Positions 1 through 64,000 of a stretch of DNA of 64,000 nt are shown piece by piece. The position numbers and the translations under genes are program-made. The notes beneath the pieces were generated by a model, which saw only the letters and a program-made list of their open reading frames with translations, made no database searches and was not told the origin of the DNA. Within the stretch, counting starts at the first letter, position 1; every line of letters starts with the position of its first letter. Source of the DNA: Mycobacterium gordonae (GTDB taxonomy: Bacteria; Actinomycetota; Actinomycetes; Mycobacteriales; Mycobacteriaceae); assembly GCF_017086405.1 (NCBI RefSeq), contig NZ_CP070973.1, positions 186,001 through 250,000 of the forward strand, in the 5' to 3' direction.

Positions 1-2
1 CT

Positions 3-125
3 TTGCTGTCGATCGACGGCGTGGAGGGCGTGAACGTATCGGGGCTGGGATCGGCTTCGGGTGCCCGCGTGGGTGCCGAGATCAAGGCGGAGGTCGGCAG
101 GCTCATCCGGAAAGGGGTGTCGTGA
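3..125 (+). CDS. C-terminal end of an unrecognised protein (partial)
   Basis: Only the last 40 codons lie in the window. The frame reads through codons with high-GC third positions to a TGA at 123-125 and ends in an alternating hydrophobic/charged tail (IKAEVGRLIRKGVS). The stop overlaps the GTG start of the next gene in the tetranucleotide GTGA, so the two are probably co-translated. The stretch DGVEGVNVSG vaguely recalls a TIM-barrel enzyme end such as a methylenetetrahydrofolate reductase, but this is too short to name. The upstream part is outside the window. Confidence 0.6.
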   Translation: MLSIDGVEGVNVSGLGSASGARVGAEIKAEVGRLIRKGVS

Positions 126-877
126 CCGAAGCCATGCAGGCCGAGTTCGACACCGTCGCGGAGTGGACCGCGCAGGTCGCCGCCGACCTCGGCCCCGACT
201 ATTACGTGCCGGCGGGCTGCCGGGGGAGCGGTAGCCCGGCCGCGCTGGATTGGCTCATCGAGCGCATGGAGCTGGGCAGTGGCGCAACGTTCTTGGATTG
301 CGGGGCGGGCGTCGGCGGACCGGCCGCGTATGCGGCCCGACGCCGCGAATTGCGGCCGGTGCTGGTCGAGCCGGAGGCGGGCGCCTGTCGCGCTGCGAAG
401 AGGTTGTTCGGCTATCCCGTGATGCAAGCGGTGGGATCGAAATTACCGCTGGCGGAGGCGAGTTGCGACGCGGCGTGGTCTCTGGGGGTGTTGTGCACCA
501 CGGCGGATCAACTCGCGTTGCTTGCCGAGTTGCATCGCACCGTGCGCCGCGGCGGCCGAATCGGATTGCTGGCGTTCGTCGCGCACCGGGAACTGGCACG
601 CGATGAGCTAGAAGCGAACCACTTTCCGATGCCCGACCGGTTGCGGCAACTGGTGGACGAGTCGGGGCTTCATGTCGAGGACTGGCTGACAACCGCTGAG
701 TTGCCCGCGATTCCAAGTGAATGGAATGACCGGATGGATGCGGTGACAGACGAGCTGACCCGACGGCACGGGGATGCTGAAGTGTGGCAACTGGCTGAGC
801 GCCAGAGTTCGCGGATAGCGCGGCTGCTCGAAGACGGGACGCTGACCGGCGAGTTGTTGGTGGTGCGTCACGTGTGA
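122..877 (+). CDS. Class I SAM-dependent methyltransferase
   Basis: A 251-residue protein with a Rossmann-type methyltransferase core. Motif I is LDCGAGVGG (residues 58-66), followed by an acidic residue at the end of strand 2 (VLVEPE, about 79-84) that would bind the S-adenosylmethionine ribose. A strand-4 region with DAAWSLGVLC and an RRGGRIGLLAF turn follow, as in the Methyltransf_11/25 families. The N-terminal 45 residues and the C-terminal helices probably form the substrate pocket; the substrate cannot be read from sequence. The GTG start overlaps the preceding stop by 4 bp, so it shares an operon with the truncated upstream gene. Confidence 0.85.
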   Translation: MTEAMQAEFDTVAEWTAQVAADLGPDYYVPAGCRGSGSPAALDWLIERMELGSGATFLDCGAGVGGPAAYAARRRELRPVLVEPEAGACRAAKRLFGYPVMQAVGSKLPLAEASCDAAWSLGVLCTTADQLALLAELHRTVRRGGRIGLLAFVAHRELARDELEANHFPMPDRLRQLVDESGLHVEDWLTTAELPAIPSEWNDRMDAVTDELTRRHGDAEVWQLAERQSSRIARLLEDGTLTGELLVVRHV

Positions 878-1142
878 GCCCGCAAACCTGGCGACCACAG
901 CGCTGGGCCGCCGCGCCCTAGGCGTGGGCTCAGACGCGTGTGAACTGCGGCATCAGCTCGTCGAGAACTGATGGGAAGTTAGGTGACAGCCGTCGTCAGC
1001 GTCAAAATCGATCGTCACACCGGCCGAATGGACTACTGGTGGCGTCGGCTCGTCCTTTCCACTCAGTCCTGGCGATTGCGGTAACGTTTCGCCGGAGTGA
1101 CCGCTACTTCAGCGGATTACGACAGGAGTACCGGGGCAGCGA

Positions 1143-1622
1143 ATGTCATCGTCCGAGGGGTTCAGTATCCGTCAACTTGGGGCTACCGACACGGCGTTGC
1201 TGAACGAGCTTTCCGCCACTTTCGGTGAAGCGTTTGAGGAGCACCACACCTATGTCTCGTCTCGTCCTGGCAAGGCATATCTGAAGGGACTGCTGGGCAG
1301 CGAGTACTTCATTGCACTCGTGGCCCTCATCGACGAGTCGGTAGTTGGCGGCATCGCCGCCTACGAATTGCGCAAATTCGAGCAGGAGCGCAGTGAAATC
1401 TATCTCTACGATCTCGCGGTTTCAGCACCTCATCGCCGAAGAGGCATCGCCAGCGCGTTAATCGACGAACTCAAGAATATCGCAGCAGCTCGCGGAGCCT
1501 GCACCATCTTCGTCCAAGCTGACATTGGAGATGACCCGGCAATTGATCTCTACTCGAAACTCGGGACACGCGAGACGGTACTTCATTTCGACATTGCAGT
1601 TGCAGTCTCTGAAGACGACTAG
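1143..1622 (+). CDS. Aminoglycoside 3-N-acetyltransferase, AAC(3)-I type (GNAT)
   Basis: A 159-residue GNAT enzyme, the usual size for AAC(3)-I. The central block matches what I recall of AAC(3)-Ia closely: KFEQ-x-RSEIYLYDLAVS (residues 78-94), the acetyl-CoA loop HRRRGIASALI (97-107), VQADIGDDPA (124-133), then LYSKLGTRE and HFDI near the end. AAC(3)-I enzymes acetylate the 3-amino group of gentamicin-type aminoglycosides. The gene stands alone between a methyltransferase and convergent malQ. Four 60-base lines counted by hand give about 54% GC, well below neighbouring genes, which suggests horizontal acquisition. No integrase or attC site is visible. The ATG at 1143 is the first in frame; its ribosome site (GGAG, about 17 nt upstream) is weak. 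Confidence 0.85.
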   Translation: MSSSEGFSIRQLGATDTALLNELSATFGEAFEEHHTYVSSRPGKAYLKGLLGSEYFIALVALIDESVVGGIAAYELRKFEQERSEIYLYDLAVSAPHRRRGIASALIDELKNIAAARGACTIFVQADIGDDPAIDLYSKLGTRETVLHFDIAVAVSEDD

Positions 1623-1677
1623 TAGCCAGACCACTCTGAGCATGGGGGCTTGGGGCTAGATCTGGGCTGCTCGGCCT

Positions 1678-1708
1678 GGACGACCGCGGCCGCTCGATCG
1701 GGTCGTCC
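1678..1708. terminator. Hairpin between convergent acetyltransferase and malQ
   Basis: Perfect 8-bp inverted repeat GGACGACC (1678-1685) and GGTCGTCC (1701-1708) with a 15-nt GC-rich loop, lying between the two convergent gene ends. There is no T tract, which is common for mycobacterial terminators. It could end transcription from both sides. Confidence 0.45.
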
Positions 1709-1740
1709 TCATGCGTCACACCGCAGAACGCAGTTGTCCA

Positions 1741-3747
1741 TCACGCTCGCGCGGCCTCCCGAAAAAGCGCGGTGATCTCCGCGACCCGCGGATCCGCCTG
1801 CAGCCCTTCCAGAGTCTCTGGAAGCGGCAGTCGCCAGTTCGGGTATTCGTCAATCGTTCCAGGCAGATTGGGCTGGCGGACCTCGGCCAGCACGTCGTAG
1901 GGAGAGACCAGTTTCAGCCGGCTCGGTGTCGCCGCCAGCAGCCGGTGCATCGCGACGATGATCCTGGACTGGCAGCGCTCGTCGGGCTCGGCCTCTTCAT
2001 CGGGCAGCAGGTGTTCGGATCGCAGCAGCGCCAGCCACTCGGCGCGTTCCTTGGCGGCCGAAGCTTGTTCGGCCGGAACATCATTGAGCAGACCGAGGTC
2101 GGCACGCGCCCGCACGTGCTCGGCGCGCAGGAACCCCGCTGCCGTCGGCAGATCGTGCGTCGACAAACTGGCGGCGGCCCGCGCGGGCCACTTCGCCGGA
2201 GCCAGCAGCGGCTCCTCGGCGACCGACTGATCGCGGGTGAACCACGACACCGCGCAACCCAGCATCCCGTTCTCGGCCAGCGCCTCGGTGACTTCCGGTT
2301 CGACGGTGCCCAGGTCCTCGCCGACGACGGTCGCCTTCGCCCGATGCGCCTCTAGCGCCAGCACCGACAGCATCACCTCGGCGTCGTAGTGCACGTAGGT
2401 GCCGCGGTCGGGCCCGTCTCCTGGCGGGATCCACCACAACCGCCACAGCCCCGCGACATGGTCGATGCGCAGCCCGTCGGCGTGAACGAGTACCGCGCGC
2501 AACATGTCTCGCAGCGCGGCGTAACCCGTCGCGGCCAGGCGGTCCGGGCGCCAGGGGGGCAACCCCCAATCCTGGCCGCGCGGGGTGAAGTTATCCGGCG
2601 GTGCGCCGATACTCACTCCGGTGGCCAGCACGTCGGCCAGCGCCCAGGCGTCGGCGCCGTCGGCGTCCACACCCACCGCCAGGTCATGCAACACCCCCAG
2701 CGCCATACCGGCCTCGCGCGCGGTCGTCCGCACCGCGATCAGCTGCTCGGCACAGCGCTGCTGCACCCAGGCATGGAACGCCAGCCGCGGAGCGAGCTCC
2801 CGGCGAGCCTCGACGACGGCCGGCCCATGGACATCCCGCAGCGAGGCGGGCCACCGGCTCCACCGGCCGCCATGCCGCTCGGCCAGCGCGCAGTAGGTGG
2901 CCCAGTCGCGCAGCCCCACTGAGCCGGGAGAGTTGTCCAGCGGCGACGGCCGCCCCTCCGCGCGCCACAGCACTTCGAGCGCCGATCGCTTGGCCGCCCA
3001 CACCAGATCGTGCTCGATCCGCGCGGTGGCCGGCGAGACCCGCAGCGCGTCCACTTCGGCGCGGGTTTCCGGGTCGGCGCGATGGTAGGCATCGAGGTCC
3101 TCGATGCGCAGCGCCAGCGGGTTGGCGAAACGCCGGCTGGAGGGGGTGTAGGGCGACGGCTGCACGGGGTGGGTCGGGCCGGGCGCGTGCAAGGGGTTGA
3201 GCAGTACCGCGCCGGCGTGGTGCGCCGCGGCGGTCCAGTCGATGAATTCCCGCAGGTCTCCCAGGTCGCCGATGCCCCACGAGCGGGCCGAGCGCAGTGC
3301 GTAGAGCTGCAGCATCCAGCCCCAGGTGGCGGGCGTCGACGGCACCTGCGGCGGCGCCGCGACCAGCGTGGCCTGCTGACCGTCGCGGGTTTCCACGCGG
3401 TACCAGCCGGCCGGCAGGCCGCTCGGCAGCTCGCCGTGCACGTCGAAGCGGGTGCCGTCCTCGGACTCCAGCGCGACGGCACCCGGCAGCGGCCGGGGCC
3501 GCCCGCCGACCCGGAAGGCGACCGTAGGCGGCAGCACGCCGGCGTGGTCTGCCGCGGAGAGCCGGGTCAGTTCGCGCCGCCGGTCCACCTCGGTACCAGC
3601 CTCCACGTCGAGCAGGCCGAGCACGCGGATCACCACGTCGGCGTCGACGTCGACCGGCTCCCGTCGCTCGTTGCGGTAGGAGGTCGCCACGCCGTGTGCC
3701 GCGGCCAACTGGCGCAAGCTGTCGGAGGCTGGTGAGGGATTGGCCAC
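1741..3747 (-). CDS. malQ: 4-alpha-glucanotransferase (amylomaltase, GH77)
   Basis: A 668-residue GH77 enzyme that transfers alpha-1,4-glucan segments in cytoplasmic maltodextrin/glycogen metabolism. An N-terminal beta domain is followed by the barrel with LYALRSARSWGIGDLGDL, the LNPLHA and PSPYTPSSRRFANPLALR blocks, VDADGADAWALADVLATG and APPDNFTPRGQDWGLPPWRP. Catalytic regions are LRIDHVAGLWRLWWIP (nucleophile Asp in RIDH), VVGEDLGTVEP (acid/base Glu) and STHDLPTAAGF. The end LPGTIDEYPNWRLPLPE is typical. It differs clearly from M. tuberculosis MalQ as I remember it, so it may be a paralogous lineage. I prefer the GTG at 3747, where family homology begins; an ATG at 3831 would add 28 low-complexity residues and overlap the upstream regulator gene. 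Confidence 0.93.
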   Translation of the reverse strand: MANPSPASDSLRQLAAAHGVATSYRNERREPVDVDADVVIRVLGLLDVEAGTEVDRRRELTRLSAADHAGVLPPTVAFRVGGRPRPLPGAVALESEDGTRFDVHGELPSGLPAGWYRVETRDGQQATLVAAPPQVPSTPATWGWMLQLYALRSARSWGIGDLGDLREFIDWTAAAHHAGAVLLNPLHAPGPTHPVQPSPYTPSSRRFANPLALRIEDLDAYHRADPETRAEVDALRVSPATARIEHDLVWAAKRSALEVLWRAEGRPSPLDNSPGSVGLRDWATYCALAERHGGRWSRWPASLRDVHGPAVVEARRELAPRLAFHAWVQQRCAEQLIAVRTTAREAGMALGVLHDLAVGVDADGADAWALADVLATGVSIGAPPDNFTPRGQDWGLPPWRPDRLAATGYAALRDMLRAVLVHADGLRIDHVAGLWRLWWIPPGDGPDRGTYVHYDAEVMLSVLALEAHRAKATVVGEDLGTVEPEVTEALAENGMLGCAVSWFTRDQSVAEEPLLAPAKWPARAAASLSTHDLPTAAGFLRAEHVRARADLGLLNDVPAEQASAAKERAEWLALLRSEHLLPDEEAEPDERCQSRIIVAMHRLLAATPSRLKLVSPYDVLAEVRQPNLPGTIDEYPNWRLPLPETLEGLQADPRVAEITALFREAARA

Positions 3748-3814
3748 AGCGCGGGTATACCCGGGCCCGGGCTTCTCACACCCGCGAAAGGCTGTGTGCT
3801 GCTGTGACTTTTGC

Positions 3815-4303
3815 CTAGACGTCGAGCGCACCGGCCGCCACTGCGGCCGCGTTGATCTTGGTCAGCACCTCGCGCAGATGCTCGAGTTCGGCGAGATCGA
3901 CGCCTAGGCGCGCGACCACCGCCGGGGGCACTTTGAGGGCTTGCCGGCGAAGATTGCGGCCCTGTGGGGTCAGCGCGATGTGAGTGGTGCGCTCGTCGGC
4001 GGCGCTGCGCGTCCGAGTGATCAGGCCTTGCGACTCGAGGCGCTTGAGCATCGGTGACAAGGTGGCCGAATCCATCTGCAACAGCGTGGCGATGTCCTTA
4101 ACCAACAGCGGATTTCCACTCGGCTTAGTCTTCGCGTTGTCCCACAGCGCCAGCATCACCAGGTACTGGGGATGGGTCAGGCCCAGCGGTTCCAGCAACG
4201 GACGGTATACGGCCAGCACTGCCCGGTTGGTGACGGCGAGCGCGAAGCAGACCTGGCGCTCCAACGACAGCGGGTCGAGTTCCGCATCGGCTTTCGTGCC
4301 CAT
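3815..4303 (-). CDS. MarR-family regulator, OhrR-like peroxide sensor
   Basis: A 162-residue winged-helix repressor. The N-terminus LERQVCFALAVTNRAV plus YRPLLEPLGLTHPQYLVMLALW resembles OhrR, which senses organic hydroperoxides through a Cys in exactly this LxxQxCF context (Cys19 here). The recognition helix lies in LLQMDSATLSPMLKRLESQGL and the wing in RSAADERTTHIALT. The gene sits between a small membrane-protein gene (27-nt gap) and malQ on the same strand. No Ohr peroxidase gene is adjacent, so the target is unclear; autoregulation through the dyad at 4813-4830 is likely. OhrR assignment rests on the Cys motif and could instead be a close MarR relative. Confidence 0.85.
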   Translation of the reverse strand: MGTKADAELDPLSLERQVCFALAVTNRAVLAVYRPLLEPLGLTHPQYLVMLALWDNAKTKPSGNPLLVKDIATLLQMDSATLSPMLKRLESQGLITRTRSAADERTTHIALTPQGRNLRRQALKVPPAVVARLGVDLAELEHLREVLTKINAAAVAAGALDV

Positions 4304-4330
4304 GGCGTAATCGCTCCTTCGTGGCCGCGG

Positions 4331-4747
4331 TCAGAACGGGCTGCTGTTGTCCTGCCATTTGGCCTCTTCCGGGCGCGGGCCATAGCGCCGGGCGTAGTCG
4401 TCGTGAATGTGGGCCTGCTTCTGGCGTTTGATGACATCGACCAGACCCGGGTCCAGCCCGTGCTGGGCCAGTCGGTGGCGACGCCACACCTTGTTCAGGG
4501 CCAGTGCCATCAGCAGGACCCAGATGAAGATCGGCGCTGTCATCTCCGAGTGCACGTACAACGATGCCGGCAGCAACCAGAGCGGGGCCAGCACGATAAT
4601 TCCGGGTATTGCCATCCGGATCAGGTGTCTACGAATGGCTCCGGGGCCGGCAAGGTCACGGGAGACCCAGTCCCGCATCGAGTTGGGCAGGCGCCGGCCG
4701 TAGGAGTAGGTGATGTACTGCCAGGGGTTCGGGCGAGCGTTGGACAT
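4331..4747 (-). CDS. Small two-TM membrane protein, DUF5313-like
   Basis: 138 residues. The N-terminus RPNPWQYITYSYGRRLP and the DWVSRDLAGPGAIRRHLIR segment precede two adjacent hydrophobic helices (about residues 47-64 and 71-84), followed by a basic KVWRRHRLAQHGLDP motif and a soluble tail. This order matches the mycobacterial DUF5313 proteins as I remember them; their function is not established. It is the first gene of a probable operon with the OhrR-like regulator and malQ, and the operator-like dyad lies 66 nt upstream of its ATG. Confidence 0.75.
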   Translation of the reverse strand: MSNARPNPWQYITYSYGRRLPNSMRDWVSRDLAGPGAIRRHLIRMAIPGIIVLAPLWLLPASLYVHSEMTAPIFIWVLLMALALNKVWRRHRLAQHGLDPGLVDVIKRQKQAHIHDDYARRYGPRPEEAKWQDNSSPF

Positions 4748-4812
4748 GATCGCTCCTCAAGCAATGCCAATCGAAGTCGTACTCGGCTCCGAGAAGTCTT
4801 ATCGTACACTAT

Positions 4813-4830
4813 TAGTTAGTGTCCTAACTA
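4813..4830. promoter_or_regulatory. Candidate MarR/OhrR operator
   Basis: A perfect 7-bp inverted repeat with 4-nt spacer, TAGTTAGTGTCCTAACTA, sits in an AT-rich stretch 66-83 nt upstream of the DUF5313-like gene that heads the operon encoding the OhrR-like protein. MarR-family dimers bind short palindromes of this size, often with TAG(T)TAG-type half sites, so autoregulation is the natural reading. Direct binding is not shown by sequence. Confidence 0.6.
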
Positions 4831-4908
4831 TGTGGGTACCGCCACGTCCGGGTGGGGGAATACGATGTCGATTCGACGTCACCGCATCGGACACTTTCGG
4901 CGCTGGGT

Positions 4909-6099
4909 TCAGGCCGCGATGAGCTTGACCGGCAGATGCTCGTGGCGGTGAATGATGTTGTTGACGGCCCAGGTCGGTTCCCCGGCCACCTCGATCCGGT
5001 CAACCCGCTGCAGCAGCGAACGCAGGATCGCGGCGGTTTCCATGCGGGCGAGCCCCTGGCCGGCGCAGGCGTGGGCGCCGTTGCCGAAGCCGATCTGGCG
5101 ACTTGCGTCGCGGCGAATGTCGAAGGTGTCGGGGCGGTCCCACTCGCTCTCGTCCCGGTTGGCCGATGCGTACAGGATCAGCAGCCGTGAGCCCCTCGGT
5201 ATCGGCGTCGCGTCGACTTCGGTGTCGTTTCGGACCTGGCGGGTGAAGGCGCGCAGCGGTGATTCGTAGCGAATCACCTCGTTGATCGCATTGGGGATCA
5301 GACCGGGGTCGTCCTTGAGTAGGCGCCATTGTTCGGGATGTGTTGCCAGCAGGTAGACGGCGTTGGAGATGGCGCTGATCGTGGTATCCAGCGAGGGGGC
5401 GATGTAGTCGACCATCAGCTTCGGGCATTCCGCGTGGGTGAGCTTGCCGTCGTCGGCGGCGCACAGCAATTCGTGCGCCATGCTCCCTTCGATCACGGAG
5501 CGGTTTCGCACCACCCGGCGCGCGAACATGAGCATCTGCAAACTGCGCGGAATGCTCTTGACGGCTTGCCAATTCAGTGGGCCGAGGATGTCGAAGGTGG
5601 CGCCGCCCCAGGCGATGAGGTGCTCGCGCTCGTCGCGCGGCCAGCCGACGAGGTCGGGGACGATCGCCAGCGGCAGCGCGGTAGCGAGATCGGCGACCGC
5701 GTCGACGGCGCCCCGGCGCACCGCGGCCTCCACCACCGCGTCGGCCTGTTCGTCGACGGTTTCCCCGACCGAACGCAACGCCCTGGGCAGCAGGCGGTGG
5801 GCCAGTAGCTTGCGGCGATGATCGTGTTCGGCACCGTCGCTGTTGAGCGTGGTGCCGCGCGACAGGCGATTGCTCAACGAGTTCAGCGCGACACCGTTTC
5901 CGGAGATGAACAGGTCGTCGTTGCGCAGCGTGGCCTTGCACTCCGCGTAACGCGGCAGCGCGTACACCCGGTGCCTGCGCAGCCAGACCACCGACCCCGC
6001 ACGCCGCAGCCGCCGGTAATGCGGGTATGGGTCCACGAGGGCATCGGAGGTATAGATGTTCGCGCTATCCACGGGCACGCCGCCCGGAGCGCGACCCAT
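4909..6099 (-). CDS. Cytochrome P450
   Basis: A 396-residue soluble bacterial P450. Heme loop FGNGAHACAGQ (338-348, proximal Cys345), K-helix E-x-x-R (EVIR, 274-277), and I-helix APSLDTT (Thr239-240), where the usual A/GGxDTT is modified to PSLDTT. PERF-like region is DRPDTFDIRR. It would hydroxylate a hydrophobic substrate using ferredoxin electrons; no ferredoxin gene is adjacent. I chose the ATG at 6099 because GAGGAGG lies 7 nt upstream; the ATG at 6171 would add 24 residues without a site. It is divergent from the Nudix gene. The subfamily is not identified. Confidence 0.92.
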   Translation of the reverse strand: MGRAPGGVPVDSANIYTSDALVDPYPHYRRLRRAGSVVWLRRHRVYALPRYAECKATLRNDDLFISGNGVALNSLSNRLSRGTTLNSDGAEHDHRRKLLAHRLLPRALRSVGETVDEQADAVVEAAVRRGAVDAVADLATALPLAIVPDLVGWPRDEREHLIAWGGATFDILGPLNWQAVKSIPRSLQMLMFARRVVRNRSVIEGSMAHELLCAADDGKLTHAECPKLMVDYIAPSLDTTISAISNAVYLLATHPEQWRLLKDDPGLIPNAINEVIRYESPLRAFTRQVRNDTEVDATPIPRGSRLLILYASANRDESEWDRPDTFDIRRDASRQIGFGNGAHACAGQGLARMETAAILRSLLQRVDRIEVAGEPTWAVNNIIHRHEHLPVKLIAA

Positions 6100-6106
6100 C
6101 GTGAGG

Positions 6107-6113
6107 CCTCCTC
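6107..6113 (-). promoter_or_regulatory. Ribosome binding site deciding the P450 start
   Basis: GAGGAGG on the minus strand, 7 nt before the ATG at 6099. Its strength is why the shorter P450 start is preferred. Confidence 0.7.
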
Positions 6114-6227
6114 GGGTCAGCGCTTGGCGATTGCTGACGAAATCGTCACATACCGCGGTTGTCTCAGTCAACTCTTCCTGGCGAAATCGTCACTCAAGTG
6201 CGGTCGACTCGGGCTTATGGTCGAACG

Positions 6228-6947
6228 GTGACGATCGCTTACGACGACGTGCTGCGTGAACAGATCCGTCTGCGCTTGGCGGGTCATGACCGCCGCCTCG
6301 TCACCGACCCGTCCAAGCGGCACGCGGCCGTGGCGCTGGTTCTTGTCGACTCCGAGATCGGCGAAGACCGGGTGGATCCCGCCCCGGTGGATGACTGGAT
6401 CGGCGGCCGTCCACTGCCGGACGAACTCCTCGACGGCCACATGATCGACGTTGCCGGAGGCGCCGCATTTCTGTTGTGCCGCAGAACGTCTCGGCTGCGG
6501 ACTCACGCCGCGCAGTGGGCGCTGCCGGGCGGCCGTCTGGATCCGGGCGAGACGGTGGTCGAGGCGGCGCTGCGCGAATTGGATGAAGAGGTCGGGGTCC
6601 GGTTGCCGGAGTCGTCGGTGCTGGGTCTGCTCGACGACTACCCGACGCGTTCGGGCTACGTCATCACGCCGGTCGTCATCTGGGGAGGCGGCCGGCTGGA
6701 TCTGCGTCCGGCGCCCGACGAGGTGCTGGCGGTGTACCGGGTGGGATTGCACCAACTGCAGCGTGCGGATTCACCGCGGTTCATCAGCATCGCCGAAAGC
6801 CCCCGCCCGGTTGTGCAGATCCCGCTGGGCAACGACCTGATCCACGCGCCGACCGGCGCGGTGCTGCTGCAGCTGCGCTGGCTGGGCCTGGAAGGCCGCC
6901 ACGATCGGGTCGATGAACTCGAGCAGCCGACGTTCGCCTGGCGATAA
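6228..6947 (+). CDS. Nudix hydrolase, possible CoA pyrophosphatase
   Basis: 239 residues from a GTG. The Nudix box G-x5-E-x7-REL-x-EE-x-G is complete (GGRLDPGE then RELDEEVGV, about residues 101-126), so Mg-dependent pyrophosphohydrolase activity is expected. After it comes LLDDYPTRSGYVITPVVIW, which resembles the region after the box in Nudt7/CoA-diphosphatase-type enzymes, but the N-terminal CoA signature is not obvious. The longer frame start at 6159 overlaps the divergent promoter region, so GTG 6228 (VTIAYDDVLREQ) is more likely. It is divergent from the P450 gene and convergent with a small membrane-protein gene. Confidence 0.82.
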   Translation: MTIAYDDVLREQIRLRLAGHDRRLVTDPSKRHAAVALVLVDSEIGEDRVDPAPVDDWIGGRPLPDELLDGHMIDVAGGAAFLLCRRTSRLRTHAAQWALPGGRLDPGETVVEAALRELDEEVGVRLPESSVLGLLDDYPTRSGYVITPVVIWGGGRLDLRPAPDEVLAVYRVGLHQLQRADSPRFISIAESPRPVVQIPLGNDLIHAPTGAVLLQLRWLGLEGRHDRVDELEQPTFAWR

Positions 6948-6950
6948 CAG

Positions 6951-7232
6951 TCAGTTGCCGCCGCCGCAGCCTCCGCCACCACACCCGCTGCCGCCGCCGC
7001 AGCCGCTGGACCCGCCGCCGCAGCCACTGGACCCGCCACTGCAGCTGCTGGAGCTGCAGCTGCTGCCGCCGCCGCAACCGCTCGAACCGCCGTCGGTTCC
7101 CGATCCCGAGCCCCAGATTCCGTTGTTCGAACCTTGGCCCCGCTTCGAGGCCGGCCGGTAGATGGCATACCCGATAAGCCACACCATGCTGATGCCGCCC
7201 AGCGCGACCAGCAGCATGCCTCCGCTGTTCAT
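6951..7232 (-). CDS. Small membrane protein with Cys/Gly/Ser-rich tail
   Basis: 93 residues: one hydrophobic N-terminal helix (GGMLLVALGGISMVWLIGYA), a short basic linker, then a low-complexity tail of Gly, Ser and regularly spaced Cys (blocks such as SSGCGGGSSC and GCGGGSGCGGGGCGGG). The tail would face one side of the membrane and could bind metal or cross-link. Proteins with such tails (for example TIGR04222-type membrane proteins) often sit beside GRDP-like genes, and here the divergent neighbour is GRDP-like. The ATG at 7232 is preferred over the TTG at 7238. Function unknown. Confidence 0.65.
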   Translation of the reverse strand: MNSGGMLLVALGGISMVWLIGYAIYRPASKRGQGSNNGIWGSGSGTDGGSSGCGGGSSCSSSSCSGGSSGCGGGSSGCGGGSGCGGGGCGGGN

Positions 7233-7291
7233 GCGCAAAGGCTACGTGAGGATTTTCCGGTAGTCCGCGGACATTTCGGGCGCCCCTTACA

Positions 7292-7807
7292 GTGAAGGCC
7301 GTGTGGGGCCGACGGCGGGATCGTTACGGTCGGGCACGCGTCGCGGTGACCGAACTCGAGCTCCTTCCGGCCGTGTTCAAGACATGTCCGTGGCAGCCCA
7401 GAACGCTGGTGGAGATCGGCTTGCGCCAATGGCTGCTCTGCTGCGCGGCCGCCCTACCGGACAACCAGGTCATCGGTATGCCGTCGCGCGCCGTCGATGA
7501 GGCCTGGCACGGGTTGATCCTGTGCACCGCACGCTATGCCGAGTTCTGCGACAAGGCCTACGGCAGGTTTCTTCACCACCACCCCGACGGCGGCGCGCCC
7601 ACAGGCGTCGCCGGTGACTCGGCGGCCGAGCAGCTTCGCAGGACGATCATCGCCTGGGAGTTGGTCGCCGGGCCCGGCGAGCAGTGTGTGCTGTGGGATC
7701 TCGACGAGCGGGTCGGTGTCGAGGAACCCTGGGGCGTGAGTGTCGAGCGCGTCGCGGAAATCCGGTCCGCGGTGGCCCGCGCCAGAGCCGCCGCCCGGGT
7801 GCGGTAG
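7292..7807 (+). CDS. GRDP-like (glycine-rich-domain-protein family) small protein
   Basis: 171 residues, mostly helical. The conserved region AVDEAWHGLILCTARYAEFC followed by AYGRFLHHHP resembles the DxxWHxHxLxxxxY...C...H pattern of GRDP-like proteins of plants and bacteria. Conserved Trp, His and Cys suggest ligand or metal binding. It is divergent (59 nt) from the Cys/Gly-tailed membrane-protein gene and lies 9 nt before the thioesterase-like gene. The GTG at 7292 gives a basic N-terminus; a GTG at 7346 is a plausible shorter start. No biochemical function is known to me. Confidence 0.65.
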   Translation: MKAVWGRRRDRYGRARVAVTELELLPAVFKTCPWQPRTLVEIGLRQWLLCCAAALPDNQVIGMPSRAVDEAWHGLILCTARYAEFCDKAYGRFLHHHPDGGAPTGVAGDSAAEQLRRTIIAWELVAGPGEQCVLWDLDERVGVEEPWGVSVERVAEIRSAVARARAAARVR

Positions 7808-7816
7808 AAACGCGGT

Positions 7817-8650
7817 GTGCAAGGCAATTCCGACGGCGCTGCCTCGGCAGTGCAGCTGCCTTACCTCGTTCGCGACGGAAATCGTTATCTACCAACCGAA
7901 ATCGCGCGGGGTGGGTGGGGCCCATCGCTGAGTGGCCACGTCGTCGGCGGTCTGCTTGGCTGGGCAGCCGAACGGCTCGTGGACGACCCGCAATTTCAAC
8001 CGGCGCGTCTGACCATCGATCTGCCGCGTCCAACCGCTCTCGAACCGGTCGAGGTGCACACCCGGGTTCGGCAAGATCGTCGGCGACTGCGTCTGGTCGA
8101 AGTCGGCCTCGTCCAGAACGGCAACCCGGTCGCGCATGCCAGTGCGCTTTTCCTGCGGCGCGGCGCTCAACCCGACGGGCAGGTGTGGTCATCACCCGTG
8201 CACATGCCGGCTATCCCGGCCGAGCAGAGCGATGTCGAGTCGCTGTTCATCCGGACGTATGGCTGGGGTGCGGACATTCAGAACCCCGAGCCCGGTTGGG
8301 CCGACACCCCTGGGCAGAAGTACACCTGGCTGCAGGAGACGCGCCCACTGGTCGACGCCGACCCGATGACCGCCTTCACCCGCGCGGCCATGGCCGGTGA
8401 CATCACGGCGTCGATCGCCAACTGGGGATCCCGAAGGCTGCAATTCATCAACGTCGACTACACCCTGACGCTGACCAGGCTGCCGCACGGACCGCACCTC
8501 GGCCTGGCGTCACTGACGCACTGCAGCGACGGCGGGGTCGCGACCGGTTCGGCTGTGCTGGTCGACTCTACCGGCCCGATCGGCACCTGTGTGTCCGTGG
8601 CGATCGCCCAGACCGGGTTCCTTGCCCCAACGGAAACTCAGCCCAGCTGA
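7817..8650 (+). CDS. Thioesterase-family (double hotdog) protein
   Basis: 277 residues. Two hotdog-like halves can be seen: the first with GGWGPSLSGHVVGGLLGWAAE (about 31-51) and RLTIDLPRPTALEPVEVHTRV, the second with LQFINVDYTLTLTRLPHGPHLGLAS and GVATGSAVLVDSTGPIGTC. This layout is typical of acyl-CoA thioesterase-like proteins (4HBT_3 type) common in mycobacteria, probably acting on a cytoplasmic acyl-CoA. GTG start 9 nt after the GRDP-like gene, so probably one transcript. Confidence 0.75.
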   Translation: MQGNSDGAASAVQLPYLVRDGNRYLPTEIARGGWGPSLSGHVVGGLLGWAAERLVDDPQFQPARLTIDLPRPTALEPVEVHTRVRQDRRRLRLVEVGLVQNGNPVAHASALFLRRGAQPDGQVWSSPVHMPAIPAEQSDVESLFIRTYGWGADIQNPEPGWADTPGQKYTWLQETRPLVDADPMTAFTRAAMAGDITASIANWGSRRLQFINVDYTLTLTRLPHGPHLGLASLTHCSDGGVATGSAVLVDSTGPIGTCVSVAIAQTGFLAPTETQPS

Positions 8651-8845
8651 ATCACCGCGCCGCCAGGTTGGTTGCGGCGGTCGGGGGATGAGTTCCGCCG
8701 GCTGATGATTTCCCCGGTGCGGCCGGCGAAGTGGTGTATCAACTCGGGGTAAGTGCGCAGCTCAGGGGGTTTGATCGCCGATCGTGGCGAAACGTTCGGC
8801 TGGGCTGTGCAACCATGCATCCCGCCAAGAACGTGCCTGCTTTCC

Positions 8846-8851
8846 AGGAGG
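8846..8851 (+). promoter_or_regulatory. Ribosome binding site deciding the PE_PGRS start
   Basis: AGGAGG, 8 nt before GTG 8860. It fixes the start at the first residue of the PE domain. Confidence 0.7.
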
Positions 8852-8859
8852 AGTTGACC

Positions 8860-11800
8860 GTGTCGTACATGATCGCGGTGCCGGATGTGGTGGCGGCTGC
8901 GGCGGCAGAACTGACAGGGATCGGGTCGTCGCTGGATGCGGCCCGTGCCGCTGCGGCGTTGTGGACCACCGGGGTGGCGGCTGCGGCTGACGATGAGGTG
9001 TCGGCGGCGGTTGCGGCGGTGTTTTCGTGCCACGGCCAGGCATATCAGGCGTTGGGTGTGCAGGCGGCGGCCGTGCACACCCGGTTCGTGCAGGGCTTGG
9101 CGCAGGCTGGGGCTGCGTATGCCGCCACCGAGGCGGCCAGTGTGTCGCCGTTGCAGGTACTTGAGGACGCGGTGTTGGGAGTCGTCAACGGACCCGCAGA
9201 TCTGTTGTTCGGACGCCCGCTGATCGGCAACGGCGCCAATGGGGCGCCTGGGACGGGTCAGAATGGTGGTGCGGCGGGGATCCTGTGGGGCAATGGCGGT
9301 CACGGCGGATCAGGTGCTGCTGGACAGGCGGGTGGGGCCGGTGGGGCTGCGGGTTTGTTCGGCGCTGGTGGTTCAGGGGGCGTCGGCGGTGTCGGGGGTG
9401 GGGCCGGCGGTGCCGGGGGTAGTGGTGGTTGGTTGTGGGGTAACGGCGGTGCCGGGGGCGCCGGCGGGATCGGGGCCGGCACCGTGGCGGGCGGCATCGG
9501 CGGCGTCGGTGGTAACGCGGTGTTGTTCGGTAACGGCGGGGCTGGTGGCGCGGGCGGGTCCGGTGCGGCGGGCGCCGTCGGCGTCGCGGGCACCCCGGGA
9601 ACTTCTACGTCGGCGGGTGGGATCGGGGGCCCCGGCGGTGACGGCGGTAACGGCGGTACGGGTGGGGCCGGCGGTGACGGGGGCCGGTGGTTCGGTAGCG
9701 GGGGTGCCGGCGGGCAGGGCGGAGCGGGTGGTGCCGGTGGAGTCGGCGGGGTCGGCGGAGCCGGCTGGAGCGCCACGGTCGACGGCGCCACCGGCGGTGA
9801 TGGGGGGGACAGTGGGTCTGGCGGCAACGGCGGTAACGGCGGGATGGGCGGGGCTGGGGGGCAGGGTTCCCCCGGTGGGGGACAGCCTGGCGCAAACGGT
9901 GCCGGCGGCGTCGGCGGTGCGGGCGGCAATGCCGGTGCACCAGGTGACGGGGGCACGGGAGGCGACGGCAATGCCACGACCGTCGGAGGGACCGGAGGAA
10001 ACGGGGGCAATCCTGGTGGCGTCGGAGTCGGGGGCAGCGGAGGCGGCGCCGGTGGTCCGGGTGCCAGTGCCGGCGTTGGGGGCAATGTCGGCGTCGTGAT
10101 TCCGGGCAACGGCGGCAATGGTGGCAGCGGCGGTGCCGGCTATGACGCCACGTTCGCAGCCCAGGGCACGCCCGGCGGCGCCGGTGGGGTCGGCGGTAAT
10201 GGCGGGAGCTACGGTAACGGCGGCGCCGGCGGGGCCGGAGGCAATGCCGCGCTCAACAGCGTGGCCGCCAACGGCGGAGACGGCGGGGCCGGGGGCACCG
10301 GCGGTTCGATCACCGGTGTGGGCGGCACCGGTGGCAACGGGGGTGCCGGCACCGGGACCGGCATCGGCGGCAATGGCGGCAAGGGTGGCGCCGGCATTAT
10401 GAACGGGCCAGGCGATGCGACTGGCGGCCTCGGCGGGGCAGGCGGATCTGCCCAAAGCGGCGTGGGTGGAAACGGCGGTACTGGGGGCACAGCGACGAAT
10501 AGCGGATCCGGGAAGGCAGTGGGCGGCCGCGGTGGAGCCGGGGGCGTCGGCGGAACGGGCACAGGTGACGGCGGAGACGGCGGCGCAGCAATCAACAGCG
10601 GATCCGGAGACGCCCTTGGCGGCGCCGGGGCGGCCGGCGTCAACGTCGCTGCCGGTGTCGGTGGCAACGGCGGGTCCGGTGGCGACGCCACCATCACCAA
10701 TTCCGCCTCGGTGGCAACAGCCACCGGCGGGAAGGGCGGCGTCGGCGGCACCGGCGGCACCGGCTCCGGTACGGGTAACGGCGGAGACGGCGGTGCGGCG
10801 GTCAACATGGGAACCGGAGACGCCATCGGCGGGGCCGGAGCGGACGGCATCGACGTGGGCGCCGACAGCGTCGGAGGCAACGGCGGGTCCGGTGGCGACG
10901 CGACCGTCTCCAACGCTGGCGGCGCGGGCGATGCCCGTGGCGGGCGTGGCGGAAGTGGCGGCAGCGGCGGGGTCGGTGGCAAGGGCGGGGCCGGAGGGGA
11001 CGCGACGTCGAACTCCGTTACGGGGAACGCTTACGCCGGAGCCGGGGGCGACGGCGGCAGCGGGAGCAATCTCGACGCCGGCGGGGATGGCGGAGCAGGC
11101 GGCAACGCGACCCTTTCCGATGCCGCCGCCACGGGTAGCGCCCTGGGCGGCAAGGGCGGATCGGGCGGTAACGGCAATGTCGGTGGCAATGGGGGAGCCG
11201 GCGGGTTCGCCTCGCTGAGTAATGGGGGCTCCGCGGACGCCGCGGCGACTGGCGGTGCCGGAGGCGACGGTGGCTCCGCAAGCAACGCGGTACTCGGCGG
11301 TGGCAACGGTGGCAAGGGCGGCAGCGGCGGAAATGCGTCCTCACTCGACGGGACCGGGAGCGTTGTCGGCGGCGCTGGTGGCGCCGGCGGAAATGGTGGG
11401 CAGAACGGCACAGCAGGATCGGGTGGTGCCGGCGGCTCGGCAACAGACGCGGGAAGCAACTCGTCAGGTTCTTACATCGGCGGCAGCGGCGGAGCGGGCG
11501 GCGACGGCCCGACCGGCGGTGACGGCGGTGACGGTGGCTCCGCGTCGAACGGCGGCAAAGGCACCAGCGAGGGAGGTCAAGGGGGCGCTGGTGGCTCGAG
11601 CACCACGGGTGCCGGTGGCAAGGGTGGCGCCGGAGGGGCCGCGACCAATGGCAACCGTAACGTTTCTTTCAGGGCCACCGGAGGCAAGGGCGGGGCTGGC
11701 GGCAACGGTGCCCAGGGGGGAGCAGGTGGAAACGGTGGCGATGCGATTTCCGCCGGGCTTGCCTCGGGTCTGACGTTGGCCGGCGATGGCGGTGACGGGG

Positions 11801-11976
11801 GCGACAGTTCGGCAGCAGCAGTCGCGGGAGGCGATGGCGGCGACGGCGGAGACGCCCAAGTGAGAGACGCTAGCGCCCAAGCATCCGGCGGCGCCGGCGG
11901 CGCTGGGGGCACCGGAGGGCCTGGAGGCGTCGCCGGTTTAGCCGGTCTGGATGGAACGGCCACGGTCATCATTTGA
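8860..11976 (+). CDS. PE_PGRS family protein
   Basis: 1038 residues. N-terminal PE domain (about 1-95) begins [17 protein letters not shown], with PD where PE is usual, and ends with the ESX secretion motif YxxxE (YAATE). A linker carries [14 protein letters not shown], then more than 900 residues of GGxGGx repeats, increasingly broken by Asn/Thr/Ala-rich spacers toward the C-terminus. Such proteins are exported by ESX-5 to the cell surface. The GTG at 8860 is set by AGGAGG at 8846-8851, 8 nt upstream; longer frames lack PE homology. It is convergent with an MFS gene, with a strong hairpin at the stop. Confidence 0.95.
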
Positions 11977-11985
11977 TGACCGTGG
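11960..11985. terminator. Bidirectional hairpin terminator
   Basis: A perfect 12-bp inverted repeat (CCACGGTCATCA / TGATGACCGTGG) separated by TT, so the functional stem is probably 9-10 bp with a small loop. It spans the PE_PGRS stop codon and lies 8 nt from the end of the convergent MFS gene. Short T-rich sequence follows on the plus strand. Confidence 0.7.
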
Positions 11986-11992
11986 TCTTCCA

Positions 11993-13225
11993 TCAGGTCT
12001 GTCGGTGTCCGTTGCGCCGCAGCCGCACTGACCTGCCGATTGCCGCGGCGGCCGCCAAACCGGCCAGCGTCACAAAGATCAGCGTTGATTCCCGGCCTGG
12101 CCCGAGCATCGTCAGCAGCAGCGGCAGGCCGAATCCGAGGTAGGTGACCGAGTAGAACGTACCGGTGAGAGTGCCCCGGACGCGTTGTGGCGCAGCAGCT
12201 TCCAGATCGATCAGGCCCTCACGCAGGCAGAGGCCCGATGCGCACCCGAGCATCATCACCACCGCGATGCCCAGCCCGAGCGGAATGTCGGCGGGAGTGG
12301 CCGCGACGACGACGTAGCCGATCGCAGCCAGCAGCGCGCCGACGGTGCCGGTTTGCGGGCCCCAGCGACGCGCTCTGGCGACCACCTGGCTGATTCCGCT
12401 GGCGCCGTTGGTGATCAGCGCCGCCGTCCCGGCGGCCAGTGGGGCGGCGAGCCCAGTGTGGACCCGCGTGGGGATCGTGACGAAAGCCAGTGTGGCCGAG
12501 ATGAACACCCAGGGCGCCAGCGGCATCGCCCAGCTCAACGCGCGCCGGGTGCTGTGGCCACCAACTGGCCGGGTCCGCTCCGATGTGGGGGCCATCGGGT
12601 TGGCTCTGCGCAGGCCAAATCCGGCGCCGACCATCGCCAACGCGATCACCGCGGCGGCAATGCCGAATGACACCGGAACGCCGGAATGCCCGGCCGACGC
12701 GGTCACACCCGAAGCGAATGGACCCAGAGCGAAACCCGTGATCAGAACCGTACCGGCCAACGCCGCACCCGCGGGTCCCTTGAGGTCGGATGCCCATGCG
12801 GTACAAGAGCTCACGGCCAGCCCCACTCCCAGCCCGACGACCAGGCGCCCGATCAGTAGAGCCTCAGACTGTTGCGACGCGAGCATGGTGACCGTTCCGG
12901 CCAGCGCCGTGCCTGAGCCTGCCAACGCCACCGACGGACGCCCGAACGTGTCTGAGGCGCGTCCGCCCAGCAGGAGGCCCGGCAGCAGTCCGAGCGCGTA
13001 GATGCCGAACATGATGTCCACAGCGGCGGTCGTGAGGTGTTGGCGGTCGCTGATGGCCGGTATGAGCGCGGCGAAGTGATTGGCCGCCCAGCCCATTGCG
13101 AGCAGGACGGCCAGGACACCGGCGAACAAGGCCTGCTGGCGACCTGCTGCGCGAAGCGCGGGCTTCGCGGTCGCCGCCGCCGACGGCTGGTACACCAGGG
13201 CGGCGGCCCCGCTCGGCCTCGTCAC
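11993..13225 (-). CDS. MFS transporter
   Basis: 410 residues with about 12 hydrophobic helices. After a 25-residue cytoplasmic N-terminus come GVLAVLLAMGWAANHFAALI and the MFS signature loop GLLLGGRASDTFGRPSVALAG between TM2 and TM3. The substrate cannot be inferred; the closest functional guess is a drug or metabolite exporter. The GTG at 13225 is preferred because AGGAGG lies 8-9 nt upstream, while the ATG at 13231 is too close to it. It is divergent from the crotonase gene. Confidence 0.88.
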   Translation of the reverse strand: MTRPSGAAALVYQPSAAATAKPALRAAGRQQALFAGVLAVLLAMGWAANHFAALIPAISDRQHLTTAAVDIMFGIYALGLLPGLLLGGRASDTFGRPSVALAGSGTALAGTVTMLASQQSEALLIGRLVVGLGVGLAVSSCTAWASDLKGPAGAALAGTVLITGFALGPFASGVTASAGHSGVPVSFGIAAAVIALAMVGAGFGLRRANPMAPTSERTRPVGGHSTRRALSWAMPLAPWVFISATLAFVTIPTRVHTGLAAPLAAGTAALITNGASGISQVVARARRWGPQTGTVGALLAAIGYVVVAATPADIPLGLGIAVVMMLGCASGLCLREGLIDLEAAAPQRVRGTLTGTFYSVTYLGFGLPLLLTMLGPGRESTLIFVTLAGLAAAAAIGRSVRLRRNGHRQT

Positions 13226-13340
13226 GGACATCCCCTCCTCAACTGCCTACCGATGCAACGACGATGTGGCCGGCCGCGATATTCCTGGTCGAGACCCATG
13301 TCACTTCTCGCGACGGCAGTTTCGTGCTACACACCAGTAC

Positions 13341-14150
13341 GTGGCAGAACCGGCAGTGCTCCTCGAGCGCGACCAGCACATCCTCACCATCACCCTCAAC
13401 CGGCCCGAGAAGCGCAACGCCTTCAATCCGGAAGTGCTGTGCCGACTCGCCGATGCCTGGGATCTGTTGGACCAGGACCCGGACTTGCGGGTCGCAATCA
13501 TGACCGGAGCGGACGGGAATTTCTCCGCCGGCGCGGATCTCGATCGCCTGGTTGGGGCCCTGATCGCCGGAGAACCCGCCCAGAACGAGTACGAGGAGCG
13601 GGTCAGGTCGGATTTCGCCTTGATCTACAAGGGATTTCTGAAGGACCACTACGTCAGGAAACCAATCATCGCCGCGGTCGAGGGTTACTGCTACGCCGGC
13701 GGGATGGAGATCCTGCAGGCATTCGACATCCGGGTGGCCGCGGAGAACGCACAATTAGCGATCAGCGAAGTGCAGCGCGGTCTGTTTCCGATGAGCGCGT
13801 CAACGATCCGATTGCCCCGTCAGATCCCCTACACCGTCGCGATGGAGATGCTGATCGCCGGCACGCCGATCTCCGGGCAGCGGGCCTACGAGGTAGGCCT
13901 GGTCGGGCAGGTGACCGCGGCCGGGGGTGCACTGGACCGGGCACGCGAGATAGCGCAGCAGGTGGCCGCGAATGGCCCACTGGCGGTACGCAACATCAAG
14001 GCCTCGGTAATCGAGAACCTGGAAAAGACCGAAGCCGAGGCCTTTCCGCGTGAGCTGGAACTCGGCATGGCTGTGATGGCCTCGGCCGACGCGAAGGAAG
14101 GACCGCGCGCGTTTCTGGAGAAGCGGCGGCCGAACTTCACCGGCACGTGA
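13341..14150 (+). CDS. Enoyl-CoA hydratase/isomerase (crotonase) family
   Basis: 269 residues. N-terminal ILTITLNRPEKRNAFNPEVL is the crotonase signature. The first oxyanion-hole segment is GNFSAGADLDRL and the second CYAGGMEILQAFDIRVAAE, followed by ISEVQRGLFP; an acidic residue in that last block aligns with one catalytic Glu. It ends KEGPRAFLEKRRPNF, as in mycobacterial EchA proteins of the EchA19 type. It should hydrate an enoyl-CoA in beta-oxidation of a lipid or sterol side chain. GTG 13341 starts at the family boundary (VAEPAVLLERD). Its end overlaps the convergent DUF998 gene by 14 bp. Confidence 0.88.
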   Translation: MAEPAVLLERDQHILTITLNRPEKRNAFNPEVLCRLADAWDLLDQDPDLRVAIMTGADGNFSAGADLDRLVGALIAGEPAQNEYEERVRSDFALIYKGFLKDHYVRKPIIAAVEGYCYAGGMEILQAFDIRVAAENAQLAISEVQRGLFPMSASTIRLPRQIPYTVAMEMLIAGTPISGQRAYEVGLVGQVTAAGGALDRAREIAQQVAANGPLAVRNIKASVIENLEKTEAEAFPRELELGMAVMASADAKEGPRAFLEKRRPNFTGT

Positions 14151-14727
14151 TGGTGGCGTCGTCCCGACGCGCCAGCAGTCCCGCCGCGGTGAGTAACTGC
14201 CACCCGAAGATCGAATAGGCGCTGCCTCGCTCCCACACACCGACAGGCAGCGCCGTGCAATTGCCCACCAGCAGCGCGAGGCACAGAAATCCCAGGGCGG
14301 CAATCGCTTTCGAGGCATTGCGATACCATCGCAGCTGCGGCAGCAGGTGTGCCGATCCAGGCAGAATGGCGGCATTACCGCCGACAAGCGCCAGTGTCGC
14401 GCCGATGAGGTGGATCAACCCACTGGGCACCGTGCCGACTAGAACGTTGCCGACAGCGTTCGCTGATACCAGCACCACGAAAAGGCGGTTGTCCCGCCCG
14501 AAAGGCACACCGGCAATCAACAGCGCGCCCAGCAGGAACATGGTGCCTTGCAGGCAAAACGCGGCATGCATCAACGGTGCGCGCGGGCCTACTCTCCCGA
14601 GATCACTGATGTAGTTGAGCGCGTAGCTATAGGTTGTCGGGTAGGCGGCAGCGGTGACGGCTTCCAGGATCAGATAGCCGACGACTCCCACGCACCAAAC
14701 GCCGGCCCCGACGGTGCGCCACCTCAC
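14137..14727 (-). CDS. DUF998-type membrane protein
   Basis: 196 residues with six to seven hydrophobic helices. The motif YSYALNYISDLGRVGP after TM1 and MHAAFCLQGTMFLLGALLIA are typical of DUF998 proteins, whose function is unknown. The GTG start overlaps the TGA stop of the upstream Cys-repeat gene in GTGA, so the two are translationally coupled. This coupling suggests that the DUF998 protein works with, or exports or anchors, the Cys-repeat protein. Confidence 0.82.
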   Translation of the reverse strand: MRWRTVGAGVWCVGVVGYLILEAVTAAAYPTTYSYALNYISDLGRVGPRAPLMHAAFCLQGTMFLLGALLIAGVPFGRDNRLFVVLVSANAVGNVLVGTVPSGLIHLIGATLALVGGNAAILPGSAHLLPQLRWYRNASKAIAALGFLCLALLVGNCTALPVGVWERGSAYSIFGWQLLTAAGLLARRDDATITCR

Positions 14728-15167
14728 TGGCCGGGCTGCACGTGAACGTTTCTGGCGCCCTTGACATTGCGCAACCCAGAGCAGTTCACGCAGCCGATGC
14801 ACCCGACGCAATCGGTGCAGCGCACGCACCCGAGGCAGGCGACGCAACGGGTGCAGGCGACACACGCCAGGCATGCCACGCATTCCCGCACGGCCACGCA
14901 GATGACCGTAAGCAGGCAGGCGATCACGCCGACGCTGCCCGCCGTGGCTGCTGATCCCGCCACCGCGACACTGCCGGCGGTGGACACCGACCCGGCCACT
15001 GCCACGCTGCCCGCGGTTGTCACCGACCCGGCCACTGCGACGCTGCCGGCGACCGCCGCCGAGCCGGCGACCGCGACGCTTTCGACGACGGCGACCGAGC
15101 CCACGACGGATTCGTAATCAGAATCGATGGTTACCGGCGAGTTGAGGGCAAGCATGAGGTTCATCAT
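14724..15167 (-). CDS. Repeat protein: AGSVAV hexads followed by a Cys-x-x ladder
   Basis: About 147 residues in three parts. Residues about 21-80 are some ten copies of a six-residue unit (AGSVAV with variants AGSAAT, AGSVTT, AGSVST). A short hydrophobic segment (VGVIACLLTVICVAV) follows. Then 12 cysteines occur at exactly every third residue (ECVACLACVACTRC ... GCIGCVNC), before a basic tail. Period-3 and period-6 patterns suggest a beta-solenoid in which the Cys form a ladder able to bind metal or disulfide-link. The frame has no in-frame stop and is coupled by GTGA to the DUF998 gene. Tandem ATGs at 15167 and 15164 are plausible starts; 15209 would add 14 residues. I do not recognise a characterised homologue. 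Confidence 0.7.
   Translation of the reverse strand: MMNLMLALNSPVTIDSDYESVVGSVAVVESVAVAGSAAVAGSVAVAGSVTTAGSVAVAGSVSTAGSVAVAGSAATAGSVGVIACLLTVICVAVRECVACLACVACTRCVACLGCVRCTDCVGCIGCVNCSGLRNVKGARNVHVQPGQ
14764..15117. repeat. Short-period coding tandem repeats
   Basis: DNA of the Cys-repeat gene. From about 14764 to 14890 a 9-bp periodicity (two codons plus a Cys codon) is visible on the minus strand; from about 14940 to 15117 an 18-bp unit, often paired as 36 bp, encodes the AGSVAV hexads. Copies differ in third positions, so the array is old rather than a fresh slippage product. Confidence 0.6.
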
Positions 15168-15502
15168 GTCAGCCTGGTGGCCGAAGCCGAAGGGCCGACG
15201 CCGCGGCATTGCGGCGCTGGGGTGGCGCCGGAGTCTATCCGTAGAGAATTTCGAAGACGCTGTTGAGTGCGGCGCGGCAAACCGGTGGATCTGCGCGCCG
15301 GGACAGGTGCTGCCGGATCGCGAACTGTCCGCAGCTCAACTCGGTCGGACGGATGCCCCCGAAGAGTTCCAATCGTGCGGGAAAACGCAATGATCCCTTG
15401 CGGATTGGTGAAAAGGGGAAGTCGCGTCACCGCTGCAAATGTGATTGCGTGGACTCGCCCGAAGATGTTGCGCCACGAAAGCCCATGGCCGGGAGGCGAC
15501 GG
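15168..15502. other. Intergenic region between divergent Cys-repeat gene and PE_PGRS
   Basis: About 335 bases without a supported gene. It must hold the promoters of both divergent genes. A GGAGG ribosome site lies 7-8 nt before the PE_PGRS ATG at 15503. Short open frames here continue into neighbouring frames without coding character. No clear dyad was seen. Confidence 0.5.
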
Positions 15503-17069
15503 ATGTCGTTTGTCATTGCGGTGCCGGAGTCAGTGTCGGCGGCGGCCTCGGACCTGATGAATATCGGCTCGGCAATCAGCGAGGCGAACGCCGCCGCGTC
15601 GGCTCCCACGGCCGCCGTGGTCGCCCCAGGTGCCGACGATGTGTCGGCGGCCATCGCTGAGTTGTTCGGTGCACATGCTCAGGCGTACCAGGAAATCAGC
15701 GCTCGGGCCGCGGCGTTTCACAGCCAGTTCGTCCGCGTTATGAGTGCGGGTGCCGGAGCCTACGCGACAGCCGAAACCACGAACGCCGCACTGCAGAGGC
15801 TTCAGTTGGAGGTACTCACGGCCGTCAATGCGCCAACCTTGGTGCTGCTGAACCGTCCGCTGATCGGCAATGGCGCCGATGCCGCCCCACAATCCGGCGC
15901 CAATGGTGGCAACGGCGGATTGTTGTGGGGCAACGGCGGGAACGGCGGATCTGGCGGGGAGGGCCAGGCCGGCGGAAACGGCGGCGCCGCGGGTCTTTTC
16001 GGAAATGGTGGCGCCGGCGGGGCCGGCGGCTTCAGTACTAGTGGCGGAGACGGCGCTGCGGCCGGATCAGGCGGTGCCGGTGGCCTCTTGTGGGGGGCCG
16101 GCGGCAACGGGGGCGCCGGAGGGCCGGGCCGGGCTGGCGGGAGCGGCGGGGCGGGGGTCTGTTCGGTCGTGGCGGCGCCGGTGGTGCCGGCGGCGATTCG
16201 GTCAACATGGCCGGGGCGGGCGGTACCGGCGGCACGGGCGGATTGATCTTCGGCGCCGGAGGCGACGGTGGGGCAGGCGGGCAAGCCCTCAATGGCGCGG
16301 CCCCGGGAGCCGGCGGCACGGGCGGCTCGGCGGGACTGTTCGGCGCAGGCGGTGTCGGTGGTGTCGGTGGATCCTCGGGACCAAACCAAGGTCCCTACAT
16401 CGGGGGGCACGGCGGCGACGGCGGTGCGGGCGGCAAGATCTTCGGCCACGGAGGCACCGGCGGAGCGGGTGGCTCCGTCAACCCGCTGCCGGCGGACATG
16501 AGCACCCTCACCGGGGCAGGTGGTGACGGCGGAAACGGAGGAGCCGCTGGCCTTTTCGGCCTCGGCGGCGCCGGTGGTGCGGGCGGGTACGGGGGGTTTC
16601 AAACTGGGTCATCGCAAATTGGGTTGGCGGTGCCGGCGGCAACGGCGGGGCGGGCGGTTCGTTGATGGGTCTGGGCGGCACCGGCGGCGGCGGAGGCTTC
16701 GCGAACTACGGCGGGTCCGGGGGCGTGGGAGGGGCCGGCGGCCGGGTGTTCGGCGACGGCGGGGCCGGTGGCACGGGCGGCTGGGGCACCTTCTCCGGCG
16801 GAGATGGCGGCGCGGGAGGCGTCGGTGGCAACCTCACCGGCTCAGGCGGTAGCGGGGGCAGCGGCGGCAACGTCTTTGTGGGTGGGTTCGGAAACGCTGG
16901 GGCAGGCGGCGCCGGCGGCAGCGCCAAACTGCTCGGCAACGGCGGCAACGGAGGCAGCGGCGGGGCGGCCTTCAATGGTCCGGCGGCGGGCGGACCCAGC
17001 GGCTCCGGTGGGGCCGGGGGCCTGTGGTTCGGTAGCCCCGGGGTGCCCGGGTCTTCGACATTGAGCTGA
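15503..17069 (+). pseudogene. PE_PGRS gene broken by two frameshifts
   Basis: Starts with a normal PE domain ([17 protein letters not shown]) ending with YxxxE (YATAE) and [10 protein letters not shown], then Gly-rich repeats in one frame to about 16150. There the frame shifts at a five-G run (16153-16157): the old frame ends at 16246 in non-PGRS sequence while GGxGGx repeats continue in a second frame to 16665. A second shift at a six-G run (16591-16596) moves the repeats to a third frame ending at 17069 (PGSSTLS). In both cases one extra G would restore the frame. Restored, it would be about 520 residues. The shifts are either real inactivation or homopolymer sequencing errors. Confidence 0.85.
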
Positions 17070-17078
17070 AAGGTGTTG

Positions 17079-17099
17079 TCCTTGAACCCCTGTCAAGGA
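17079..17099. promoter_or_regulatory. Dyad upstream of the LysR gene
   Basis: Perfect 7-bp inverted repeat TCCTTGA / TCAAGGA with a 7-nt spacer, 62 nt before the LysR start and just after the PE_PGRS stop. Its core fits the LysR-type T-N11-A rule, so it may be an autoregulatory site; equally it could be a terminator of the PE_PGRS gene. Confidence 0.4.
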
Positions 17100-17160
17100 G
17101 CAGTCTCGTCGTCCGATCCGATCACTGACGGTGCCTGTCCGCGAAAGCCCGGTGATTTCC

Positions 17161-18153
17161 ATGGAGCTGTACCAACTTCGCTACTTCCAAGCGGTGGCCG
17201 AATGCGGCACGCTGCGGGATGCCGCCGACAGACTGCTGGTGTCCCAGTCCGCGGTCAGCCGTGCCATTGCCATTCTCGAGTCGGAAATCGGCGTCGAGCT
17301 GTTCACCCGGAGCGGTAGATCCAATGAACTGAATCGGTTCGGGCAGGTCTTCTTGCGGGCGAGTCTGAAAACTCAGCGCAACTTGGATGCCGCGGTCGAG
17401 GACGTGCGCCGGCTGGCAGGGGTGGACTCCGGAACGGTGGCGCTTGGATTTCTCGGTTCACTGGGCATCTCGACGGTGCCTCGGCTGATACGCCGTCACC
17501 GCGACCGCTATCCGGCGGCCCGGTTCGAGCTGCGCCAGGGCACCGGGCCAGGACTCGTCACCGACCTGGCAAACGGCGTCCTGGACGTATGCCTCAGTTA
17601 CCCAATGACATCCGACGACTCACCGGGTGTCGAGTGGCAGCAGTTGTTCACTCAGCAGTGGTGCGCGGTCGTTCACCGTGAACATCCGTCGGCCTGCCGC
17701 AAGCTGATCGGCTTCGAGGAGTTGGCCGGCGAACAGTTCGTGGTGTTGAACTCCGAACCCGCTCTGCGCCGCATCTTCGACGACGCGTGCATACGTCACC
17801 GGTTCACGCCGGCGATCGTTCTCGAAGGTACCGACGTGACGACGTTGCGGGGGCTGGTCAGGGCGCGGTTGGGTATCTCCGTGCTGCCGCGGGCGGCAAC
17901 CGCGTTGGCCGACACCATCGAGATCCCGATCGACGACCCGGAATTGATCAAGGTCGTTGCCATCGGATGGATGACCAATCGATACCTACCGCCGTCGGCA
18001 GCCGCCTTCCGAGACACCGCGATCGCTGCAGCCCGACGGTCGGCGTATCTACCCGGGCCGAACCGGACAGACGTCGGCACCTTGCTGAAGAAGGGCACCT
18101 CGGCGAAGAGGCCGGAGTGTGTCCACCGGCACCTGTTGGACGTGGCGCCCTAA
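17161..18153 (+). CDS. LysR-family transcriptional regulator
   Basis: 330 residues. The N-terminal winged HTH (MELYQLRYFQAVAECGTLRDA, then LLVSQSAVSRAIAILESEIGVELFTR) is canonical and fixes the ATG at 17161. The C-terminal periplasmic-binding-like domain begins near residue 90 (GTVALGFLGSLGISTVPRLI). LysR proteins bind T-N11-A dyads and respond to a small metabolite. It precedes a run of CoA and amino-ketone metabolism genes; dyads of the T-N11-A type recur in their intergenic regions (18420, 23665, 25393, 28241), so these are candidate targets. No divergent partner gene is present. Confidence 0.92.
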   Translation: MELYQLRYFQAVAECGTLRDAADRLLVSQSAVSRAIAILESEIGVELFTRSGRSNELNRFGQVFLRASLKTQRNLDAAVEDVRRLAGVDSGTVALGFLGSLGISTVPRLIRRHRDRYPAARFELRQGTGPGLVTDLANGVLDVCLSYPMTSDDSPGVEWQQLFTQQWCAVVHREHPSACRKLIGFEELAGEQFVVLNSEPALRRIFDDACIRHRFTPAIVLEGTDVTTLRGLVRARLGISVLPRAATALADTIEIPIDDPELIKVVAIGWMTNRYLPPSAAAFRDTAIAAARRSAYLPGPNRTDVGTLLKKGTSAKRPECVHRHLLDVAP

Positions 18154-18419
18154 TCGCTTTCGAAGTATGGGGCGTTGGAGAGGGCTGTCGACGGTGCGGC
18201 CGGGCCGCTGAACACCCCGAAACCAGTGTGGATACTCCATGTTTCGGGCCCGCTTGCCCGTCAAGCCAGGTGGCGTAGCCGGATTCGCGAGCGACTGGCC
18301 GAGGTGAACATCGTTGAACTCCGCGGCTGTCGGGACTGAGGGTGCACCGCACGCACCGTCGAGCAAACAGGCGTCGCAGCCGTCGCTCTCGACGAGAGGG
18401 GCGCTCGGACTCGCAAAAT

Positions 18420-18434
18420 TTGTGTGAGGCGCAA
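18420..18434. promoter_or_regulatory. Imperfect TTGC-N7-GCAA dyad (TTGTGTGAGGCGCAA)
   Basis: One-mismatch version of the dyad found at 23665, 25393 and 28241. It lies six bases before the 10-bp inverted repeat upstream of the PPE gene. It fits the T-N11-A form of LysR sites. Weak alone; its value is the recurrence. Confidence 0.3.
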
Positions 18435-18439
18435 CTTTT

Positions 18440-18472
18440 CGTTCGCAACCTTCTACTAGACCGTTGCGAACG
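18440..18472. promoter_or_regulatory. 10-bp inverted repeat upstream of PPE
   Basis: Perfect arms CGTTCGCAAC (18440-18449) and GTTGCGAACG (18463-18472) with a 13-nt spacer, 126 nt before the PPE start. Arm length and spacing suit a regulator operator better than a terminator, since no gene ends nearby except the LysR gene some 290 nt upstream. Confidence 0.5.
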
Positions 18473-18598
18473 GCGTTGCATAGCGTGAGTCGCCAGCGGG
18501 GTTACCGGCCGACTTCGGCGACGCCCCACAGGCAGATGGCGCTGTGGCTGACAAGGACTCGACCTGTCGGCGCAGCTCGTTGGATGGGTGAGGTCGTC

Positions 18599-20707
18599 GT
18601 GAACTTTTTCGTGCTACCGCCGGAGATCAACTCAGCTTTGATGTTCGCAGGGGCGGGGTCGGCTCCGATGACGGCCGCAGCGGATGCCTGGTGTGGGCTG
18701 GCCGACGATCTGCACTCGGCCGCACGCAGCTTCTCCTCGGTGACGCTCGGGCTCGTGGGCGAGTCCTGGCAGGGACCGTCGGCACAGGCGATGACGGGCG
18801 TGGCGCACACCTACGTCGGCTGGCTGAGCGCGGCGGCGGCGCAGGCCGAGCAGGCGGCAATTGGGGCCAACACCGTAGCCGCGGTGTTCGATGAGGCGCG
18901 TTCCGCTGTCGTGCATCCCGTCGTCGTGGCGTCGAATCGCTCCCAGCTGATCGCTTTGGTGGCGTCGAATCTGTTCGGACAGAACGCACCGGCTATCGCG
19001 GCCGCGGAGGCAACCTACGAGCAGCTCTGGGCTCAAGACGTCGCGGCCATGGCCGAATATCACGCTGCGGCGGCTGCCGCGATCGCGCCGCTGACTCCCT
19101 GGTACGTGACGCCGGAGGGTCTCTACATCAGCGTCGGCCAGATCGGGGGAACCATCAACATCACCCCGGGAAACGTCGGCGCGCTCAACCTCGGTCTCGG
19201 CAATGTCGGGGCGCTGAACCCCGGGTTCGGCAACAGCGGCAGCTACAACCTTGGCAGTGGCAACTTCGGGACGCTCAACCTCGGCAGCGGAAACGGCGCC
19301 TCGGGCAAGGGGAGTTCGGGGACTCCGCTTCCGGCCACCCTGAATCTCGGCAGCGGAAACCTGGGCAACTACAACCTGGGCAGCGGCAACCTCGGTGGGC
19401 TCAATCTCGGAAGCGGAAACGCCGGCGACGCCAACTTCGGACTCGGCAACCTCGGTAGTTCGAACCTCGGCAGCGGAAATCTCGGCAACTTGAACCTCGG
19501 CAGCGGCAATTGGGGCAGCCACAACCTGGGCAGCGGGAACACCGGTGATGGCAACTTCGGCCTGGGGAACACCGGCGACACCAACCTGGGGAGTGGAAAC
19601 ACGGGTTCCGCGAATGTTGGAAGCGGAAATCTGGGCAACGCCAATTTCGGTCTCGGCAATCTCGGCAGCAACAACATCGGGTTCGGCAACAAAGGCAACA
19701 ACAACATCGGTTTCGGACTGTCTGGCGACAACCAGGTCGGCATCAACTTCGCGGGTTTGAACAGCGGCTCCGGAAACATCGGCCTGTTCAACTCGGGCAC
19801 CAACAACATCGGCTTTTTCAACTCCGGCGACGACAACTGGGGCATCGCCAATTCCGGGGAGGGCGTGGGACCCCTCAGCCTCGAATTCGGCACGTCGGGC
19901 AAGTGGAACACCGGCATCGGCAACTCCGGATACCTGAACACCGGCCTGGGCAACTCCGGGAGTTACAGCACCGGGCTGTTCAACTCGGGATCCACCAACA
20001 CGGGATTCTTCAACTCGGGCACCACCAACACCGGTTTGTTCAATTCCGGTGCCACCAACACCGGCTTGTTCAACTCGGGTGCCACCAACACCGGGTTCTT
20101 CGACTCGGGCACCGCGAACTTCGGTAGCTTCAACGGCGGCAGCACAAACACCGGCGGCTTCAACGCCGGTGATATCAACACCGGCTACGGCAACTCCGGA
20201 GGCGTCAACACGGGAATTCTCAACGGCGGCAATCTCAACACCGGAGCCGTCAGCCCGTTCAATCAAGCCTTTGCCAACTCGGGATTCTCCAACGCGATCG
20301 ACGGAGAATTCGGCCGCGGCGGCTACAACCAGTCAGGGGTGGCGAATCAAGGCTTGAACAACTCAGGCATCGATTCCGCCGACAACATCGTCAGCATCAT
20401 CGGTGGCCAGGTCATCCAGGGCACCATCGGCTCCTCCGGCTTCGAGAACCACGGTAACTTCGGCTCCGGCTTCCTCAATTCGGGAGCTTTCAGCTCGGGT
20501 TTCAGAAACACCGGGCCGACCTACACCGGTCCGGCGAATATGTCCGGTTTCGGCAACAGCACCGGCCAATTCATATCCGGCTTCTTCAATGCCGGCACCC
20601 TCGCCGAGGGTGCCCTCGTTCAATTCAATTCGGGCATCGCGAACTTGGGCAACGAGGTGTCGGGCTTCTTCAATGCGCAGAACCAAGAGTCCGGAATTTT
20701 CCACTGA
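18599..20707 (+). CDS. PPE family protein, MPTR subfamily
   Basis: 702 residues. The PPE domain (1 to about 175) begins [19 protein letters not shown], contains the WxG turn ([12 protein letters not shown]) and the helical PPE core. After a linker ([18 protein letters not shown]) come MPTR repeats of the N-x-G-x-G-N-x-G form from about residue 190 to the end, first dominated by LNLGSGNLG units and later by FNSGxTNTG units. MPTR proteins depend on ESX-5 for export. No PE partner gene is adjacent. GTG 18599 begins at the conserved PPE N-terminus; upstream frame lacks homology. Confidence 0.94.
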
Positions 20708-20807
20708 CATCCCGTCCCCAGTGACAAGCGGCTCGCAGATGGGGCGCGATCATCGCGACCGTGCGCTCGCTGTTGCGTGGACCGAGCAGCCCGCAACGCG
20801 ACACCGG

Positions 20808-22106
20808 ATGCGCACCACGGTGGTGACCGTCGGGGACGGGGGGCGATTCCGCATCACCCGGTTGGGCGAGGGCTGCGGGATTCCCGCGGTGCTACTGCCC
20901 GGGATGTTCGACAACCGGCGCCTATACCTGTGGCCGGGCGGTCTCGCGGAAGCCCTCGCCGACGCGGGATTCGACCCGTGGATCGTCGAACGACGCGGCA
21001 CGGGCGACGTGGCACAGGCCTTCGGCACCAGGGCCGGCTGGGAAGAAATGGTTCGGGTCGACCTGCCGGCGGTCCAACGGCTGATTGCGGACGACACCGG
21101 CCGACCTGCGTTCTGGCTCGGGCATTCGTTCGGCGGTGTGGCGCTGGCCCGTGCTGCCGCGGAAACGCTGGACCGATCGGGACTTGCCGGCCTGGTACTG
21201 GTGAACTCCGCTGTCGACATCCCGTTGTTGGCCAACCGCGTTGTCAACGCGGCGGTGCGGTCACGGATCTGGAAGGGGGTCTTTCCATCGCGGCGGCTGC
21301 GCCTTGGCCCCGAAGACGAGCCGATCGCCGCGCTTGACGACGCCGTTGGCTGGGGTATCGCCGAGCGGTGCCGGGGCGACCTGTCGAGCATGCTCACGAC
21401 GGTCGACGTTCCATTGCTCGCGATCACCGCCCCGCGCGACGGTGTGGCGCCCGCCTCGCGCACCCGGCGGATGGTGCGGCCGGCGGCCGGCCTGGACAGG
21501 CGAGTGCAATCCGCCGGTCGGGCGCATGGCTTCGCCCGCGATTACGCACATGCGAACACGCTGTTGCATCCCGTCGCACGGACGGACGTGTTTCCGTTCC
21601 TGGTCGACTGGCTCGTCGCTCGTAGTGGGCAGCTCGCCCCGGCGAAGGTGACCGCGCCGCAGTGCGCTGGTCGTCATCGGCTGCGGTTCAGGGCAACGCT
21701 CGATGTGCCTGTCGAGCAACTGTTCCGCATTCTGATTAGACACTGGGCAGTCCTGTGGCCGGTGCGCCAGCGCCGGGTGCGTGACGGGGTGGACGCCGCC
21801 GAACCCGATGGCTTGCGCTCGGTCCGAGCGCAACGCGTGCTGGGGATCTGGCGGATCCAGGAAGAGATTGTCACGTATCAGCCCCCGCGGCTCATCGAAT
21901 ACCGCACTATCAAAGGACCGGTACGAAATCATCTGGGCCGCATTGAACTTCGTTGCGCACCGGGTGGTGGCACAGTCGTGGACTACCGCGTAGGGTTCGA
22001 TACGCCGGGATGGCTACCCGGGCGCATTGTTGCCCGCGTGCTCGACGGCACCTGGCGGCGGTGGAGTCTGCCCCGATTGAGGCGGCTCGCCACCACGATG
22101 CGCTGA
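20808..22106 (+). CDS. Alpha/beta-hydrolase fused to SRPBCC domain
   Basis: 432 residues in two domains. Residues about 1-280 form an alpha/beta-hydrolase: oxyanion region LLPGMFDNRRLYLWPGG, nucleophile elbow GHSFGG (Ser107), late Asp in ITAPRDGVAP and His in GRAHGFARD. Residues about 285-432 look like an SRPBCC/polyketide-cyclase fold: HRLRFRATLDVPVEQLFRIL, PRLIEYRTIKGP, GGGTVVDYRVGFDTPGW. The C-terminal domain probably binds the hydrophobic product or substrate. It is convergent with the alpha-oxoamine synthase gene, ending 1 nt from it. The start could also be ATG 20739 (23 more residues); neither has a good ribosome site. Confidence 0.78.
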   Translation: MRTTVVTVGDGGRFRITRLGEGCGIPAVLLPGMFDNRRLYLWPGGLAEALADAGFDPWIVERRGTGDVAQAFGTRAGWEEMVRVDLPAVQRLIADDTGRPAFWLGHSFGGVALARAAAETLDRSGLAGLVLVNSAVDIPLLANRVVNAAVRSRIWKGVFPSRRLRLGPEDEPIAALDDAVGWGIAERCRGDLSSMLTTVDVPLLAITAPRDGVAPASRTRRMVRPAAGLDRRVQSAGRAHGFARDYAHANTLLHPVARTDVFPFLVDWLVARSGQLAPAKVTAPQCAGRHRLRFRATLDVPVEQLFRILIRHWAVLWPVRQRRVRDGVDAAEPDGLRSVRAQRVLGIWRIQEEIVTYQPPRLIEYRTIKGPVRNHLGRIELRCAPGGGTVVDYRVGFDTPGWLPGRIVARVLDGTWRRWSLPRLRRLATTMR

Positions 22107-22107
22107 T

Positions 22108-23460
22108 TCAGCGGACGGACTTCACCAATCTCTGGTGCTCGGCGCACGCGTTCCGGTAACTCTCGGTGATTCTCTCTACCGCGTCGACGATATCGTCTGC
22201 GGCGTGGTTCGCCATCACCTGCATTCGGAAACGGGCCTGATCCCGGGGGACCGCAGGGTACTCGACGAGGTTCGCGACTAGGCCCTTGGCGTGCAACTGC
22301 CGACTGACGAGGCGGGCCATGCTCTCCGATCCCATCTTGACGCAGACGATGGGTGACGGATCGCCGTAGATGTCAAAGCCCGCACGTCCCAGACGTGTTC
22401 GCAACTGCAGGATATTGGCCATCAGTCGCTGCCTGAGCGACTCTCCTTCGGTGCTGTCGACGATATCGAAAGCCTTGAGGACGATCGCGGCCTGCACTGG
22501 CGAGAGCGCATTGGAGAACGTATTCGGCGAAGAATAGAACCGCAGGTATTCCTTGACCTTGCGGTGCTGGGCAGCCACGAAGCCGCCGTTGGATGCGAAT
22601 GTCTTGGAGAACGATCCCATCACCAGATCGACTTTGCCGATCATGGATTGAACGCCCAGGTGCCCGCGCCCCCCTTTGCCGATGGCGCCGAGGTCGTGCG
22701 CCACGTCGACGACCAACGTCGCTCCGAATTCGCTTGCCAAGTCTTGCATTACGGTGATATCCGGCGTGTCGGAATCCATCGAGAACAGTGCTTCGGTCAC
22801 CACCATGATCCCGCAATTCTTGTCCAGGGATCGGATGGCGTGCAGCTTCGCGCGGACGTCGTCGAGGTTGTTGTGGTCGAATAGGTGGATGTTGCGGGTT
22901 GCGGCCTGCGCGCCTTCCTGCAGGCAGGCGTGCGCCAGTCGGTCCATCACAATGTGGTCCGACGGGCGGACCAGACCTTTGACGACTCCGAAGCCCGCGG
23001 CCCATCCGGTGGGAAAGAGGCTGACATGCTCGGCATTGAGGAAGTCGGCGATCCGTTGTTCCAATGCCAGGGATACTGAGGTGTTGCCGACCAGGGCCGG
23101 CGATCCGGCGCTGTGTACGCCGTACTCTTCGATCGCGGCGCGCGCTGTGTCCTTGATTGCGGGGTGGCCGGACAGCGAAAGATAGTCCTGCGAGGCAAAA
23201 TTGACCCCGGTCATCTTGCGGCCGTGATCGTCGTAAACCGTCGCGAACGGTCGGGGGCCCGCTTCGGTGGATCGGCCGTAGGACCACAACCCATGGGTGC
23301 GGCGCAGCTCCTGCCATTGGAAGAATGCATCAAGCCTGTCGATCAAGTCGCCACCGGAGGGTTGCCGAAAGTCGCGCAGACTGCCGCGGAGGCTGTAGTG
23401 CGGGACGCGGTCGCCGCGAAAGTCCACATCCACTTCGGTGAGGGGTTCTGACAAGGTCAC
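22108..23460 (-). CDS. Alpha-oxoamine synthase family PLP enzyme
   Basis: 450 residues, fold-type I. Family motifs: NFASQDYLSLSGHP (87-100), HSAGSPALVGNT, cofactor Asp/His in DVAHDLGAIG (Asp252, His255), and PLP Lys286 in GSFSKTFASNGG. Members (8-amino-7-oxononanoate synthase, 2-amino-3-ketobutyrate CoA ligase, serine palmitoyltransferase) condense an amino acid with an acyl-CoA. The extra 60-residue N-terminus and lack of bio genes nearby argue against a dedicated biotin role; a lipid or secondary-metabolite head-group reaction is possible. GTG start has AGGAGG 7 nt upstream. Confidence 0.88.
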   Translation of the reverse strand: MTLSEPLTEVDVDFRGDRVPHYSLRGSLRDFRQPSGGDLIDRLDAFFQWQELRRTHGLWSYGRSTEAGPRPFATVYDDHGRKMTGVNFASQDYLSLSGHPAIKDTARAAIEEYGVHSAGSPALVGNTSVSLALEQRIADFLNAEHVSLFPTGWAAGFGVVKGLVRPSDHIVMDRLAHACLQEGAQAATRNIHLFDHNNLDDVRAKLHAIRSLDKNCGIMVVTEALFSMDSDTPDITVMQDLASEFGATLVVDVAHDLGAIGKGGRGHLGVQSMIGKVDLVMGSFSKTFASNGGFVAAQHRKVKEYLRFYSSPNTFSNALSPVQAAIVLKAFDIVDSTEGESLRQRLMANILQLRTRLGRAGFDIYGDPSPIVCVKMGSESMARLVSRQLHAKGLVANLVEYPAVPRDQARFRMQVMANHAADDIVDAVERITESYRNACAEHQRLVKSVR

Positions 23461-23828
23461 TGCTTTACCTCCTGAGCCGCGAACTCGGATCGATCGGCCG
23501 AGCTTCCCGTCCTACCGGCGTCGGCCGCTTCTGCTTGCAGCGCAATGCATTCAGCGCACATTCGGCGGGGTATCACACTCCACCGACTCACTGTGATGCT
23601 GCCCACAGTGGGATGCTAGGTTCACGAATCGATAAACGTCCACCACGTAATTTGCAACAGTCGCTTGCTTTTCTCGCAACTGTGGAGGTGGACGCCCCAG
23701 GCCCGCCCGGGAGTCGCTGAAGCGCCTGTCAGACGGGGACTTTCAGTGCGCTCGCGATCACCGGCGCGGCCGGTGATCGGGTGTCGGCGGGCGGATTCCG
23801 CTGTCTTCTGCTTCCGAAACTGCCGCCG
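23461..23828. other. Intergenic region upstream of the alpha-oxoamine synthase
   Basis: 368 bases between two minus-strand genes. It holds an inverted repeat CACTGTG / CACAGTG (23589-23610, 8-nt spacer) and the TTGC-N7-GCAA dyad at 23665-23679. Base composition is lower in GC around 23580-23690, as expected for a promoter. No supported gene. Confidence 0.5.
23665..23679. promoter_or_regulatory. TTGC-N7-GCAA dyad (TTGCTTTTCTCGCAA)
   Basis: LysR-type T-N11-A dyad about 205 nt upstream of the alpha-oxoamine synthase start. It differs from the site at 25393 at only two of 15 positions, both in the spacer. Confidence 0.5.
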
Positions 23829-25277
23829 TCAGTGTGGTGCTGCGACACGACGCGTCGGCCAGGTCGGCGCGTCAGAGCCGTAAGGCACCAGCCGATCGGT
23901 GGTCGGAAGCGTCAGGTTGGAGAAGGTCACCGGCGGTGCGAGGTTGGTGACCGGCCCGTAGGCGGTGTCGATCGAGACGGTCTGTGCCGGATAGGTGTCT
24001 GTCTTGGGAAGGTCGGTGGCGCCGTCGTCTACCAGCCCGAATTCTTGAACCCACATCGCGCTGCGGGCCAGCGATACTTTGACGTGGTAGGAGCCGCCCT
24101 CAGTGGCGCGTCGATACAACGCCGCCATGATGCCCGCCGCCGCCAGGTATCCGGTGATCAGATCGGCGAGGTAGAAGACCGGGGAGAACCGGGGCGGACC
24201 GCCTTGACCTTCTGTCATCGCGAAACCCGTTGCCACCTGCGCGTTCTGGTCGAAACCGGGCCGGTCTTGCCAAGGGCCCCGGTGCCCGTACGCGGTGGCC
24301 GACATATAGACGAGTCCGCGGTTGCTCAGCGCCGCAAGTGAGCGCGGCCGCAGGTCGAATCGGGCATTCACGGTCGGCCGGTATGTCGAGGCGAATACGT
24401 CTGTGGTGGATGCCAGTTCGCGCATCGCTGCGAAGTCCTCGCTGCAGCGCAGGTCGAGATAAGCGTTGTGCTTGCCGACATCGGTGCCCAGATGTTGGGG
24501 AAGGGTGTCGGCGTGGAAGGGTGAGGTGATCCGAAGCACGTCGGCGCCATATTCTGCCAGGGTGCGGGTACTTCGGGGTCCCGCGAGCACATGGGTGAAA
24601 TCCAGCACCCTGACTCCGTCGAGCGGCGACGAACCGCCGGCCTCGAATGGAATCGGTCGGCCATCAGCGATCTTGACGATTTCAATTGGCCCACTGGCGG
24701 TCAGCGCCCTCCCCTGAGGATGCCGGAGCCACTCGTCGCGAGTGAACGCGCGGCACGCTGGCAGGCCCATGTCGCTGAGGGCGTCCTCTAGTTGCTCGGC
24801 ATCCCATTTGGCGATCTCCCGTGCCAGCGCGGCCCGACTATTGCCACAGTCGAAGAAGTTGAGGTAGCCCGACAGGAGTTTCGGGTAAGGCGGACCCGCT
24901 TCGATCATGATGTGACGCTTGTCGCGCGTCTGGAAGATCCCGTTGGTGGGCACATGTTCGGCGCCGACATTCTGCCGGAAGCGGCCCTGTCGGACGTAAT
25001 GAGTTGGGTGCAGATAGTGCAGCGCATGGATGATGTCGGTGGAGACATCCGTACTCGTACCGTTGCGGTCCTGCCATATCGCGGCGCCCGCGGCGGCGAT
25101 CAGCAGCAACGCGGTCGCCGAAGCTTCCCCGAGTCGATGGGGCGATGAGATCACCGGGTCACTGCCGTGCAGCACGGCGTCGCCGGTGAACCGGTCGGCC
25201 AGGCCAATGGCGTTGAGCAGATCCGTCAGCTGGCCCAATTCCCCAGCGCGCAGCCGGGACTCCCGTCGTGTTCGCAT
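23829..25277 (-). CDS. CaiB/BaiF-type (family III) CoA-transferase
   Basis: 482 residues. Two halves: an N-terminal region with small-domain features (TDVSTDIIHALHYLHP, GIFQTRDKRHIMIEAG, LPACRAFTRDEWLRHPQGRAL), then the Rossmann large domain starting PLDGVRVLDFTHVLAGPRSTRTLAEYGADVLRI, whose DFTHVLAGP block is the family signature. The usual catalytic Asp region is represented by DLRCSEDF. Such enzymes swap CoA between acids. The divergent neighbour is glutaryl-CoA-dehydrogenase-like, the same pairing as gcdG/gcdH elsewhere, so glutarate or a related diacid is a candidate. ATG 25277 has GGAAG 8 nt upstream; GTG 25307 is an alternative. Confidence 0.87.
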   Translation of the reverse strand: MRTRRESRLRAGELGQLTDLLNAIGLADRFTGDAVLHGSDPVISSPHRLGEASATALLLIAAAGAAIWQDRNGTSTDVSTDIIHALHYLHPTHYVRQGRFRQNVGAEHVPTNGIFQTRDKRHIMIEAGPPYPKLLSGYLNFFDCGNSRAALAREIAKWDAEQLEDALSDMGLPACRAFTRDEWLRHPQGRALTASGPIEIVKIADGRPIPFEAGGSSPLDGVRVLDFTHVLAGPRSTRTLAEYGADVLRITSPFHADTLPQHLGTDVGKHNAYLDLRCSEDFAAMRELASTTDVFASTYRPTVNARFDLRPRSLAALSNRGLVYMSATAYGHRGPWQDRPGFDQNAQVATGFAMTEGQGGPPRFSPVFYLADLITGYLAAAGIMAALYRRATEGGSYHVKVSLARSAMWVQEFGLVDDGATDLPKTDTYPAQTVSIDTAYGPVTNLAPPVTFSNLTLPTTDRLVPYGSDAPTWPTRRVAAPH

Positions 25278-25392
25278 CCGTTTGACTTCCGTTAGTTGGC
25301 ACTCCACCGGCTGTGACCTGGCAGAACCTCCGATGGCGCCACGGTAGCCCCGCCCGTAACCCTGCGTCTAGTAGATGCTTATGGAGAAAATC

Positions 25393-25407
25393 TTGCATCT
25401 CTCGCAA
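25393..25407. promoter_or_regulatory. TTGC-N7-GCAA dyad (TTGCATCTCTCGCAA)
   Basis: Lies between the divergent CoA-transferase (start 25277) and acyl-CoA dehydrogenase (start 25536) genes, where a LysR regulator could control both. Matches the site at 23665 at 13 of 15 positions. Confidence 0.55.
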
Positions 25408-25535
25408 CGGTATGTCCGATGCTTGTCACTTCGGCAAAGCGCAACGATCTTTCAAGAAGCTTCTGCTGGACGCCCTATGACGCGTCTGGTTACCGTTTTC
25501 CGGACGGCAGGCGACCACGAGACGAGGCTTCCGCG

Positions 25536-26732
25536 ATGACGACCATCGACACTTCCCAACCAACCCGGAAACCGTTGAGCGCCAGTGATTTTCTCGCCAT
25601 CGATTTGGGCCTGTCCGAAGACGAGCGGCTGATCCGCGACACGGTGCGCTATTTCGTCCGCCGAGACATGCTGGAACGCCTGCCCGAGGCATATGCCGCT
25701 GGTCGGCTGCCGGACGGGTTCCCTGCTGCGGCCGGAGATTTGGGTCTGCTCGGCATGCATCTGCGGGGCTACGGTTGTGCAGGTACGAACGCCGTTTCCT
25801 ACGGACTGGCCTGCATGGAACTCGAAGCGGGTGACAGCGGCCTGCGCAGTTTCGTCTCGGTACAGGGGTCGCTTGCCATGTTCGCCATTTGGCGTTTCGG
25901 AAGCGAGTCGCAGAAACAGATGTGGCTCCCGGTGATGGCGCGTGGCTCGGCCATAGGTTGCTTCGGCCTGACCGAACCGGACGCCGGCAGCGATCCGGCC
26001 GGGATGCGCACCACCGCCAGGTTCGAGGACGGCCAGTGGGTGCTCAACGGCACCAAAATGTGGATCACTAACGGTGACATCGCCGATGTCGCCGTGGTTT
26101 GGGCCCGGGACTCCGACTGCATCCGTGGGTTCGTGGTGCCGCGGGGAACACCGGGCTTTGTGAGCCGCGAGATTCAGCACAAGATGTCGCTTCGGGCGTC
26201 GACAACGGGGGAGCTCGTGTTCGACAATTGCCGGCTGCCAGCCGAGGCCCTGTTGCCCGGCGCTGAGGGGTTGCGGGCACCGCTCGCGTGTCTGAACGAG
26301 GCCCGGTTCGGCATTGCCTGGGGAGCGGTTGGTGCGGCACGGGCGTGTTACGAGACCGCGCTTGACTACGCCGCCAGCCGCACTCAATTCGGCTCTCCCA
26401 TAGCGGGATTCCAGCTTACCCAGGCCAAACTTGTTGACATGCTGACGCAGGTCAACAATTCTTACCTCCTTGCGATGCATCTCGGCCGACTCAAGGATGC
26501 CGGCCAGCTGCACCCCGAACAGGTCAGCTACGGCAAGCGGCACAACGTGCAACAGGCGCTCGATGTCTGCCGGACCGCGCGCACGATATTGGGGGCCAAC
26601 GGCATCACGCTGGAGTACCCGGTGATGCGACACATGGCCAACCTCGAATCCGTGCTGACGTACGAAGGGACCGGCGAGATCCACACCCTCATCGTCGGCC
26701 ATGCCATCACGGGCATACCGGCATTCCGTTAG
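25536..26732 (+). CDS. Acyl-CoA dehydrogenase, glutaryl-CoA dehydrogenase-like
   Basis: 398 residues. The protein follows GcdH rather than straight-chain FadE: ELEAGDSGLRSFVSVQGSL, WRFGSESQKQMWLP, IGCFGLTEPDAGSDP, LNGTKMWITNGDIADVAVVWA, then KMSLRASTTGELVFDNCRLP and CLNEARFGIAWGAVGAARACYE. The C-terminal VLTYEGTGEIHTLIVGHAITG carries the catalytic Glu. GcdH oxidises and decarboxylates glutaryl-CoA to crotonyl-CoA. Paired divergently with a CoA-transferase. The substrate-specific Arg was not checked by alignment. ATG 25536 begins at the family boundary. It overlaps the convergent PE_PGRS stop by 4 bp. Confidence 0.88.
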   Translation: MTTIDTSQPTRKPLSASDFLAIDLGLSEDERLIRDTVRYFVRRDMLERLPEAYAAGRLPDGFPAAAGDLGLLGMHLRGYGCAGTNAVSYGLACMELEAGDSGLRSFVSVQGSLAMFAIWRFGSESQKQMWLPVMARGSAIGCFGLTEPDAGSDPAGMRTTARFEDGQWVLNGTKMWITNGDIADVAVVWARDSDCIRGFVVPRGTPGFVSREIQHKMSLRASTTGELVFDNCRLPAEALLPGAEGLRAPLACLNEARFGIAWGAVGAARACYETALDYAASRTQFGSPIAGFQLTQAKLVDMLTQVNNSYLLAMHLGRLKDAGQLHPEQVSYGKRHNVQQALDVCRTARTILGANGITLEYPVMRHMANLESVLTYEGTGEIHTLIVGHAITGIPAFR

Positions 26733-28138
26733 GCCCCGAGCGCCGAAGGCGATGGATGACCGTCGCGTCCCGGTCTGCCGGCGCTGCCCCTGATGCCGAA
26801 CATTCGGGCGTCTCCACCGACCCCGCCGGGTGCGCCGGGGCCGGATTCGCCGCCGCGGCCGCCACCCCTTCCGCCGTTTCCGCCCGTGCCGCCGGGACCG
26901 GCTGTCCCGCCGTTGCCGATCAGCCCGCTGCGCCCGCCCGATCCGCCGAATCCGCCGCAGCCGCCATTGCCGTTGACGGTCTCGCCCGCGGGGTTGACCG
27001 AGTTTCCGCCTTTGGCGCCGTCGCCACCGGCGCCACCGCAACCGCCGTGGCCCCAGAGCAATCCGGCACTGCCTCCGTCGCCTCCGTCAACACCGTCGCC
27101 ACCGTCGCCGCCTCGTGATGCGGATGCCGACGTCACCGGCTGCCCCGCGCCTCCTCGACCGCCGTTTCCTCCGTTGCCACCAGTGCCGATCAAGCCCGAA
27201 TGTCCGCCGCGGCCGGCGGATGCACCGAAGTAGCTGCCGCTGGCGCCGGCCACGACGCTGTGGTCCGGGCGAAACGACCCGCTATGCCCGCTGTCGCCAC
27301 CGGGGCCGCCGTCTCCGCACAGCCAGCCGCCGCGCCCACCAACTCCCCCGTCACCGGCCCGTCCGCTGATTCCACCAACCTGGCCGCGCACTGTGGAGCC
27401 GGTGGCATCCCCGCCGTCACCGCCGTTGCCGCCGGCGCCACCACGGCCGAACAGCAGACCGCCGGGCCCGCCGTAGCCGCCCGCGCCGCCGTCGCCGCCA
27501 CAGCGGGTCGAGCTGGATCCCTCACCGCCGGCGGTGCCGCCGTCGCCGCCTACTCCGCCGTTGCCACCGTGGCCGCAGATCCACCCGCCTGCGCCGCCGT
27601 CGCCTCCCCGACCACCCGGCAATCCCGGTTGACTGCCGATGCCGTCGATGCCAGCTCCGCCCCGGCCGCCGGTGCCGCCCGTGCCGAACAGACCGGCGGA
27701 CCCGCCGTGGCCGCCGTTCTGCCCGGGAGCCCCGGAGCCGCCGCAGCCGCCGTGGCCGCACAGCCAACCGCCGTCGCCGCCGTCTTGGCCGGTGCCCGCC
27801 GCCCCGTCGGCGCCGTCGCCCAGCAGCGGTCGTCCGGTGAGGGCCAGCACCGGGTTAGTCAGCAGACTCTGCAGCGGTTGTGGTTGTGCACCGGTCCCGG
27901 CGTTGGCGTAGTGCTCGGCGCCGGCGGCGACGAGCTGAACGAAGTGCTGGTGGAAGGTGACCGCGGCGGCGCTGAATTCCTGATACTGGCGAGCGTGGGA
28001 GTTGAACAGCGCTGCCACGGCCGCCGAGACCGCGTCGCCGCCGGCGGCGATGGTCGCGGTGGTGGGTCTGCTGACGGCCGCGCTGAGCGCAGCCGCGGCA
28101 GTGCTGAAAATCGTCGGTGAGGCAGTAACTTTCGGCAT
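26729..28138 (-). CDS. PE_PGRS-like protein with atypical PE domain
   Basis: 469 residues. The PE-like domain is about ten residues short at the start (MPKVTASPTIFSTAAAALSAA), has no Pro-Glu pair, and its usual YxxxD/E export motif reads YANAG, lacking the acidic residue. It retains the helical hairpin (SAAVAALFNSHARQYQEFSA) and the GRPLLGDGAD linker. The PGRS part is unusual in containing Cys in recurrent units (WLCGHGGCGGSG, WICGHGGNGG). ATG 28138 has GGA 6-8 nt upstream; TTG 28156 is less likely. Convergent overlap with the dehydrogenase gene. ESX-5 export is uncertain given the missing acidic residue. Confidence 0.85.
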   Translation of the reverse strand: MPKVTASPTIFSTAAAALSAAVSRPTTATIAAGGDAVSAAVAALFNSHARQYQEFSAAAVTFHQHFVQLVAAGAEHYANAGTGAQPQPLQSLLTNPVLALTGRPLLGDGADGAAGTGQDGGDGGWLCGHGGCGGSGAPGQNGGHGGSAGLFGTGGTGGRGGAGIDGIGSQPGLPGGRGGDGGAGGWICGHGGNGGVGGDGGTAGGEGSSSTRCGGDGGAGGYGGPGGLLFGRGGAGGNGGDGGDATGSTVRGQVGGISGRAGDGGVGGRGGWLCGDGGPGGDSGHSGSFRPDHSVVAGASGSYFGASAGRGGHSGLIGTGGNGGNGGRGGAGQPVTSASASRGGDGGDGVDGGDGGSAGLLWGHGGCGGAGGDGAKGGNSVNPAGETVNGNGGCGGFGGSGGRSGLIGNGGTAGPGGTGGNGGRGGGRGGESGPGAPGGVGGDARMFGIRGSAGRPGRDGHPSPSALGA

Positions 28139-28240
28139 CGGTGTTCCTACGGTCAAGCTGTCGGACGCGAAGAGCGCCCATGTCAGCTCACGCTAGAAGT
28201 GCCGATACCACGCGTCCAGTAGAAGATTCCGAATCTAACG

Positions 28241-28255
28241 TTGCATCTGGTGCAA
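28241..28255. promoter_or_regulatory. TTGC-N7-GCAA dyad (TTGCATCTGGTGCAA)
   Basis: Third perfect copy of the dyad arms, between the divergent PE_PGRS-like gene (start 28138) and the gene starting at 28348. Confidence 0.5.
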
Positions 28256-28347
28256 AGTACGCGGTCTTGCCGCTCCGCCGTGTCGATACACCGGGTGTGG
28301 GCCCCGGCCATACAATGGCGTTCATCCGGCAACCGGTGAGGAGTCAC

Positions 28348-29082
28348 GTGGATCTGGAGCGCATCACTCACCCATTGCGACTGGCACGGGGATCGCACCA
28401 ACCGGGCTCCTCCAAAGGCTGTGCGATGAACGTTATTTCGTACATCAACGGCGACGAGCAGATCACCGACTTTCCCGCGACCTCGGCGCGTCCGCTGGCC
28501 GCGTTCGTCCAATTGTGCAACGACCAGCTCGCCGGGCCCGACGGCTATTTGGCTCCGCAGGACGCCGTGCTCGCCATCGACCTGGGCTGGCTGACGGTCG
28601 GGACCGCGGAGGTTGGCGAGACTGTCATTCGGTCCTGGGTGTCCAAGCTGTTGGTCAGCCCTCCGTGGGGCGTGGTGCGTTATGCGGATCATGCTGCGGC
28701 CGCCGTGATTTCGGAAATCGCCGAACTGCATCGAACGCTGCCTCCCGGTGAGATGCCCGACATCGCCAGCTGGGACAGGGCGGCTCGGGTCGCCCGGGAG
28801 ATCAGCGCGAAGATGGCTCCCGGCGCCGAGAGATACGCCGTCCGCGCCGCATATCAATCGACGTCTTTGTCCGATGTTGAGGCATGGGACACGCTGGATG
28901 CCGTGACCGGCAATGCCCTGCGCGCCCATCGGTTGGCGAACTTGGACAACGGCGCGGGCCGCATCATCGAGATGACGCGTCATGCAATCCGGTCCTGGCG
29001 GCGGTTGGCCGGCCTTTCGGTTGTCGGCAACGTCGTCCCCGCTTCGGTGGGCAGGGCGCTGGCAAGCAAAGGGGCCGCGTAG
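28348..29082 (+). CDS. Conserved hypothetical protein (GSH...GCAM region)
   Basis: 244 residues. The opening LRLARGSHQPGSSKGCAMNV then ISYINGDEQITDFP resembles a segment shared by many actinobacterial and actinophage proteins (RGSHxx...GCAMExxAYLxGE...DHP), whose role is unknown to me. The middle has LAPQDAVLAIDLGWLTVGTAE and the rest is helical and Ala-rich. No catalytic motif is seen. GTG 28348 is chosen for GAGGAG at 28338-28343, 4 nt upstream. It has its own upstream region with a TTGC-N7-GCAA dyad. Confidence 0.7.
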   Translation: MDLERITHPLRLARGSHQPGSSKGCAMNVISYINGDEQITDFPATSARPLAAFVQLCNDQLAGPDGYLAPQDAVLAIDLGWLTVGTAEVGETVIRSWVSKLLVSPPWGVVRYADHAAAAVISEIAELHRTLPPGEMPDIASWDRAARVAREISAKMAPGAERYAVRAAYQSTSLSDVEAWDTLDAVTGNALRAHRLANLDNGAGRIIEMTRHAIRSWRRLAGLSVVGNVVPASVGRALASKGAA

Positions 29083-29124
29083 GTCCTCCGCACGCTCATT
29101 CGCGGGCCCGCGTTGCTCGAATGT

Positions 29125-29145
29125 ATACCATAGGGGGTATGGTAT
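29125..29145. promoter_or_regulatory. Palindromic operator, CsoR/CstR-like
   Basis: Perfect 7-bp arms ATACCAT and ATGGTAT flank AGGGGGT. The inner part reads ATACC-N6-GGTAT with a G tract, close in form to operators of CsoR/CstR-family regulators (copper or persulfide sensing). It lies 28 nt before the DsbA-like gene and close to its AAGGAG ribosome site, so it probably overlaps the promoter. No CsoR-family gene is in the window. Confidence 0.55.
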
Positions 29146-29172
29146 GTCGTAGGACTGAAAGGAGTCGACGCC

Positions 29173-29775
29173 ATGCCCGACGAATCGCCCGGAGCACCGG
29201 TGACCATCTGGTTCGACCCGGTGTGCCCATTTTCGTGGAACACCGCCCGCTGGCTGAGAGCTGTTGCCGACAAGACCGGCGTGGTCATCGAGTGGCGGCT
29301 GATGAGCCTGTCGGTGCTGAACGAGGGCAGGGAAATGCCACCCCAGCAGCAGTCCCGGATGCGTGATTCCGAGCGAATTGGACGGCTGATGGCCGCAATT
29401 CGCGACCAGCACGGCAATGCCGGTCTTGCGAATGCGTATTTCGCATTCGCCGAGCGATACCTCGACCGGTCCGAACCGATCGACGACCGGCTCATCGGGC
29501 AGGTGCTGGATGCCGTGAAATCCTGGGACGTCACGATCGACGTGCTGTCAGACTCGTCGTGGGACGAACTCGTCTGGCGCAGCCATCAGGCCGGGCAGGA
29601 CGCTCTCGGTGAAACCGGAGGCAGCCCGATCGTGCGCATCAATGGCCACAGTTTCTTCGGTCCGGTGCTGACCGCCCCGCCGGATCCGGAGATGGTTGAG
29701 ACGCTGTTCGATGCGGTGGGAGCGTTGGGTGCGATCCCGCAGTTCGCCCAATTGCAACGACCACGCAGCGGTTAA
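29173..29775 (+). CDS. DsbA-fold protein related to mycothiol-dependent reductase Rv2466c
   Basis: 200 residues. VTIWFDPVCPFSWNTARWL, VMSLSVLNE-type strand (RLMSLSVLNEGRE), SHQAGQDALGETGGSPIVRINGHSFFGPVL and a C-terminal helix match the layout of Rv2466c, a mycothiol-linked DsbA-like oxidoreductase. The active-site motif is C18-P-F-S21 instead of CPWC, so only the nucleophilic Cys remains, implying a monothiol mechanism. A palindrome upstream suggests regulation by a metal or sulfur-stress sensor. AAGGAG lies about 8 nt before the ATG. Confidence 0.85.
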   Translation: MPDESPGAPVTIWFDPVCPFSWNTARWLRAVADKTGVVIEWRLMSLSVLNEGREMPPQQQSRMRDSERIGRLMAAIRDQHGNAGLANAYFAFAERYLDRSEPIDDRLIGQVLDAVKSWDVTIDVLSDSSWDELVWRSHQAGQDALGETGGSPIVRINGHSFFGPVLTAPPDPEMVETLFDAVGALGAIPQFAQLQRPRSG

Positions 29776-29792
29776 GGCCCAGGGGGTTTCGG

Positions 29793-29963
29793 ATGTGTCA
29801 CGCGGTGCGATGCCGAGTCTGCGGCAAGACCACCTGGGCCGGTTGCGGCCTGCACGTGCAGGCGGTCCGGCGCACCGTGCCCGCCGACCAGTGGTGCGAC
29901 GGACACGAGCTATCCGAACCCTCCCGCCCGCGCCCGGGCTTGTTCGGTAAGAAGCGGTGGTGA
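29793..29963 (+). CDS. Small Cys/His-rich zinc-ribbon-like protein
   Basis: 56 residues: MCHAVRCRVCGKTTWAGCGL, then HVQAVRRTVPADQWCDGHE and a basic Pro-rich tail ending GLFGKKRW. Six Cys and three His, with CRVCG and WCDGH, suggest one bound zinc. Very similar small proteins are common beside other genes in mycobacteria; their function is not known. It starts 17 nt after the DsbA-like gene and ends 4 nt before the convergent dehydrogenase stop. Codon use is strongly GC in third positions. Confidence 0.75.
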   Translation: MCHAVRCRVCGKTTWAGCGLHVQAVRRTVPADQWCDGHELSEPSRPRPGLFGKKRW

Positions 29964-29967
29964 GGGC

Positions 29968-31179
29968 TTACCGGATGGCCAGCCCGGTCAGCGCTCGCGA
30001 AATCACCAGACGCTGAATCTCACTGGTGCCTTCGAAGATGGTGAAGATCTTCGCGTCGCGGTGCATACGTTCGACCGGGTAGTCACGGGTGTAGCCGTTG
30101 CCGCCCAGGATCTGGATGGCCTCGTCGGTGACGTAGACCGCGGTCTCGCTGGCCACCAGTTTGGCCATCGAGCCTTCCGCCGCTTCGAAGTTCTGGTTGT
30201 TGCGGGCCATCCAGCCGGCCCGCCACACCAGCAGGCGAGCGGCGTCGATGCGGCTCTTCATGTCGGCCAGCTTGAACGCGACGGCCTGGAATTCTCCGAT
30301 CTTGCGGCCGAATTGCTCACGCTGACTGGCGTATTCCAGTGCGTACTCATAGGCCGCCCGGGCCACCCCGACGGCCATGGCACCGACGGTGGGCCGGGTG
30401 CGTTCGAAGGTCTTCATGGCCGCCTGGCCGCCCGCGGAGGCGCCGGACTTCACCCGGGCGATGCGTGCCTCGAACTTCTCCCGGCCGCCGAGAATCGCGT
30501 CCTCTGGCAGGCGGACATTGTCGAGCACCACCTCGGCGGTGTGCGAGGCGCGGATGCCGTGCTTCTTGAATTTCTGGCCCTGGGCAAGGCCTTTGGTGTC
30601 GGGGCCGATGACAAAGCTGGCCTGGCCGCGGGTGCCCAGTTCGGGATAGACCGACGCCACCACGATGTGCACGTTGGCGATTCCGCCGTTGGTGGCCCAG
30701 GTCTTGGTGCCGTTGAGCACCCACTCGCGCGCCGCCTCGTCGTAGCGGGCGCGGGTGCGGATGCCGCCGACGTCCGAGCCCGCGTCGGGCTCGGACGAGC
30801 AGAACGCGGCCAGCTTCGGTTCCTCGGCGGTACCGAACATCTCCGGAAGCCACTGACCCAACTGTTCGGGAGTTCCGTTGCCCGCCAGTGCCGCTGCGGC
30901 CAGCCCGGTGCCCATGATGGACAGCGCGATGCCGGCATCGCCCCAGAACATCTCCTCGAACGTGGTGAGCATGCCTAGCCCGGTCTCCTCGGCGGCCTGC
31001 TGTGCCATGAAGTCCGGCGAGTACAGACCCACCTTGGCGGCCTCCTGGATCACCGGCCAGGGCGTCTCCTCCCGCTCGTCCCACTCGGCCGCCGCCGGGC
31101 GGATGACGTCAGCGGCGAACTTGTGCACCCAGTCGCGCACCTCGATCACGTCGTCGCTGAGTTGCATGGAAAATGTCAC
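29968..31179 (-). CDS. Acyl-CoA dehydrogenase (FadE)
   Basis: 403 residues. Family blocks: [119 protein letters not shown]. The catalytic Glu is in FEGTSE. It should oxidise an acyl-CoA with FAD and pass electrons to ETF. The GTG at 31179 has AGGAG 8 nt upstream and overlaps the TetR stop in GTGA, so it is translated together with its likely repressor. Confidence 0.92.
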
Positions 31180-31808
31180 GGTTCTTCTCCTGTGTTTCGG
31201 GGGGTGCGGTAATGCGTGAGGACGCTGACGGTCTGGTTGACCCACGCCTCGAAATAGCGGTCTTCGTCGATGTTGCCGGGCAGCCGTCCGGTGAGCGCCT
31301 GAAGTGTTGCGGCGTAGGACAACGAGCCGATCGCGGTGGCCGCCGTCGCATCTGGATCGGGGATCTGGGTGCGGCCGGAAGTGTTGGACGCGGTGAGCTC
31401 GTCGGCGAACCGTTGGTAGGCGTTGTCGGTGATGACCTGCCAGGTCTTCTCGTCGAGATCGCCGAGTTCGTCGGGCTCGCGCAGCATGACCTTGAGCAGG
31501 TCCTCGCTCTGCTTGAAGTTGCCCCAGATCAGCTGACCCGCAGTGCGTACCGCGTCGTCCAGGCTGGTCGGCTCTCTCGCGTCGTATTGCTCCCGAGCGG
31601 CAACGATCCGGTCGATGCGGTGGGTCACCGCGGCTTCGAGGAGTTCACGCTTGGAGCCGAAGTGCTTGTACAGCGCTCCAGACCCCGGTGCCAGGCCGGC
31701 GGCGCGCTGGATGTCGGCCACCGACGTTGCCGCATAACCCTTGGCGGCGAACAGTTTCAGCGCCTCGGCCAGCAGCCGGTCGCGTCCGCGGGTCGGCTCG
31801 GTGACCAT
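31176..31808 (-). CDS. TetR-family regulator of the downstream acyl-CoA dehydrogenase
   Basis: 210 residues. N-terminal [56 protein letters not shown]. The C-terminal ligand domain is helical. It is the first gene of a two-gene unit with the FadE, overlapping by 4 bp. The ATG at 31808 is preferred since HTH begins soon after; a longer frame from 31832 would have to translate through the 30-bp palindrome at 31805-31834, which is most simply the autoregulatory operator. Confidence 0.9.
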
Positions 31809-31834
31809 GGTGAGAGAGTACTCACTCACCATGG
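31805..31834. promoter_or_regulatory. 30-bp near-perfect palindrome, TetR operator
   Basis: Fourteen of fifteen base pairs are symmetric about 31819/31820, with core GAGTACTC and outer CCATGGTGAG / CTCACCATGG. It overlaps the TetR start codon region, so the regulator would block its own and the FadE transcription. Its length would fit two TetR dimers or one extended site. Confidence 0.75.
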
Positions 31835-31857
31835 CGGGAGGCAAATCCGCAAGTGAC

Positions 31858-32802
31858 TCAGATGACGGCGAGCTCGTCGGGAAGTTCCTCACCCAGGACG
31901 GCCTGCGACAGCAATTCGCCGAGCAGGGGCCCGAACTTCATCAGATTGGCGCCGACGAACGCCAGGACGCGGCCACGCCGTGCGAGGCACCAGCCGTCGC
32001 CGCCGTCGTCAAGCCAGGCCGCGCGCGCCGTCACGCAATCGACCCGGCTCACCGGGGTCAACGACGGGAACAACTGTCGCACGACCGCCGGGTCCGGGTC
32101 GCCCTGGCCGAAGGCCCACCGGCCCGTGCTACCGATTGGCAGTCCGTAACCTTCGGGTGCAGACAGACACGCCGCGCCGGAAGCGGACCCGCCTTCGTAG
32201 GTGAAGCGGGTGTGGGGGAAAAATTCGATCCCGAGCGGACCGTAAAGTTCCGGCGTCTTCACTCCTGCGCAAATCAGCACACGGTCGGCTCGCAGGACAG
32301 TGCCGTCCGCGAGCGTGGTCGATCCGTCGTCGGCGACCGAAACGACCTCGCCGCGTCGAAGTGTCACCCGGGCGGCCAGGGCCTCCAGCGCACGCCGAAT
32401 GCGTAGGGCGCCGCCACCGGGATCGTAAACACCGACTTCCCAGGGGTTTTGTAGAAAAGGAACTAGCGCCGTGACCTGAGCTCGGTCGAGCCAAGAATAC
32501 GCGGCGCCAGCTTCCGTCATGGCGGAGGCAACGGCGTCGAGCGCCCCGGTGGTGACAAATCCTTCCGAACCGAGCAACCTAAGCCCGAACTCGAATTCCC
32601 AACGCCGCCAACCTTCCCGGGCGCGCTGAGCCAGACCGCAGAGCGCGGCGCGCCGGTGGGCGATGCGAAAGATCCGAGCTAGTCCGGTGGACTGTTCGCC
32701 GAATGGCTCCCCGCGCTCGGTCACGATCGGACGCTCGCCGCGGCGCGTCAGTTCGTAGGCGGTGGCGAGGCCGCAGATGCCCGCACCGACGATGACGATC
32801 AT
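31858..32802 (-). CDS. FAD-dependent oxidoreductase (DAO family)
   Basis: 314 residues. N-terminal Rossmann motif MIVIVGAGICGLATAYELTRRG binds FAD; EQSTGLARIFRIAHR and a second FAD segment VLICAGVKTPELYGPL follow, with C-terminal GRVLAFVGANLMKFGPLLGELL closing the FAD site. The family oxidises amines or amino acids (sarcosine oxidase, glycine oxidase, D-amino acid oxidase); the substrate is not determinable here. Last gene of the four-gene operon running 35926 to 31858, 2 nt after the Eis-like gene. Confidence 0.85.
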   Translation of the reverse strand: MIVIVGAGICGLATAYELTRRGERPIVTERGEPFGEQSTGLARIFRIAHRRAALCGLAQRAREGWRRWEFEFGLRLLGSEGFVTTGALDAVASAMTEAGAAYSWLDRAQVTALVPFLQNPWEVGVYDPGGGALRIRRALEALAARVTLRRGEVVSVADDGSTTLADGTVLRADRVLICAGVKTPELYGPLGIEFFPHTRFTYEGGSASGAACLSAPEGYGLPIGSTGRWAFGQGDPDPAVVRQLFPSLTPVSRVDCVTARAAWLDDGGDGWCLARRGRVLAFVGANLMKFGPLLGELLSQAVLGEELPDELAVI

Positions 32803-32804
32803 GC

Positions 32805-34019
32805 TCAGAAGTAGAAACCGGCGTACGGCGCATCGGGCACCGCGAACAGCCGGTCGGCGGCGGCGAGCATGCCGGCATCGTCGGCCTGGACCAGGCCGGC
32901 GACCGCGAGGCTACGCCAGCTGGTGTCGCCGAGCAGCACGGTGCCGAGTCCTTCGATGCCGACCCGTAGCTGCGGCCGCTGGTCCGTCGGCGCAGCACCG
33001 TCACCGGTGATGGCGAAGGTGGACGAATTACGTTGTAGCAGTGGGTCGGTGACCGAGATGACGATGGTGTCGTCGCCGGCGTAGCTGCGCGCGGCGAGCG
33101 CCCGATGCACATCGACGATGCGCAGCCAGGTCTCGTCGTGCACTGCGGTGATCTTTGCTGCGCGTCGGTCCAGCAGCAGCAGCGGCAGCGGATCGTCCAC
33201 AGGCATCATCCAGAAGACCACGCGGTCAATGAGGTCGAGCCCGAACAGGAAGCGCAACAGCCCGAGATGGGCATCGACGGTGGGCGCGAAGAAGTCTTCG
33301 ACCACGATGGTGCGCTGGTCGCTGACGAACCACTGCTCGGTGTCGATCGGACGGTATCGGGCGAACCCGGACTCGGACCCGGGCTTGCCGTGCACGGCGA
33401 CATAGGCTGGGCCTGGCGACGATTCGCCTCGCAGACGGCGTGCCTGCCACCACACCGCGGGGCGGTCGATCGTTCCGGGCCGCACCGGCCGATGCTCGCA
33501 GTAGATGCGCGACAGCGTGTCCCACGCGCCGGTCGCATCCAGCAGCCGGACCGGGCCACCGGTGCCCAAGTCTGGACGAAACGCCGCCCGCGCGGTCTGA
33601 ACTTCGACGGTTTGCGTCGAACTGGCCACGCCGTAGCCGTAGCGGCCGTAGATCGTGGCCTCCGATGCGCGCAGCGTCGCGACCACTTCTCCGCGAGCGG
33701 CGAAGTCGTGCAGTTGATGGTGGACCAGGTCGGTGGCCAGGCCGCGGCGGGTGAACGACGGCAGCACCCCGATGTGCGTCACCGCGGCGTGGCTGACGAG
33801 TGCGCCACCGGGAAGCGTCAGCCGGCTCGTCACGGCGTCGGCGGTGCCGACCAGTTGATCGTCGACGAATGCGCCGATCACGCGGCCAGGTTCGAGCAGT
33901 GTGGCGATCTGCCCGGGCTGCAGGTTGGGCGGTGGAAACCCGATCATTGCGGCGCGAAAGACATTCGCCGCAGCCAGGAATTCGTCCTCGCGCTCGAGCA
34001 CGCGGATGTCGGAGCCCAT
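32805..34019 (-). CDS. eis: Eis-like N-acetyltransferase (GNAT)
   Basis: 404 residues, the length of Eis (Rv2416c). N-terminal GNAT with acetyl-CoA loop VLPSFTRRGLATDLV (85-99), then RASEATIYGRYGYGVAS where Tyr124 fits the Eis catalytic Tyr126. The second GNAT-like domain and C-terminal sterol-carrier-like domain follow, ending in GFYF with the aromatic C-terminal carboxylate that Eis uses as general base. Eis acetylates aminoglycosides at several amines and modulates host response. Whether this paralogue does so is not shown; its operon with FAD oxidoreductases suggests a metabolic substrate. Third in the operon, 18 nt after the monooxygenase gene. Confidence 0.87.
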   Translation of the reverse strand: MGSDIRVLEREDEFLAAANVFRAAMIGFPPPNLQPGQIATLLEPGRVIGAFVDDQLVGTADAVTSRLTLPGGALVSHAAVTHIGVLPSFTRRGLATDLVHHQLHDFAARGEVVATLRASEATIYGRYGYGVASSTQTVEVQTARAAFRPDLGTGGPVRLLDATGAWDTLSRIYCEHRPVRPGTIDRPAVWWQARRLRGESSPGPAYVAVHGKPGSESGFARYRPIDTEQWFVSDQRTIVVEDFFAPTVDAHLGLLRFLFGLDLIDRVVFWMMPVDDPLPLLLLDRRAAKITAVHDETWLRIVDVHRALAARSYAGDDTIVISVTDPLLQRNSSTFAITGDGAAPTDQRPQLRVGIEGLGTVLLGDTSWRSLAVAGLVQADDAGMLAAADRLFAVPDAPYAGFYF

Positions 34020-34037
34020 TAGGCCATCATGCCGCGC

Positions 34038-35528
34038 TCACTCCGGAAGTCGACGATTCGGCTCTGCGTTGACGGCGCTACCCACTCGAACTTCCCCACC
34101 CGCAGCGCAGGGTGAACCCGTCCACCAGGCCAGCGCAGCCCGCCACGCCGCCCCGTCGGCCGACGGGCCGGCCCAGGCCACATACCCGTCGGGACGCACC
34201 AGCAGCGCCGGGCCACTGTCGGCCCGCTGCGCCTGAGCCAGCTCGGTGTCCAGCCGTGCAGCGTCGCGCTCGCGAATCAACAGAAAGCCGGGTGAGCGCT
34301 GAATCTCGCAGACGCCGCTCGCCGTCAGCGGAATCTGCGTCGCACGGGTGCCTACCAGCGGGCTCTGCCCGCGTCTGCGCCGGTAGCGCAATGTGGTTCC
34401 CGCAAAGCTGCCGGCCACCGCGTCACGCACCCGGGGCATCCGAAGCAGCCTGGGCGCCAGAAAGTTTCGCGCCGCACGCGCCGGGCGCGGATGCAGCGTC
34501 ACCCCCCGCGCCAGCAGGCCGGACTGGAACAGCACCCGCTTGGCGATCGGATGGCGCTCGTCATGGTAGGTGTCCAGGACGGCGTCATCGGCGCCGCCCA
34601 GCCCCGCGTCGATCTTCCACGCCAGGTTCACCGCATCCTGAATGCCGGTGTTCATGCCCTGGCCGCCCATCGGCGAGTGCACGTGTGCGGCGTCACCGGC
34701 GAGGAACACCCGGCCGTGCCGGTAGTTCCTGACTTGCCTTTCGTCGCAATGGAACCGCGACTTCCAAGCCACTTCCTGCACCCCGAGGTCGACACCCATC
34801 GCCTGACCGAGGATGCCGACGATTTCGTCGTCGGTCACAGACTCGGTGTCGGGCACCTGATGGTGGCGATCCCACACCATGGCGCGGTACCAGGAATCCC
34901 GGTTGTAGGGGGCCAGGAACGCGAACATGTCTCGCGTGCTGCCCACCTTCAACCCCTCGCGGACCGGCGCCTGTGCGAGCTTGACATCGGCCAGCACGAT
35001 CGACGACAAGATCGTCTTGCCGGGAAAATCGGCACCCACCAACGTGCGAACGGTGCTGTGCGCACCGTCGGCCGCAATCACATACCGTGCGCGCCAACAC
35101 TCGTCGCCGTGGGTGGTCACGCTCACCCCGTCGGCATCCTGATCGAGCCCGGTGACCTCGACACCACGCCGGATCTCGGCGCCCTGCGCGACGGCGTAAC
35201 CACGCAGCGCCGCATCGACTTTGGTCTGCGGGGTGATCATCACGAATTGGTACGGCGAGTCCAGGTGTGTGAGGTCGATGCGCGCGCCGCCGAAGATCGC
35301 GACGCCCGGCGCCCGGTACGCATCGGCGAGCAGCTCGTCGGCCAGGCCGCGCGCGTCGAGAACTTCGAGGGTGCGTGCCATCGTGGCGAACGCCCGGCTG
35401 GCCGGGTTGACAGAGGGCCAGCGCTCCAGCACCGCGACCGATCGTCCGGCCCGGGCCAGGTCGCCCGCGGCGGTCAGTCCGGTCGGTCCGGCGCCGACGA
35501 CGACGACGTCAACATCGTGACTGGTCAT
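34038..35528 (-). CDS. FAD-dependent aromatic hydroxylase-type monooxygenase
   Basis: 496 residues. DVVVVGAGPTGLTAAGDLARAGRSV is the FAD Rossmann motif; ADGAHSTVR is the DG motif; VFLAGDAAHVHSPMGGQGMNTGIQDA is the GD motif. A C-terminal thioredoxin-like region (ALLVRPDGYVAWAG) completes the PheA/TetX/PHBH-like layout. It would hydroxylate a phenolic or polyketide-type compound using NAD(P)H; TetX-like antibiotic modification is a possibility. The ATG at 35528 overlaps the upstream stop as ATGA and has GGAGG about 10 nt upstream. Confidence 0.9.
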   Translation of the reverse strand: MTSHDVDVVVVGAGPTGLTAAGDLARAGRSVAVLERWPSVNPASRAFATMARTLEVLDARGLADELLADAYRAPGVAIFGGARIDLTHLDSPYQFVMITPQTKVDAALRGYAVAQGAEIRRGVEVTGLDQDADGVSVTTHGDECWRARYVIAADGAHSTVRTLVGADFPGKTILSSIVLADVKLAQAPVREGLKVGSTRDMFAFLAPYNRDSWYRAMVWDRHHQVPDTESVTDDEIVGILGQAMGVDLGVQEVAWKSRFHCDERQVRNYRHGRVFLAGDAAHVHSPMGGQGMNTGIQDAVNLAWKIDAGLGGADDAVLDTYHDERHPIAKRVLFQSGLLARGVTLHPRPARAARNFLAPRLLRMPRVRDAVAGSFAGTTLRYRRRRGQSPLVGTRATQIPLTASGVCEIQRSPGFLLIRERDAARLDTELAQAQRADSGPALLVRPDGYVAWAGPSADGAAWRAALAWWTGSPCAAGGEVRVGSAVNAEPNRRLPE

Positions 35529-35926
35529 CGCGCCATCGCCTCCGGGTACCAGCGGCGGATGTCGTCCGGCGTGGACTGGGCGCCCCGGTTGAAGACGAAC
35601 CGGCAGCCGGGTTGGCTGACGTGCGCCGCGTTGACGATCGACTCGAACAGCAGCGTGTTGCTCGCGACCAGCCGAACGCCGGCGCCGATGAGCACCGCGT
35701 CGTAGTGACCGGCTTCCAGCCATTGCCGGGCTTTACTGGCCCCCGCTTCGCCGAAGTCGATCAGGCAGTTGTCGACGCGATAACCGGCCGCACGCAGCGC
35801 TGCGACGTTGTCGTCGTTGGCCGCCCGCAGCCGCTCTTTGGTCAGCCCCTGGAACTGCGCGAAGTCGGGCGAGGAGTAGTCGATCACCTCGGGGTCGAGG
35901 CCGATCTGGATGGCGGTGACGGGCAC
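35525..35926 (-). CDS. Conserved hypothetical protein, Rossmann-like, first gene of operon
   Basis: 133 residues, alternating beta/alpha: VTAIQIGLDPEVIDYSS, RLRAANDDNVAALRAAGYRVDNCLID, GHYDAVLIGAGVRLVASN, ending with RRWYPEAMAR. No catalytic motif is recognised. GTG 35926 is chosen for AGGAGG 8 nt upstream. Its stop overlaps the monooxygenase start by 4 bp. It heads the operon repressed in all likelihood by the divergent TetR protein. Confidence 0.75.
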   Translation of the reverse strand: MPVTAIQIGLDPEVIDYSSPDFAQFQGLTKERLRAANDDNVAALRAAGYRVDNCLIDFGEAGASKARQWLEAGHYDAVLIGAGVRLVASNTLLFESIVNAAHVSQPGCRFVFNRGAQSTPDDIRRWYPEAMAR

Positions 35927-35948
35927 GGCCGTAACCTCCTGTCTTGAG

Positions 35949-35964
35949 TTCAACAACTGTTGAA
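35949..35964. promoter_or_regulatory. TetR operator 1
   Basis: TTCAACAACTGTTGAA, core TCAAC-N4-GTTGA, 23 nt upstream of the start of the operon's first gene. Confidence 0.7.
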
Positions 35965-35993
35965 TCTGAGGCTAGACCCTGCCCTAGATCGTG

Positions 35994-36007
35994 TCAACAG
36001 TCGTTGA
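35994..36007. promoter_or_regulatory. TetR operator 2
   Basis: TCAACAGTCGTTGA, same core TCAAC-N4-GTTGA as operator 1, centred 44 bp away (four helical turns) and 14 nt before the TetR ATG. The pair between divergent genes indicates joint repression of both directions. Confidence 0.7.
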
Positions 36008-36020
36008 ATACACTGCACGC

Positions 36021-36581
36021 ATGGCCCCGAAGGTGCGTGACGGCGAGACCACCCGAGCGACGATCCTGGCGACTGCGCGTTCGCAGTTCGGCGATCACGG
36101 CTTTGAGCGCACGACCATTCGGTCGGTTGCCGCGGCGGCCGGTGTGGACCCGGCGCTGGTCATGCACTACTTCGGCAGCAAGGCAGAACTATTCTCTGCC
36201 GCTTCACGATTCGACATCACCTTCCCTGACCTGTCTGACGTGGCGCCCGACCGCCTGGCCGACGTCCTGATGCCGCTCTTCGTTTCGGTCTGGGGCCCGG
36301 AGGGTGCCCTGCTGCCGCTGCTACGCGCGGCGGCCACCAACAAGGCAGCAGCCGCGGCCATGCTGGAAGTGTTTGTCGACCGTGTCGCCCCAGCCCTGGC
36401 CACCGCCGTCCCGGACCGCGCCGCTGAACGCGCCGCGCTGGTGGGCTCCCAGATTCTGGGCCTTGCGACGGCGCGCTACATCCTATGCATCCCGGCGGTG
36501 GCTGACATGGACGATGCGCAACTCGTCGAATGGCTGCGGCCGGTGCTCGCGCACTACCTCACCGGGTCTGCGCCGGCCTGA
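36021..36581 (+). CDS. TetR-family regulator, divergent from the monooxygenase operon
   Basis: 186 residues. HTH: TTRATILATARSQFGDHGFERT and TIRSVAAAAGVDPALVMHYF, then FGSKAELFSAA; C-terminal domain of the TetR_C type (LVEWLRPVLAHYL). Start ATG 36021; a GTG at 35991 would put coding sequence inside operator 2. The two operators in the 94-nt divergent gap show that it controls the neighbouring monooxygenase operon and itself. Tail-to-tail overlap of 23 bp with the flavin monooxygenase gene. Confidence 0.9.
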   Translation: MAPKVRDGETTRATILATARSQFGDHGFERTTIRSVAAAAGVDPALVMHYFGSKAELFSAASRFDITFPDLSDVAPDRLADVLMPLFVSVWGPEGALLPLLRAAATNKAAAAAMLEVFVDRVAPALATAVPDRAAERAALVGSQILGLATARYILCIPAVADMDDAQLVEWLRPVLAHYLTGSAPA

Positions 36582-38028
36582 TATCGAAGTGCGCCGTTTC
36601 CGGCGCGTCCAGCATGGACGTCAGGGTCGCGCGGTCCCACGGCCACAGGTCGATCGTGTTGCTGTCGGTGCGGTACCAGGAGTTACAGCCGGTGTTCCAG
36701 ACGGTCGGCGTCATGGCCTCTGCCACGGCGGCATTGAACTCGTCGGTGGCTTCCTCGGTCACCTCGACCGATGACGCGGCGCCGTCCCGCAGCATCTGCA
36801 GGAACCGTGCGATGTAGTGAGCAGTCTGCTCAGCCGAGTACTGCAGCGAGATGGATCCGGTCGGGGAGTTGGGACCCAGCACGGTGAACAGGTTGGGAAA
36901 CCCCGGAATTGCGGTCATTCGATAGGCGCGCGGCCCGCCGGCCCAGGCCTTGTCGATGGTGAGGCCGTCGCGTCCGGTGATCTCCATGGGCCGCATGTAG
37001 TTGTGCGCCTGGAATCCGGTGGCCAGCACGATGACATCGGCGTGGCGGTGCCGGCCGTCCGCGGTTCGAATCCCGGTCGGAGTGACTTCGGTGATCCGGT
37101 CGGTCACCAGCTCCGCGTTACCGGATTGGATTGCGCGGTAGTAGTTTCCGGAGACCACCTGCCGCTTGCACAGCGGCTGGTAGTCGGGGGTCAGCTTCTG
37201 CCGCAGCGCCTCGTCGCGCACCTGCAGCCGAAGGCACAGCCGGGCATAGTTCTGCACCATGCGGCGCCGCCACGACGGGCGAGTGGTGACGTCGGCAAGA
37301 ATCCCCGATACCCAAAGCAATGCCTGATACAACCGATCATGGCCCGCCGGAAACCGTTTGAGCGCCGTGCTGAGAAACGCACTCTGGCGCAACGACATCG
37401 GCGCCCACAGAATCCACTGCGGCGACCGTACGTAATGGGCGATCGAGGTGGCTTCGGGTTGCAGCGCCGAGATGACCTGCACGCCGGTCGAACCCGTCCC
37501 GATCACCGCGACGTGCTTGCCGCGCGTGTCGGCGCTGTCGTCCCAACGCGCGGTGTGCACCACCGGGCCGGGAAATTCGTCGAGGCCGGCGATGTCGGGC
37601 ACCGCAGGATGGTGCAGCACCCCGGTCGCGCAAACAACCACGTCCGCCTCGATCCGCTCGCCGGTCGCTGTGGTCAGCGCCCAGCTGGAGGCATCTTCGT
37701 TCCATTGCGCGGCAACGACTTCGGTGTTCAGACGGATCCGGTCGCCGAGTCCCAATGAGTCGACCACGCCACGGTGGTAGCGCTGGATGTCGCTTCCCTC
37801 CGCCCAGATATGGGACCAGTCGGGTTTCGGCGCCCAGCCGAACTGGTAGAGCTGCGAAGGGACGTCGCAGCGAAGACCCGGATAGCGGTTCCAGTGCCAA
37901 ACCCCGCCGACGTCGGATGCCTTCTCGAGCACAGTGACATCTGTAAAACCGCGCTGGGTGAATACGTGCAGTGCGGTGATGCCGGCAAGTCCCGCGCCGA
38001 TGATCACGACGCACGGTTCCCGGCTCAT
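36559..38028 (-). CDS. Flavin-containing / Baeyer-Villiger-type monooxygenase
   Basis: 489 residues. FAD motif GAGLAG (11-16), VGGVWHWNRYPGLRCDVPS, the Baeyer-Villiger fingerprint F-x-G-x3-H-x3-W as FPGPVVHTARW, then NADP motif GTGSTG near residue 180 and VIVLATGFQAHNY. It ends with SWYRTDSNTIDLWPW, as in mycobacterial MymA/EtaA-like enzymes. Likely oxidises ketones or sulfur/nitrogen groups; members activate ethionamide. ATG start overlaps the patatin stop (ATGA), forming an operon with PadR and patatin. Confidence 0.9.
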   Translation of the reverse strand: MSREPCVVIIGAGLAGITALHVFTQRGFTDVTVLEKASDVGGVWHWNRYPGLRCDVPSQLYQFGWAPKPDWSHIWAEGSDIQRYHRGVVDSLGLGDRIRLNTEVVAAQWNEDASSWALTTATGERIEADVVVCATGVLHHPAVPDIAGLDEFPGPVVHTARWDDSADTRGKHVAVIGTGSTGVQVISALQPEATSIAHYVRSPQWILWAPMSLRQSAFLSTALKRFPAGHDRLYQALLWVSGILADVTTRPSWRRRMVQNYARLCLRLQVRDEALRQKLTPDYQPLCKRQVVSGNYYRAIQSGNAELVTDRITEVTPTGIRTADGRHRHADVIVLATGFQAHNYMRPMEITGRDGLTIDKAWAGGPRAYRMTAIPGFPNLFTVLGPNSPTGSISLQYSAEQTAHYIARFLQMLRDGAASSVEVTEEATDEFNAAVAEAMTPTVWNTGCNSWYRTDSNTIDLWPWDRATLTSMLDAPETAHFDIRPAQTR

Positions 38029-38969
38029 GCGTCGATCTCGCTGTGCGCCAGTGCTTCACGCACGGTGGCGGGTACCGTGGTCATGGCCGCCTCGAATGCG
38101 GCCCGGCGGCGGGCGCGGTTCATGAAGTTGGCACCGAGGCCGGCAAGGTCGGCGACCGTCGGCACGATCGGGACCACGCGCTGACCTCGCCCCCGCGCGG
38201 TGGCGATCTCGGACCACAGGCCGGACGACATCGGGCGCCGCAACAGCCGGTCCTCGAGTACGCCGCCAATTCCCGGGACGCGCACGCCGGGTGACGAGGC
38301 CATCGGCGCGATCACGTAGATGACGTCGGCGTCCGCGGGTCCGATGAGGTCCACCGAGGCCGTCGAGGCCGCCCCGCCGTCGACGTAGGTGCGTCCGCCG
38401 ATGGTCACCGGCGGCATCCAGCCGGGAATAGCCCAGGATGCTCGAAGTGCCTCGCCAACTGTCACTTCCGGTGATTCATGTCCGCCGAACACGACCCGCC
38501 GGCCGGCCTGGACGTCGTAGGCCACCATCCGTGCGCCGGGATGGGCCAGCCATCGGTCGGACGACGCAAATCCGTCGGCCAACCGCTGCAGCCAGTCGGC
38601 GTCGCCGCGGCCGGTTGGCGCGATCCCGGTCAGCGCGGCTAGGCCGGACTGCGACCGCAGCAACGCCGGATTGAGCAACCGTGGCCGCGGAAGCGGGGGC
38701 AGGCCGGGCGGGGTGTCACCCATGTGCCGGCACAGCCTTTCGTCGGACGCCTGCCCGCGATGCATAGCGACCAGGTCGGCGACCGTGGCGCCGCCGCCGA
38801 GCATGGTGACGATCTCGGCGCCGGCCGACGTTCCCTGCAGGATGTCGGCCTTCGTGGGTTCGGTTCCGGTCTGGTCGGCCAGTGCATGCAGAGCGGCGAC
38901 GATCCACGCGCCGCCGATCGTGCCGCCGCAACCGATGACCAAAGCCGTCTTAGAGGCTCTCGTTGTCAC
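38025..38969 (-). CDS. Patatin-like phospholipase
   Basis: 314 residues. Oxyanion loop GCGGTIGGAW (13-22), nucleophile GTSAG (Ser48), and the dyad Asp in YVDGGAAS near residue 217. These are the three patatin elements, in order. It would hydrolyse acyl esters of lipids. Ends in an ATGA overlap with the flavin monooxygenase gene and starts 24 nt after the PadR gene, suggesting lipid release followed by oxidation. Confidence 0.9.
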   Translation of the reverse strand: MTTRASKTALVIGCGGTIGGAWIVAALHALADQTGTEPTKADILQGTSAGAEIVTMLGGGATVADLVAMHRGQASDERLCRHMGDTPPGLPPLPRPRLLNPALLRSQSGLAALTGIAPTGRGDADWLQRLADGFASSDRWLAHPGARMVAYDVQAGRRVVFGGHESPEVTVGEALRASWAIPGWMPPVTIGGRTYVDGGAASTASVDLIGPADADVIYVIAPMASSPGVRVPGIGGVLEDRLLRRPMSSGLWSEIATARGRGQRVVPIVPTVADLAGLGANFMNRARRRAAFEAAMTTVPATVREALAHSEIDA

Positions 38970-38993
38970 GGGTCTCCTTGTGTGCCGGGCTAA

Positions 38994-39557
38994 CTACGCC
39001 CGTGCCGGCAACCTGCGTTCGATGATCTTCAGCGCGTGCTCGGCCCAGCGGATGTTTTCCTGCTCGAAAGATATGCCACGCAGCAAGGTCAGGTAAGGGC
39101 CGACCCGTTCGGCGTCGGTCACGAACTCCTCCTCGCTGCGGCCGGCGAGCAGGCGGGCCCGCAGCCGTTCATAGCGTTCGAGCTTTGCCTGGGCCCACTG
39201 CAGACGTTCTGCGATCGAGTCGCGAACGGCTGGGGTGTCGCCGGCATCGGCCGCGGCAACCTTGATCATCAGGTCGTCGCGCATCATCGACGGCTTGGGT
39301 GCCCTGGCGGTGAGCTGCTGAATCGCCTCGCGTCCCGCGTCGGTCAGCGAGAACATGCGCTTATTGGGGCGCCGTTCCTGGTGCACGACCCGCGCCCGAA
39401 TCAGGCCCTGCTCGGACAGCCGGTCGAGCTCGCGGTAGAGCTGCTGCGGCGTGGCCATCCAGAAGTTGGCGACCGAGGCGTCGAATTCCTTGGCCAGGTC
39501 GTACCCCGAGTACTCACGTTCGAGGAGCGCGGTCAGCACGGCATCACGCAGCGACAT
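38994..39557 (-). CDS. PadR-family transcriptional regulator
   Basis: 187 residues. N-terminal winged helix MSLRDAVLTALLEREYSGYD, LAKEFDASVANFWMATPQQL, YRELDRLSEQGLIRARVV, followed by the PadR C-terminal helical domain (VRDSIAERLQWAQAKLERYERLRARL). PadR proteins repress detoxification genes in response to phenolic or drug ligands. It heads the PadR-patatin-monooxygenase unit and is divergent from the SnoaL-like gene. ATG 39557 begins the HTH; the longer frame to 39944 is antisense to the neighbour. Confidence 0.9.
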   Translation of the reverse strand: MSLRDAVLTALLEREYSGYDLAKEFDASVANFWMATPQQLYRELDRLSEQGLIRARVVHQERRPNKRMFSLTDAGREAIQQLTARAPKPSMMRDDLMIKVAAADAGDTPAVRDSIAERLQWAQAKLERYERLRARLLAGRSEEEFVTDAERVGPYLTLLRGISFEQENIRWAEHALKIIERRLPARA

Positions 39558-39583
39558 CCGCTGATAATACACGATGCACCTAT

Positions 39584-39660
39584 TCAACAAAGTGATTATT
39601 TGCCTATGGACATAAGCGCGGCCAGGATCTAGCGTCGAGCTCATCCACTCAACGAATTGA
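39584..39660. promoter_or_regulatory. Two TCAAC-type elements in the PadR/SnoaL divergent promoter
   Basis: TCAACAAAGTGA (39584-39595) and TCAACGAATTGA (39649-39660); the second is a TCAA-N4-TTGA palindrome and the first an imperfect copy. They flank an AT-rich promoter-like stretch. Either PadR or another regulator may bind. Weak evidence. Confidence 0.3.
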
Positions 39661-39677
39661 CTATGGCGAGGTTTCTC

Positions 39678-40094
39678 ATGCACCCCTTCCGGAAGGCCGT
39701 CGAGGCGCACGACGTGGAAGCCGTCGAGGCAATGCTGGCCGACGACGTGGTGTTCACGAGCCCGATCGTGTTCAAACCGTACGTCGGCAAGCCGATGACC
39801 AGTGCGCTGCTGCGCGGGGTGTTGCGGGTGTTCGAGGACTTCCGTTACGTCCGGGAGATTCATGACGATAACGGCCGCGACCACGCGTTCGTGTTCGAGG
39901 CGCTGGCGGCCGGCAAGCAAGTCACCGGCTGCGACTTCCTGCACTTCAACGAGGACGGCCTGATCGACGACTTCATGGTGATGGTGCGGCCGTTGTCCGG
40001 CGCCAAAGCCTTGCAGGAGGCGATGGGCGTGCAGTTCGACCGGATCACCGAAGAGGCGCTGGACTTCGCCTCCCGACTGGGTCAGGGCAGCTGA
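39678..40094 (+). CDS. SnoaL/NTF2-like protein
   Basis: 138 residues with the cone-shaped NTF2 pattern: MHPFRKAVEAHDVEAVEAML, ADDVVFTSPIVFKPYVGKPM, strands DHAFVFEALAAGKQVTGCDF and a GLIDDFMVMVRP strand. Such proteins bind or isomerise hydrophobic compounds. It is followed 2 nt later by the F420-dependent oxidoreductase gene, so the two probably act in one pathway. ATG 39678 has GAGG 6-7 nt upstream; ATG 39663 is an alternative. Confidence 0.8.
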   Translation: MHPFRKAVEAHDVEAVEAMLADDVVFTSPIVFKPYVGKPMTSALLRGVLRVFEDFRYVREIHDDNGRDHAFVFEALAAGKQVTGCDFLHFNEDGLIDDFMVMVRPLSGAKALQEAMGVQFDRITEEALDFASRLGQGS

Positions 40095-40096
40095 CC

Positions 40097-41137
40097 ATGC
40101 GGATCGGATTGGCGATCAACTACGCCGGTGGCTTCAAGGAAGTGGCCGCCGAAGTGGCCGACCTGGAACGCGCCGGGTTGGACATTGCGTTTGTGCCCGA
40201 GGCATATTCGTTCGACGCGGTGAGCACGCTGGGGTATCTGGCCGCCAGCACCGATCGCGTCGAGTTGGCCTCGGGCATTCTGCAGCTCTACACCCGGACC
40301 CCCACGCTCACTGCGATGACCGCCGCCGGCCTCGACTACGTCTCCGACGGCCGATTCACCCTCGGGCTGGGCGCCTCCGGACCACAGGTGATCGAGGGTT
40401 TCCACGGGGTTCCTTACGACGCGCCGATCGGACGCACCCGCGAAGTCATTGAGATCTGCCGGCAGGTGTGGCGCCGCGAGACGCTGAAATATCAGGGTAA
40501 GTACTACACGGTGCCGCTGCCGCCCGAGCAGGGCACCGGCCTGGGGAAGTCGCTCAAGCTGATCAATCACCCTGTGCGGGAACGGATCCCGATCCTCATC
40601 GCCGCGTTGGGGCCCAAGAACGTCGAGTTGGCCGCCGAACTGGCCGAAGGCTGGCAGCCGATCTTCTTTCTGCCGGAGAAGGCGCAGGACGTGTGGGGCG
40701 ACGCCCTGGCGGCAGGCAAGTCCAAGCGCGATCCTGCCCTGGGCGACCTCGAAGTGTATGCCGGACCCACCTTGGCGATCGGCGAAAACGTCGAGCCGCT
40801 AAGGGAATTCGTCAAGCCGCACCTGGCGCTCTACATCGGCGGCATGGGCGCCAAGGGAAAGAATTTCTATCACACCCTGGCCACCAAGTACGGCTACGGC
40901 CCACAGGCCGACCGCATCCAGGAGCTGTACCTGTCCGGCGACAAGGAAGGCGCCGCCAAGGTTGTTCCCGACGACCTGGTGCGCGATCTCAACCTGATCG
41001 GCACCAGAGAGTTCGTCAACGAACGTGTGGCCGCGTTCCGGGAAGCAGGGGTGACGACGCTCAACGTGGTACCCATCGCGGGGACGGCAGCGGAGCGGGT
41101 CAAGCTCGTCGAGGAGCTGCGCGGGCTGGTCGACTGA
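40097..41137 (+). CDS. LLM-class F420-dependent oxidoreductase
   Basis: 346 residues, TIM-barrel luciferase-like. MRIGLAINYAGGFKEVAAEV, VDLERAGLDIAFVPEAYSFD (as ADLERAGLD...), STDRVELASGILQLYTRTPT, GLDYVSDGRFTLGLGASGPQV, EGFHGVPYDAPIGRTREVIEIC are typical mycobacterial F420 enzymes. It would use F420 to reduce or oxidise a lipid or xenobiotic. Follows the SnoaL-like gene by 2 nt. Convergent with a TetR gene, with a small hairpin between. Confidence 0.9.
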   Translation: MRIGLAINYAGGFKEVAAEVADLERAGLDIAFVPEAYSFDAVSTLGYLAASTDRVELASGILQLYTRTPTLTAMTAAGLDYVSDGRFTLGLGASGPQVIEGFHGVPYDAPIGRTREVIEICRQVWRRETLKYQGKYYTVPLPPEQGTGLGKSLKLINHPVRERIPILIAALGPKNVELAAELAEGWQPIFFLPEKAQDVWGDALAAGKSKRDPALGDLEVYAGPTLAIGENVEPLREFVKPHLALYIGGMGAKGKNFYHTLATKYGYGPQADRIQELYLSGDKEGAAKVVPDDLVRDLNLIGTREFVNERVAAFREAGVTTLNVVPIAGTAAERVKLVEELRGLVD

Positions 41138-41151
41138 GCCTGCGAGCTCAG
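41134..41151. terminator. Hairpin between F420 oxidoreductase and convergent TetR gene
   Basis: 6-bp perfect stem CTGAGC / GCTCAG with a 6-nt loop, covering the stop of the oxidoreductase gene and reaching the end of the convergent TetR gene. No T tract. Confidence 0.35.
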
Positions 41152-41822
41152 GACGCGGGACGGCGGCGGGAGGAACCCGGAGGGACTGCAACACCGGTCA
41201 TCGAATTCATCGCTTCAGCGAAACGCGGATAGATGATCGCGGGTCCGATCCATCGCGCCAGGTAGCGACGCAGGTCGGCGCCGCGGCGCGGCGGATGCCC
41301 GCGGTCGACGAGAAACGAGTGCAATATCCGCAGGCAGAATTCGGAGAGCTCGTCCAACGCGGCGTCGTCGAAACCATTCGCGTCCCAGTCGACGTCGTAG
41401 CGGTGCAGCATCGCTCGGCTGAACGTCACCGCCGTTTCAGACGTTATCGACGGAACCGCGCCACCCTGGTGCCGCTCGGTGAGGATGAGCCGGATGCGAT
41501 CGTCAGCGGCCAGGTTCTCTATCGCGAACGCCAGGCCCGCCACCATTGCCCCGACCGGATCAGCCTGACCTCTGACGTGTTCGGCCAGCTGCTCGAGAAA
41601 CCCGTCGCCGGATCGCATGGCGGTGGCCACCAACAGCGCCTCGGTGCCCGGGAAATAGCGGTAGACGGTCTGGCGCGTCACACCCAGATCCCGCGCGACG
41701 TCGGCAATGCGCATCGCGGACCCCCGGTCGGCGACGATCGCGTCAGCCGCGTCCAGGATGCGGGCGATCGCGTCCTCGTCGGAGGCGGGCGGATTGCCCG
41801 CCCAACCGTGACTACGTGCCAC
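41148..41822 (-). CDS. TetR-family regulator
   Basis: 224 residues. HTH: AIARILDAADAIVADRGSAM, RIADVARDLGVTRQTVYRYFPGTEALL. The C-terminal domain is helical with LTERHQGGAVPSITSETAV and ends in a basic tail. No divergent gene lies within 500 nt upstream, so the target may be the convergent SnoaL/F420 pair or elsewhere. Confidence 0.88.
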   Translation of the reverse strand: MARSHGWAGNPPASDEDAIARILDAADAIVADRGSAMRIADVARDLGVTRQTVYRYFPGTEALLVATAMRSGDGFLEQLAEHVRGQADPVGAMVAGLAFAIENLAADDRIRLILTERHQGGAVPSITSETAVTFSRAMLHRYDVDWDANGFDDAALDELSEFCLRILHSFLVDRGHPPRRGADLRRYLARWIGPAIIYPRFAEAMNSMTGVAVPPGSSRRRPAS

Positions 41823-42343
41823 TACCGGCTCGTCCGTGCCGCTGACATGCGGCGATCATAACGGGGGCCGGGCACCCCAGCCCGGGTTGGCTCTCAGACA
41901 TGCGTGCGTCTCGGGCCGGCGCCGGCCGGGAATAGCTAAGAGGGGCCTACATGACCCAGAGTTCGTGCGCCCTCACCGCTATCCATTGGCGGAATAACAC
42001 GGAGGAACACCACCGCTAGTGATATGAATTCATCTTCGCGTAACTGTCGACGAACAAATTCGCACCGGGAATGTCCCGACGCAGTGCTGACCGTGGCTGT
42101 CACCAGTTAGCCAGTCTTCCAGGTCGATTCGACGAAGTTCTAGCCTGCGCGTGCGGCGGCGAGCCGGCAAGATCGTTAGCTCGTGTCGGCAAGCGCGGTC
42201 ATTGGCTCATCGAGCGGTCGGGCTCACCATGGCTATCGCAAGAGTTCTGGTGGAATTGCAGCGAATTAAGCTTAGGGGCCCTAATATCTACCTTCACTCT
42301 CAGCTCACTACGCCATTCAGATAAGCCAGTCGGGAGCGCCGCG
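41823..42343. other. Long intergenic region upstream of PE_PGRS
   Basis: 521 bases between divergent TetR and PE_PGRS genes. It has lower GC from about 41990 to 42330, a 13-bp palindrome TTAGGGGCCCTAA at 42272-42284, and a GGGAG ribosome site before ATG 42344. Likely a long promoter/leader for the PE_PGRS gene. A 22-codon frame at 41951 has no support. Confidence 0.5.
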
Positions 42344-45300
42344 ATGTCATACATTTTCTTAGCATCAGACCTCCTAGCGGCGGCCACCGCGAACGTGGCC
42401 GGCATCGGTTCGTCCGTGAACGCCGCTAATAACATGGCGGCGATCTCCACAACTGCGGTGCTGGCTGCGGGGGCTGATGAAGTCTCCGCGGCGATCGCGG
42501 CACTGTTTTCGGGCCATGGCCAGGCCTACCAGGCGATCGGCGCACAGGCGGCGGCGTTTCAGCAGCAATTCGTGCAAGCCTTGAGCGAAGCCGGGGCCGC
42601 GTACGCTGCCGCGGAGGCGGCCAATACGTCGCCCTTGCAGGCTGCCGGGCACCAGGTGCTGAGTGACATCAACGCGCGCACCAGCATGTGGTTTGGCCGC
42701 CCGTTGATCGGCGATGGCGCTGACGGCGCGCCGGGCTCCGGGCAGGCCGGCGGTCCGGGGGGGATCTTGTGGGGGAATGGCGGCAACGGAGGATCGGGGG
42801 CGCCCGGACAAGCCGGTGGCGCTGGCGGCGCGGCCGGACTAATCGGTACCGGCGGTGTCGGCGGTGTTGGGGGGGTCGGAGGTGCCGCGGGCGGTGTCGG
42901 CGGAAGTGGCGGCTGGTTGTGGGGCGATGGTGGAACCGGCGGTGTCGGCGGGATTGGGGTAACCGGTGCGATCGCGGGCCCCGGCGGAACGGGTGGTAGC
43001 GCGTGGTTACTCGGGAACGGCGGTGCCGGCGGCATCGGTGGGGCCGGCGCCGCTGGCGCAAACGGCACAGCGGGCAACCCCGGCACCTCGACGGCCGCGG
43101 GCGGTGCCGGCGGCATCGGTGGTGATGGTGGCTATGGCGGTATGGGTGGTGCTGGCGGCAACGGTGGGCTGCTGCACGGTGCCGGCGGGGCCGGCGGTCA
43201 GGGCGGGGTGGGCGGCGCAGGGGGAACCGGCGGCATAGGCGGCGCCGGTTGGGACGCCGTGGCCGCGGGCGCCTCCGGTGGTACGGGCGGCGACAGCGGT
43301 ACAGGTGGCAACGGCGGCTCCGGCGGCATGGGCGGCACTGGTGGGCGCGGTTCGGCGCTGACCGGCATCGCAGGCGCCAACGGTAACGGGGGGGCGGGCG
43401 GAGCGGGTGGAGACGCTGGCGCACCAGGTGACGGCGGGATGGGTGGCAAGGGTAGCGCCGCCAATCCAACCGGTGGCAGCGGCGGCACCGGAGGCGACGC
43501 GGGCGGCGTGGGCGTGGGCGGCGCCGGAGGTGCCGCGGGCGGTGTGGGTGCCACCGCCGGCGCTGTCGGCGCCACGGGCAATCTGATACCCGGCAACGGC
43601 GGGAACGGAGGTGCCGGGGGCGCCGGCTACGACGCGGCCAGTGACCTCCTCGCGGCGCCTGGCACGCCTGGCGGCAAAGGCGGGAACGGCGGTAACGGCG
43701 GCAAATACGGATTCGGCGGAACAGGCGGGGTCGGAGGTGACGCAGCATCCGGCGGAGCTGTCGGTGGTAACGGTGGGAGCGGGGGCAACAGCGGTTCGAT
43801 GGGCGGGATCGGCGGCGCCGGCGGCGACGGGGGCGGCGGCACCGGCAGCGGCGTAGGTGGCGCCGGCGGGGCCGGCGGTACCGGCTACAACACCGGAACA
43901 GAAAGCGCGGTCGGCGGTTCCGGGGGCGACGGCGGTAGTGCCGTCAATGGCCGTGGCGGAACAGGAGGAGCGGGCGGTAGTGCCATCCACGACGGAGCGG
44001 GCACCGCTATCGGCGGCACCGCTGGGGTTGGCGGCTCGGGTGCTGGAGGGGGAGGTAACGGCGGGGCCGGGGGCGATGCGCTTAACACCGGAACCGGTGA
44101 CGCCATTGGCGCAGCCGGCGCCGATGGCACCAGTAGCGGCCTCACCGCCACGGGCGGGGCCGGTGGCGCTGGCGGCAGCGCGACCATTTCTAGCAGCGCC
44201 TCGTCGGCAACTGCCACCGGGGGTGCCGGCGGTAGAGGTGGCGACGGCGCCAACGGAGGTTGGGGCGGGGCCGGTGGTCTGGCGTCTACCAGCGGAACCG
44301 GACGCGTCGCCCCTGGCGCCGGCGGAGCTGGTGGCATCGGCATCACGCTAGAAGGCGGGCCCGGTGGGGGCGGCGGCGAGGCCAGAATCACCAATACCGC
44401 CTCGACTGCCGATGCCGTCGGCGGGCGGGGCGGAGCCGGTGGTGATGGTGTCAGCCGTGGTGGTGCCGGCGGGATGGGCGGCTTCGCGCAACACGACAGC
44501 GTTGTGGCCACAACGGCGGCGATCGGCGGTGACGGCGGCGTCGGTGGCAACGCCACTGCTGGAATCGGAGGCGTCGGCGGCCTCGGCGGTACGGCGATTC
44601 ATACCGGTGCGGGCGATGCCGTCGGGGGCGCCGCGGCAGCCGGCGGCATCGGTCCCGCGGGTGGCGGCCGGGGCGGCAGCGGTGGCCTTGCCGTCAACCA
44701 GGGAACTGGCAACGCCTTCGGTGGCGCCGGCGCGGCCGGCACCAGTGGCGGGGCCACCGGAAACGGCGGGGACGGCGGGGACGGCGGACTCGCGCAAGTC
44801 AACAACATGGCTTCCGGAGGATCCGCGACGGGGGGGACAGCCGGGGCCGGCGGGGACGGCACCGTCGGCGGTGCCGGCGGGGAGGGCGGATCAGCGCAAG
44901 TCAACGGAACCGGAAGCGCCACGGCCGGTGACGGTGCGGCTGGCGGAGACGGCATCACCGGAGTCGGCGGGGCCGGCGGTAAGGGTGGCGTTGCGCGCAT
45001 CACCCAGAGCGCGTCTGGGTCCACTGCCACCGGCGGGGATGGCGGGCAAGGTGGGACCGGCACGACTGGCGGCGCCGGTGGGAGCGGCGGTTTGGCGCTC
45101 ACGTCCGGAACCGGAAACGTCAACCCTGGCAACGGCGGAGCGGGCGGCACGGGCACCGTCGGCGGCGGCGGAAACGGTGGAAGAGGTGGCACCGCGCAGA
45201 TCGACAACAGTGCCTCGACATTTGACGCCGTTGGTGGCGCCGGCGGTGCCGGGGGGCAAGGCGTCGACAACACGGATGGCTTGCAGGGCGAGGGCGGCAC

Positions 45301-45934
45301 GGGCGGCTCGGGGTTCAGCCGCAGTAGCGTTGCGACGACACGAGCTATCGGCGGTGACGGCGGAGCGGGCGGGGACGTTACCGCCGGAACCGGCGGTAAA
45401 GGTGGGACGGGTGGTATCGGCAGCCATCGAGGAGCTGGTGACGCCCTCGGCGGCGAAGGCGGTACCGCCGGCGCCGGCCCCACAGGTGGCGGCGCCGGCG
45501 GATCGGGTGGCTTCGCCCTGAATGAGGGAACCGGCGACGCATTCGGCGGCGCCGGGGCGGACGGCACCGGGGGCGGTAGCACCGGCACCGGTGGGGCCGG
45601 CGGAAACGGCGGCGAAGCGCAGGTCAATAACGCGACTTCTGCTGGATCTGCCTCCGGCGGCGCTGGCGGTGCCGGCGCCGACGGCACCGTCGGCGGCAGC
45701 GGCGGTGCGGGCGGTAGAGGGGCAACATCAGGAGTCGGGCCGGCCAGTGGTGGCGACGGTGGGGATGGCGGAAACAGTTCAGCACCCTCGGCCGCCGGCG
45801 GCGCCGGCGGCGCGGGGGGCAACGCCTTTGCTCCGGCCGCGGTCGATGCCACACCTGGCCTCGGCGGTTCCGGAGGCGGGGCTGGACTGGGCGGTTCCCC
45901 GGGTGCGGACGGCCCGGACGGAATCGTTGGTTGA
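42344..45934 (+). CDS. PE_PGRS family protein (large)
   Basis: 1196 residues. PE domain starts [20 protein letters not shown] (SD in place of PE), with YxxxE (YAAAE) and the linker [14 protein letters not shown]. The repeat region has an ordered long-period organisation: blocks of GGxGG alternate with Ala/Thr/Ser spacers (such as [16 protein letters not shown] and [13 protein letters not shown]) every 60-70 residues, several nearly duplicated (around 44280-44560 and 45060-45420). It ends with [13 protein letters not shown]-5 surface export is expected. ATG 42344 has GGGAG 7-8 nt upstream; the longer frame from 42071 has no PE homology. Confidence 0.95.
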
Positions 45935-46028
45935 CCACCGATCTTGCAGTTCGGGTAGCGAACACGGCGCATATGGTTGCGAGCACTAGTCGTTGCAGAT
46001 GGCTCCCAAGAGCCGCGTGTCGTGACTA

Positions 46029-46165
46029 TCCCTGGAATGGCCCGTCGTCTGGAATTGTGGTCCGGGGATGGACGCGGCCGCGGTCCGGCGGTGACCTCCA
46101 AGCATGCCCGCGGCCATCACTCCGCGCACCACGACCGCCGACTGGGCGGTGCGGAGCATCTGCCC
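46029..46165 (+). pseudogene. Remnant: duplicated 5' segment of formate dehydrogenase alpha
   Basis: About 137 bases align with 47301-47436 inside fdnG, at roughly nine-tenths identity by eye, including CTGGAATGGCCCGTCGT, GCGGTGACCTCCAAGCA and CGCGCACCACGACCGCC. Small indels (a missing C near 46053, an extra G near 46122) destroy the frame. The match stops at the first Cys codons of the iron-sulfur site. It is a decayed copy in the same orientation 1.27 kb upstream of the intact gene. Confidence 0.75.
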
Positions 46166-46411
46166 CGTCGGCGAATCCGGTTCGTGGATAGCCGATCCGG
46201 CGCGCATCTCGCTGGGCGGTGAACTGCCGATCAACACCGCGGGCGGGCAACTGTCCGGCGGCCGTCTGCACGTTTTCGGGCATCTCCATGAAGCTTGTCT
46301 GCAGATCCGGGGGAGGCCGGGGCGCGCCAGGTCGACGGAGCCGGGCTGGCCGCCGTCGGCGTGGGGGCAGCCAACAGCGGTACGACCGCGATGTTGCTGC
46401 GACAGGCTTGA
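46166..46411 (+). pseudogene. Remnant: thiolase C-terminus
   Basis: Reads LGGELPINTAGGQLSGGRLH, GHLHEACLQIRG in one frame, then after a one-base shift near 46308 EAGARQVDGAGLAAVGVGAA and a stop at 46409-46411. The GGQLSGGRLHxxGHLHEA block is typical of the end of thiolase-like acetyl-CoA acetyltransferases (lipid-transfer type). The 5' two thirds are missing and it is fused directly to the formate dehydrogenase remnant. Confidence 0.7.
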
Positions 46412-46433
46412 GCTGAGCGACCGGCCCGGACCG

Positions 46434-47197
46434 TCAGCCTTGCATGTAGCCCCCGGCGTCGACCGGAATGGACTGGCCGGTGATGGTCCGGCTTTCGTCG
46501 CTGGCCAGAAACAAGGCCAGATTGGCGACATCGTCGGTCGTCGAAATTGCATGTAATGCAACGGCTTTGAGGGATCGTTCCCGGACCACCGCGCCGTCCA
46601 CCCCTTCCTCGCGCGCAATCCGCTCCACCCAGTTGCGGTACAGATCGGTGTCTATGCTGCCGGGCACGATGCAATTGCACCGGATGCCGTGCGGCCCCAC
46701 CTCGAGTGCCACTGCCTTGGTGAAGGCGCGCAACGACGCCTTGGCGGTGACGTAGTGAGGGACGCCGTGGAGGAGAAATTGAGGATGACGCCGGATCGGC
46801 GCTGCAGCATCGACTGCAGCAGAACGTGTTTTGTGCACAGCATCGCGGCCGTGACGTCGATGGCGATGGTTGAGTTCCAGTTGTCGAGCGTCTGCTCCCA
46901 CACCCACTTGTCCTGGCCCGGCGCCGCGGCACTGTTGCAGAGGATGTCAACGTGTCCGAATGCCTCCACGGTGCGGGACACCAGTGCTGTCACGTCGTCT
47001 TCACTGGTGACGTCCGCGCGAACGGCGATGGCGTTCGGACCGGCCTCCTTCGCAGCCTCGCGCACCAGTTCTTCGCGCCGGGCCGCCAGCATGACCCGGG
47101 CGCCTTCCCGGGTGAAGGTGGCGCCCATGGTTCGCCCGAGACCGGCGCTGGCTCCGGTTATGATCGCCACCTTGCCCGCCAGGCGTCCTTCTGTCAC
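46434..47197 (-). pseudogene. Short-chain dehydrogenase/reductase, frameshifted
   Basis: The N-terminal two thirds (KVAIITGASAGLGRTMGATF with the TGxxxGxG cofactor motif, ILCNSAAAP, VILNFSSTAS with the catalytic Ser) read in one frame; the rest (VPHYVTAKASLRAFTKAVAL with YxxxK, then TGQSIPVDAGGYMQG) reads in another. The switch occurs at about 46758-46766, where GGCGTCCCT is present once. Joined, the protein would be about 250 residues, normal for an SDR. As written the frame ends early, so it is probably inactive. Confidence 0.8.
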
Positions 47198-47281
47198 CGC
47201 TGCCCTCCCTGAAGCCGGCCACTGGAAGCCGACTCACCTGGCAGTCTCGCAGGCCTTTTATTGACGCACTAGTCTGCGAAT

Positions 47282-50200
47282 ATGGGACTCGCCCGACTTT
47301 TCCTGGAATGGCCCGTCGTCCGGCAATTGAGGTCCGGGGACGGACTTGGCCGCGGTCTGGCGGTGACCTCCAAGCACACCCGCGCCATCACCCCGCGCAC
47401 CACGACCGCCGACCGGGTGGTGCAGAGCATCTGCCCGTACTGTGCGGTTGGCTGTGGGCAGAAGGTCTACGTCAAGGACGAGAGGGTCGTGCAGATCGAG
47501 GGTGACCCCGACTCGCCGATATCCCGCGGCCGGCTGTGCCCCAAAGGCTCGGCCAGCGAACAACTCGTCAACTCCCCGGGCCGGCAGATGAAGGTCCTCT
47601 ACCGCGCGCCCGGCGCCACCGAATGGAAACCGCTTGAGCTCGACCGGGCGATCGACATGGTCGCCGACCGATTCGTCGAAGCTCGCCGGCACGCCTGGCA
47701 GGACATCGACAAGCACGGTCATCCACTCCGGCGCACCATGAAGATCGCCGCGTTGGGCGGCGCCACGCTGGACAACGAAGAGAACTACATCATCAAGAAA
47801 CTCTTCACCGCCGCAGGCGCGATCCAGATCGAAAACCAAGCCCGTATTTGACACTCCGCCACGGTTCCCGGTCTGGGAACCTCCCTCGGGCGCGGCGGCG
47901 CCACCCAATCACTGCAAGACATGGCCAATGCGGACTGCATTGTCATACAGGGCTCCAACATGGCCGAGTGCCACCCCGTCGGCTTCCAGTGGGTGGAAGA
48001 GGCTAAGGCCCGCGGCGCCAAGCTGATTCACGTCGACCCACGCTTCACCCGCACCTCGGCCGTGTCCAACAAACACATCCCGATCCGGGCGGGATCCGAT
48101 GTTGTGCTGCTCGGCGCGTTGATCAACTACGTGATCGCCCACGACCTCTGGTTCAGGGAATACGTGCTGGCCTACACCAACGCCGCCACCTTGATCAACG
48201 AAAACTACCGTGACAGCGAGGATTTGGGCGGGCTGTTCTCCGGCTTCGATCCGGAGACGGGCCAGTACGACATCTCCACGTGGGCGTACGCGGGACAAGA
48301 AGGCGCCGATGATCCCGAACACGGGGCCAGCGCGTCGGCCCGCGCCGCGGGTGATGCGCACGGCAGCGGCGGCCCGCCGTTGCCGCACGCCCGCGTCCAG
48401 CGCGACGAGACATTGCAGCACCCGCGCTCGGTGTTCCAGATTCTCAAGCGGCACTACGCGCGCTACACCCCGGAGATGGTGCGCGACGTCTGTGGGATCA
48501 GTGTCGAGGACTTCGACTACCTCGCCCGTGCCGTCACCGAAAACTCCGGCCGCGAACGCACCACCTGCTTCGCTTACGCGGTGGGCTGGACCCAGCACAC
48601 GCTCGGAGCCCAATTCATCCGCACCGCAACGATTCTGCAGCTGTTGCTGGGCAACATCGGGCGGCCCGGCGGCGGCATCATGGCGCTGCGCGGGCACGCC
48701 ACCATCCAGGGCTCCACCGACATCCCCACGTTGTTCAACCTGCTGCCCGGCTACCTGTCCATGCCGAAGGCCGGCGTGCACGACACCTACCAGCAGTACA
48801 TCGAGGCGGTCGGCCCGAAGAACCAGAAGGGCTTCTGGGCCAACGCCGACAGCTACATGGTGAGCCTGCTCAAGGCATGGTGGGGCGATGCCGCCCGCGA
48901 AGACAACGACTGGGCCTACGACTACCTGCCGCGCCTGTCCGGCCCGCACGGCACCTATCAAACGGTCATGTCGATGCTCGAAGACGAGGTCGACGGCTAC
49001 TTCCTGCTGGGCCAGAACCCTGCCGTCGGATCGGCGCACGGCCGCATGCAGCGTATGGGCATGTCGCACCTGAAGTGGCTGGTGGTGCGCGACCTGAATT
49101 TGATCGAGTCGGCCACCTTCTGGAAGGACGGCCCCGAGATCGCCTCCGGCGAACTCAAGACCGAAGAGATCGACACCGAGGTGTTCTTCTTCCCGGCGGC
49201 CACCCATGTCGAGAAGGCAGGCTCGTTCACCCAGACCCAACGGTTGGTGCAGTGGCGGCACCAGGCCGTCCAGCCGCCCGGTGACTGCCAGAGCGAACTG
49301 CAGTTCTTCGTCGAGCTGGGCAAGCGCATCAGGCAGCGACTGGCCGGCTCGACCGACGAGCGTGACCGCCCGCTGCTCGATCTGACCTGGGACTACCCCA
49401 CCGACGAACACGGCGAACCAGACTCCACGGCGGTGCTGGCCGAGATCAGCGGCTGCTACCTGACCGGGCCAAAGGCGGGTCAGCCGGTACCGGGTTACAC
49501 CGAACTGGCCGCCGACGGATCGACGGCCTGCGGATGCTGGATCTACTCGGGGGTATACGCCGACGGGGTCAACCAGGCCGCGCGCCGGGTACCGCTCGGC
49601 GGCCCGAGTCCGAGTCAGTCGGAATGGGGCTGGGCCTGGCCGGCCGACCGGCGCATCCTCTACAACCGCGCTTCGGCCGATCCGGACGGCAACCCGTGGA
49701 GCGAGCGCAAACGCTACATCTGGTGGGACGCTCAGCACCGGCGCTGGGTGGGGGATGACGTGCCCGACTTCCCCGTCGACCGCGCCCCCGAGGTTCGCCC
49801 CGATCCGGACGTCGGCGGGCCGGACGCATTGGCCGGCGATGACCCGTTCATCATGCAGGCCGACGGTAAGGCGTGGCTGTTCGCGCCCAAGGGCCTCGTG
49901 GACGGACCGTTGCCCACGCACTACGAGCCGCAGGAGTCGCCGGTGGCCAATGCGCTGTACCCGCAGCAGCAGAGCCCGTCGCGAATCATGTTCCCGCGCA
50001 AAGACAATCTGTTTGCACCCAGTGCCGGCGAGGCCGGCGACGACGTGTACCCCTACGTGTTCACCACCTATCGGCTCACCGAACACCACACCGCGGGCGG
50101 GATGAGCCGCTGGTTGCCGTACCTGGCCGAGCTGCAGCCGGAGATGTTCTGCGAGGTGTCCCCGGAGCTGGCCGCCGAACGCGGCCTGGAGCCCTACGGC

Positions 50201-50569
50201 TGGGCGACGATCGTGTCGCCGCGGGCGGCGATCGAGGCCAAGGTGCTCGTCACCGAACGGATGCGACCGCTGGTGATCGGCGGGCACACCATCCACCAGA
50301 TCGGGTTGCCGTACCACTGGGGTGTGGGCAGCGACGCCGTGGTGAGCGGCGACGCGGCCAACGACCTGCTCGGGGTGGTGCTGGACCCGAACGTGCAGAT
50401 TCAGGAGTCCAAGACCGGATCCTGTGACATCCGCCCGGGCCGGCGGCCACAGGGGGACGAGTTGTTGCGCCTGATCGAGGAGTACCAGTCGCGTGCGGGG
50501 GTAACCGTCGAGACGGACAATGTCCGCTTGACGACGTCCGAACCACACATTCCGCGACGGGAGGGCTGA
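47282..50569 (+). CDS. fdnG: Formate dehydrogenase alpha subunit, selenoprotein (Sec at in-frame TGA)
   Basis: 1095 residues if TGA 47849-47851 is read as selenocysteine (residue 190). N-terminal [4Fe-4S] motif CPYCAVGCG plus LCPKG; Sec context NQARI-U-HSATVPGLG matches FdnG of E. coli (NQARV-U-HG). Downstream are molybdopterin motifs (GSNMAECHPVGFQWVEEAKA, DPRFTRTSAVSN, GWTQHTLGAQFIRTA, GRPGGGIMALRGHATIQGST) and the C-terminal dinucleotide-binding domain (TYRLTEHHTAGGMSRWLPYL). It oxidises formate to CO2. No twin-arginine signal is seen, so it may act at the inner membrane face. A SECIS hairpin follows the TGA. The stop overlaps the beta-subunit start (TGATG). Confidence 0.95.
47849..47851 (+). 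other. UGA selenocysteine codon
   Basis: In-frame TGA at residue 190 of the alpha subunit, in the position where formate dehydrogenases carry the Mo-ligating Sec. The reading frame continues unbroken for 905 further codons with full homology, so it is recoding rather than a stop. Confidence 0.93.
47852..47881 (+). promoter_or_regulatory. SECIS element
   Basis: Eleven nt after the TGA begins GGTTCCCGGTCTGGGAACC (47863-47881): a perfect 7-bp stem with loop GGTCT. E. coli fdhF has the same 11-nt distance and the same GGUCU in its loop. This is the site SelB must bind on the mRNA. Confidence 0.92.
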
Positions 50570-51513
50570 TGGCGCAGCGCGAGGGTTGGCCGGATCCGAA
50601 GCCGCGCAAGGGCTTTTTCACCGATACCTCCATCTGCATCGGCTGTAAGGCATGCGAGGTGGCCTGCAAGGAGTGGAACCGCAACCCGCGCGACGGTGAC
50701 CTGGAGATACTGGGCTCGTCCTACGACAACACCGGACACCTGGGCGCCAGCACCTGGCGGCACGTCGCGTTCATCGAACAAGGCTCGGAGCGCATCGAGC
50801 AGGCCCGTGAATCAGGGCGTGCCCTGGTGGGCCTGGGCATGCCGTCCGTGGCCGGGGCCCCCGAAGCCCTGGACACCACTCCACCCGATACGCCCGAGTT
50901 CCGCTGGCTGATGGCCTCGGACGTGTGCAAGCACTGCACCCACGCCGGCTGCCTTGACGTCTGCCCGACGGGCGCGCTGTTCCGCACCGAATTCGGCACC
51001 GTCGTGGTGCAGGACGATGTCTGCAACGGGTGCGGTACCTGTGTGGCCGGCTGTCCGTTCGGTGTCGTGGAGCGCCGCAGCGATGGCACCTACGCGACCC
51101 CGGCGAAGCGGTCAGAACGTCCCGAACATGGCTTCGTGACGGGAGTGGCCCAAAAATGCACGCTCTGCTATGACCGGCTGCTCGCAGACCAGACGCCCGC
51201 GTGCGCCCAGACCTGTCCGACCACATCGATCAAGTTCGGCGACCACGACGATCTCGTCGCCCAGGCCCGCGACCGGGTCGCCGCGCTGCACGCCGAGGGC
51301 ATGACCGAAGCGCGCCTCTACGGCGCCAACGAGCACGATGGCGTCGGTGGCACCGGCTCGGTCTTCCTGCTCCTCGACGAGCCCGAGGTGTACGGGCTGC
51401 CGCCGGACCCGCGGGTATGCACGGCGGATCTGATGACCATGTTCAAGCGGGCCGGGGTGGCCGCCGCGGGGATGTTCGCCGCCGGCGCGCTGGCCTTTTG
51501 GCGGGGCCGGTGA
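50569..51513 (+). CDS. fdxH: Formate dehydrogenase beta (iron-sulfur) subunit
   Basis: 314 residues. Four ferredoxin-type Cys clusters: CIGCKACEVACKEWN (23-37), CKHCTHAGCLDVCPTGAL, CNGCGTCVAGCPFGV, and CTLCYDRLLADQTPACAQTCP, coordinating four [4Fe-4S] centres that pass electrons from the alpha subunit to the membrane. A single hydrophobic C-terminal helix (VAAAGMFAAGALAFWRG) anchors it. Starts in TGATG overlap with fdnG; its stop overlaps the next gene in GTGA. Confidence 0.94.
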   Translation: MAQREGWPDPKPRKGFFTDTSICIGCKACEVACKEWNRNPRDGDLEILGSSYDNTGHLGASTWRHVAFIEQGSERIEQARESGRALVGLGMPSVAGAPEALDTTPPDTPEFRWLMASDVCKHCTHAGCLDVCPTGALFRTEFGTVVVQDDVCNGCGTCVAGCPFGVVERRSDGTYATPAKRSERPEHGFVTGVAQKCTLCYDRLLADQTPACAQTCPTTSIKFGDHDDLVAQARDRVAALHAEGMTEARLYGANEHDGVGGTGSVFLLLDEPEVYGLPPDPRVCTADLMTMFKRAGVAAAGMFAAGALAFWRGR

Positions 51514-52583
51514 GCACCTCCGAGTACGACAGCCTGCGGCCGCCGTCGGGCTCGGGTGGCAAGCGCCACCGGGGCGGCGACGGTAAGCGGCGCCGTCGCG
51601 ACGAGTCGTTGATGGTGCCGGATGCGGAGTTCTCGTCCTATTACGGGCGCCCGGTGGTCAAGCCGGCGCCCTGGGGTCACGAGGTCGCCGCGTATCTGTT
51701 CCTCGGCGGGGTGGCCGGCGGATCCGGCCTGTTGGCCGCCGGTGCTCAGCTGACCGGACGAAAAGTGTTGCGCCGCAACACCAGGCTCGCCGCGCTGGGT
51801 GCGGTGATGCTGGGCGCGGTCGCGCTGGTCATGGACTTGGGCCGGCCCGAACGGTTCGTCAACATGTTGCGCACCTTCAAGCTGACCTCACCCATGAGCG
51901 TCGGCTCCTGGATTCTCAGCTTCTTCAGCGCGGGCATCGGGGTGGCCGCGGCGTCCGAGGTCGACCGGATGACCGGCGAGCGCCTGCCCCTCGGTCCGCT
52001 GCGGCCCGTGCTGCGCGCCATGGAGGGACCGGCCGGTCTGGAGGCCGCCCTGTTCGCTCCGCCACTGGCGGTGTACACAGCAGTGTTGTTGTCCGACACC
52101 GCAACCCCGACGTGGAACGCCGCCCACAAGGACCTGCCTTTCGTCTTCGTCAGCTCCGCGAGCCTGGCCGCATCGGGTCTGGCGATGATCACCACCCCGG
52201 TCGCCGAAGCCGGGCCGGCCCGCCGGTTGGCTGTCATCGGCGCGGTGAGCGACCTGATCTCCGCCCGGGTCACGGAGTACCGGATGGACCCGGTGACGAG
52301 AGAACCGCTGCACCAGGGCAGACCCGGCCGACTGCTGCAGTGCAGTGAAATACTCGCCGCCGCCGGCGGTCTGGGCGCTCTCCTCGGAGGCGGGCGCCGC
52401 GGTGTGGCCGCCCTCTCCGGTGTGGCACTACTGACGGCGTCGGCGATGTTGCGGTTCGGATTCTTCGAAGCCGGCCTGGAATCGGCGCGCGATCCCCGCT
52501 ACACGATCGAGCCGCAGAAGCGCCGGTTGGCGAAGCGTCGGGCTGCTGGGCTCACCGACGACTCGATCACCAGTGCTGGTTGA
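51510..52583 (+). CDS. nrfD: NrfD/PsrC-type membrane subunit of formate dehydrogenase
   Basis: 357 residues. A basic, Gly-rich cytoplasmic N-terminus of about 60 residues is followed by about eight TM helices starting HEVAAYLFLGGVAGGSGLLA, with DLGRPERFVNMLRTFKLTSP after TM2, the NrfD-family signature. It replaces the cytochrome b gamma subunit of E. coli FdnI and should transfer electrons to menaquinone. GTG 51510 overlaps the beta stop. Convergent with selD, 6 nt apart. Confidence 0.9.
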   Translation: MSTSEYDSLRPPSGSGGKRHRGGDGKRRRRDESLMVPDAEFSSYYGRPVVKPAPWGHEVAAYLFLGGVAGGSGLLAAGAQLTGRKVLRRNTRLAALGAVMLGAVALVMDLGRPERFVNMLRTFKLTSPMSVGSWILSFFSAGIGVAAASEVDRMTGERLPLGPLRPVLRAMEGPAGLEAALFAPPLAVYTAVLLSDTATPTWNAAHKDLPFVFVSSASLAASGLAMITTPVAEAGPARRLAVIGAVSDLISARVTEYRMDPVTREPLHQGRPGRLLQCSEILAAAGGLGALLGGGRRGVAALSGVALLTASAMLRFGFFEAGLESARDPRYTIEPQKRRLAKRRAAGLTDDSITSAG

Positions 52584-52589
52584 AGCCGG

Positions 52590-53561
52590 TTACCGGATTT
52601 CGATACCGCTGCCCGCCACGGTGTGGCCGATGACCGGGTAACCCGGTAGCTCGCCGACCACCAACAGCCCGCCGGAGGTTTGGGCGTCGGCCAGCAGCAG
52701 CAGGTCGTCTTCGATGACATCCGAGGCGGTTCGCAGGTGGGGCCGCACCCAGTCGAGATTGCGCCGGGTGCCGCCCGAGACGAACCCGTCGTCCAGGGCT
52801 GCGCGGGCCGCCTCGAGCACGGGCACCGCGGCGCGGTCGAGGACGGCGCCGACGCCGGAGGCCCGGCACATTTTGTGCAGATGCCCCAGCAGCCCGAATC
52901 CGGTGACGTCGGTGGCCGCTCGGACGCCAGCCCTGAGTGCCGCCTCGGACGCATCGCGGTTGAGCCGGGTCATGAGGTCGATTGACTCCGGGCAGATCTC
53001 ACCGGTCTGCTTGTGCCGGTTGTTGAGCAGGCCGACGCCCAGCGGTTTGGTGAGGGTCAGCGGCAGACCCGGCTCGGCTGCGTCGTTGCGGAGCAATTTC
53101 GTGGGGTCGGCCACGCCGGTGACGGCCATCCCGTACTTGGGTTCCGGGTCGTCGATGGAGTGGCCGCCGATGACCGGGCAGCCGGCCTGCGAGGCCACCG
53201 CCAGCCCGCCGCGCAGCACCTCCGTCATCAATTCCAGCGGCAGGGTGTCGCGTGGCCACCCGACGAGGTTGATTGCGACCACCGGGCGCCCGCCCATCGC
53301 GTAGATGTCGGACAGCGCGTTGGCGGCGGCGATGCGCCCCCAGTCGTAGGCGTCGTCGACGACCGGGGTGAAGAAGTCCGCGGTGGACAGCACCGCCAGG
53401 TCGCCGACCAGGACAGCGGCCGCGTCGTCACCGTCGTCGAGGCCGACCAGCACATCGGGCCCGGACTGGCCGGTCAGCCCGCGCACCGCCTCCTCGAGTT
53501 CGCCGGGTGGGATTTTGCAGGCACAGCCCCCGCCGTGCGCGTAGCCGGTGAGCCGCGTCAT
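52590..53561 (-). CDS. selD: Selenide, water dikinase (selenophosphate synthetase)
   Basis: 323 residues. Makes selenophosphate from selenide and ATP for SelA. N-terminal HGGGCACKIPP carries the catalytic Cys13 (Sec in some organisms) and Lys16. ATP/metal sites: LVGLDDGDDAAAV, LSTADFFTPVVDDAYDWGRI, AAANALSDIYAMGGRP, and late ATDVTGFGLLGHL and GGLLV segments, all standard. ATG 53561 starts at the family N-terminus. It is on the strand opposite to fdn and selA/selB but enclosed by them. Confidence 0.95.
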   Translation of the reverse strand: MTRLTGYAHGGGCACKIPPGELEEAVRGLTGQSGPDVLVGLDDGDDAAAVLVGDLAVLSTADFFTPVVDDAYDWGRIAAANALSDIYAMGGRPVVAINLVGWPRDTLPLELMTEVLRGGLAVASQAGCPVIGGHSIDDPEPKYGMAVTGVADPTKLLRNDAAEPGLPLTLTKPLGVGLLNNRHKQTGEICPESIDLMTRLNRDASEAALRAGVRAATDVTGFGLLGHLHKMCRASGVGAVLDRAAVPVLEAARAALDDGFVSGGTRRNLDWVRPHLRTASDVIEDDLLLLADAQTSGGLLVVGELPGYPVIGHTVAGSGIEIR

Positions 53562-53766
53562 GGCCCGAGCGTACGTGGCCCGCGTGGCGCTACCTGGTGT
53601 CGCTGCAAGGTTGGCAGACCGAATGCCCCGATCTCCAGAGCTGCTGGGGCAGCAGTGCCTGTTCATGTCCGTCACACTGGCCAGCGACAATCCCCGGCTC
53701 AGTCGACGCGCGAACCGCCCACCTCAGCGCGGCAACGCCACCGCACCCACCCGGTACGTTTACCGG

Positions 53767-53859
53767 GGAGGCGTTTGGGTTCCTGGTGGTCCCCCCGGTC
53801 TTCAAAACCGGTGAGATCGAGCATCTCGGTCTGGCGGGTTCGATTCCCGTCCGCCTCCG
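53767..53859 (+). tRNA. selC: tRNA-Sec (UCA)
   Basis: 93 nt. Acceptor GGAGGCG pairs with CGCCTCC (53852-53858), discriminator G. Anticodon stem CCGGT/ACCGG encloses CTTCAAA with anticodon TCA at 53802-53804. The long variable arm has a 5-bp stem GAGAT/ATCTC (53813-53827). T arm has TTCGATT loop at 53839-53845. Long extra arm, UCA anticodon and position upstream of selA identify it. The eighth acceptor pair looks mismatched (T74/C51 in local count), a minor deviation. Confidence 0.95.
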
Positions 53860-53899
53860 CTTTTGCTTCAAAGAGTGAAAGCCCACCGAGAGAGGTCAC

Positions 53900-55204
53900 G
53901 TGACGCAGGTCGACCCGCGCCGATTGATTCCGCGCACCGATCAGTTGTTGGCCCGTCCTGCTGTGCAGGAGCAGCGAGAAAGGCTGGGCGACAAGGCGAT
54001 TCGCGCAACGATTCGCGACATCCAGGAGCAGGCCCGCCGCGGCGATCTGGGGCCCGACCGGGTACCAGAGGCCCTCGAACAGGCCCTGGCCGCCCAGGCC
54101 ACCACCTCGTTGCGGCCGGTGCTCAACGCCACCGGCGTCGTCGTGCACACCAATCTCGGCCGCGCTCCGTTGGCCGCGGGCGCGGTAGCGGCTCTGATCA
54201 CGGCCGGCGGCTACGTCGACGTCGAACTCGACCTCACCACCGGCACCCGCTCCAAGCGCGGTGTCGCACTGCGGGAGACACTGCTCGACGCGTGCCCGGC
54301 AGCCGAGGATGCCCTCGTCGTCAACAACGGCGCCGCCGCCCTGGTTCTGGCGACCACCGCGCTGGCCGCCGGCAAGGAAGTGATCATCAGCCGCGGGGAG
54401 CTCATCGAGATCGGCGCCGGCTTCCGGCTGCCCGATTTGATCGCCTCCACCGGAGCGCGACTGCGCGAAGTCGGAACCACCAACCGCACCCATCCGCGCG
54501 ACTACGAGGCAGCGCTGAGTCCGGAAACCGGCTGCGTGCTCAAGGTGCACCAGAGCAACTTCCGCGTGGAAGGGTTCACGGCCGCCGCTTCCCTCACCGA
54601 CCTGCACACCCTGACCACGAACCAGCAGATCCCGTTGATCGCCGACCTCGGTAGCGGGTTACTCGAGCCGGACCCGCTGCTGCCCGAGGAGCCCGACGCC
54701 GCCGGCGCGCTCACCGAGGGCGCCGACCTCGTCATCGCGAGCGGCGACAAACTGCTCGGCGGACCACAGGCCGGCATCATCCTCGGCCGCGCCGAGCTAA
54801 TCACCGTGCTCGCGCGGCATCCGCTGGCCCGGGCCGTCCGAGCCGACAAACTCACCCTGGCCGCCCTCGAGGCGACGGTGCGCGCCGGCGGCTCCCCGGT
54901 GACCGCGGCGCTGCACGCCGACAACGACCGGTTGCGTTCCCGGGCGCAGCGGCTGGCAGAGGCCGTCGGGGCGACGGTGGTGGCCCACGACGGCCGGGTG
55001 GGCGGCGGGGGTGCCCCCGGCGTGCCGCTGCCGGGGTGGGCGGTCCGCCTGCCCGAGTCGACCGCCGCGCTGCTGCGGGTCGGCGAACCCGCGGTGCTGC
55101 CCCGAGTTCACGACGGCGCCTGCCTACTGGACCTGCGCTGCATTCCCGAGGCCGACGACGACCGCGTGCTGGCCGCCGTACGCTCGGCGCTGGGACAGCC
55201 CTGA
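53900..55204 (+). CDS. selA: L-seryl-tRNA(Sec) selenium transferase
   Basis: 434 residues, PLP-dependent, converts Ser-tRNA(Sec) to Sec-tRNA(Sec) with selenophosphate. N-terminal domain RRLIPRTDQLLARPAVQEQR, then LRPVLNATGVVVHTNLGRAPL, NNGAAALVLATTALAAGKEV, ISRGELIEIGAGFRLPDLI, VLKVHQSNFRVEGF, PLIADLGSGLL, and the PLP lysine in ASGDKLLGGPQAG. Full length for bacterial SelA. GTG 53900 is preceded by GAGAGAGG. It follows selC by 40 nt and its stop is 11 nt before the likely selB start. Confidence 0.95.
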   Translation: MTQVDPRRLIPRTDQLLARPAVQEQRERLGDKAIRATIRDIQEQARRGDLGPDRVPEALEQALAAQATTSLRPVLNATGVVVHTNLGRAPLAAGAVAALITAGGYVDVELDLTTGTRSKRGVALRETLLDACPAAEDALVVNNGAAALVLATTALAAGKEVIISRGELIEIGAGFRLPDLIASTGARLREVGTTNRTHPRDYEAALSPETGCVLKVHQSNFRVEGFTAAASLTDLHTLTTNQQIPLIADLGSGLLEPDPLLPEEPDAAGALTEGADLVIASGDKLLGGPQAGIILGRAELITVLARHPLARAVRADKLTLAALEATVRAGGSPVTAALHADNDRLRSRAQRLAEAVGATVVAHDGRVGGGGAPGVPLPGWAVRLPESTAALLRVGEPAVLPRVHDGACLLDLRCIPEADDDRVLAAVRSALGQP

Positions 55205-55215
55205 GCACTCACGTC

Positions 55216-56991
55216 GTGGCCACCGCAGGCCACGTGGACCACGGCAAGAGCACCCTCATCCACGCGCTTACCGGCATGGAGCCCGACCGCTGGGAGGAGG
55301 AGCGGCGCCGTGGCCTGACCATCGACCTCGGCTTCGCCTGGACCACCCTGCCGTCCGGCCGCAAAGTCGCCTTCGTCGACGTACCCGGCCACCACCGATT
55401 CCTGAGCAACACGCTGGCCGGCCTCGGCCCGGCACCGGTGGTGTGTTTCGTCGTCGCTGCCGACGAGGGCTGGCAGGCGCAGTCCGATGACCACCGCGAT
55501 GCCGTTGCGGCGCTGGGCATTCGGCACGGCCTCATCGTGATCACCCGCGCCGACCGGGCGCCGGAGCGCGGCGCCGAGGTGCTGGCGCAGGCCCGGGCCG
55601 AGTTGGCCGAAACGGGCTTACGCAGCGCGCCGGGCGTCATCGTGTCGGCCGTCGAGGGCACCGGGCTCGCCGAGTTGCGCGCCGCCCTTGACGGAGTCCT
55701 GGCGCAGGTCCCCGCGCCGGAGACCACTGCCCGGGTGCGGCTGTGGGTGGACCGTTCCTTCACCATCACCGGCGCCGGCACCGTGGTGACTGGCACGCTG
55801 CCGGCGGGAACGCTGGCCGTCGGTGACCGACTGGAACTGTTGGGCGCGTCGCGCACCAGGTCGGCGACGATCCGCGGGTTGCAGAGCTGTGGGCAGCCCT
55901 ACCCCACACTCGGACCGGTGGCGCGAGTGGCGCTGAACCTGCGCGGCGTAGCGCGCGACGCCGTCCGCCGTGGCGACCCGCTGATCACCCCGGACGCGTG
56001 GCCGCACACCCGGCTGCTCGACGTGCGGCGCACCTTCGGCGGGTCGTGGAACGAGACGCCGACGCATCTCGTCGCCCATGTCGGCACGGCCGCCGTGCCG
56101 GTGCGGCTGCGGCCGTTCGACGACGATCATGGCCGGCTCACCCTGGACCGATGGCTGCCGCTGGTGCTCGGTGACCGGCTGGTGCTGCGTGACCCCGGCA
56201 GCGCACGGGTGCTCGGTGGCGCGCAGGTGCTCGATGCCGAACCGCCCGCTTTGCGCCGGCGCGGCGACAGCGCCCGCCGCGCCGCCGCCCTGGCGCAGTC
56301 GGGGCCGGGCGGCGATGTCGAGGCTGAGGTCGAGCGCCGTGGAGCGGTGCGGGAGACTCAGCTGCTCCGCCTGGGACTGCTGCCGCATACCGTGCCCGCG
56401 CCGATACTGGTTTTCGACGGTTGGTGGGTGCACCGCCCGACACACCAGGCGTGGCAGCAGCGGCTCCGGACTGCCATTGAGGAGTTGCACGCGCGAGACC
56501 CCTTGGTGGACGGCATGTCCCGAGGTGCCGCCCGTGATCTGCTGGCGCTGCCGGACGAAAACCTGCTCGATGACGTCGTCCGTGCTGCCGGCCTCGAGCA
56601 GCAGGGGGGCAGCATCCGGGTGCCCGGTGCGCGCAGCCTCCCAGGCGGCGCCGAAGCGTCGGTGAGCGAGTTGGAGACCAGGCTGCGAGCCGAGCCGTTC
56701 CGGGCACCCGAAGCCTACGAACTGCAGGCGCTGAAGCTCGGCACCCGGGAACTGGCGGCCGCCGAACGCGCCGGGCGGCTGCTGAGGTTGCGCGACGGCG
56801 TGGTGCTGCTGCCGGATTCACCCGCGCTGGCGATGCGCGCTCTTGCCACGCTCGACCAGCCCTTCACCACAAGTCAAGCGCGCCAGGTGCTTAACACCAC
56901 CCGGCGGGTCGCGATTCCGCTACTCGAACACCTCGATGCACGCGGCTGGACCCGCCGGCTCGATGCGGGTCACCGCGAAGTCGTGCGTTGA
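55216..56991 (+). CDS. selB: Selenocysteine-specific elongation factor
   Basis: 591 residues. EF-Tu-like GTPase: G1 GHVDHGKST (5-13), RRRGLTIDLGFAW switch, G3 DVPGHHRF, G4 region ITRAD. Domains II and III follow (WVDRSFTITGAGTVVTGTLPAG), then the SelB-specific winged-helix modules (for example LEQQGGSIRVPGAR, FTTSQARQVLNTTRRVAIPLLEHLDARGWTRR) that bind the SECIS RNA. GTG 55216 gives MATAGHVDHGK; a CTG at 55201 overlapping the selA stop as CTGA would add five residues matching the usual HVVATAGH start and should be considered. Confidence 0.94.
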   Translation: MATAGHVDHGKSTLIHALTGMEPDRWEEERRRGLTIDLGFAWTTLPSGRKVAFVDVPGHHRFLSNTLAGLGPAPVVCFVVAADEGWQAQSDDHRDAVAALGIRHGLIVITRADRAPERGAEVLAQARAELAETGLRSAPGVIVSAVEGTGLAELRAALDGVLAQVPAPETTARVRLWVDRSFTITGAGTVVTGTLPAGTLAVGDRLELLGASRTRSATIRGLQSCGQPYPTLGPVARVALNLRGVARDAVRRGDPLITPDAWPHTRLLDVRRTFGGSWNETPTHLVAHVGTAAVPVRLRPFDDDHGRLTLDRWLPLVLGDRLVLRDPGSARVLGGAQVLDAEPPALRRRGDSARRAAALAQSGPGGDVEAEVERRGAVRETQLLRLGLLPHTVPAPILVFDGWWVHRPTHQAWQQRLRTAIEELHARDPLVDGMSRGAARDLLALPDENLLDDVVRAAGLEQQGGSIRVPGARSLPGGAEASVSELETRLRAEPFRAPEAYELQALKLGTRELAAAERAGRLLRLRDGVVLLPDSPALAMRALATLDQPFTTSQARQVLNTTRRVAIPLLEHLDARGWTRRLDAGHREVVR

Positions 56992-57020
56992 CGCCTGCGC
57001 CGCCCGGCTATTCTGCACGC

Positions 57021-58271
57021 ATGGCGCTCGAAGCGCGTTCAGCGGCGGCGGTGCCGGTCACGAGTCGACGCCGCCGCATGCCGCCACGCAACGTGAGTTA
57101 TCCCAAGAGCGTTACCCGGCAGAAGCGAGTCCTCGTCAGGGCCACCCGAATCGCCGCGCTCGTGAGCGGGTTCTACACGCTTCTTGCAATCTTCGCCGGG
57201 CACAACGAAGCTTCTATCGCCGCGCTCAGTGCCGTCAGCACTGTGATCTACCTGAGTATCCCGCTGTTGTACCGCTACGGGGAACTCTTCGCGCCAATGG
57301 TTTTCATGATCGCGGCGTACGTGTTGATCACGGTGCTGTGCTTACGCATCGGCACCGGAACCGGAATCCAGTTCTACTACCTGGTGGGTGCGTCGATTGT
57401 CGTGCTGGTCCTGGGCATCGACCATCTCGGTCTGGCATCGGTGATGGCTGCCGTAGGTGCGGTGCTGACAGTCGCATTGCAGCTGACGGTTCCCGAAAGA
57501 ACGGGCGTGCAACCGGATTGGGCCTACACGTTGAGCTACATCGTATCGGTGGTCATCTCCTGGCTCATGGTGATGGCGATCGTATGGTCGGCGCTGCGTG
57601 AAATCACCCGTGCCGAACGGGTGATCGAAGCTGAGTATCAGCGCTCGGAGTCGTTGCTCGCCAACATACTCCCGGCGAAAGTCGCCGAGCGGTTGAAGGA
57701 TCCGTCCCGAACCGTCATCGCCGACAAGTACGACGACGCTTCTGTGTTGTTCGCCGACATCGCCGGTTTCACGAGTCGGGCGAGCGACACCGCACCCACC
57801 GACCTGGTCCGGTTCCTGGATGAGCTCTACACCAAACTGGACGCCCTGGTGGACCGGCACGCCCTGGAGAAGATCAAGACCAGTGGCGATTCGTACATGG
57901 TCGTCAGCGGCGTGCCGGATCCGCGCCCGGACCACCTCGAGGCGCTGGCGAGGCTGGCACTGGATATGGCGGAGGCGGTTGCGGATCTCAAAGACCCACG
58001 CGGCCGAGCGGTTCCGTTGCGGATCGGCCTGGCCGTCGGTCCCGTGGTTGCCGGCGTGGTGGGGGCGCGCAAGTTCTTCTACGACGTGTGGGGCGATGCC
58101 GTGAACGTCGCGGCCCGGATGGAGACCACCGATGTCGAGGGGCGGATTCAGGTGCCGCAGAACGTCTATGACCGACTCAAGGAACATTTCGTGTTCGAGG
58201 AGCGCGGCGACATCGACGTCAAAGGCAAGGGCGTGATGCACACCTGGTACCTCGTCGCCAGGCGCCGTTGA
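57021..58271 (+). CDS. Membrane adenylyl cyclase, Rv1625c-like
   Basis: 416 residues. Basic N-terminus, six TM helices (about residues 43-190), a cyclase-transducing helix (EAEYQRSESLLANILPAKVAERL), then one class III catalytic domain. Catalytic residues align with Rv1625c: metal Asp246 (FADIAGF) and Asp290 (GDSYMVV), adenine-specifying Lys286 and Asp355, transition-state Asn362 and Arg366 (VWGDAVNVAARME). One domain per chain means it works as a homodimer making cAMP at the membrane. ATG 57021; a TTG at 56988 overlapping the selB stop is less likely. Probably transcribed after selB. Confidence 0.93.
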   Translation: MALEARSAAAVPVTSRRRRMPPRNVSYPKSVTRQKRVLVRATRIAALVSGFYTLLAIFAGHNEASIAALSAVSTVIYLSIPLLYRYGELFAPMVFMIAAYVLITVLCLRIGTGTGIQFYYLVGASIVVLVLGIDHLGLASVMAAVGAVLTVALQLTVPERTGVQPDWAYTLSYIVSVVISWLMVMAIVWSALREITRAERVIEAEYQRSESLLANILPAKVAERLKDPSRTVIADKYDDASVLFADIAGFTSRASDTAPTDLVRFLDELYTKLDALVDRHALEKIKTSGDSYMVVSGVPDPRPDHLEALARLALDMAEAVADLKDPRGRAVPLRIGLAVGPVVAGVVGARKFFYDVWGDAVNVAARMETTDVEGRIQVPQNVYDRLKEHFVFEERGDIDVKGKGVMHTWYLVARRR

Positions 58272-58272
58272 G

Positions 58273-59298
58273 TTAAATCCCGGCCGCGTCTGCGATTTCG
58301 CGCGCCTTCTGGACCCGGGCATCGATCCAGGCGACGACCGGAGTCCCGGCCGATGCCTTGTTCTGAGGTTCGTCCCTGGCCCGGCGCATGACGCCCTCGC
58401 CGATGATCGCCAGCTTCCACAGTCCCAGCGCGTGCCAGTACTGCAACGCGGCGGCGTCGCGCCCCGTCTCGTCCAGATACAACCTTGTCATTTCCGCCCG
58501 ATTCGGGAACCCCGCCAACGTCGACGGCGCGTAGTCACCGTTGAGCGCCTCATCCGGCTCGACCCAGTAGGTGAGCAGGCTGCCCATGTCGGCCAGCGGA
58601 TCGCCCAGCGTGGACAGTTCCCAATCCAGCGTCGCCACGATCTCGCCGGTATCCGGTGACGTGATCAGGTTGCGCAGGTGAAAGTCGCCGTGCACCAGGC
58701 TGATCTCACGCTGCTCGGGCGCGGCGGCGGCCAGTCGGCGGGTGAGGTCGTCGAGGGCGGGGAGTTCGCGGGTTTTCGACAGCTCCCACTGGCCGGCCCA
58801 GCGTTTGAGCTGCCGCTGCGCATACGGCTTGTGGCTGGCCAGGTCGGCAAGTCCCACCTCGTCGAGGTTGACGGCGTGGATCTTGGCCAGGGTGCGTGGC
58901 AGGTCCACGGCGATCTGGTGCCGTTGCCGCGGTGTCAGCGCTCCGGCGACCCTCATCGTGTCGACCACCAGCCCGTCGACGAAACTCATCAACACCAGCG
59001 GCGCGTCGCAGAACTCGGAATCGGTTGTGGTGGCCAGAATTTGAGGTACTGGAACCGGTGTCTCGGCCAGGGCCGCGACGATGCGGGCTTCCCGCAGCAC
59101 GTCATGCGCCGAGGCCAGCAGATGCCCCAGGGGCGGTCGGCGCAACACCCAGGCGCGGCCCGCGGCGTCGCTGACCCGGTATGTCAGATTCGACTGCCCG
59201 AGCCCGATCCGTTGGAATTGCAGCGGTTCCTCGAACCCGATCCCCAGCGTCGTGAGCCACCGCGCGATCGCGTCCGGGTCGAGGCCGACCACCGTCAC
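58273..59298 (-). CDS. Phosphotransferase family protein (APH/ACAD10-like)
   Basis: 341 residues, kinase-like fold. [23 protein letters not shown] nucleotide loop and Lys/Arg strand, catalytic [12 protein letters not shown] (Asp as base) and metal Asp in [16 protein letters not shown]. This subtype usually accompanies or is fused to an acyl-CoA dehydrogenase (ACAD10/11), where it phosphorylates 4-hydroxyacyl-CoA. Here its ATG overlaps the stop of such a dehydrogenase (ATGA), supporting that role over antibiotic resistance. Confidence 0.9.
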
Positions 59299-60509
59299 CT
59301 GGGTGCCCGGTACTTACGCAGTTCCTGGCTAGCGATGGCGCGCTTGTGCACCTCGTCGGGACCGTCGGCCAGCCGCAGGGTGCGCAGGTGCGCCCATGCC
59401 ATAGCCAGGGGAAAGTCGTCGGTGACGCCACCGCCGCCGTGCACCTGGATGGCGCGGTCGACGATCTTGAGCGCGATATTGGGGGCCGCGACCTTGATGG
59501 CCGCGATCTCGGTCCTGGCCTCTTTGTTGCCGACCGTGTCCATCAGGTACGCGGCCTTCATGGTCAGCAGCCGGATCATCTCGATGTCGATGCGGGACTC
59601 GGCGATCCAGTCTCGGATGTTGGCGTTGGCGCTGATCGGCTTGCCGAAGGCAACCCGGGACTCCGCGCGCCTGCACAGCAGCTCCAGCGCCCGCTCAGCC
59701 ATGCCGATGGCCCGCATGCAGTGGTGGATGCGGCCCGGACCCAGCCGGGCCTGGCTGATCGCGAAGCCCTCGCCCTCGCCCTTGAGCACGTCCTTCGACG
59801 GCACCCTTACGTCCTCGAAGTCGATCTCCGCATGGCCCTCGCGGTCCTGGTAGCCGAAGACCGGCAGGTTGCGCCGCACCGTGATGCCGGGGGCGTCAAT
59901 CGGCACCACCAGCATCGACTGCTGACGGTGCGGTGCCGCGTTCGGGTCGGTCTTGCCCATCACGATCAGCACCTTGCAGTTACGGTGCATTCCGTTGGAG
60001 GCGAACCATTTTCGCCCGTTCAGGACGTAGTCGTCACCGTCGCGGACCATGGACATCTCGACATTGGTGGCATCCGAGCTGGCGACCGCCGGCTCGGTCA
60101 TCGCGAACGCCGAGCGGATCTTGCCGTCCAGCAACGGCTTGAGGTAACGCTCCTTGTGTTCTTCGGTGCCGAACAGGGTCAGCACCTCCATGTTTCCGGT
60201 GTCCGGGGCGCTGCAGTTGCACGCCTCGGGGGCGAGGTGGCTGCGGCCCATGATCTCGGCCAGCGGCGCGTACTCGAGGTTGGTCAGCCCGGGCCCCCAC
60301 TCGGGGTGCGGGTGAAACAGGTTCCACAGCCCCCGCTTTCGCGCCTCGGTCTTGAGGTCTTCCAGGATCGGGGGGTGGAAGTGCGGATCGCCGGCCTCCC
60401 GCATCTGCTCGTCATAGACCGCCTCGGACGGGTAGACGTGCGCATCCATGAACTCGAGCAGGTCCGATTCGTACCGCTGGGCGCGCTCGGACATATCAAA
60501 CAGGGGCAT
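59295..60509 (-). CDS. Acyl-CoA dehydrogenase, ACAD10/11-like
   Basis: 404 residues. Long N-terminal helix region ([20 protein letters not shown]), [126 protein letters not shown]. The C-terminal ADGPDEVH replaces the EGTxEI of classical FadE, as in ACAD10/11 and FadE2/FadE36-type enzymes. Works with the downstream phosphotransferase in dehydrating 4-hydroxyacyl-CoAs. Confidence 0.9.
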
Positions 60510-60567
60510 ATCCAGATGCCTACACCACCCACTCGACCATCAGGTCATGGGGGCTCAGCCAGCTTCG

Positions 60568-60717
60568 CTAGCCACGATCCACCGGGTAGGAATCGCCGTG
60601 CGTCGCGGCGCTTGTCGGTGCGAAACATTTGGTCTTCTCCTGGGAGCGGCACACGAACAACACCCCCTCGGTGCCGGCGAACCGGGCCATGTGCTCGTAG
60701 GCTCGTCGCGACAGCAT
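60568..60717 (-). CDS. Small hypothetical protein (low confidence)
   Basis: A 49-codon frame (or 40 codons from ATG 60690) with MARFAGTEGVLFVCRSQEK and a CFAPTSAATHGDSY end. Third positions are strongly GC through the first half, as in real genes here. It ends 58 nt before the dehydrogenase start and begins 9 nt after the PE_PGRS stop. A competing 27-codon frame (60545-60628) in another phase has AGGAG 8 nt before its ATG; only one can be right. Confidence 0.35.
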   Translation of the reverse strand: MLSRRAYEHMARFAGTEGVLFVCRSQEKTKCFAPTSAATHGDSYPVDRG

Positions 60718-60726
60718 TCCCTGCGC

Positions 60727-63700
60727 CTATCGGGGCGATCCAGGCGTGCCCGGCACGCCTTTGGTGCCCTGGACGCCGGCTGCACCGGTCGCGCCCGACA
60801 AGCCCGGCATACCGACGCCGGCTGCGCCGACGCCCCCAGCTCCGCCGGCACCGGCGCCGCCCCCAGCACCGGCCCCGCCCCCGGCGCCACCGATGCCCCC
60901 ATCGCCTCCCAGGGCACCAAGACCCCCGCCGGAGCCTCCGGTGGCCGGGGTAATGATGCCCGCGTTGCCGCCGTTTCCCCCGGTGCCGCCGGTGCCGCCG
61001 GTGCCGCCAGTCCCGCCGGAGCCGCCGAGGCCGCCGGCTCCGCCGGCGCCATTGGCGGCCGATCCGCCGGCGCCGCCGCCGCCCCCGGTGCCGCCGGTGC
61101 CGCCGGTGCCGCCAGTGCCGCCAGTCCCGCCGGTGCCGCCGGGGGCACCGGTGTCGCCGCCGCCGGCACCGTTACCGCCGGTGCCGCCGTCCCCGCCGCT
61201 GCCGCCGCTGGCACCGTTGCCGCCGCCGCCGCCGTTACCGCCGTTGCCACCGTTGCCGCCGTTGCCGGTCACCGTACCGCCGGCACCGCCGTTACCGCCG
61301 GTGCCGCCGGCTCCGCCGGTGCTACCTGACACGCCTGTGCCGCCGCTGCCGCCGGTGCCGGCAGCGCCGCTGCCGAATCCGCCGTTGCCGCCGTTGCCGC
61401 CGTTGCCGCCGCCGAAGCCCCCGTTGCCGCCGTTGCCGCCGGTGCCGCCACCGGCGCCTTCTCTACCGCCGTCGCCGCCGTTGCCGCCGTTCCCGCCGCC
61501 GCTGCCGCCGTCTCCTCCGTCGCCGCCAGCGCCGCCAGTACCAGCCCCGACGCCGGCGGCGCCGCCTTGACCACCTTGGCCGCCGGTGCCGCCGCCGCTG
61601 CCGCCGGTGCCCCCGGCGCCGCCGTTACCGCCGTTGCCGTCGAGATGGCCGTCGCCGCCGCTGCCGCCGTCTCCGCCTGCGGCGGCGACACTGCCGTTGG
61701 TGGGGCCGCCGTTGCCGCCCTGGCCGCCGTTGCCGCCGTTGGAAACGGACAAAACCTTGCCGCTGCCGGCGCTGCCGCCAGCGCCGCCGGGTTGCGCTGT
61801 ATCGCCATTGTGGCCCGGGCCGCCGTCGCTGCCGTCGATGCCGTTGGGGCGCCGGCGTTAACGCCGTGAGTGCCGACGGTTGCTGCGGGCTGTTGGGAGG
61901 GTGGGAGGGGTTGTGGGTTGTGAGTTGGCGCGCCGGTGGTGCCGCTTCCGCCGGCGCCGCCGGTTCCGCCGTTTCCGTTGGTGCCGGCGTTGCCGCCGAT
62001 CCCGCCGGCTCCGCCGGTGCCACCGGCGACGCCGTTGCCGCCGTTGCCGCCGTTGCCGCCGTGGCCGTGGGCGGCGCCGTTGCCGCCGGTTCCGCCCGCC
62101 CCGCCGGCCCCGCCATTGTTGTCGTTGTTGTTGATGTTGCCGTTGGCGCCGTTGCCGCCGTGGCCGCCGCGGCCTGCGTTGGCGGGGGTGCCGATGGTGC
62201 CGGCGTTGCCGCCATTGCCGCCAGCCCCGCCGGCTCCGTCGTTGATCACGGTGGTGCCGTTATTGATTCCGTTGCCGCCGTTGCCGCCGTTGCCGCCGTT
62301 GCCGCCGTGGCCGGCGGCGGCGCTATTGGAGGTGGCGTTGCCGCCGTTGCCGCCATTGCCGCCGGTGCCGGCGGCGGCGCCGTTGCCGCCGTTGCCGCCG
62401 TTGCCGCCGTGGGCGGGTGTGGCGCCGGTGCCGGCGTTGCCGCCGGACCCGCCGTTGCCGCCGTCCTCATTACCGAAACCGAAGCCGCCGTTGCCGCCGT
62501 TGCCGCCGGACCCGCCGTGCCCGGCGTTGCCGGCGATGGCGTTGCCGCCGTTGCCGCCGTTGCCGCCGTCGCCGCCGGCGGCGCCGTTGCCGCCGTCGCC
62601 GCCGTATCCGGCGCTGCCGCCGGAGCTGGCGTTGCCGCCCTTACCGCCGGCCCCGCCGCCGGCCGGGTTGCCGGTGACGCTGAAGCCTTCACCGCCGTTG
62701 CCGCCGTTGCCGCCGCGGCCGTCGGTGCCCAGGGTGCCGGCGTTGCCGCCGTTACCGCCCCGACCGCCGGGGCTGTCGATGCTGGTGTTGGTGGCGCCGT
62801 TGCCGCCGTTGCCGCCATTGCCGGCTTGGCCGAGGGTGGCGATGGTGGTGCCGCCGGTGCCGATGTTGCCGGCGTTGCCGCCGTTGCCGCCGTCACCACC
62901 GGCGCCGGTGTTGGTGGTGGAGACGCCCTTGGCGCCGTTGCCGCCGTTGCCGCCGTTGCCGGAGTTACCGCCGGCCAGGCCGTGCACCCCGGCGTTGCCG
63001 CCGTTGCCGCCGTTGCCGCCGTCACCGCCGTCACCGCCGGCGGTGGTGGCGTTGGCGCCGTTGCCGCCGTGCCCGCCGGCCCCACCGCTGCCCACCGTTC
63101 CGCCGTTGCCGCCGCCACCGCCGTTACCGGCCGGGGTCAGGGCGGTGGCGTTGGCGCCGTTGCCGCCGGCCCCGCCGTTGCCGCCGCTGCTGGGGGTGGC
63201 GCCGTTGGCGCCGTTGACACCGGCGGCCCCGCCGCTGCCGCCGCTGCCATGCCCGCCGCCGTGCCCGCCGATACCGATCGCCCCGGGATTGCCGCCGTTG
63301 CCGCCGTTGCCGCCGTCGACGTGGGTGGCATCGGCGTGCGCCCCGGCGCCGCCATCACCGGGGGTTCCGGCGTTACCGCCGGCCCCACCTGCTCCGCCGC
63401 TGCCGTTGCTACCGGCAACACCCAGGCCTTGAGCTTGTCCGGCGGCGCCACCAGCCCCACCCGCGCCGCCGCCGCCGCCGTCACCACCGCCGCCGCCCGC
63501 GCCGCCGGCGCCGTTGCCGGTGACGTAGCTGCCGGCAGTACCAGCCCCGCCGTGCCCGCCGATCCCGCCGACCCCACCGGCCCCGCCGACCCCGCCGTCC
63601 CCACCGTTGCCGACCAGCGTGCCGCCCAACCCGCCGGCCCCGCCGGCCCCGCCGTTGCTGCCACCCCCACCACTGCCGCCGATCCCACCGGCCAAACCGG

Positions 63701-64000
63701 AGTCCCCGCCGAACCCAGCAGCCCCGGCCCCGCCGGCCCCGCCGGTACCGCCGCGCCCGAACCAGCCGGCGTCCCCGCCCCGCCCCCCCGCGCCGCCGGG
63801 GATCGCGGGGTTAAACGACGGCGCCCCCGGCGCCCCGGCCCCCCCGTTACCCGCCAGCCAGCCACCGTTGCCGCCCGCGCCGCCGGCCCCACCGGAACCG
63901 GCCAACGCAGCCCCGCCCAGCCCCCCGTTGCCCACCAACCCGGCAGCCCCACCGGCACCGGCCGCGGAGGTGGCCGTGGCCGCCGCGCCGGTCCCGCCAT
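60727..64000 (-). pseudogene. PE_PGRS-type gene, 5' end beyond window, frameshifted
   Basis: GGxGGx repeats run on the minus strand from the window edge ([18 protein letters not shown]) to about 61850 in one frame, with many NGGNGGNGG units and few PE features since the N-terminus is outside. At a four-base C run (plus-strand G 61846-61849) the repeats jump to another frame, [20 protein letters not shown], and continue to a normal end GVQGTKGVPGTPGSPR at 60727. One extra C would join the two, giving more than 1090 residues in the window. The old frame runs on to 61269 in Ala/Thr-rich non-PGRS sequence. Either a true frameshift or a homopolymer error. Confidence 0.8.
61960..63980. repeat. Dense GGN/PGRS coding repeats
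   Basis: Near-uninterrupted 9-bp units (GGCGGCAAC-type on the minus strand, seen as GCCGTTGCC on the plus strand) encode NGGNGGNGG. This is the most repetitive DNA in the window and prone to slippage and assembly error. Confidence 0.8.

What the first reader, a model, noticed from the sequence alone, without database searches (positions are those of the whole stretch)
47282..56991. Complete selenocysteine system with its selenoprotein in a mycobacterium
fdnG (Sec), its two partner subunits, selD, selC, selA and selB all lie within 9.7 kb. Seen: in-frame TGA with full homology on both sides, SECIS hairpin, tRNA with UCA anticodon and long variable arm, and all three Sec enzymes. Known: these four sel genes suffice for bacterial Sec insertion. 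To my knowledge M. tuberculosis lacks them. The compact arrangement, with the only visible client next to the machinery, suggests a unit that is gained or lost as a whole.
Basis: partly seen in the sequence, partly recalled or inferred. Interest (0 to 1): 0.85.

Follow-up and report, generated by a model that had tools for sequence, protein, structure and literature searches.

The report
Mycobacterial selenocysteine unit with swappable machinery
This mycobacterium carries, in one 9.7-kilobase block, the four genes for making and inserting selenocysteine next to the formate dehydrogenase gene that they are predicted to serve; such blocks are common in the genus and already known, but in 37 of 171 related genomes the same kind of enzyme gene sits with a distantly related version of the machinery, so enzyme and machinery can likely be re-paired.

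Summary
In detail: fdhA with one in-frame TGA, an Fe-S subunit, an NrfD-type anchor, selD, selC, selA and selB lie at 47282-56991, and a 7-pair hairpin with a GGUCU loop follows the TGA. It is not rare: 171 of 396 genomes of the genus have a strong tRNA-Sec, and all 171 have this FDH; 203 of 298 genomes of the order have SelA. Sec-FDH and selA of M. marinum are in print (PMC3434033), and so is such a cluster in Corynebacterium (PMC2830990). 'Gained or lost as a whole' is half true. Complete units sit on two plasmids. But the genus holds two diverged units, I (window) and II, and they have been re-paired: 59 genomes I+I, 72 II+II, 37 FDH-I with sel-II, one FDH-II with sel-I, 2 without SelB. Conflicting trees, a shared insertion site and one SECIS core in 77 of 77 loci support this. 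selA/selB look broken in three genomes that keep fdhA. That the UGA is read as Sec was not tested by experiment. The enzyme is not E. coli-type FDH-N.

The parts
47282..50569 (+). fdhA, formate dehydrogenase alpha subunit (type I), 1095 residues read through one in-frame TGA
   Evidence: tree
47849..47851 (+). in-frame TGA, predicted selenocysteine codon (context QARI-U-HSATVPGLG)
   Evidence: 160 of 160 relatives keep a TGA
47863..47881 (+). SECIS hairpin core: 7-bp stem, GGUCU loop
   Evidence: Rfam SECIS_3 47846-47904 sub-threshold
50569..51513 (+). fdhB, 4Fe-4S electron-transfer subunit with a weakly hydrophobic C-terminal stretch
51510..52583 (+). nrfD-like membrane anchor subunit
   Evidence: Pfam PF03916 70.7 bits
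52590..53690 (-). selD, selenophosphate synthetase (start codon uncertain; HMM match begins at residue 46)
   Evidence: TIGR00476
53767..53860 (+). selC, tRNA-Sec, anticodon TCA
53900..55204 (+). selA, selenocysteine synthase
55204..56991 (+). selB, Sec-specific elongation factor (start not determined; HMM match begins at about 55213)
   Evidence: TIGR00475
56988..58271 (+). right neighbour, MASE7 adenylate/guanylate cyclase, not part of the unit
   Evidence: flank shared with G006
46652..47197 (-). left neighbour, short-chain dehydrogenase, not part of the unit

Best explanation
The block encodes a complete selenocysteine system (selC, selA, selB, selD) beside a formate dehydrogenase operon whose in-frame UGA, followed by a conserved hairpin, is predicted to be read as selenocysteine. 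Inferred from the families: SelD would make selenophosphate, SelA would turn seryl-tRNA-Sec into selenocysteyl-tRNA-Sec, and SelB would bring it to the ribosome at the UGA marked by the SECIS. The product would be a Mo/W-pterin formate dehydrogenase with Sec at the metal, likely facing the cytoplasm and passing electrons through the Fe-S subunit and the NrfD-like anchor to quinone. In evolution the block behaves as two linked modules, client operon and sel block, that usually occur together but have been re-paired between two diverged versions in this genus; the re-pairing was likely possible because both versions carry the same SECIS core.
For: Family matches and tRNA; SECIS constraint in 77 of 77 mycobacterial Sec loci; co-occurrence 171 of 171; TGA kept in 160 of 160; pairings 59/72/37/1. 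FdhA trees put the hybrids inside type I; SelA trees put them inside type II, AU p 1.5e-53 against grouping five of them with type I. Four hybrids examined share one chromosomal site; its flanks lie side by side in 7 of 10 other genomes fetched.
Against: No expression, 75Se or protein evidence. The Rfam SECIS match is below its gathering score. The rpoB tree does not show the hybrids as one clade (AU p 2.3e-4), so a single re-pairing event is not shown. Cytoplasmic placement rests only on the lack of a hydrophobic N-terminus.
Confidence: 0.9

Rival explanations
1. The fdhA gene is a pseudogene with a real stop at the TGA, and the sel genes serve some other selenoprotein.
For: No protein evidence. 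In some relatives fdhA or sel genes look broken (G246 and G342 fdhA in two frames; G097, G134, G100 selA/selB in pieces).
Against: TGA in 160 of 160 relatives with sel genes, with homology on both sides; SECIS codons frozen in 77 of 77 loci; 0 of 171 genomes with a strong tRNA-Sec lack the FDH.
Confidence: 0.03
2. The unit moves only as a whole: every fdh-sel pair in the genus was inherited or transferred as one block.
For: Co-occurrence; complete units on plasmids; loss of both selA and fdhA/B in the M. ulcerans ancestor (PMC3434033 passages).
Against: 37 FI.SII and 1 FII.SI genomes; conflicting FdhA and SelA trees; G100 has a hybrid-type sel block with FDH-II at the hybrid site.
Confidence: 0.05
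3. The hybrids arose by transfer of one pre-assembled FDH-I + sel-II cassette into the shared site, not by re-pairing inside a mycobacterium.
For: The four hybrids examined sit at the same site, whose flanks are joined in relatives; one sel clade, support 97.
Against: Hybrid FdhA (group A) is nested among mycobacterial type-I FdhA, beside a group with G132 and G031 (support 84) that also lie near hybrids on rpoB; none of the loci fetched from outside the genus pairs FDH-I with sel-II.
Confidence: 0.3

Closest known systems
Sec-decoding trait with fdhA cluster (Zhang 2006, PMC1794560; Peng 2016, PMC5029168; passages read)
   Same: selA-selB-selC near a single fdhA; horizontal transfer of the set.
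   Different: Zhang writes that the data support transfer only with co-transfer of a selenoprotein gene; here, whatever arrived together, client and machinery were later re-paired.
Corynebacterium aurimucosum fdnG-fdxH-selD-selA-selB region (PMC2830990; passages read)
   Same: Sec-FDH clustered with selABD and selC; the Corynebacterium loci fetched here (other species) have the window's gene order.
   Different: FdhA of those Corynebacterium loci is 63-66% identical to the window's.
M. marinum MMAR_5190 and MMAR_5194/5195 (PMC3434033; passages read)
   Same: selA and Sec-FDH in a mycobacterium, lost in the M. ulcerans ancestor.
   Different: The passages list gene loss; selB has no occurrence in the text.
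E. coli FDH-N (FdnGHI, PDB 1KQF)
   Same: alpha subunit aligned over residues 45-1045.
   Different: No N-terminal signal, NrfD-like anchor instead of cytochrome b, beta below the FDH-beta cut-off.

Membership tests
Bacterial Sec-decoding trait | SelA, SelB, SelD homologues over curated cut-offs | tested here: met
Bacterial Sec-decoding trait | tRNA-Sec with UCA anticodon | tested here: met
Bacterial Sec-decoding trait | SECIS hairpin directly after the UGA | tested here: met
   77 of 77 mycobacterial Sec loci keep stem and loop; the Rfam match is sub-threshold
Bacterial Sec-decoding trait | Sec actually inserted | not testable with these tools
   needs 75Se labelling or mass spectrometry
FDH-N (FdnGHI) | alpha subunit over TIGR01553 cut-off | tested here: met
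   931 vs 814.2 bits
FDH-N (FdnGHI) | Tat signal peptide, periplasmic alpha (Tat recalled; the periplasmic side is stated in PMC7759655, passages) | tested here: not met
   no hydrophobic segment before the first Cys motif; over 99 FdhA N-termini (aligned parts only, relatives included) the highest 17-residue mean hydropathy is 0.55; 12 of 99 have an RRx[FLIVM] match
FDH-N (FdnGHI) | cytochrome b gamma subunit FdnI (recalled) | tested here: not met
   NrfD-like protein instead
Actinobacterial formate dehydrogenase NF041513 | over curated cut-off | tested here: met
   1926 vs 1400 bits

The most novel reading that the evidence does not exclude
Selenocysteine machinery and its client are interchangeable modules in nature: in mycobacteria a Sec formate dehydrogenase has been handed from one sel machinery to another with about 59% (SelA) and 50% (SelB) identity, and the reverse pairing also exists, because both machineries read the same SECIS.
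Probability: 0.75. Interest if true: 0.62.

Novelty: new member of a known kind. Interest (0 to 1): 0.45.

Why it matters
The window itself is an ordinary, well-kept example of a Sec-FDH unit. Its value is as one corner of a natural experiment: four pairings of two FDH operons and two sel machineries in one genus. They bear on the question whether Sec machinery and selenoprotein genes must move together, and they make SelB-SECIS cross-compatibility directly testable with natural pairs. The insertion site with joined neighbours in relatives, and the genomes with broken selA/selB, show gain and possible loss step by step.

Tried and rejected
Rejected: rarity of the trait. Sec-to-Cys conversion of the resident enzyme: the 7 Cys-FDH loci seen (from a capped listing) form a separate clade; 5 of those 7 genomes lack a strong tRNA-Sec and 2 (G138, G197) have it together with a Sec copy. 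Whole-operon exchange among hybrids: hybrid groups A and B differ most in the interior of fdhA in all four A/B pairs compared. In two of them (G017/G326, G051/G284) fdhB and nrfD stay at the level of the flanks; in the other two (G268/G282, G001/G223) they are also somewhat lower, and in one A/A control (G038/G325) nrfD is low at 0.80, so the tracts are not fully mapped. I read this as recombination in and around fdhA.

Led nowhere or weak: no sel-I remnant was seen in hybrid loci outside their one sel block (flanks of four hybrids, where a 29-residue SelB-I-like hit at the edge of the G282 piece is the selB tail itself), and no FDH-II remnant beyond selB in those four. The N|B interval of the window's own genome holds 2.7 kb without sel or fdh remnant. 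One search is discarded: five rpoB loci were turned the wrong way; one search replaces it. Results against a tidy story: hybrids are not one clade on rpoB (AU p 2.3e-4); FdhA of 21 hybrids as one clade is rejected at p 0.014, which I put down to the fdhA tracts; support for the group-A placement is only 84; FdhA of G143 and G234 does not sit where their rpoB does.

Rows dropped: L048 and L189; L183, L193, L198, L181, L186 and L206; L048, L189, L180, L182, L184, L179, L181, L198; type-I and type-II rows thinned; rows with short or missing genes left out by length in the tree calls (selA of G199 and G246 and selB of G265 missing). The first SECIS count (62 loci) held two genomes twice; one search recounts without them and with the later loci. 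Count caveats: my hand lists give 178 FDH genomes (partial ones included) and 171 tRNA-Sec genomes; the tool tallies 173 and 172 over cut-off. The 172nd appears to be G369 (E 1.1e-8), which has no FDH over cut-off and no SelA match.
Full report
WHAT IS THERE. The block 47282-56991 reads fdhA, fdhB, nrfD, selD (minus strand), selC, selA, selB. fdhA is split by one TGA at 47849-47851; read through it, the protein matches NF041513 with 1926 bits over residues 7-1071. The residue context is QARI-U-HSATVPGLG. selD, selA and selB pass the curated equivalog cut-offs; selC is found by ARAGORN and Rfam. The hairpin GGUUCCC-GGUCU-GGGAACC starts after 11 intervening bases; Rfam SECIS_3 matches it below its gathering score (26 of 63 bits, E 0.0004). 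The window is part of a 7.32-Mb two-contig genome; FdhA and SelA place it next to M. gordonae.

IS IT MORE THAN CHANCE. In some searches Sec genomes of the genus were searched with the window's FdhA; all 160 have a match that contains a TGA (two, G138 and G197, also have a Cys copy). In 77 of 77 mycobacterial Sec loci whose site was found (31 FI.SI, 27 FI.SII, 17 FII.SII, 1 FII.SI, 1 with sel out of view; no two alike over 900 bases) the seven stem pairs and the loop are intact and GTT CCC GGT CTG does not vary even at synonymous sites; one further locus, L030, starts after the site. In 3 type-I loci the first stem pair is A-U instead of G-C. The 7 Cys homologues form 3 to 6 of the pairs and vary at those codons. 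In order relatives the Val codon and the loop do vary somewhat.

HOW COMMON. Family NF041513 is over cut-off in 173 of 396 genomes of the genus, RF01852 in 172 of 396, TIGR00474 in 163 of 396. By hand lists, 171 genomes have a strong tRNA-Sec, all 171 have the FDH, 163 a full and 6 a partial SelA; G097 and G118 have none (G118 ends at a contig edge). Seven FDH genomes lack a strong tRNA-Sec: five with Cys-FDH (G004, G053, G093, G145, G152) and two fragmentary cases (G086, G293). One further tRNA match over cut-off, apparently G369, is weak and comes without this FDH and SelA. In the order sample, genus included, 203 of 298 genomes have SelA over cut-off. So Sec is common here. It is in print for M. 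marinum, with loss in the M. ulcerans ancestor (PMC3434033, passages), and such a cluster is in print for C. aurimucosum (PMC2830990, passages).

TWO UNITS IN ONE GENUS. Type I (the window) runs fdhA-fdhB-nrfD-selD(-)-selC-selA-selB and is shared in order with the Kocuria and Corynebacterium loci fetched. Type II runs selD(-)-selC-selA-selB-fdhA-fdhB-nrfD and is shared with G510 of the order. Between the types, mean identity is 64% for FdhA, 59% for SelA and 50% for SelB. Over the 171 genomes the pairings are: FI.SI 59, FII.SII 72, FI.SII 37, FII.SI 1, no SelB 2 (from for 160 genomes, from fetched loci for 10, and the window). G097 and G118, without SelB, have FDH-I with a type-II selD. Fragments of SelB were typed by identity too, which is less sure for about a dozen draft genomes.

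THE RE-PAIRED LOCI. The hybrids fetched carry the type-I FDH operon (all three genes) with type-II sel genes. In the FdhA trees they lie inside mycobacterial type I. In the SelA trees they lie inside type II: forcing five hybrids together with type I costs 252 log units, AU p 1.5e-53, and the 21 hybrids of the larger set form one clade with support 97. G275 is the reverse: FDH-II (L217) and a type-I sel block with its tRNA (L218), about 4.6 Mb apart along one 5.58-Mb contig, or about 1 Mb if that contig is a circle; on rpoB it is sister to G085, a II+II genome, 97/97.

THE SITE. Flanks of four hybrids (G223, G282, G337, G260) match each other over 12-17 kb on both sides and match none of the type-I flanks compared (G132, G031, G143, G006, window). 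Of ten other genomes fetched (58 of 59 searched had the selB-side flank), seven have the two flanks side by side with 7 to 128 bases between the matches: type-I genomes G132, G143, G234 and Sec-less genomes G046, G131, G103, G048. The other three do not: the window's own genome (2.7 kb between, no sel or fdh remnant), G029 (the near part of the nrfD-side flank is missing) and G026 (no match to it). So the hybrid block is most simply an insertion. G100 sits inside the hybrid group on rpoB and has at the same site a hybrid-type selD, fragments of hybrid-type selA and selB, and FDH-II on the far side of selB. The client therefore changed while the sel block stayed, or an ancestor held both clients; I cannot tell which.

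LINKAGE AND DECAY. In 28 single-contig genomes with both places listed, 26 keep fdhA and selC within 15 kb and 2 (G073, 636 kb; G195, 24 kb) do not; for 11 other single-contig Sec genomes on my hand list one or both places were cut from the listings. selA and selB are in pieces or partly missing in G097, G134 and G100 while fdhA with its TGA remains; these may be decay or assembly faults. Among the hybrids, two fdhA alleles (groups A and B) cut across the species: rpoB and the sel genes agree with each other and fdhA does not. The difference is greatest in the interior of fdhA in four of four A/B pairs, with fdhB and nrfD near flank level in two of them, as recombination in and around fdhA would give.

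MOBILITY. Complete type-I units, tRNA included, lie on a Tsukamurella tyrosinosolvens plasmid (238,675 bp, typed non-mobilizable) and on the conjugative Arthrobacter plasmid pYA7-1a (129,773 bp), there next to a Tn3-family transposase. These two are the only plasmid records at 60% SelA identity or more, of 159 records with a match.

HOW IT WORKS. Shown by sequence: parts, order, constraint on the SECIS, co-occurrence. Inferred from the known families: Sec synthesis by SelD and SelA, insertion by SelB at the SECIS, formate oxidation at a Mo/W site. Also inferred: a cytoplasmic catalytic subunit (the window's ORF has no longer N-terminus, and no hydrophobic stretch before the first Cys motif; for relatives only the aligned part was read) and electron transfer to quinone through the NrfD-like anchor. 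The usual name fdnG suggests E. coli FDH-N, but two of its features are not met. The SECIS identity is my explanation for why machineries could be exchanged; it was not tested.

NOVELTY. Clustering of fdhA with sel genes and their joint transfer are known (PMC1794560 and PMC5029168, passages). Zhang et al. write that their data support the idea that Sec decoding is transferred only together with a selenoprotein gene. I saw no report of re-pairing of client and machinery in the listings or the passages read; these cover only the held open-access library. A 2026 review (PMC13188914, passages) does not mention mycobacteria. The window is thus a new member of a known kind; the genus-wide re-pairing is the part worth following.

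Noticed in passing
L140-L146 (G004, G053, G093, G152, G145, G197, G138): A Cys-containing FDH operon of a separate clade; five of these seven genomes have no strong tRNA-Sec, and in G138 and G197 it coexists with a Sec FDH of type II. The SECIS hairpin is not kept.
   Followed up: partly
L115 (G097), L116 (G134), L114 (G100): selA and selB in pieces or partly missing while fdhA-TGA, selD and selC remain: possible first step of loss of the trait, or assembly faults.
   Followed up: partly
G253, G246, G342: fdhA with an extra TAG (G253) or in two frames (G246, G342); possible decay of the client, or sequencing errors.
   Followed up: no
hybrid loci, e.g. L201 against L220: Two fdhA alleles cut across species; the divergent tract is centred on the interior of fdhA, while sel genes follow rpoB.
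   Followed up: partly
window 47282-47420: The alpha subunit has no recognisable signal peptide although it is usually named fdnG; likely a cytoplasm-facing enzyme with an NrfD-like anchor.
   Followed up: partly
L200 (Arthrobacter pYA7-1a), 15351-18968: A Tn3-family transposase and a recombinase lie directly downstream of selB on a conjugative plasmid that carries the whole type-I unit.
   Followed up: no
G369: A weak tRNA-Sec match (E 1.1e-8) in a 3.2-Mb genome without this FDH over cut-off and without a SelA match.
   Followed up: no
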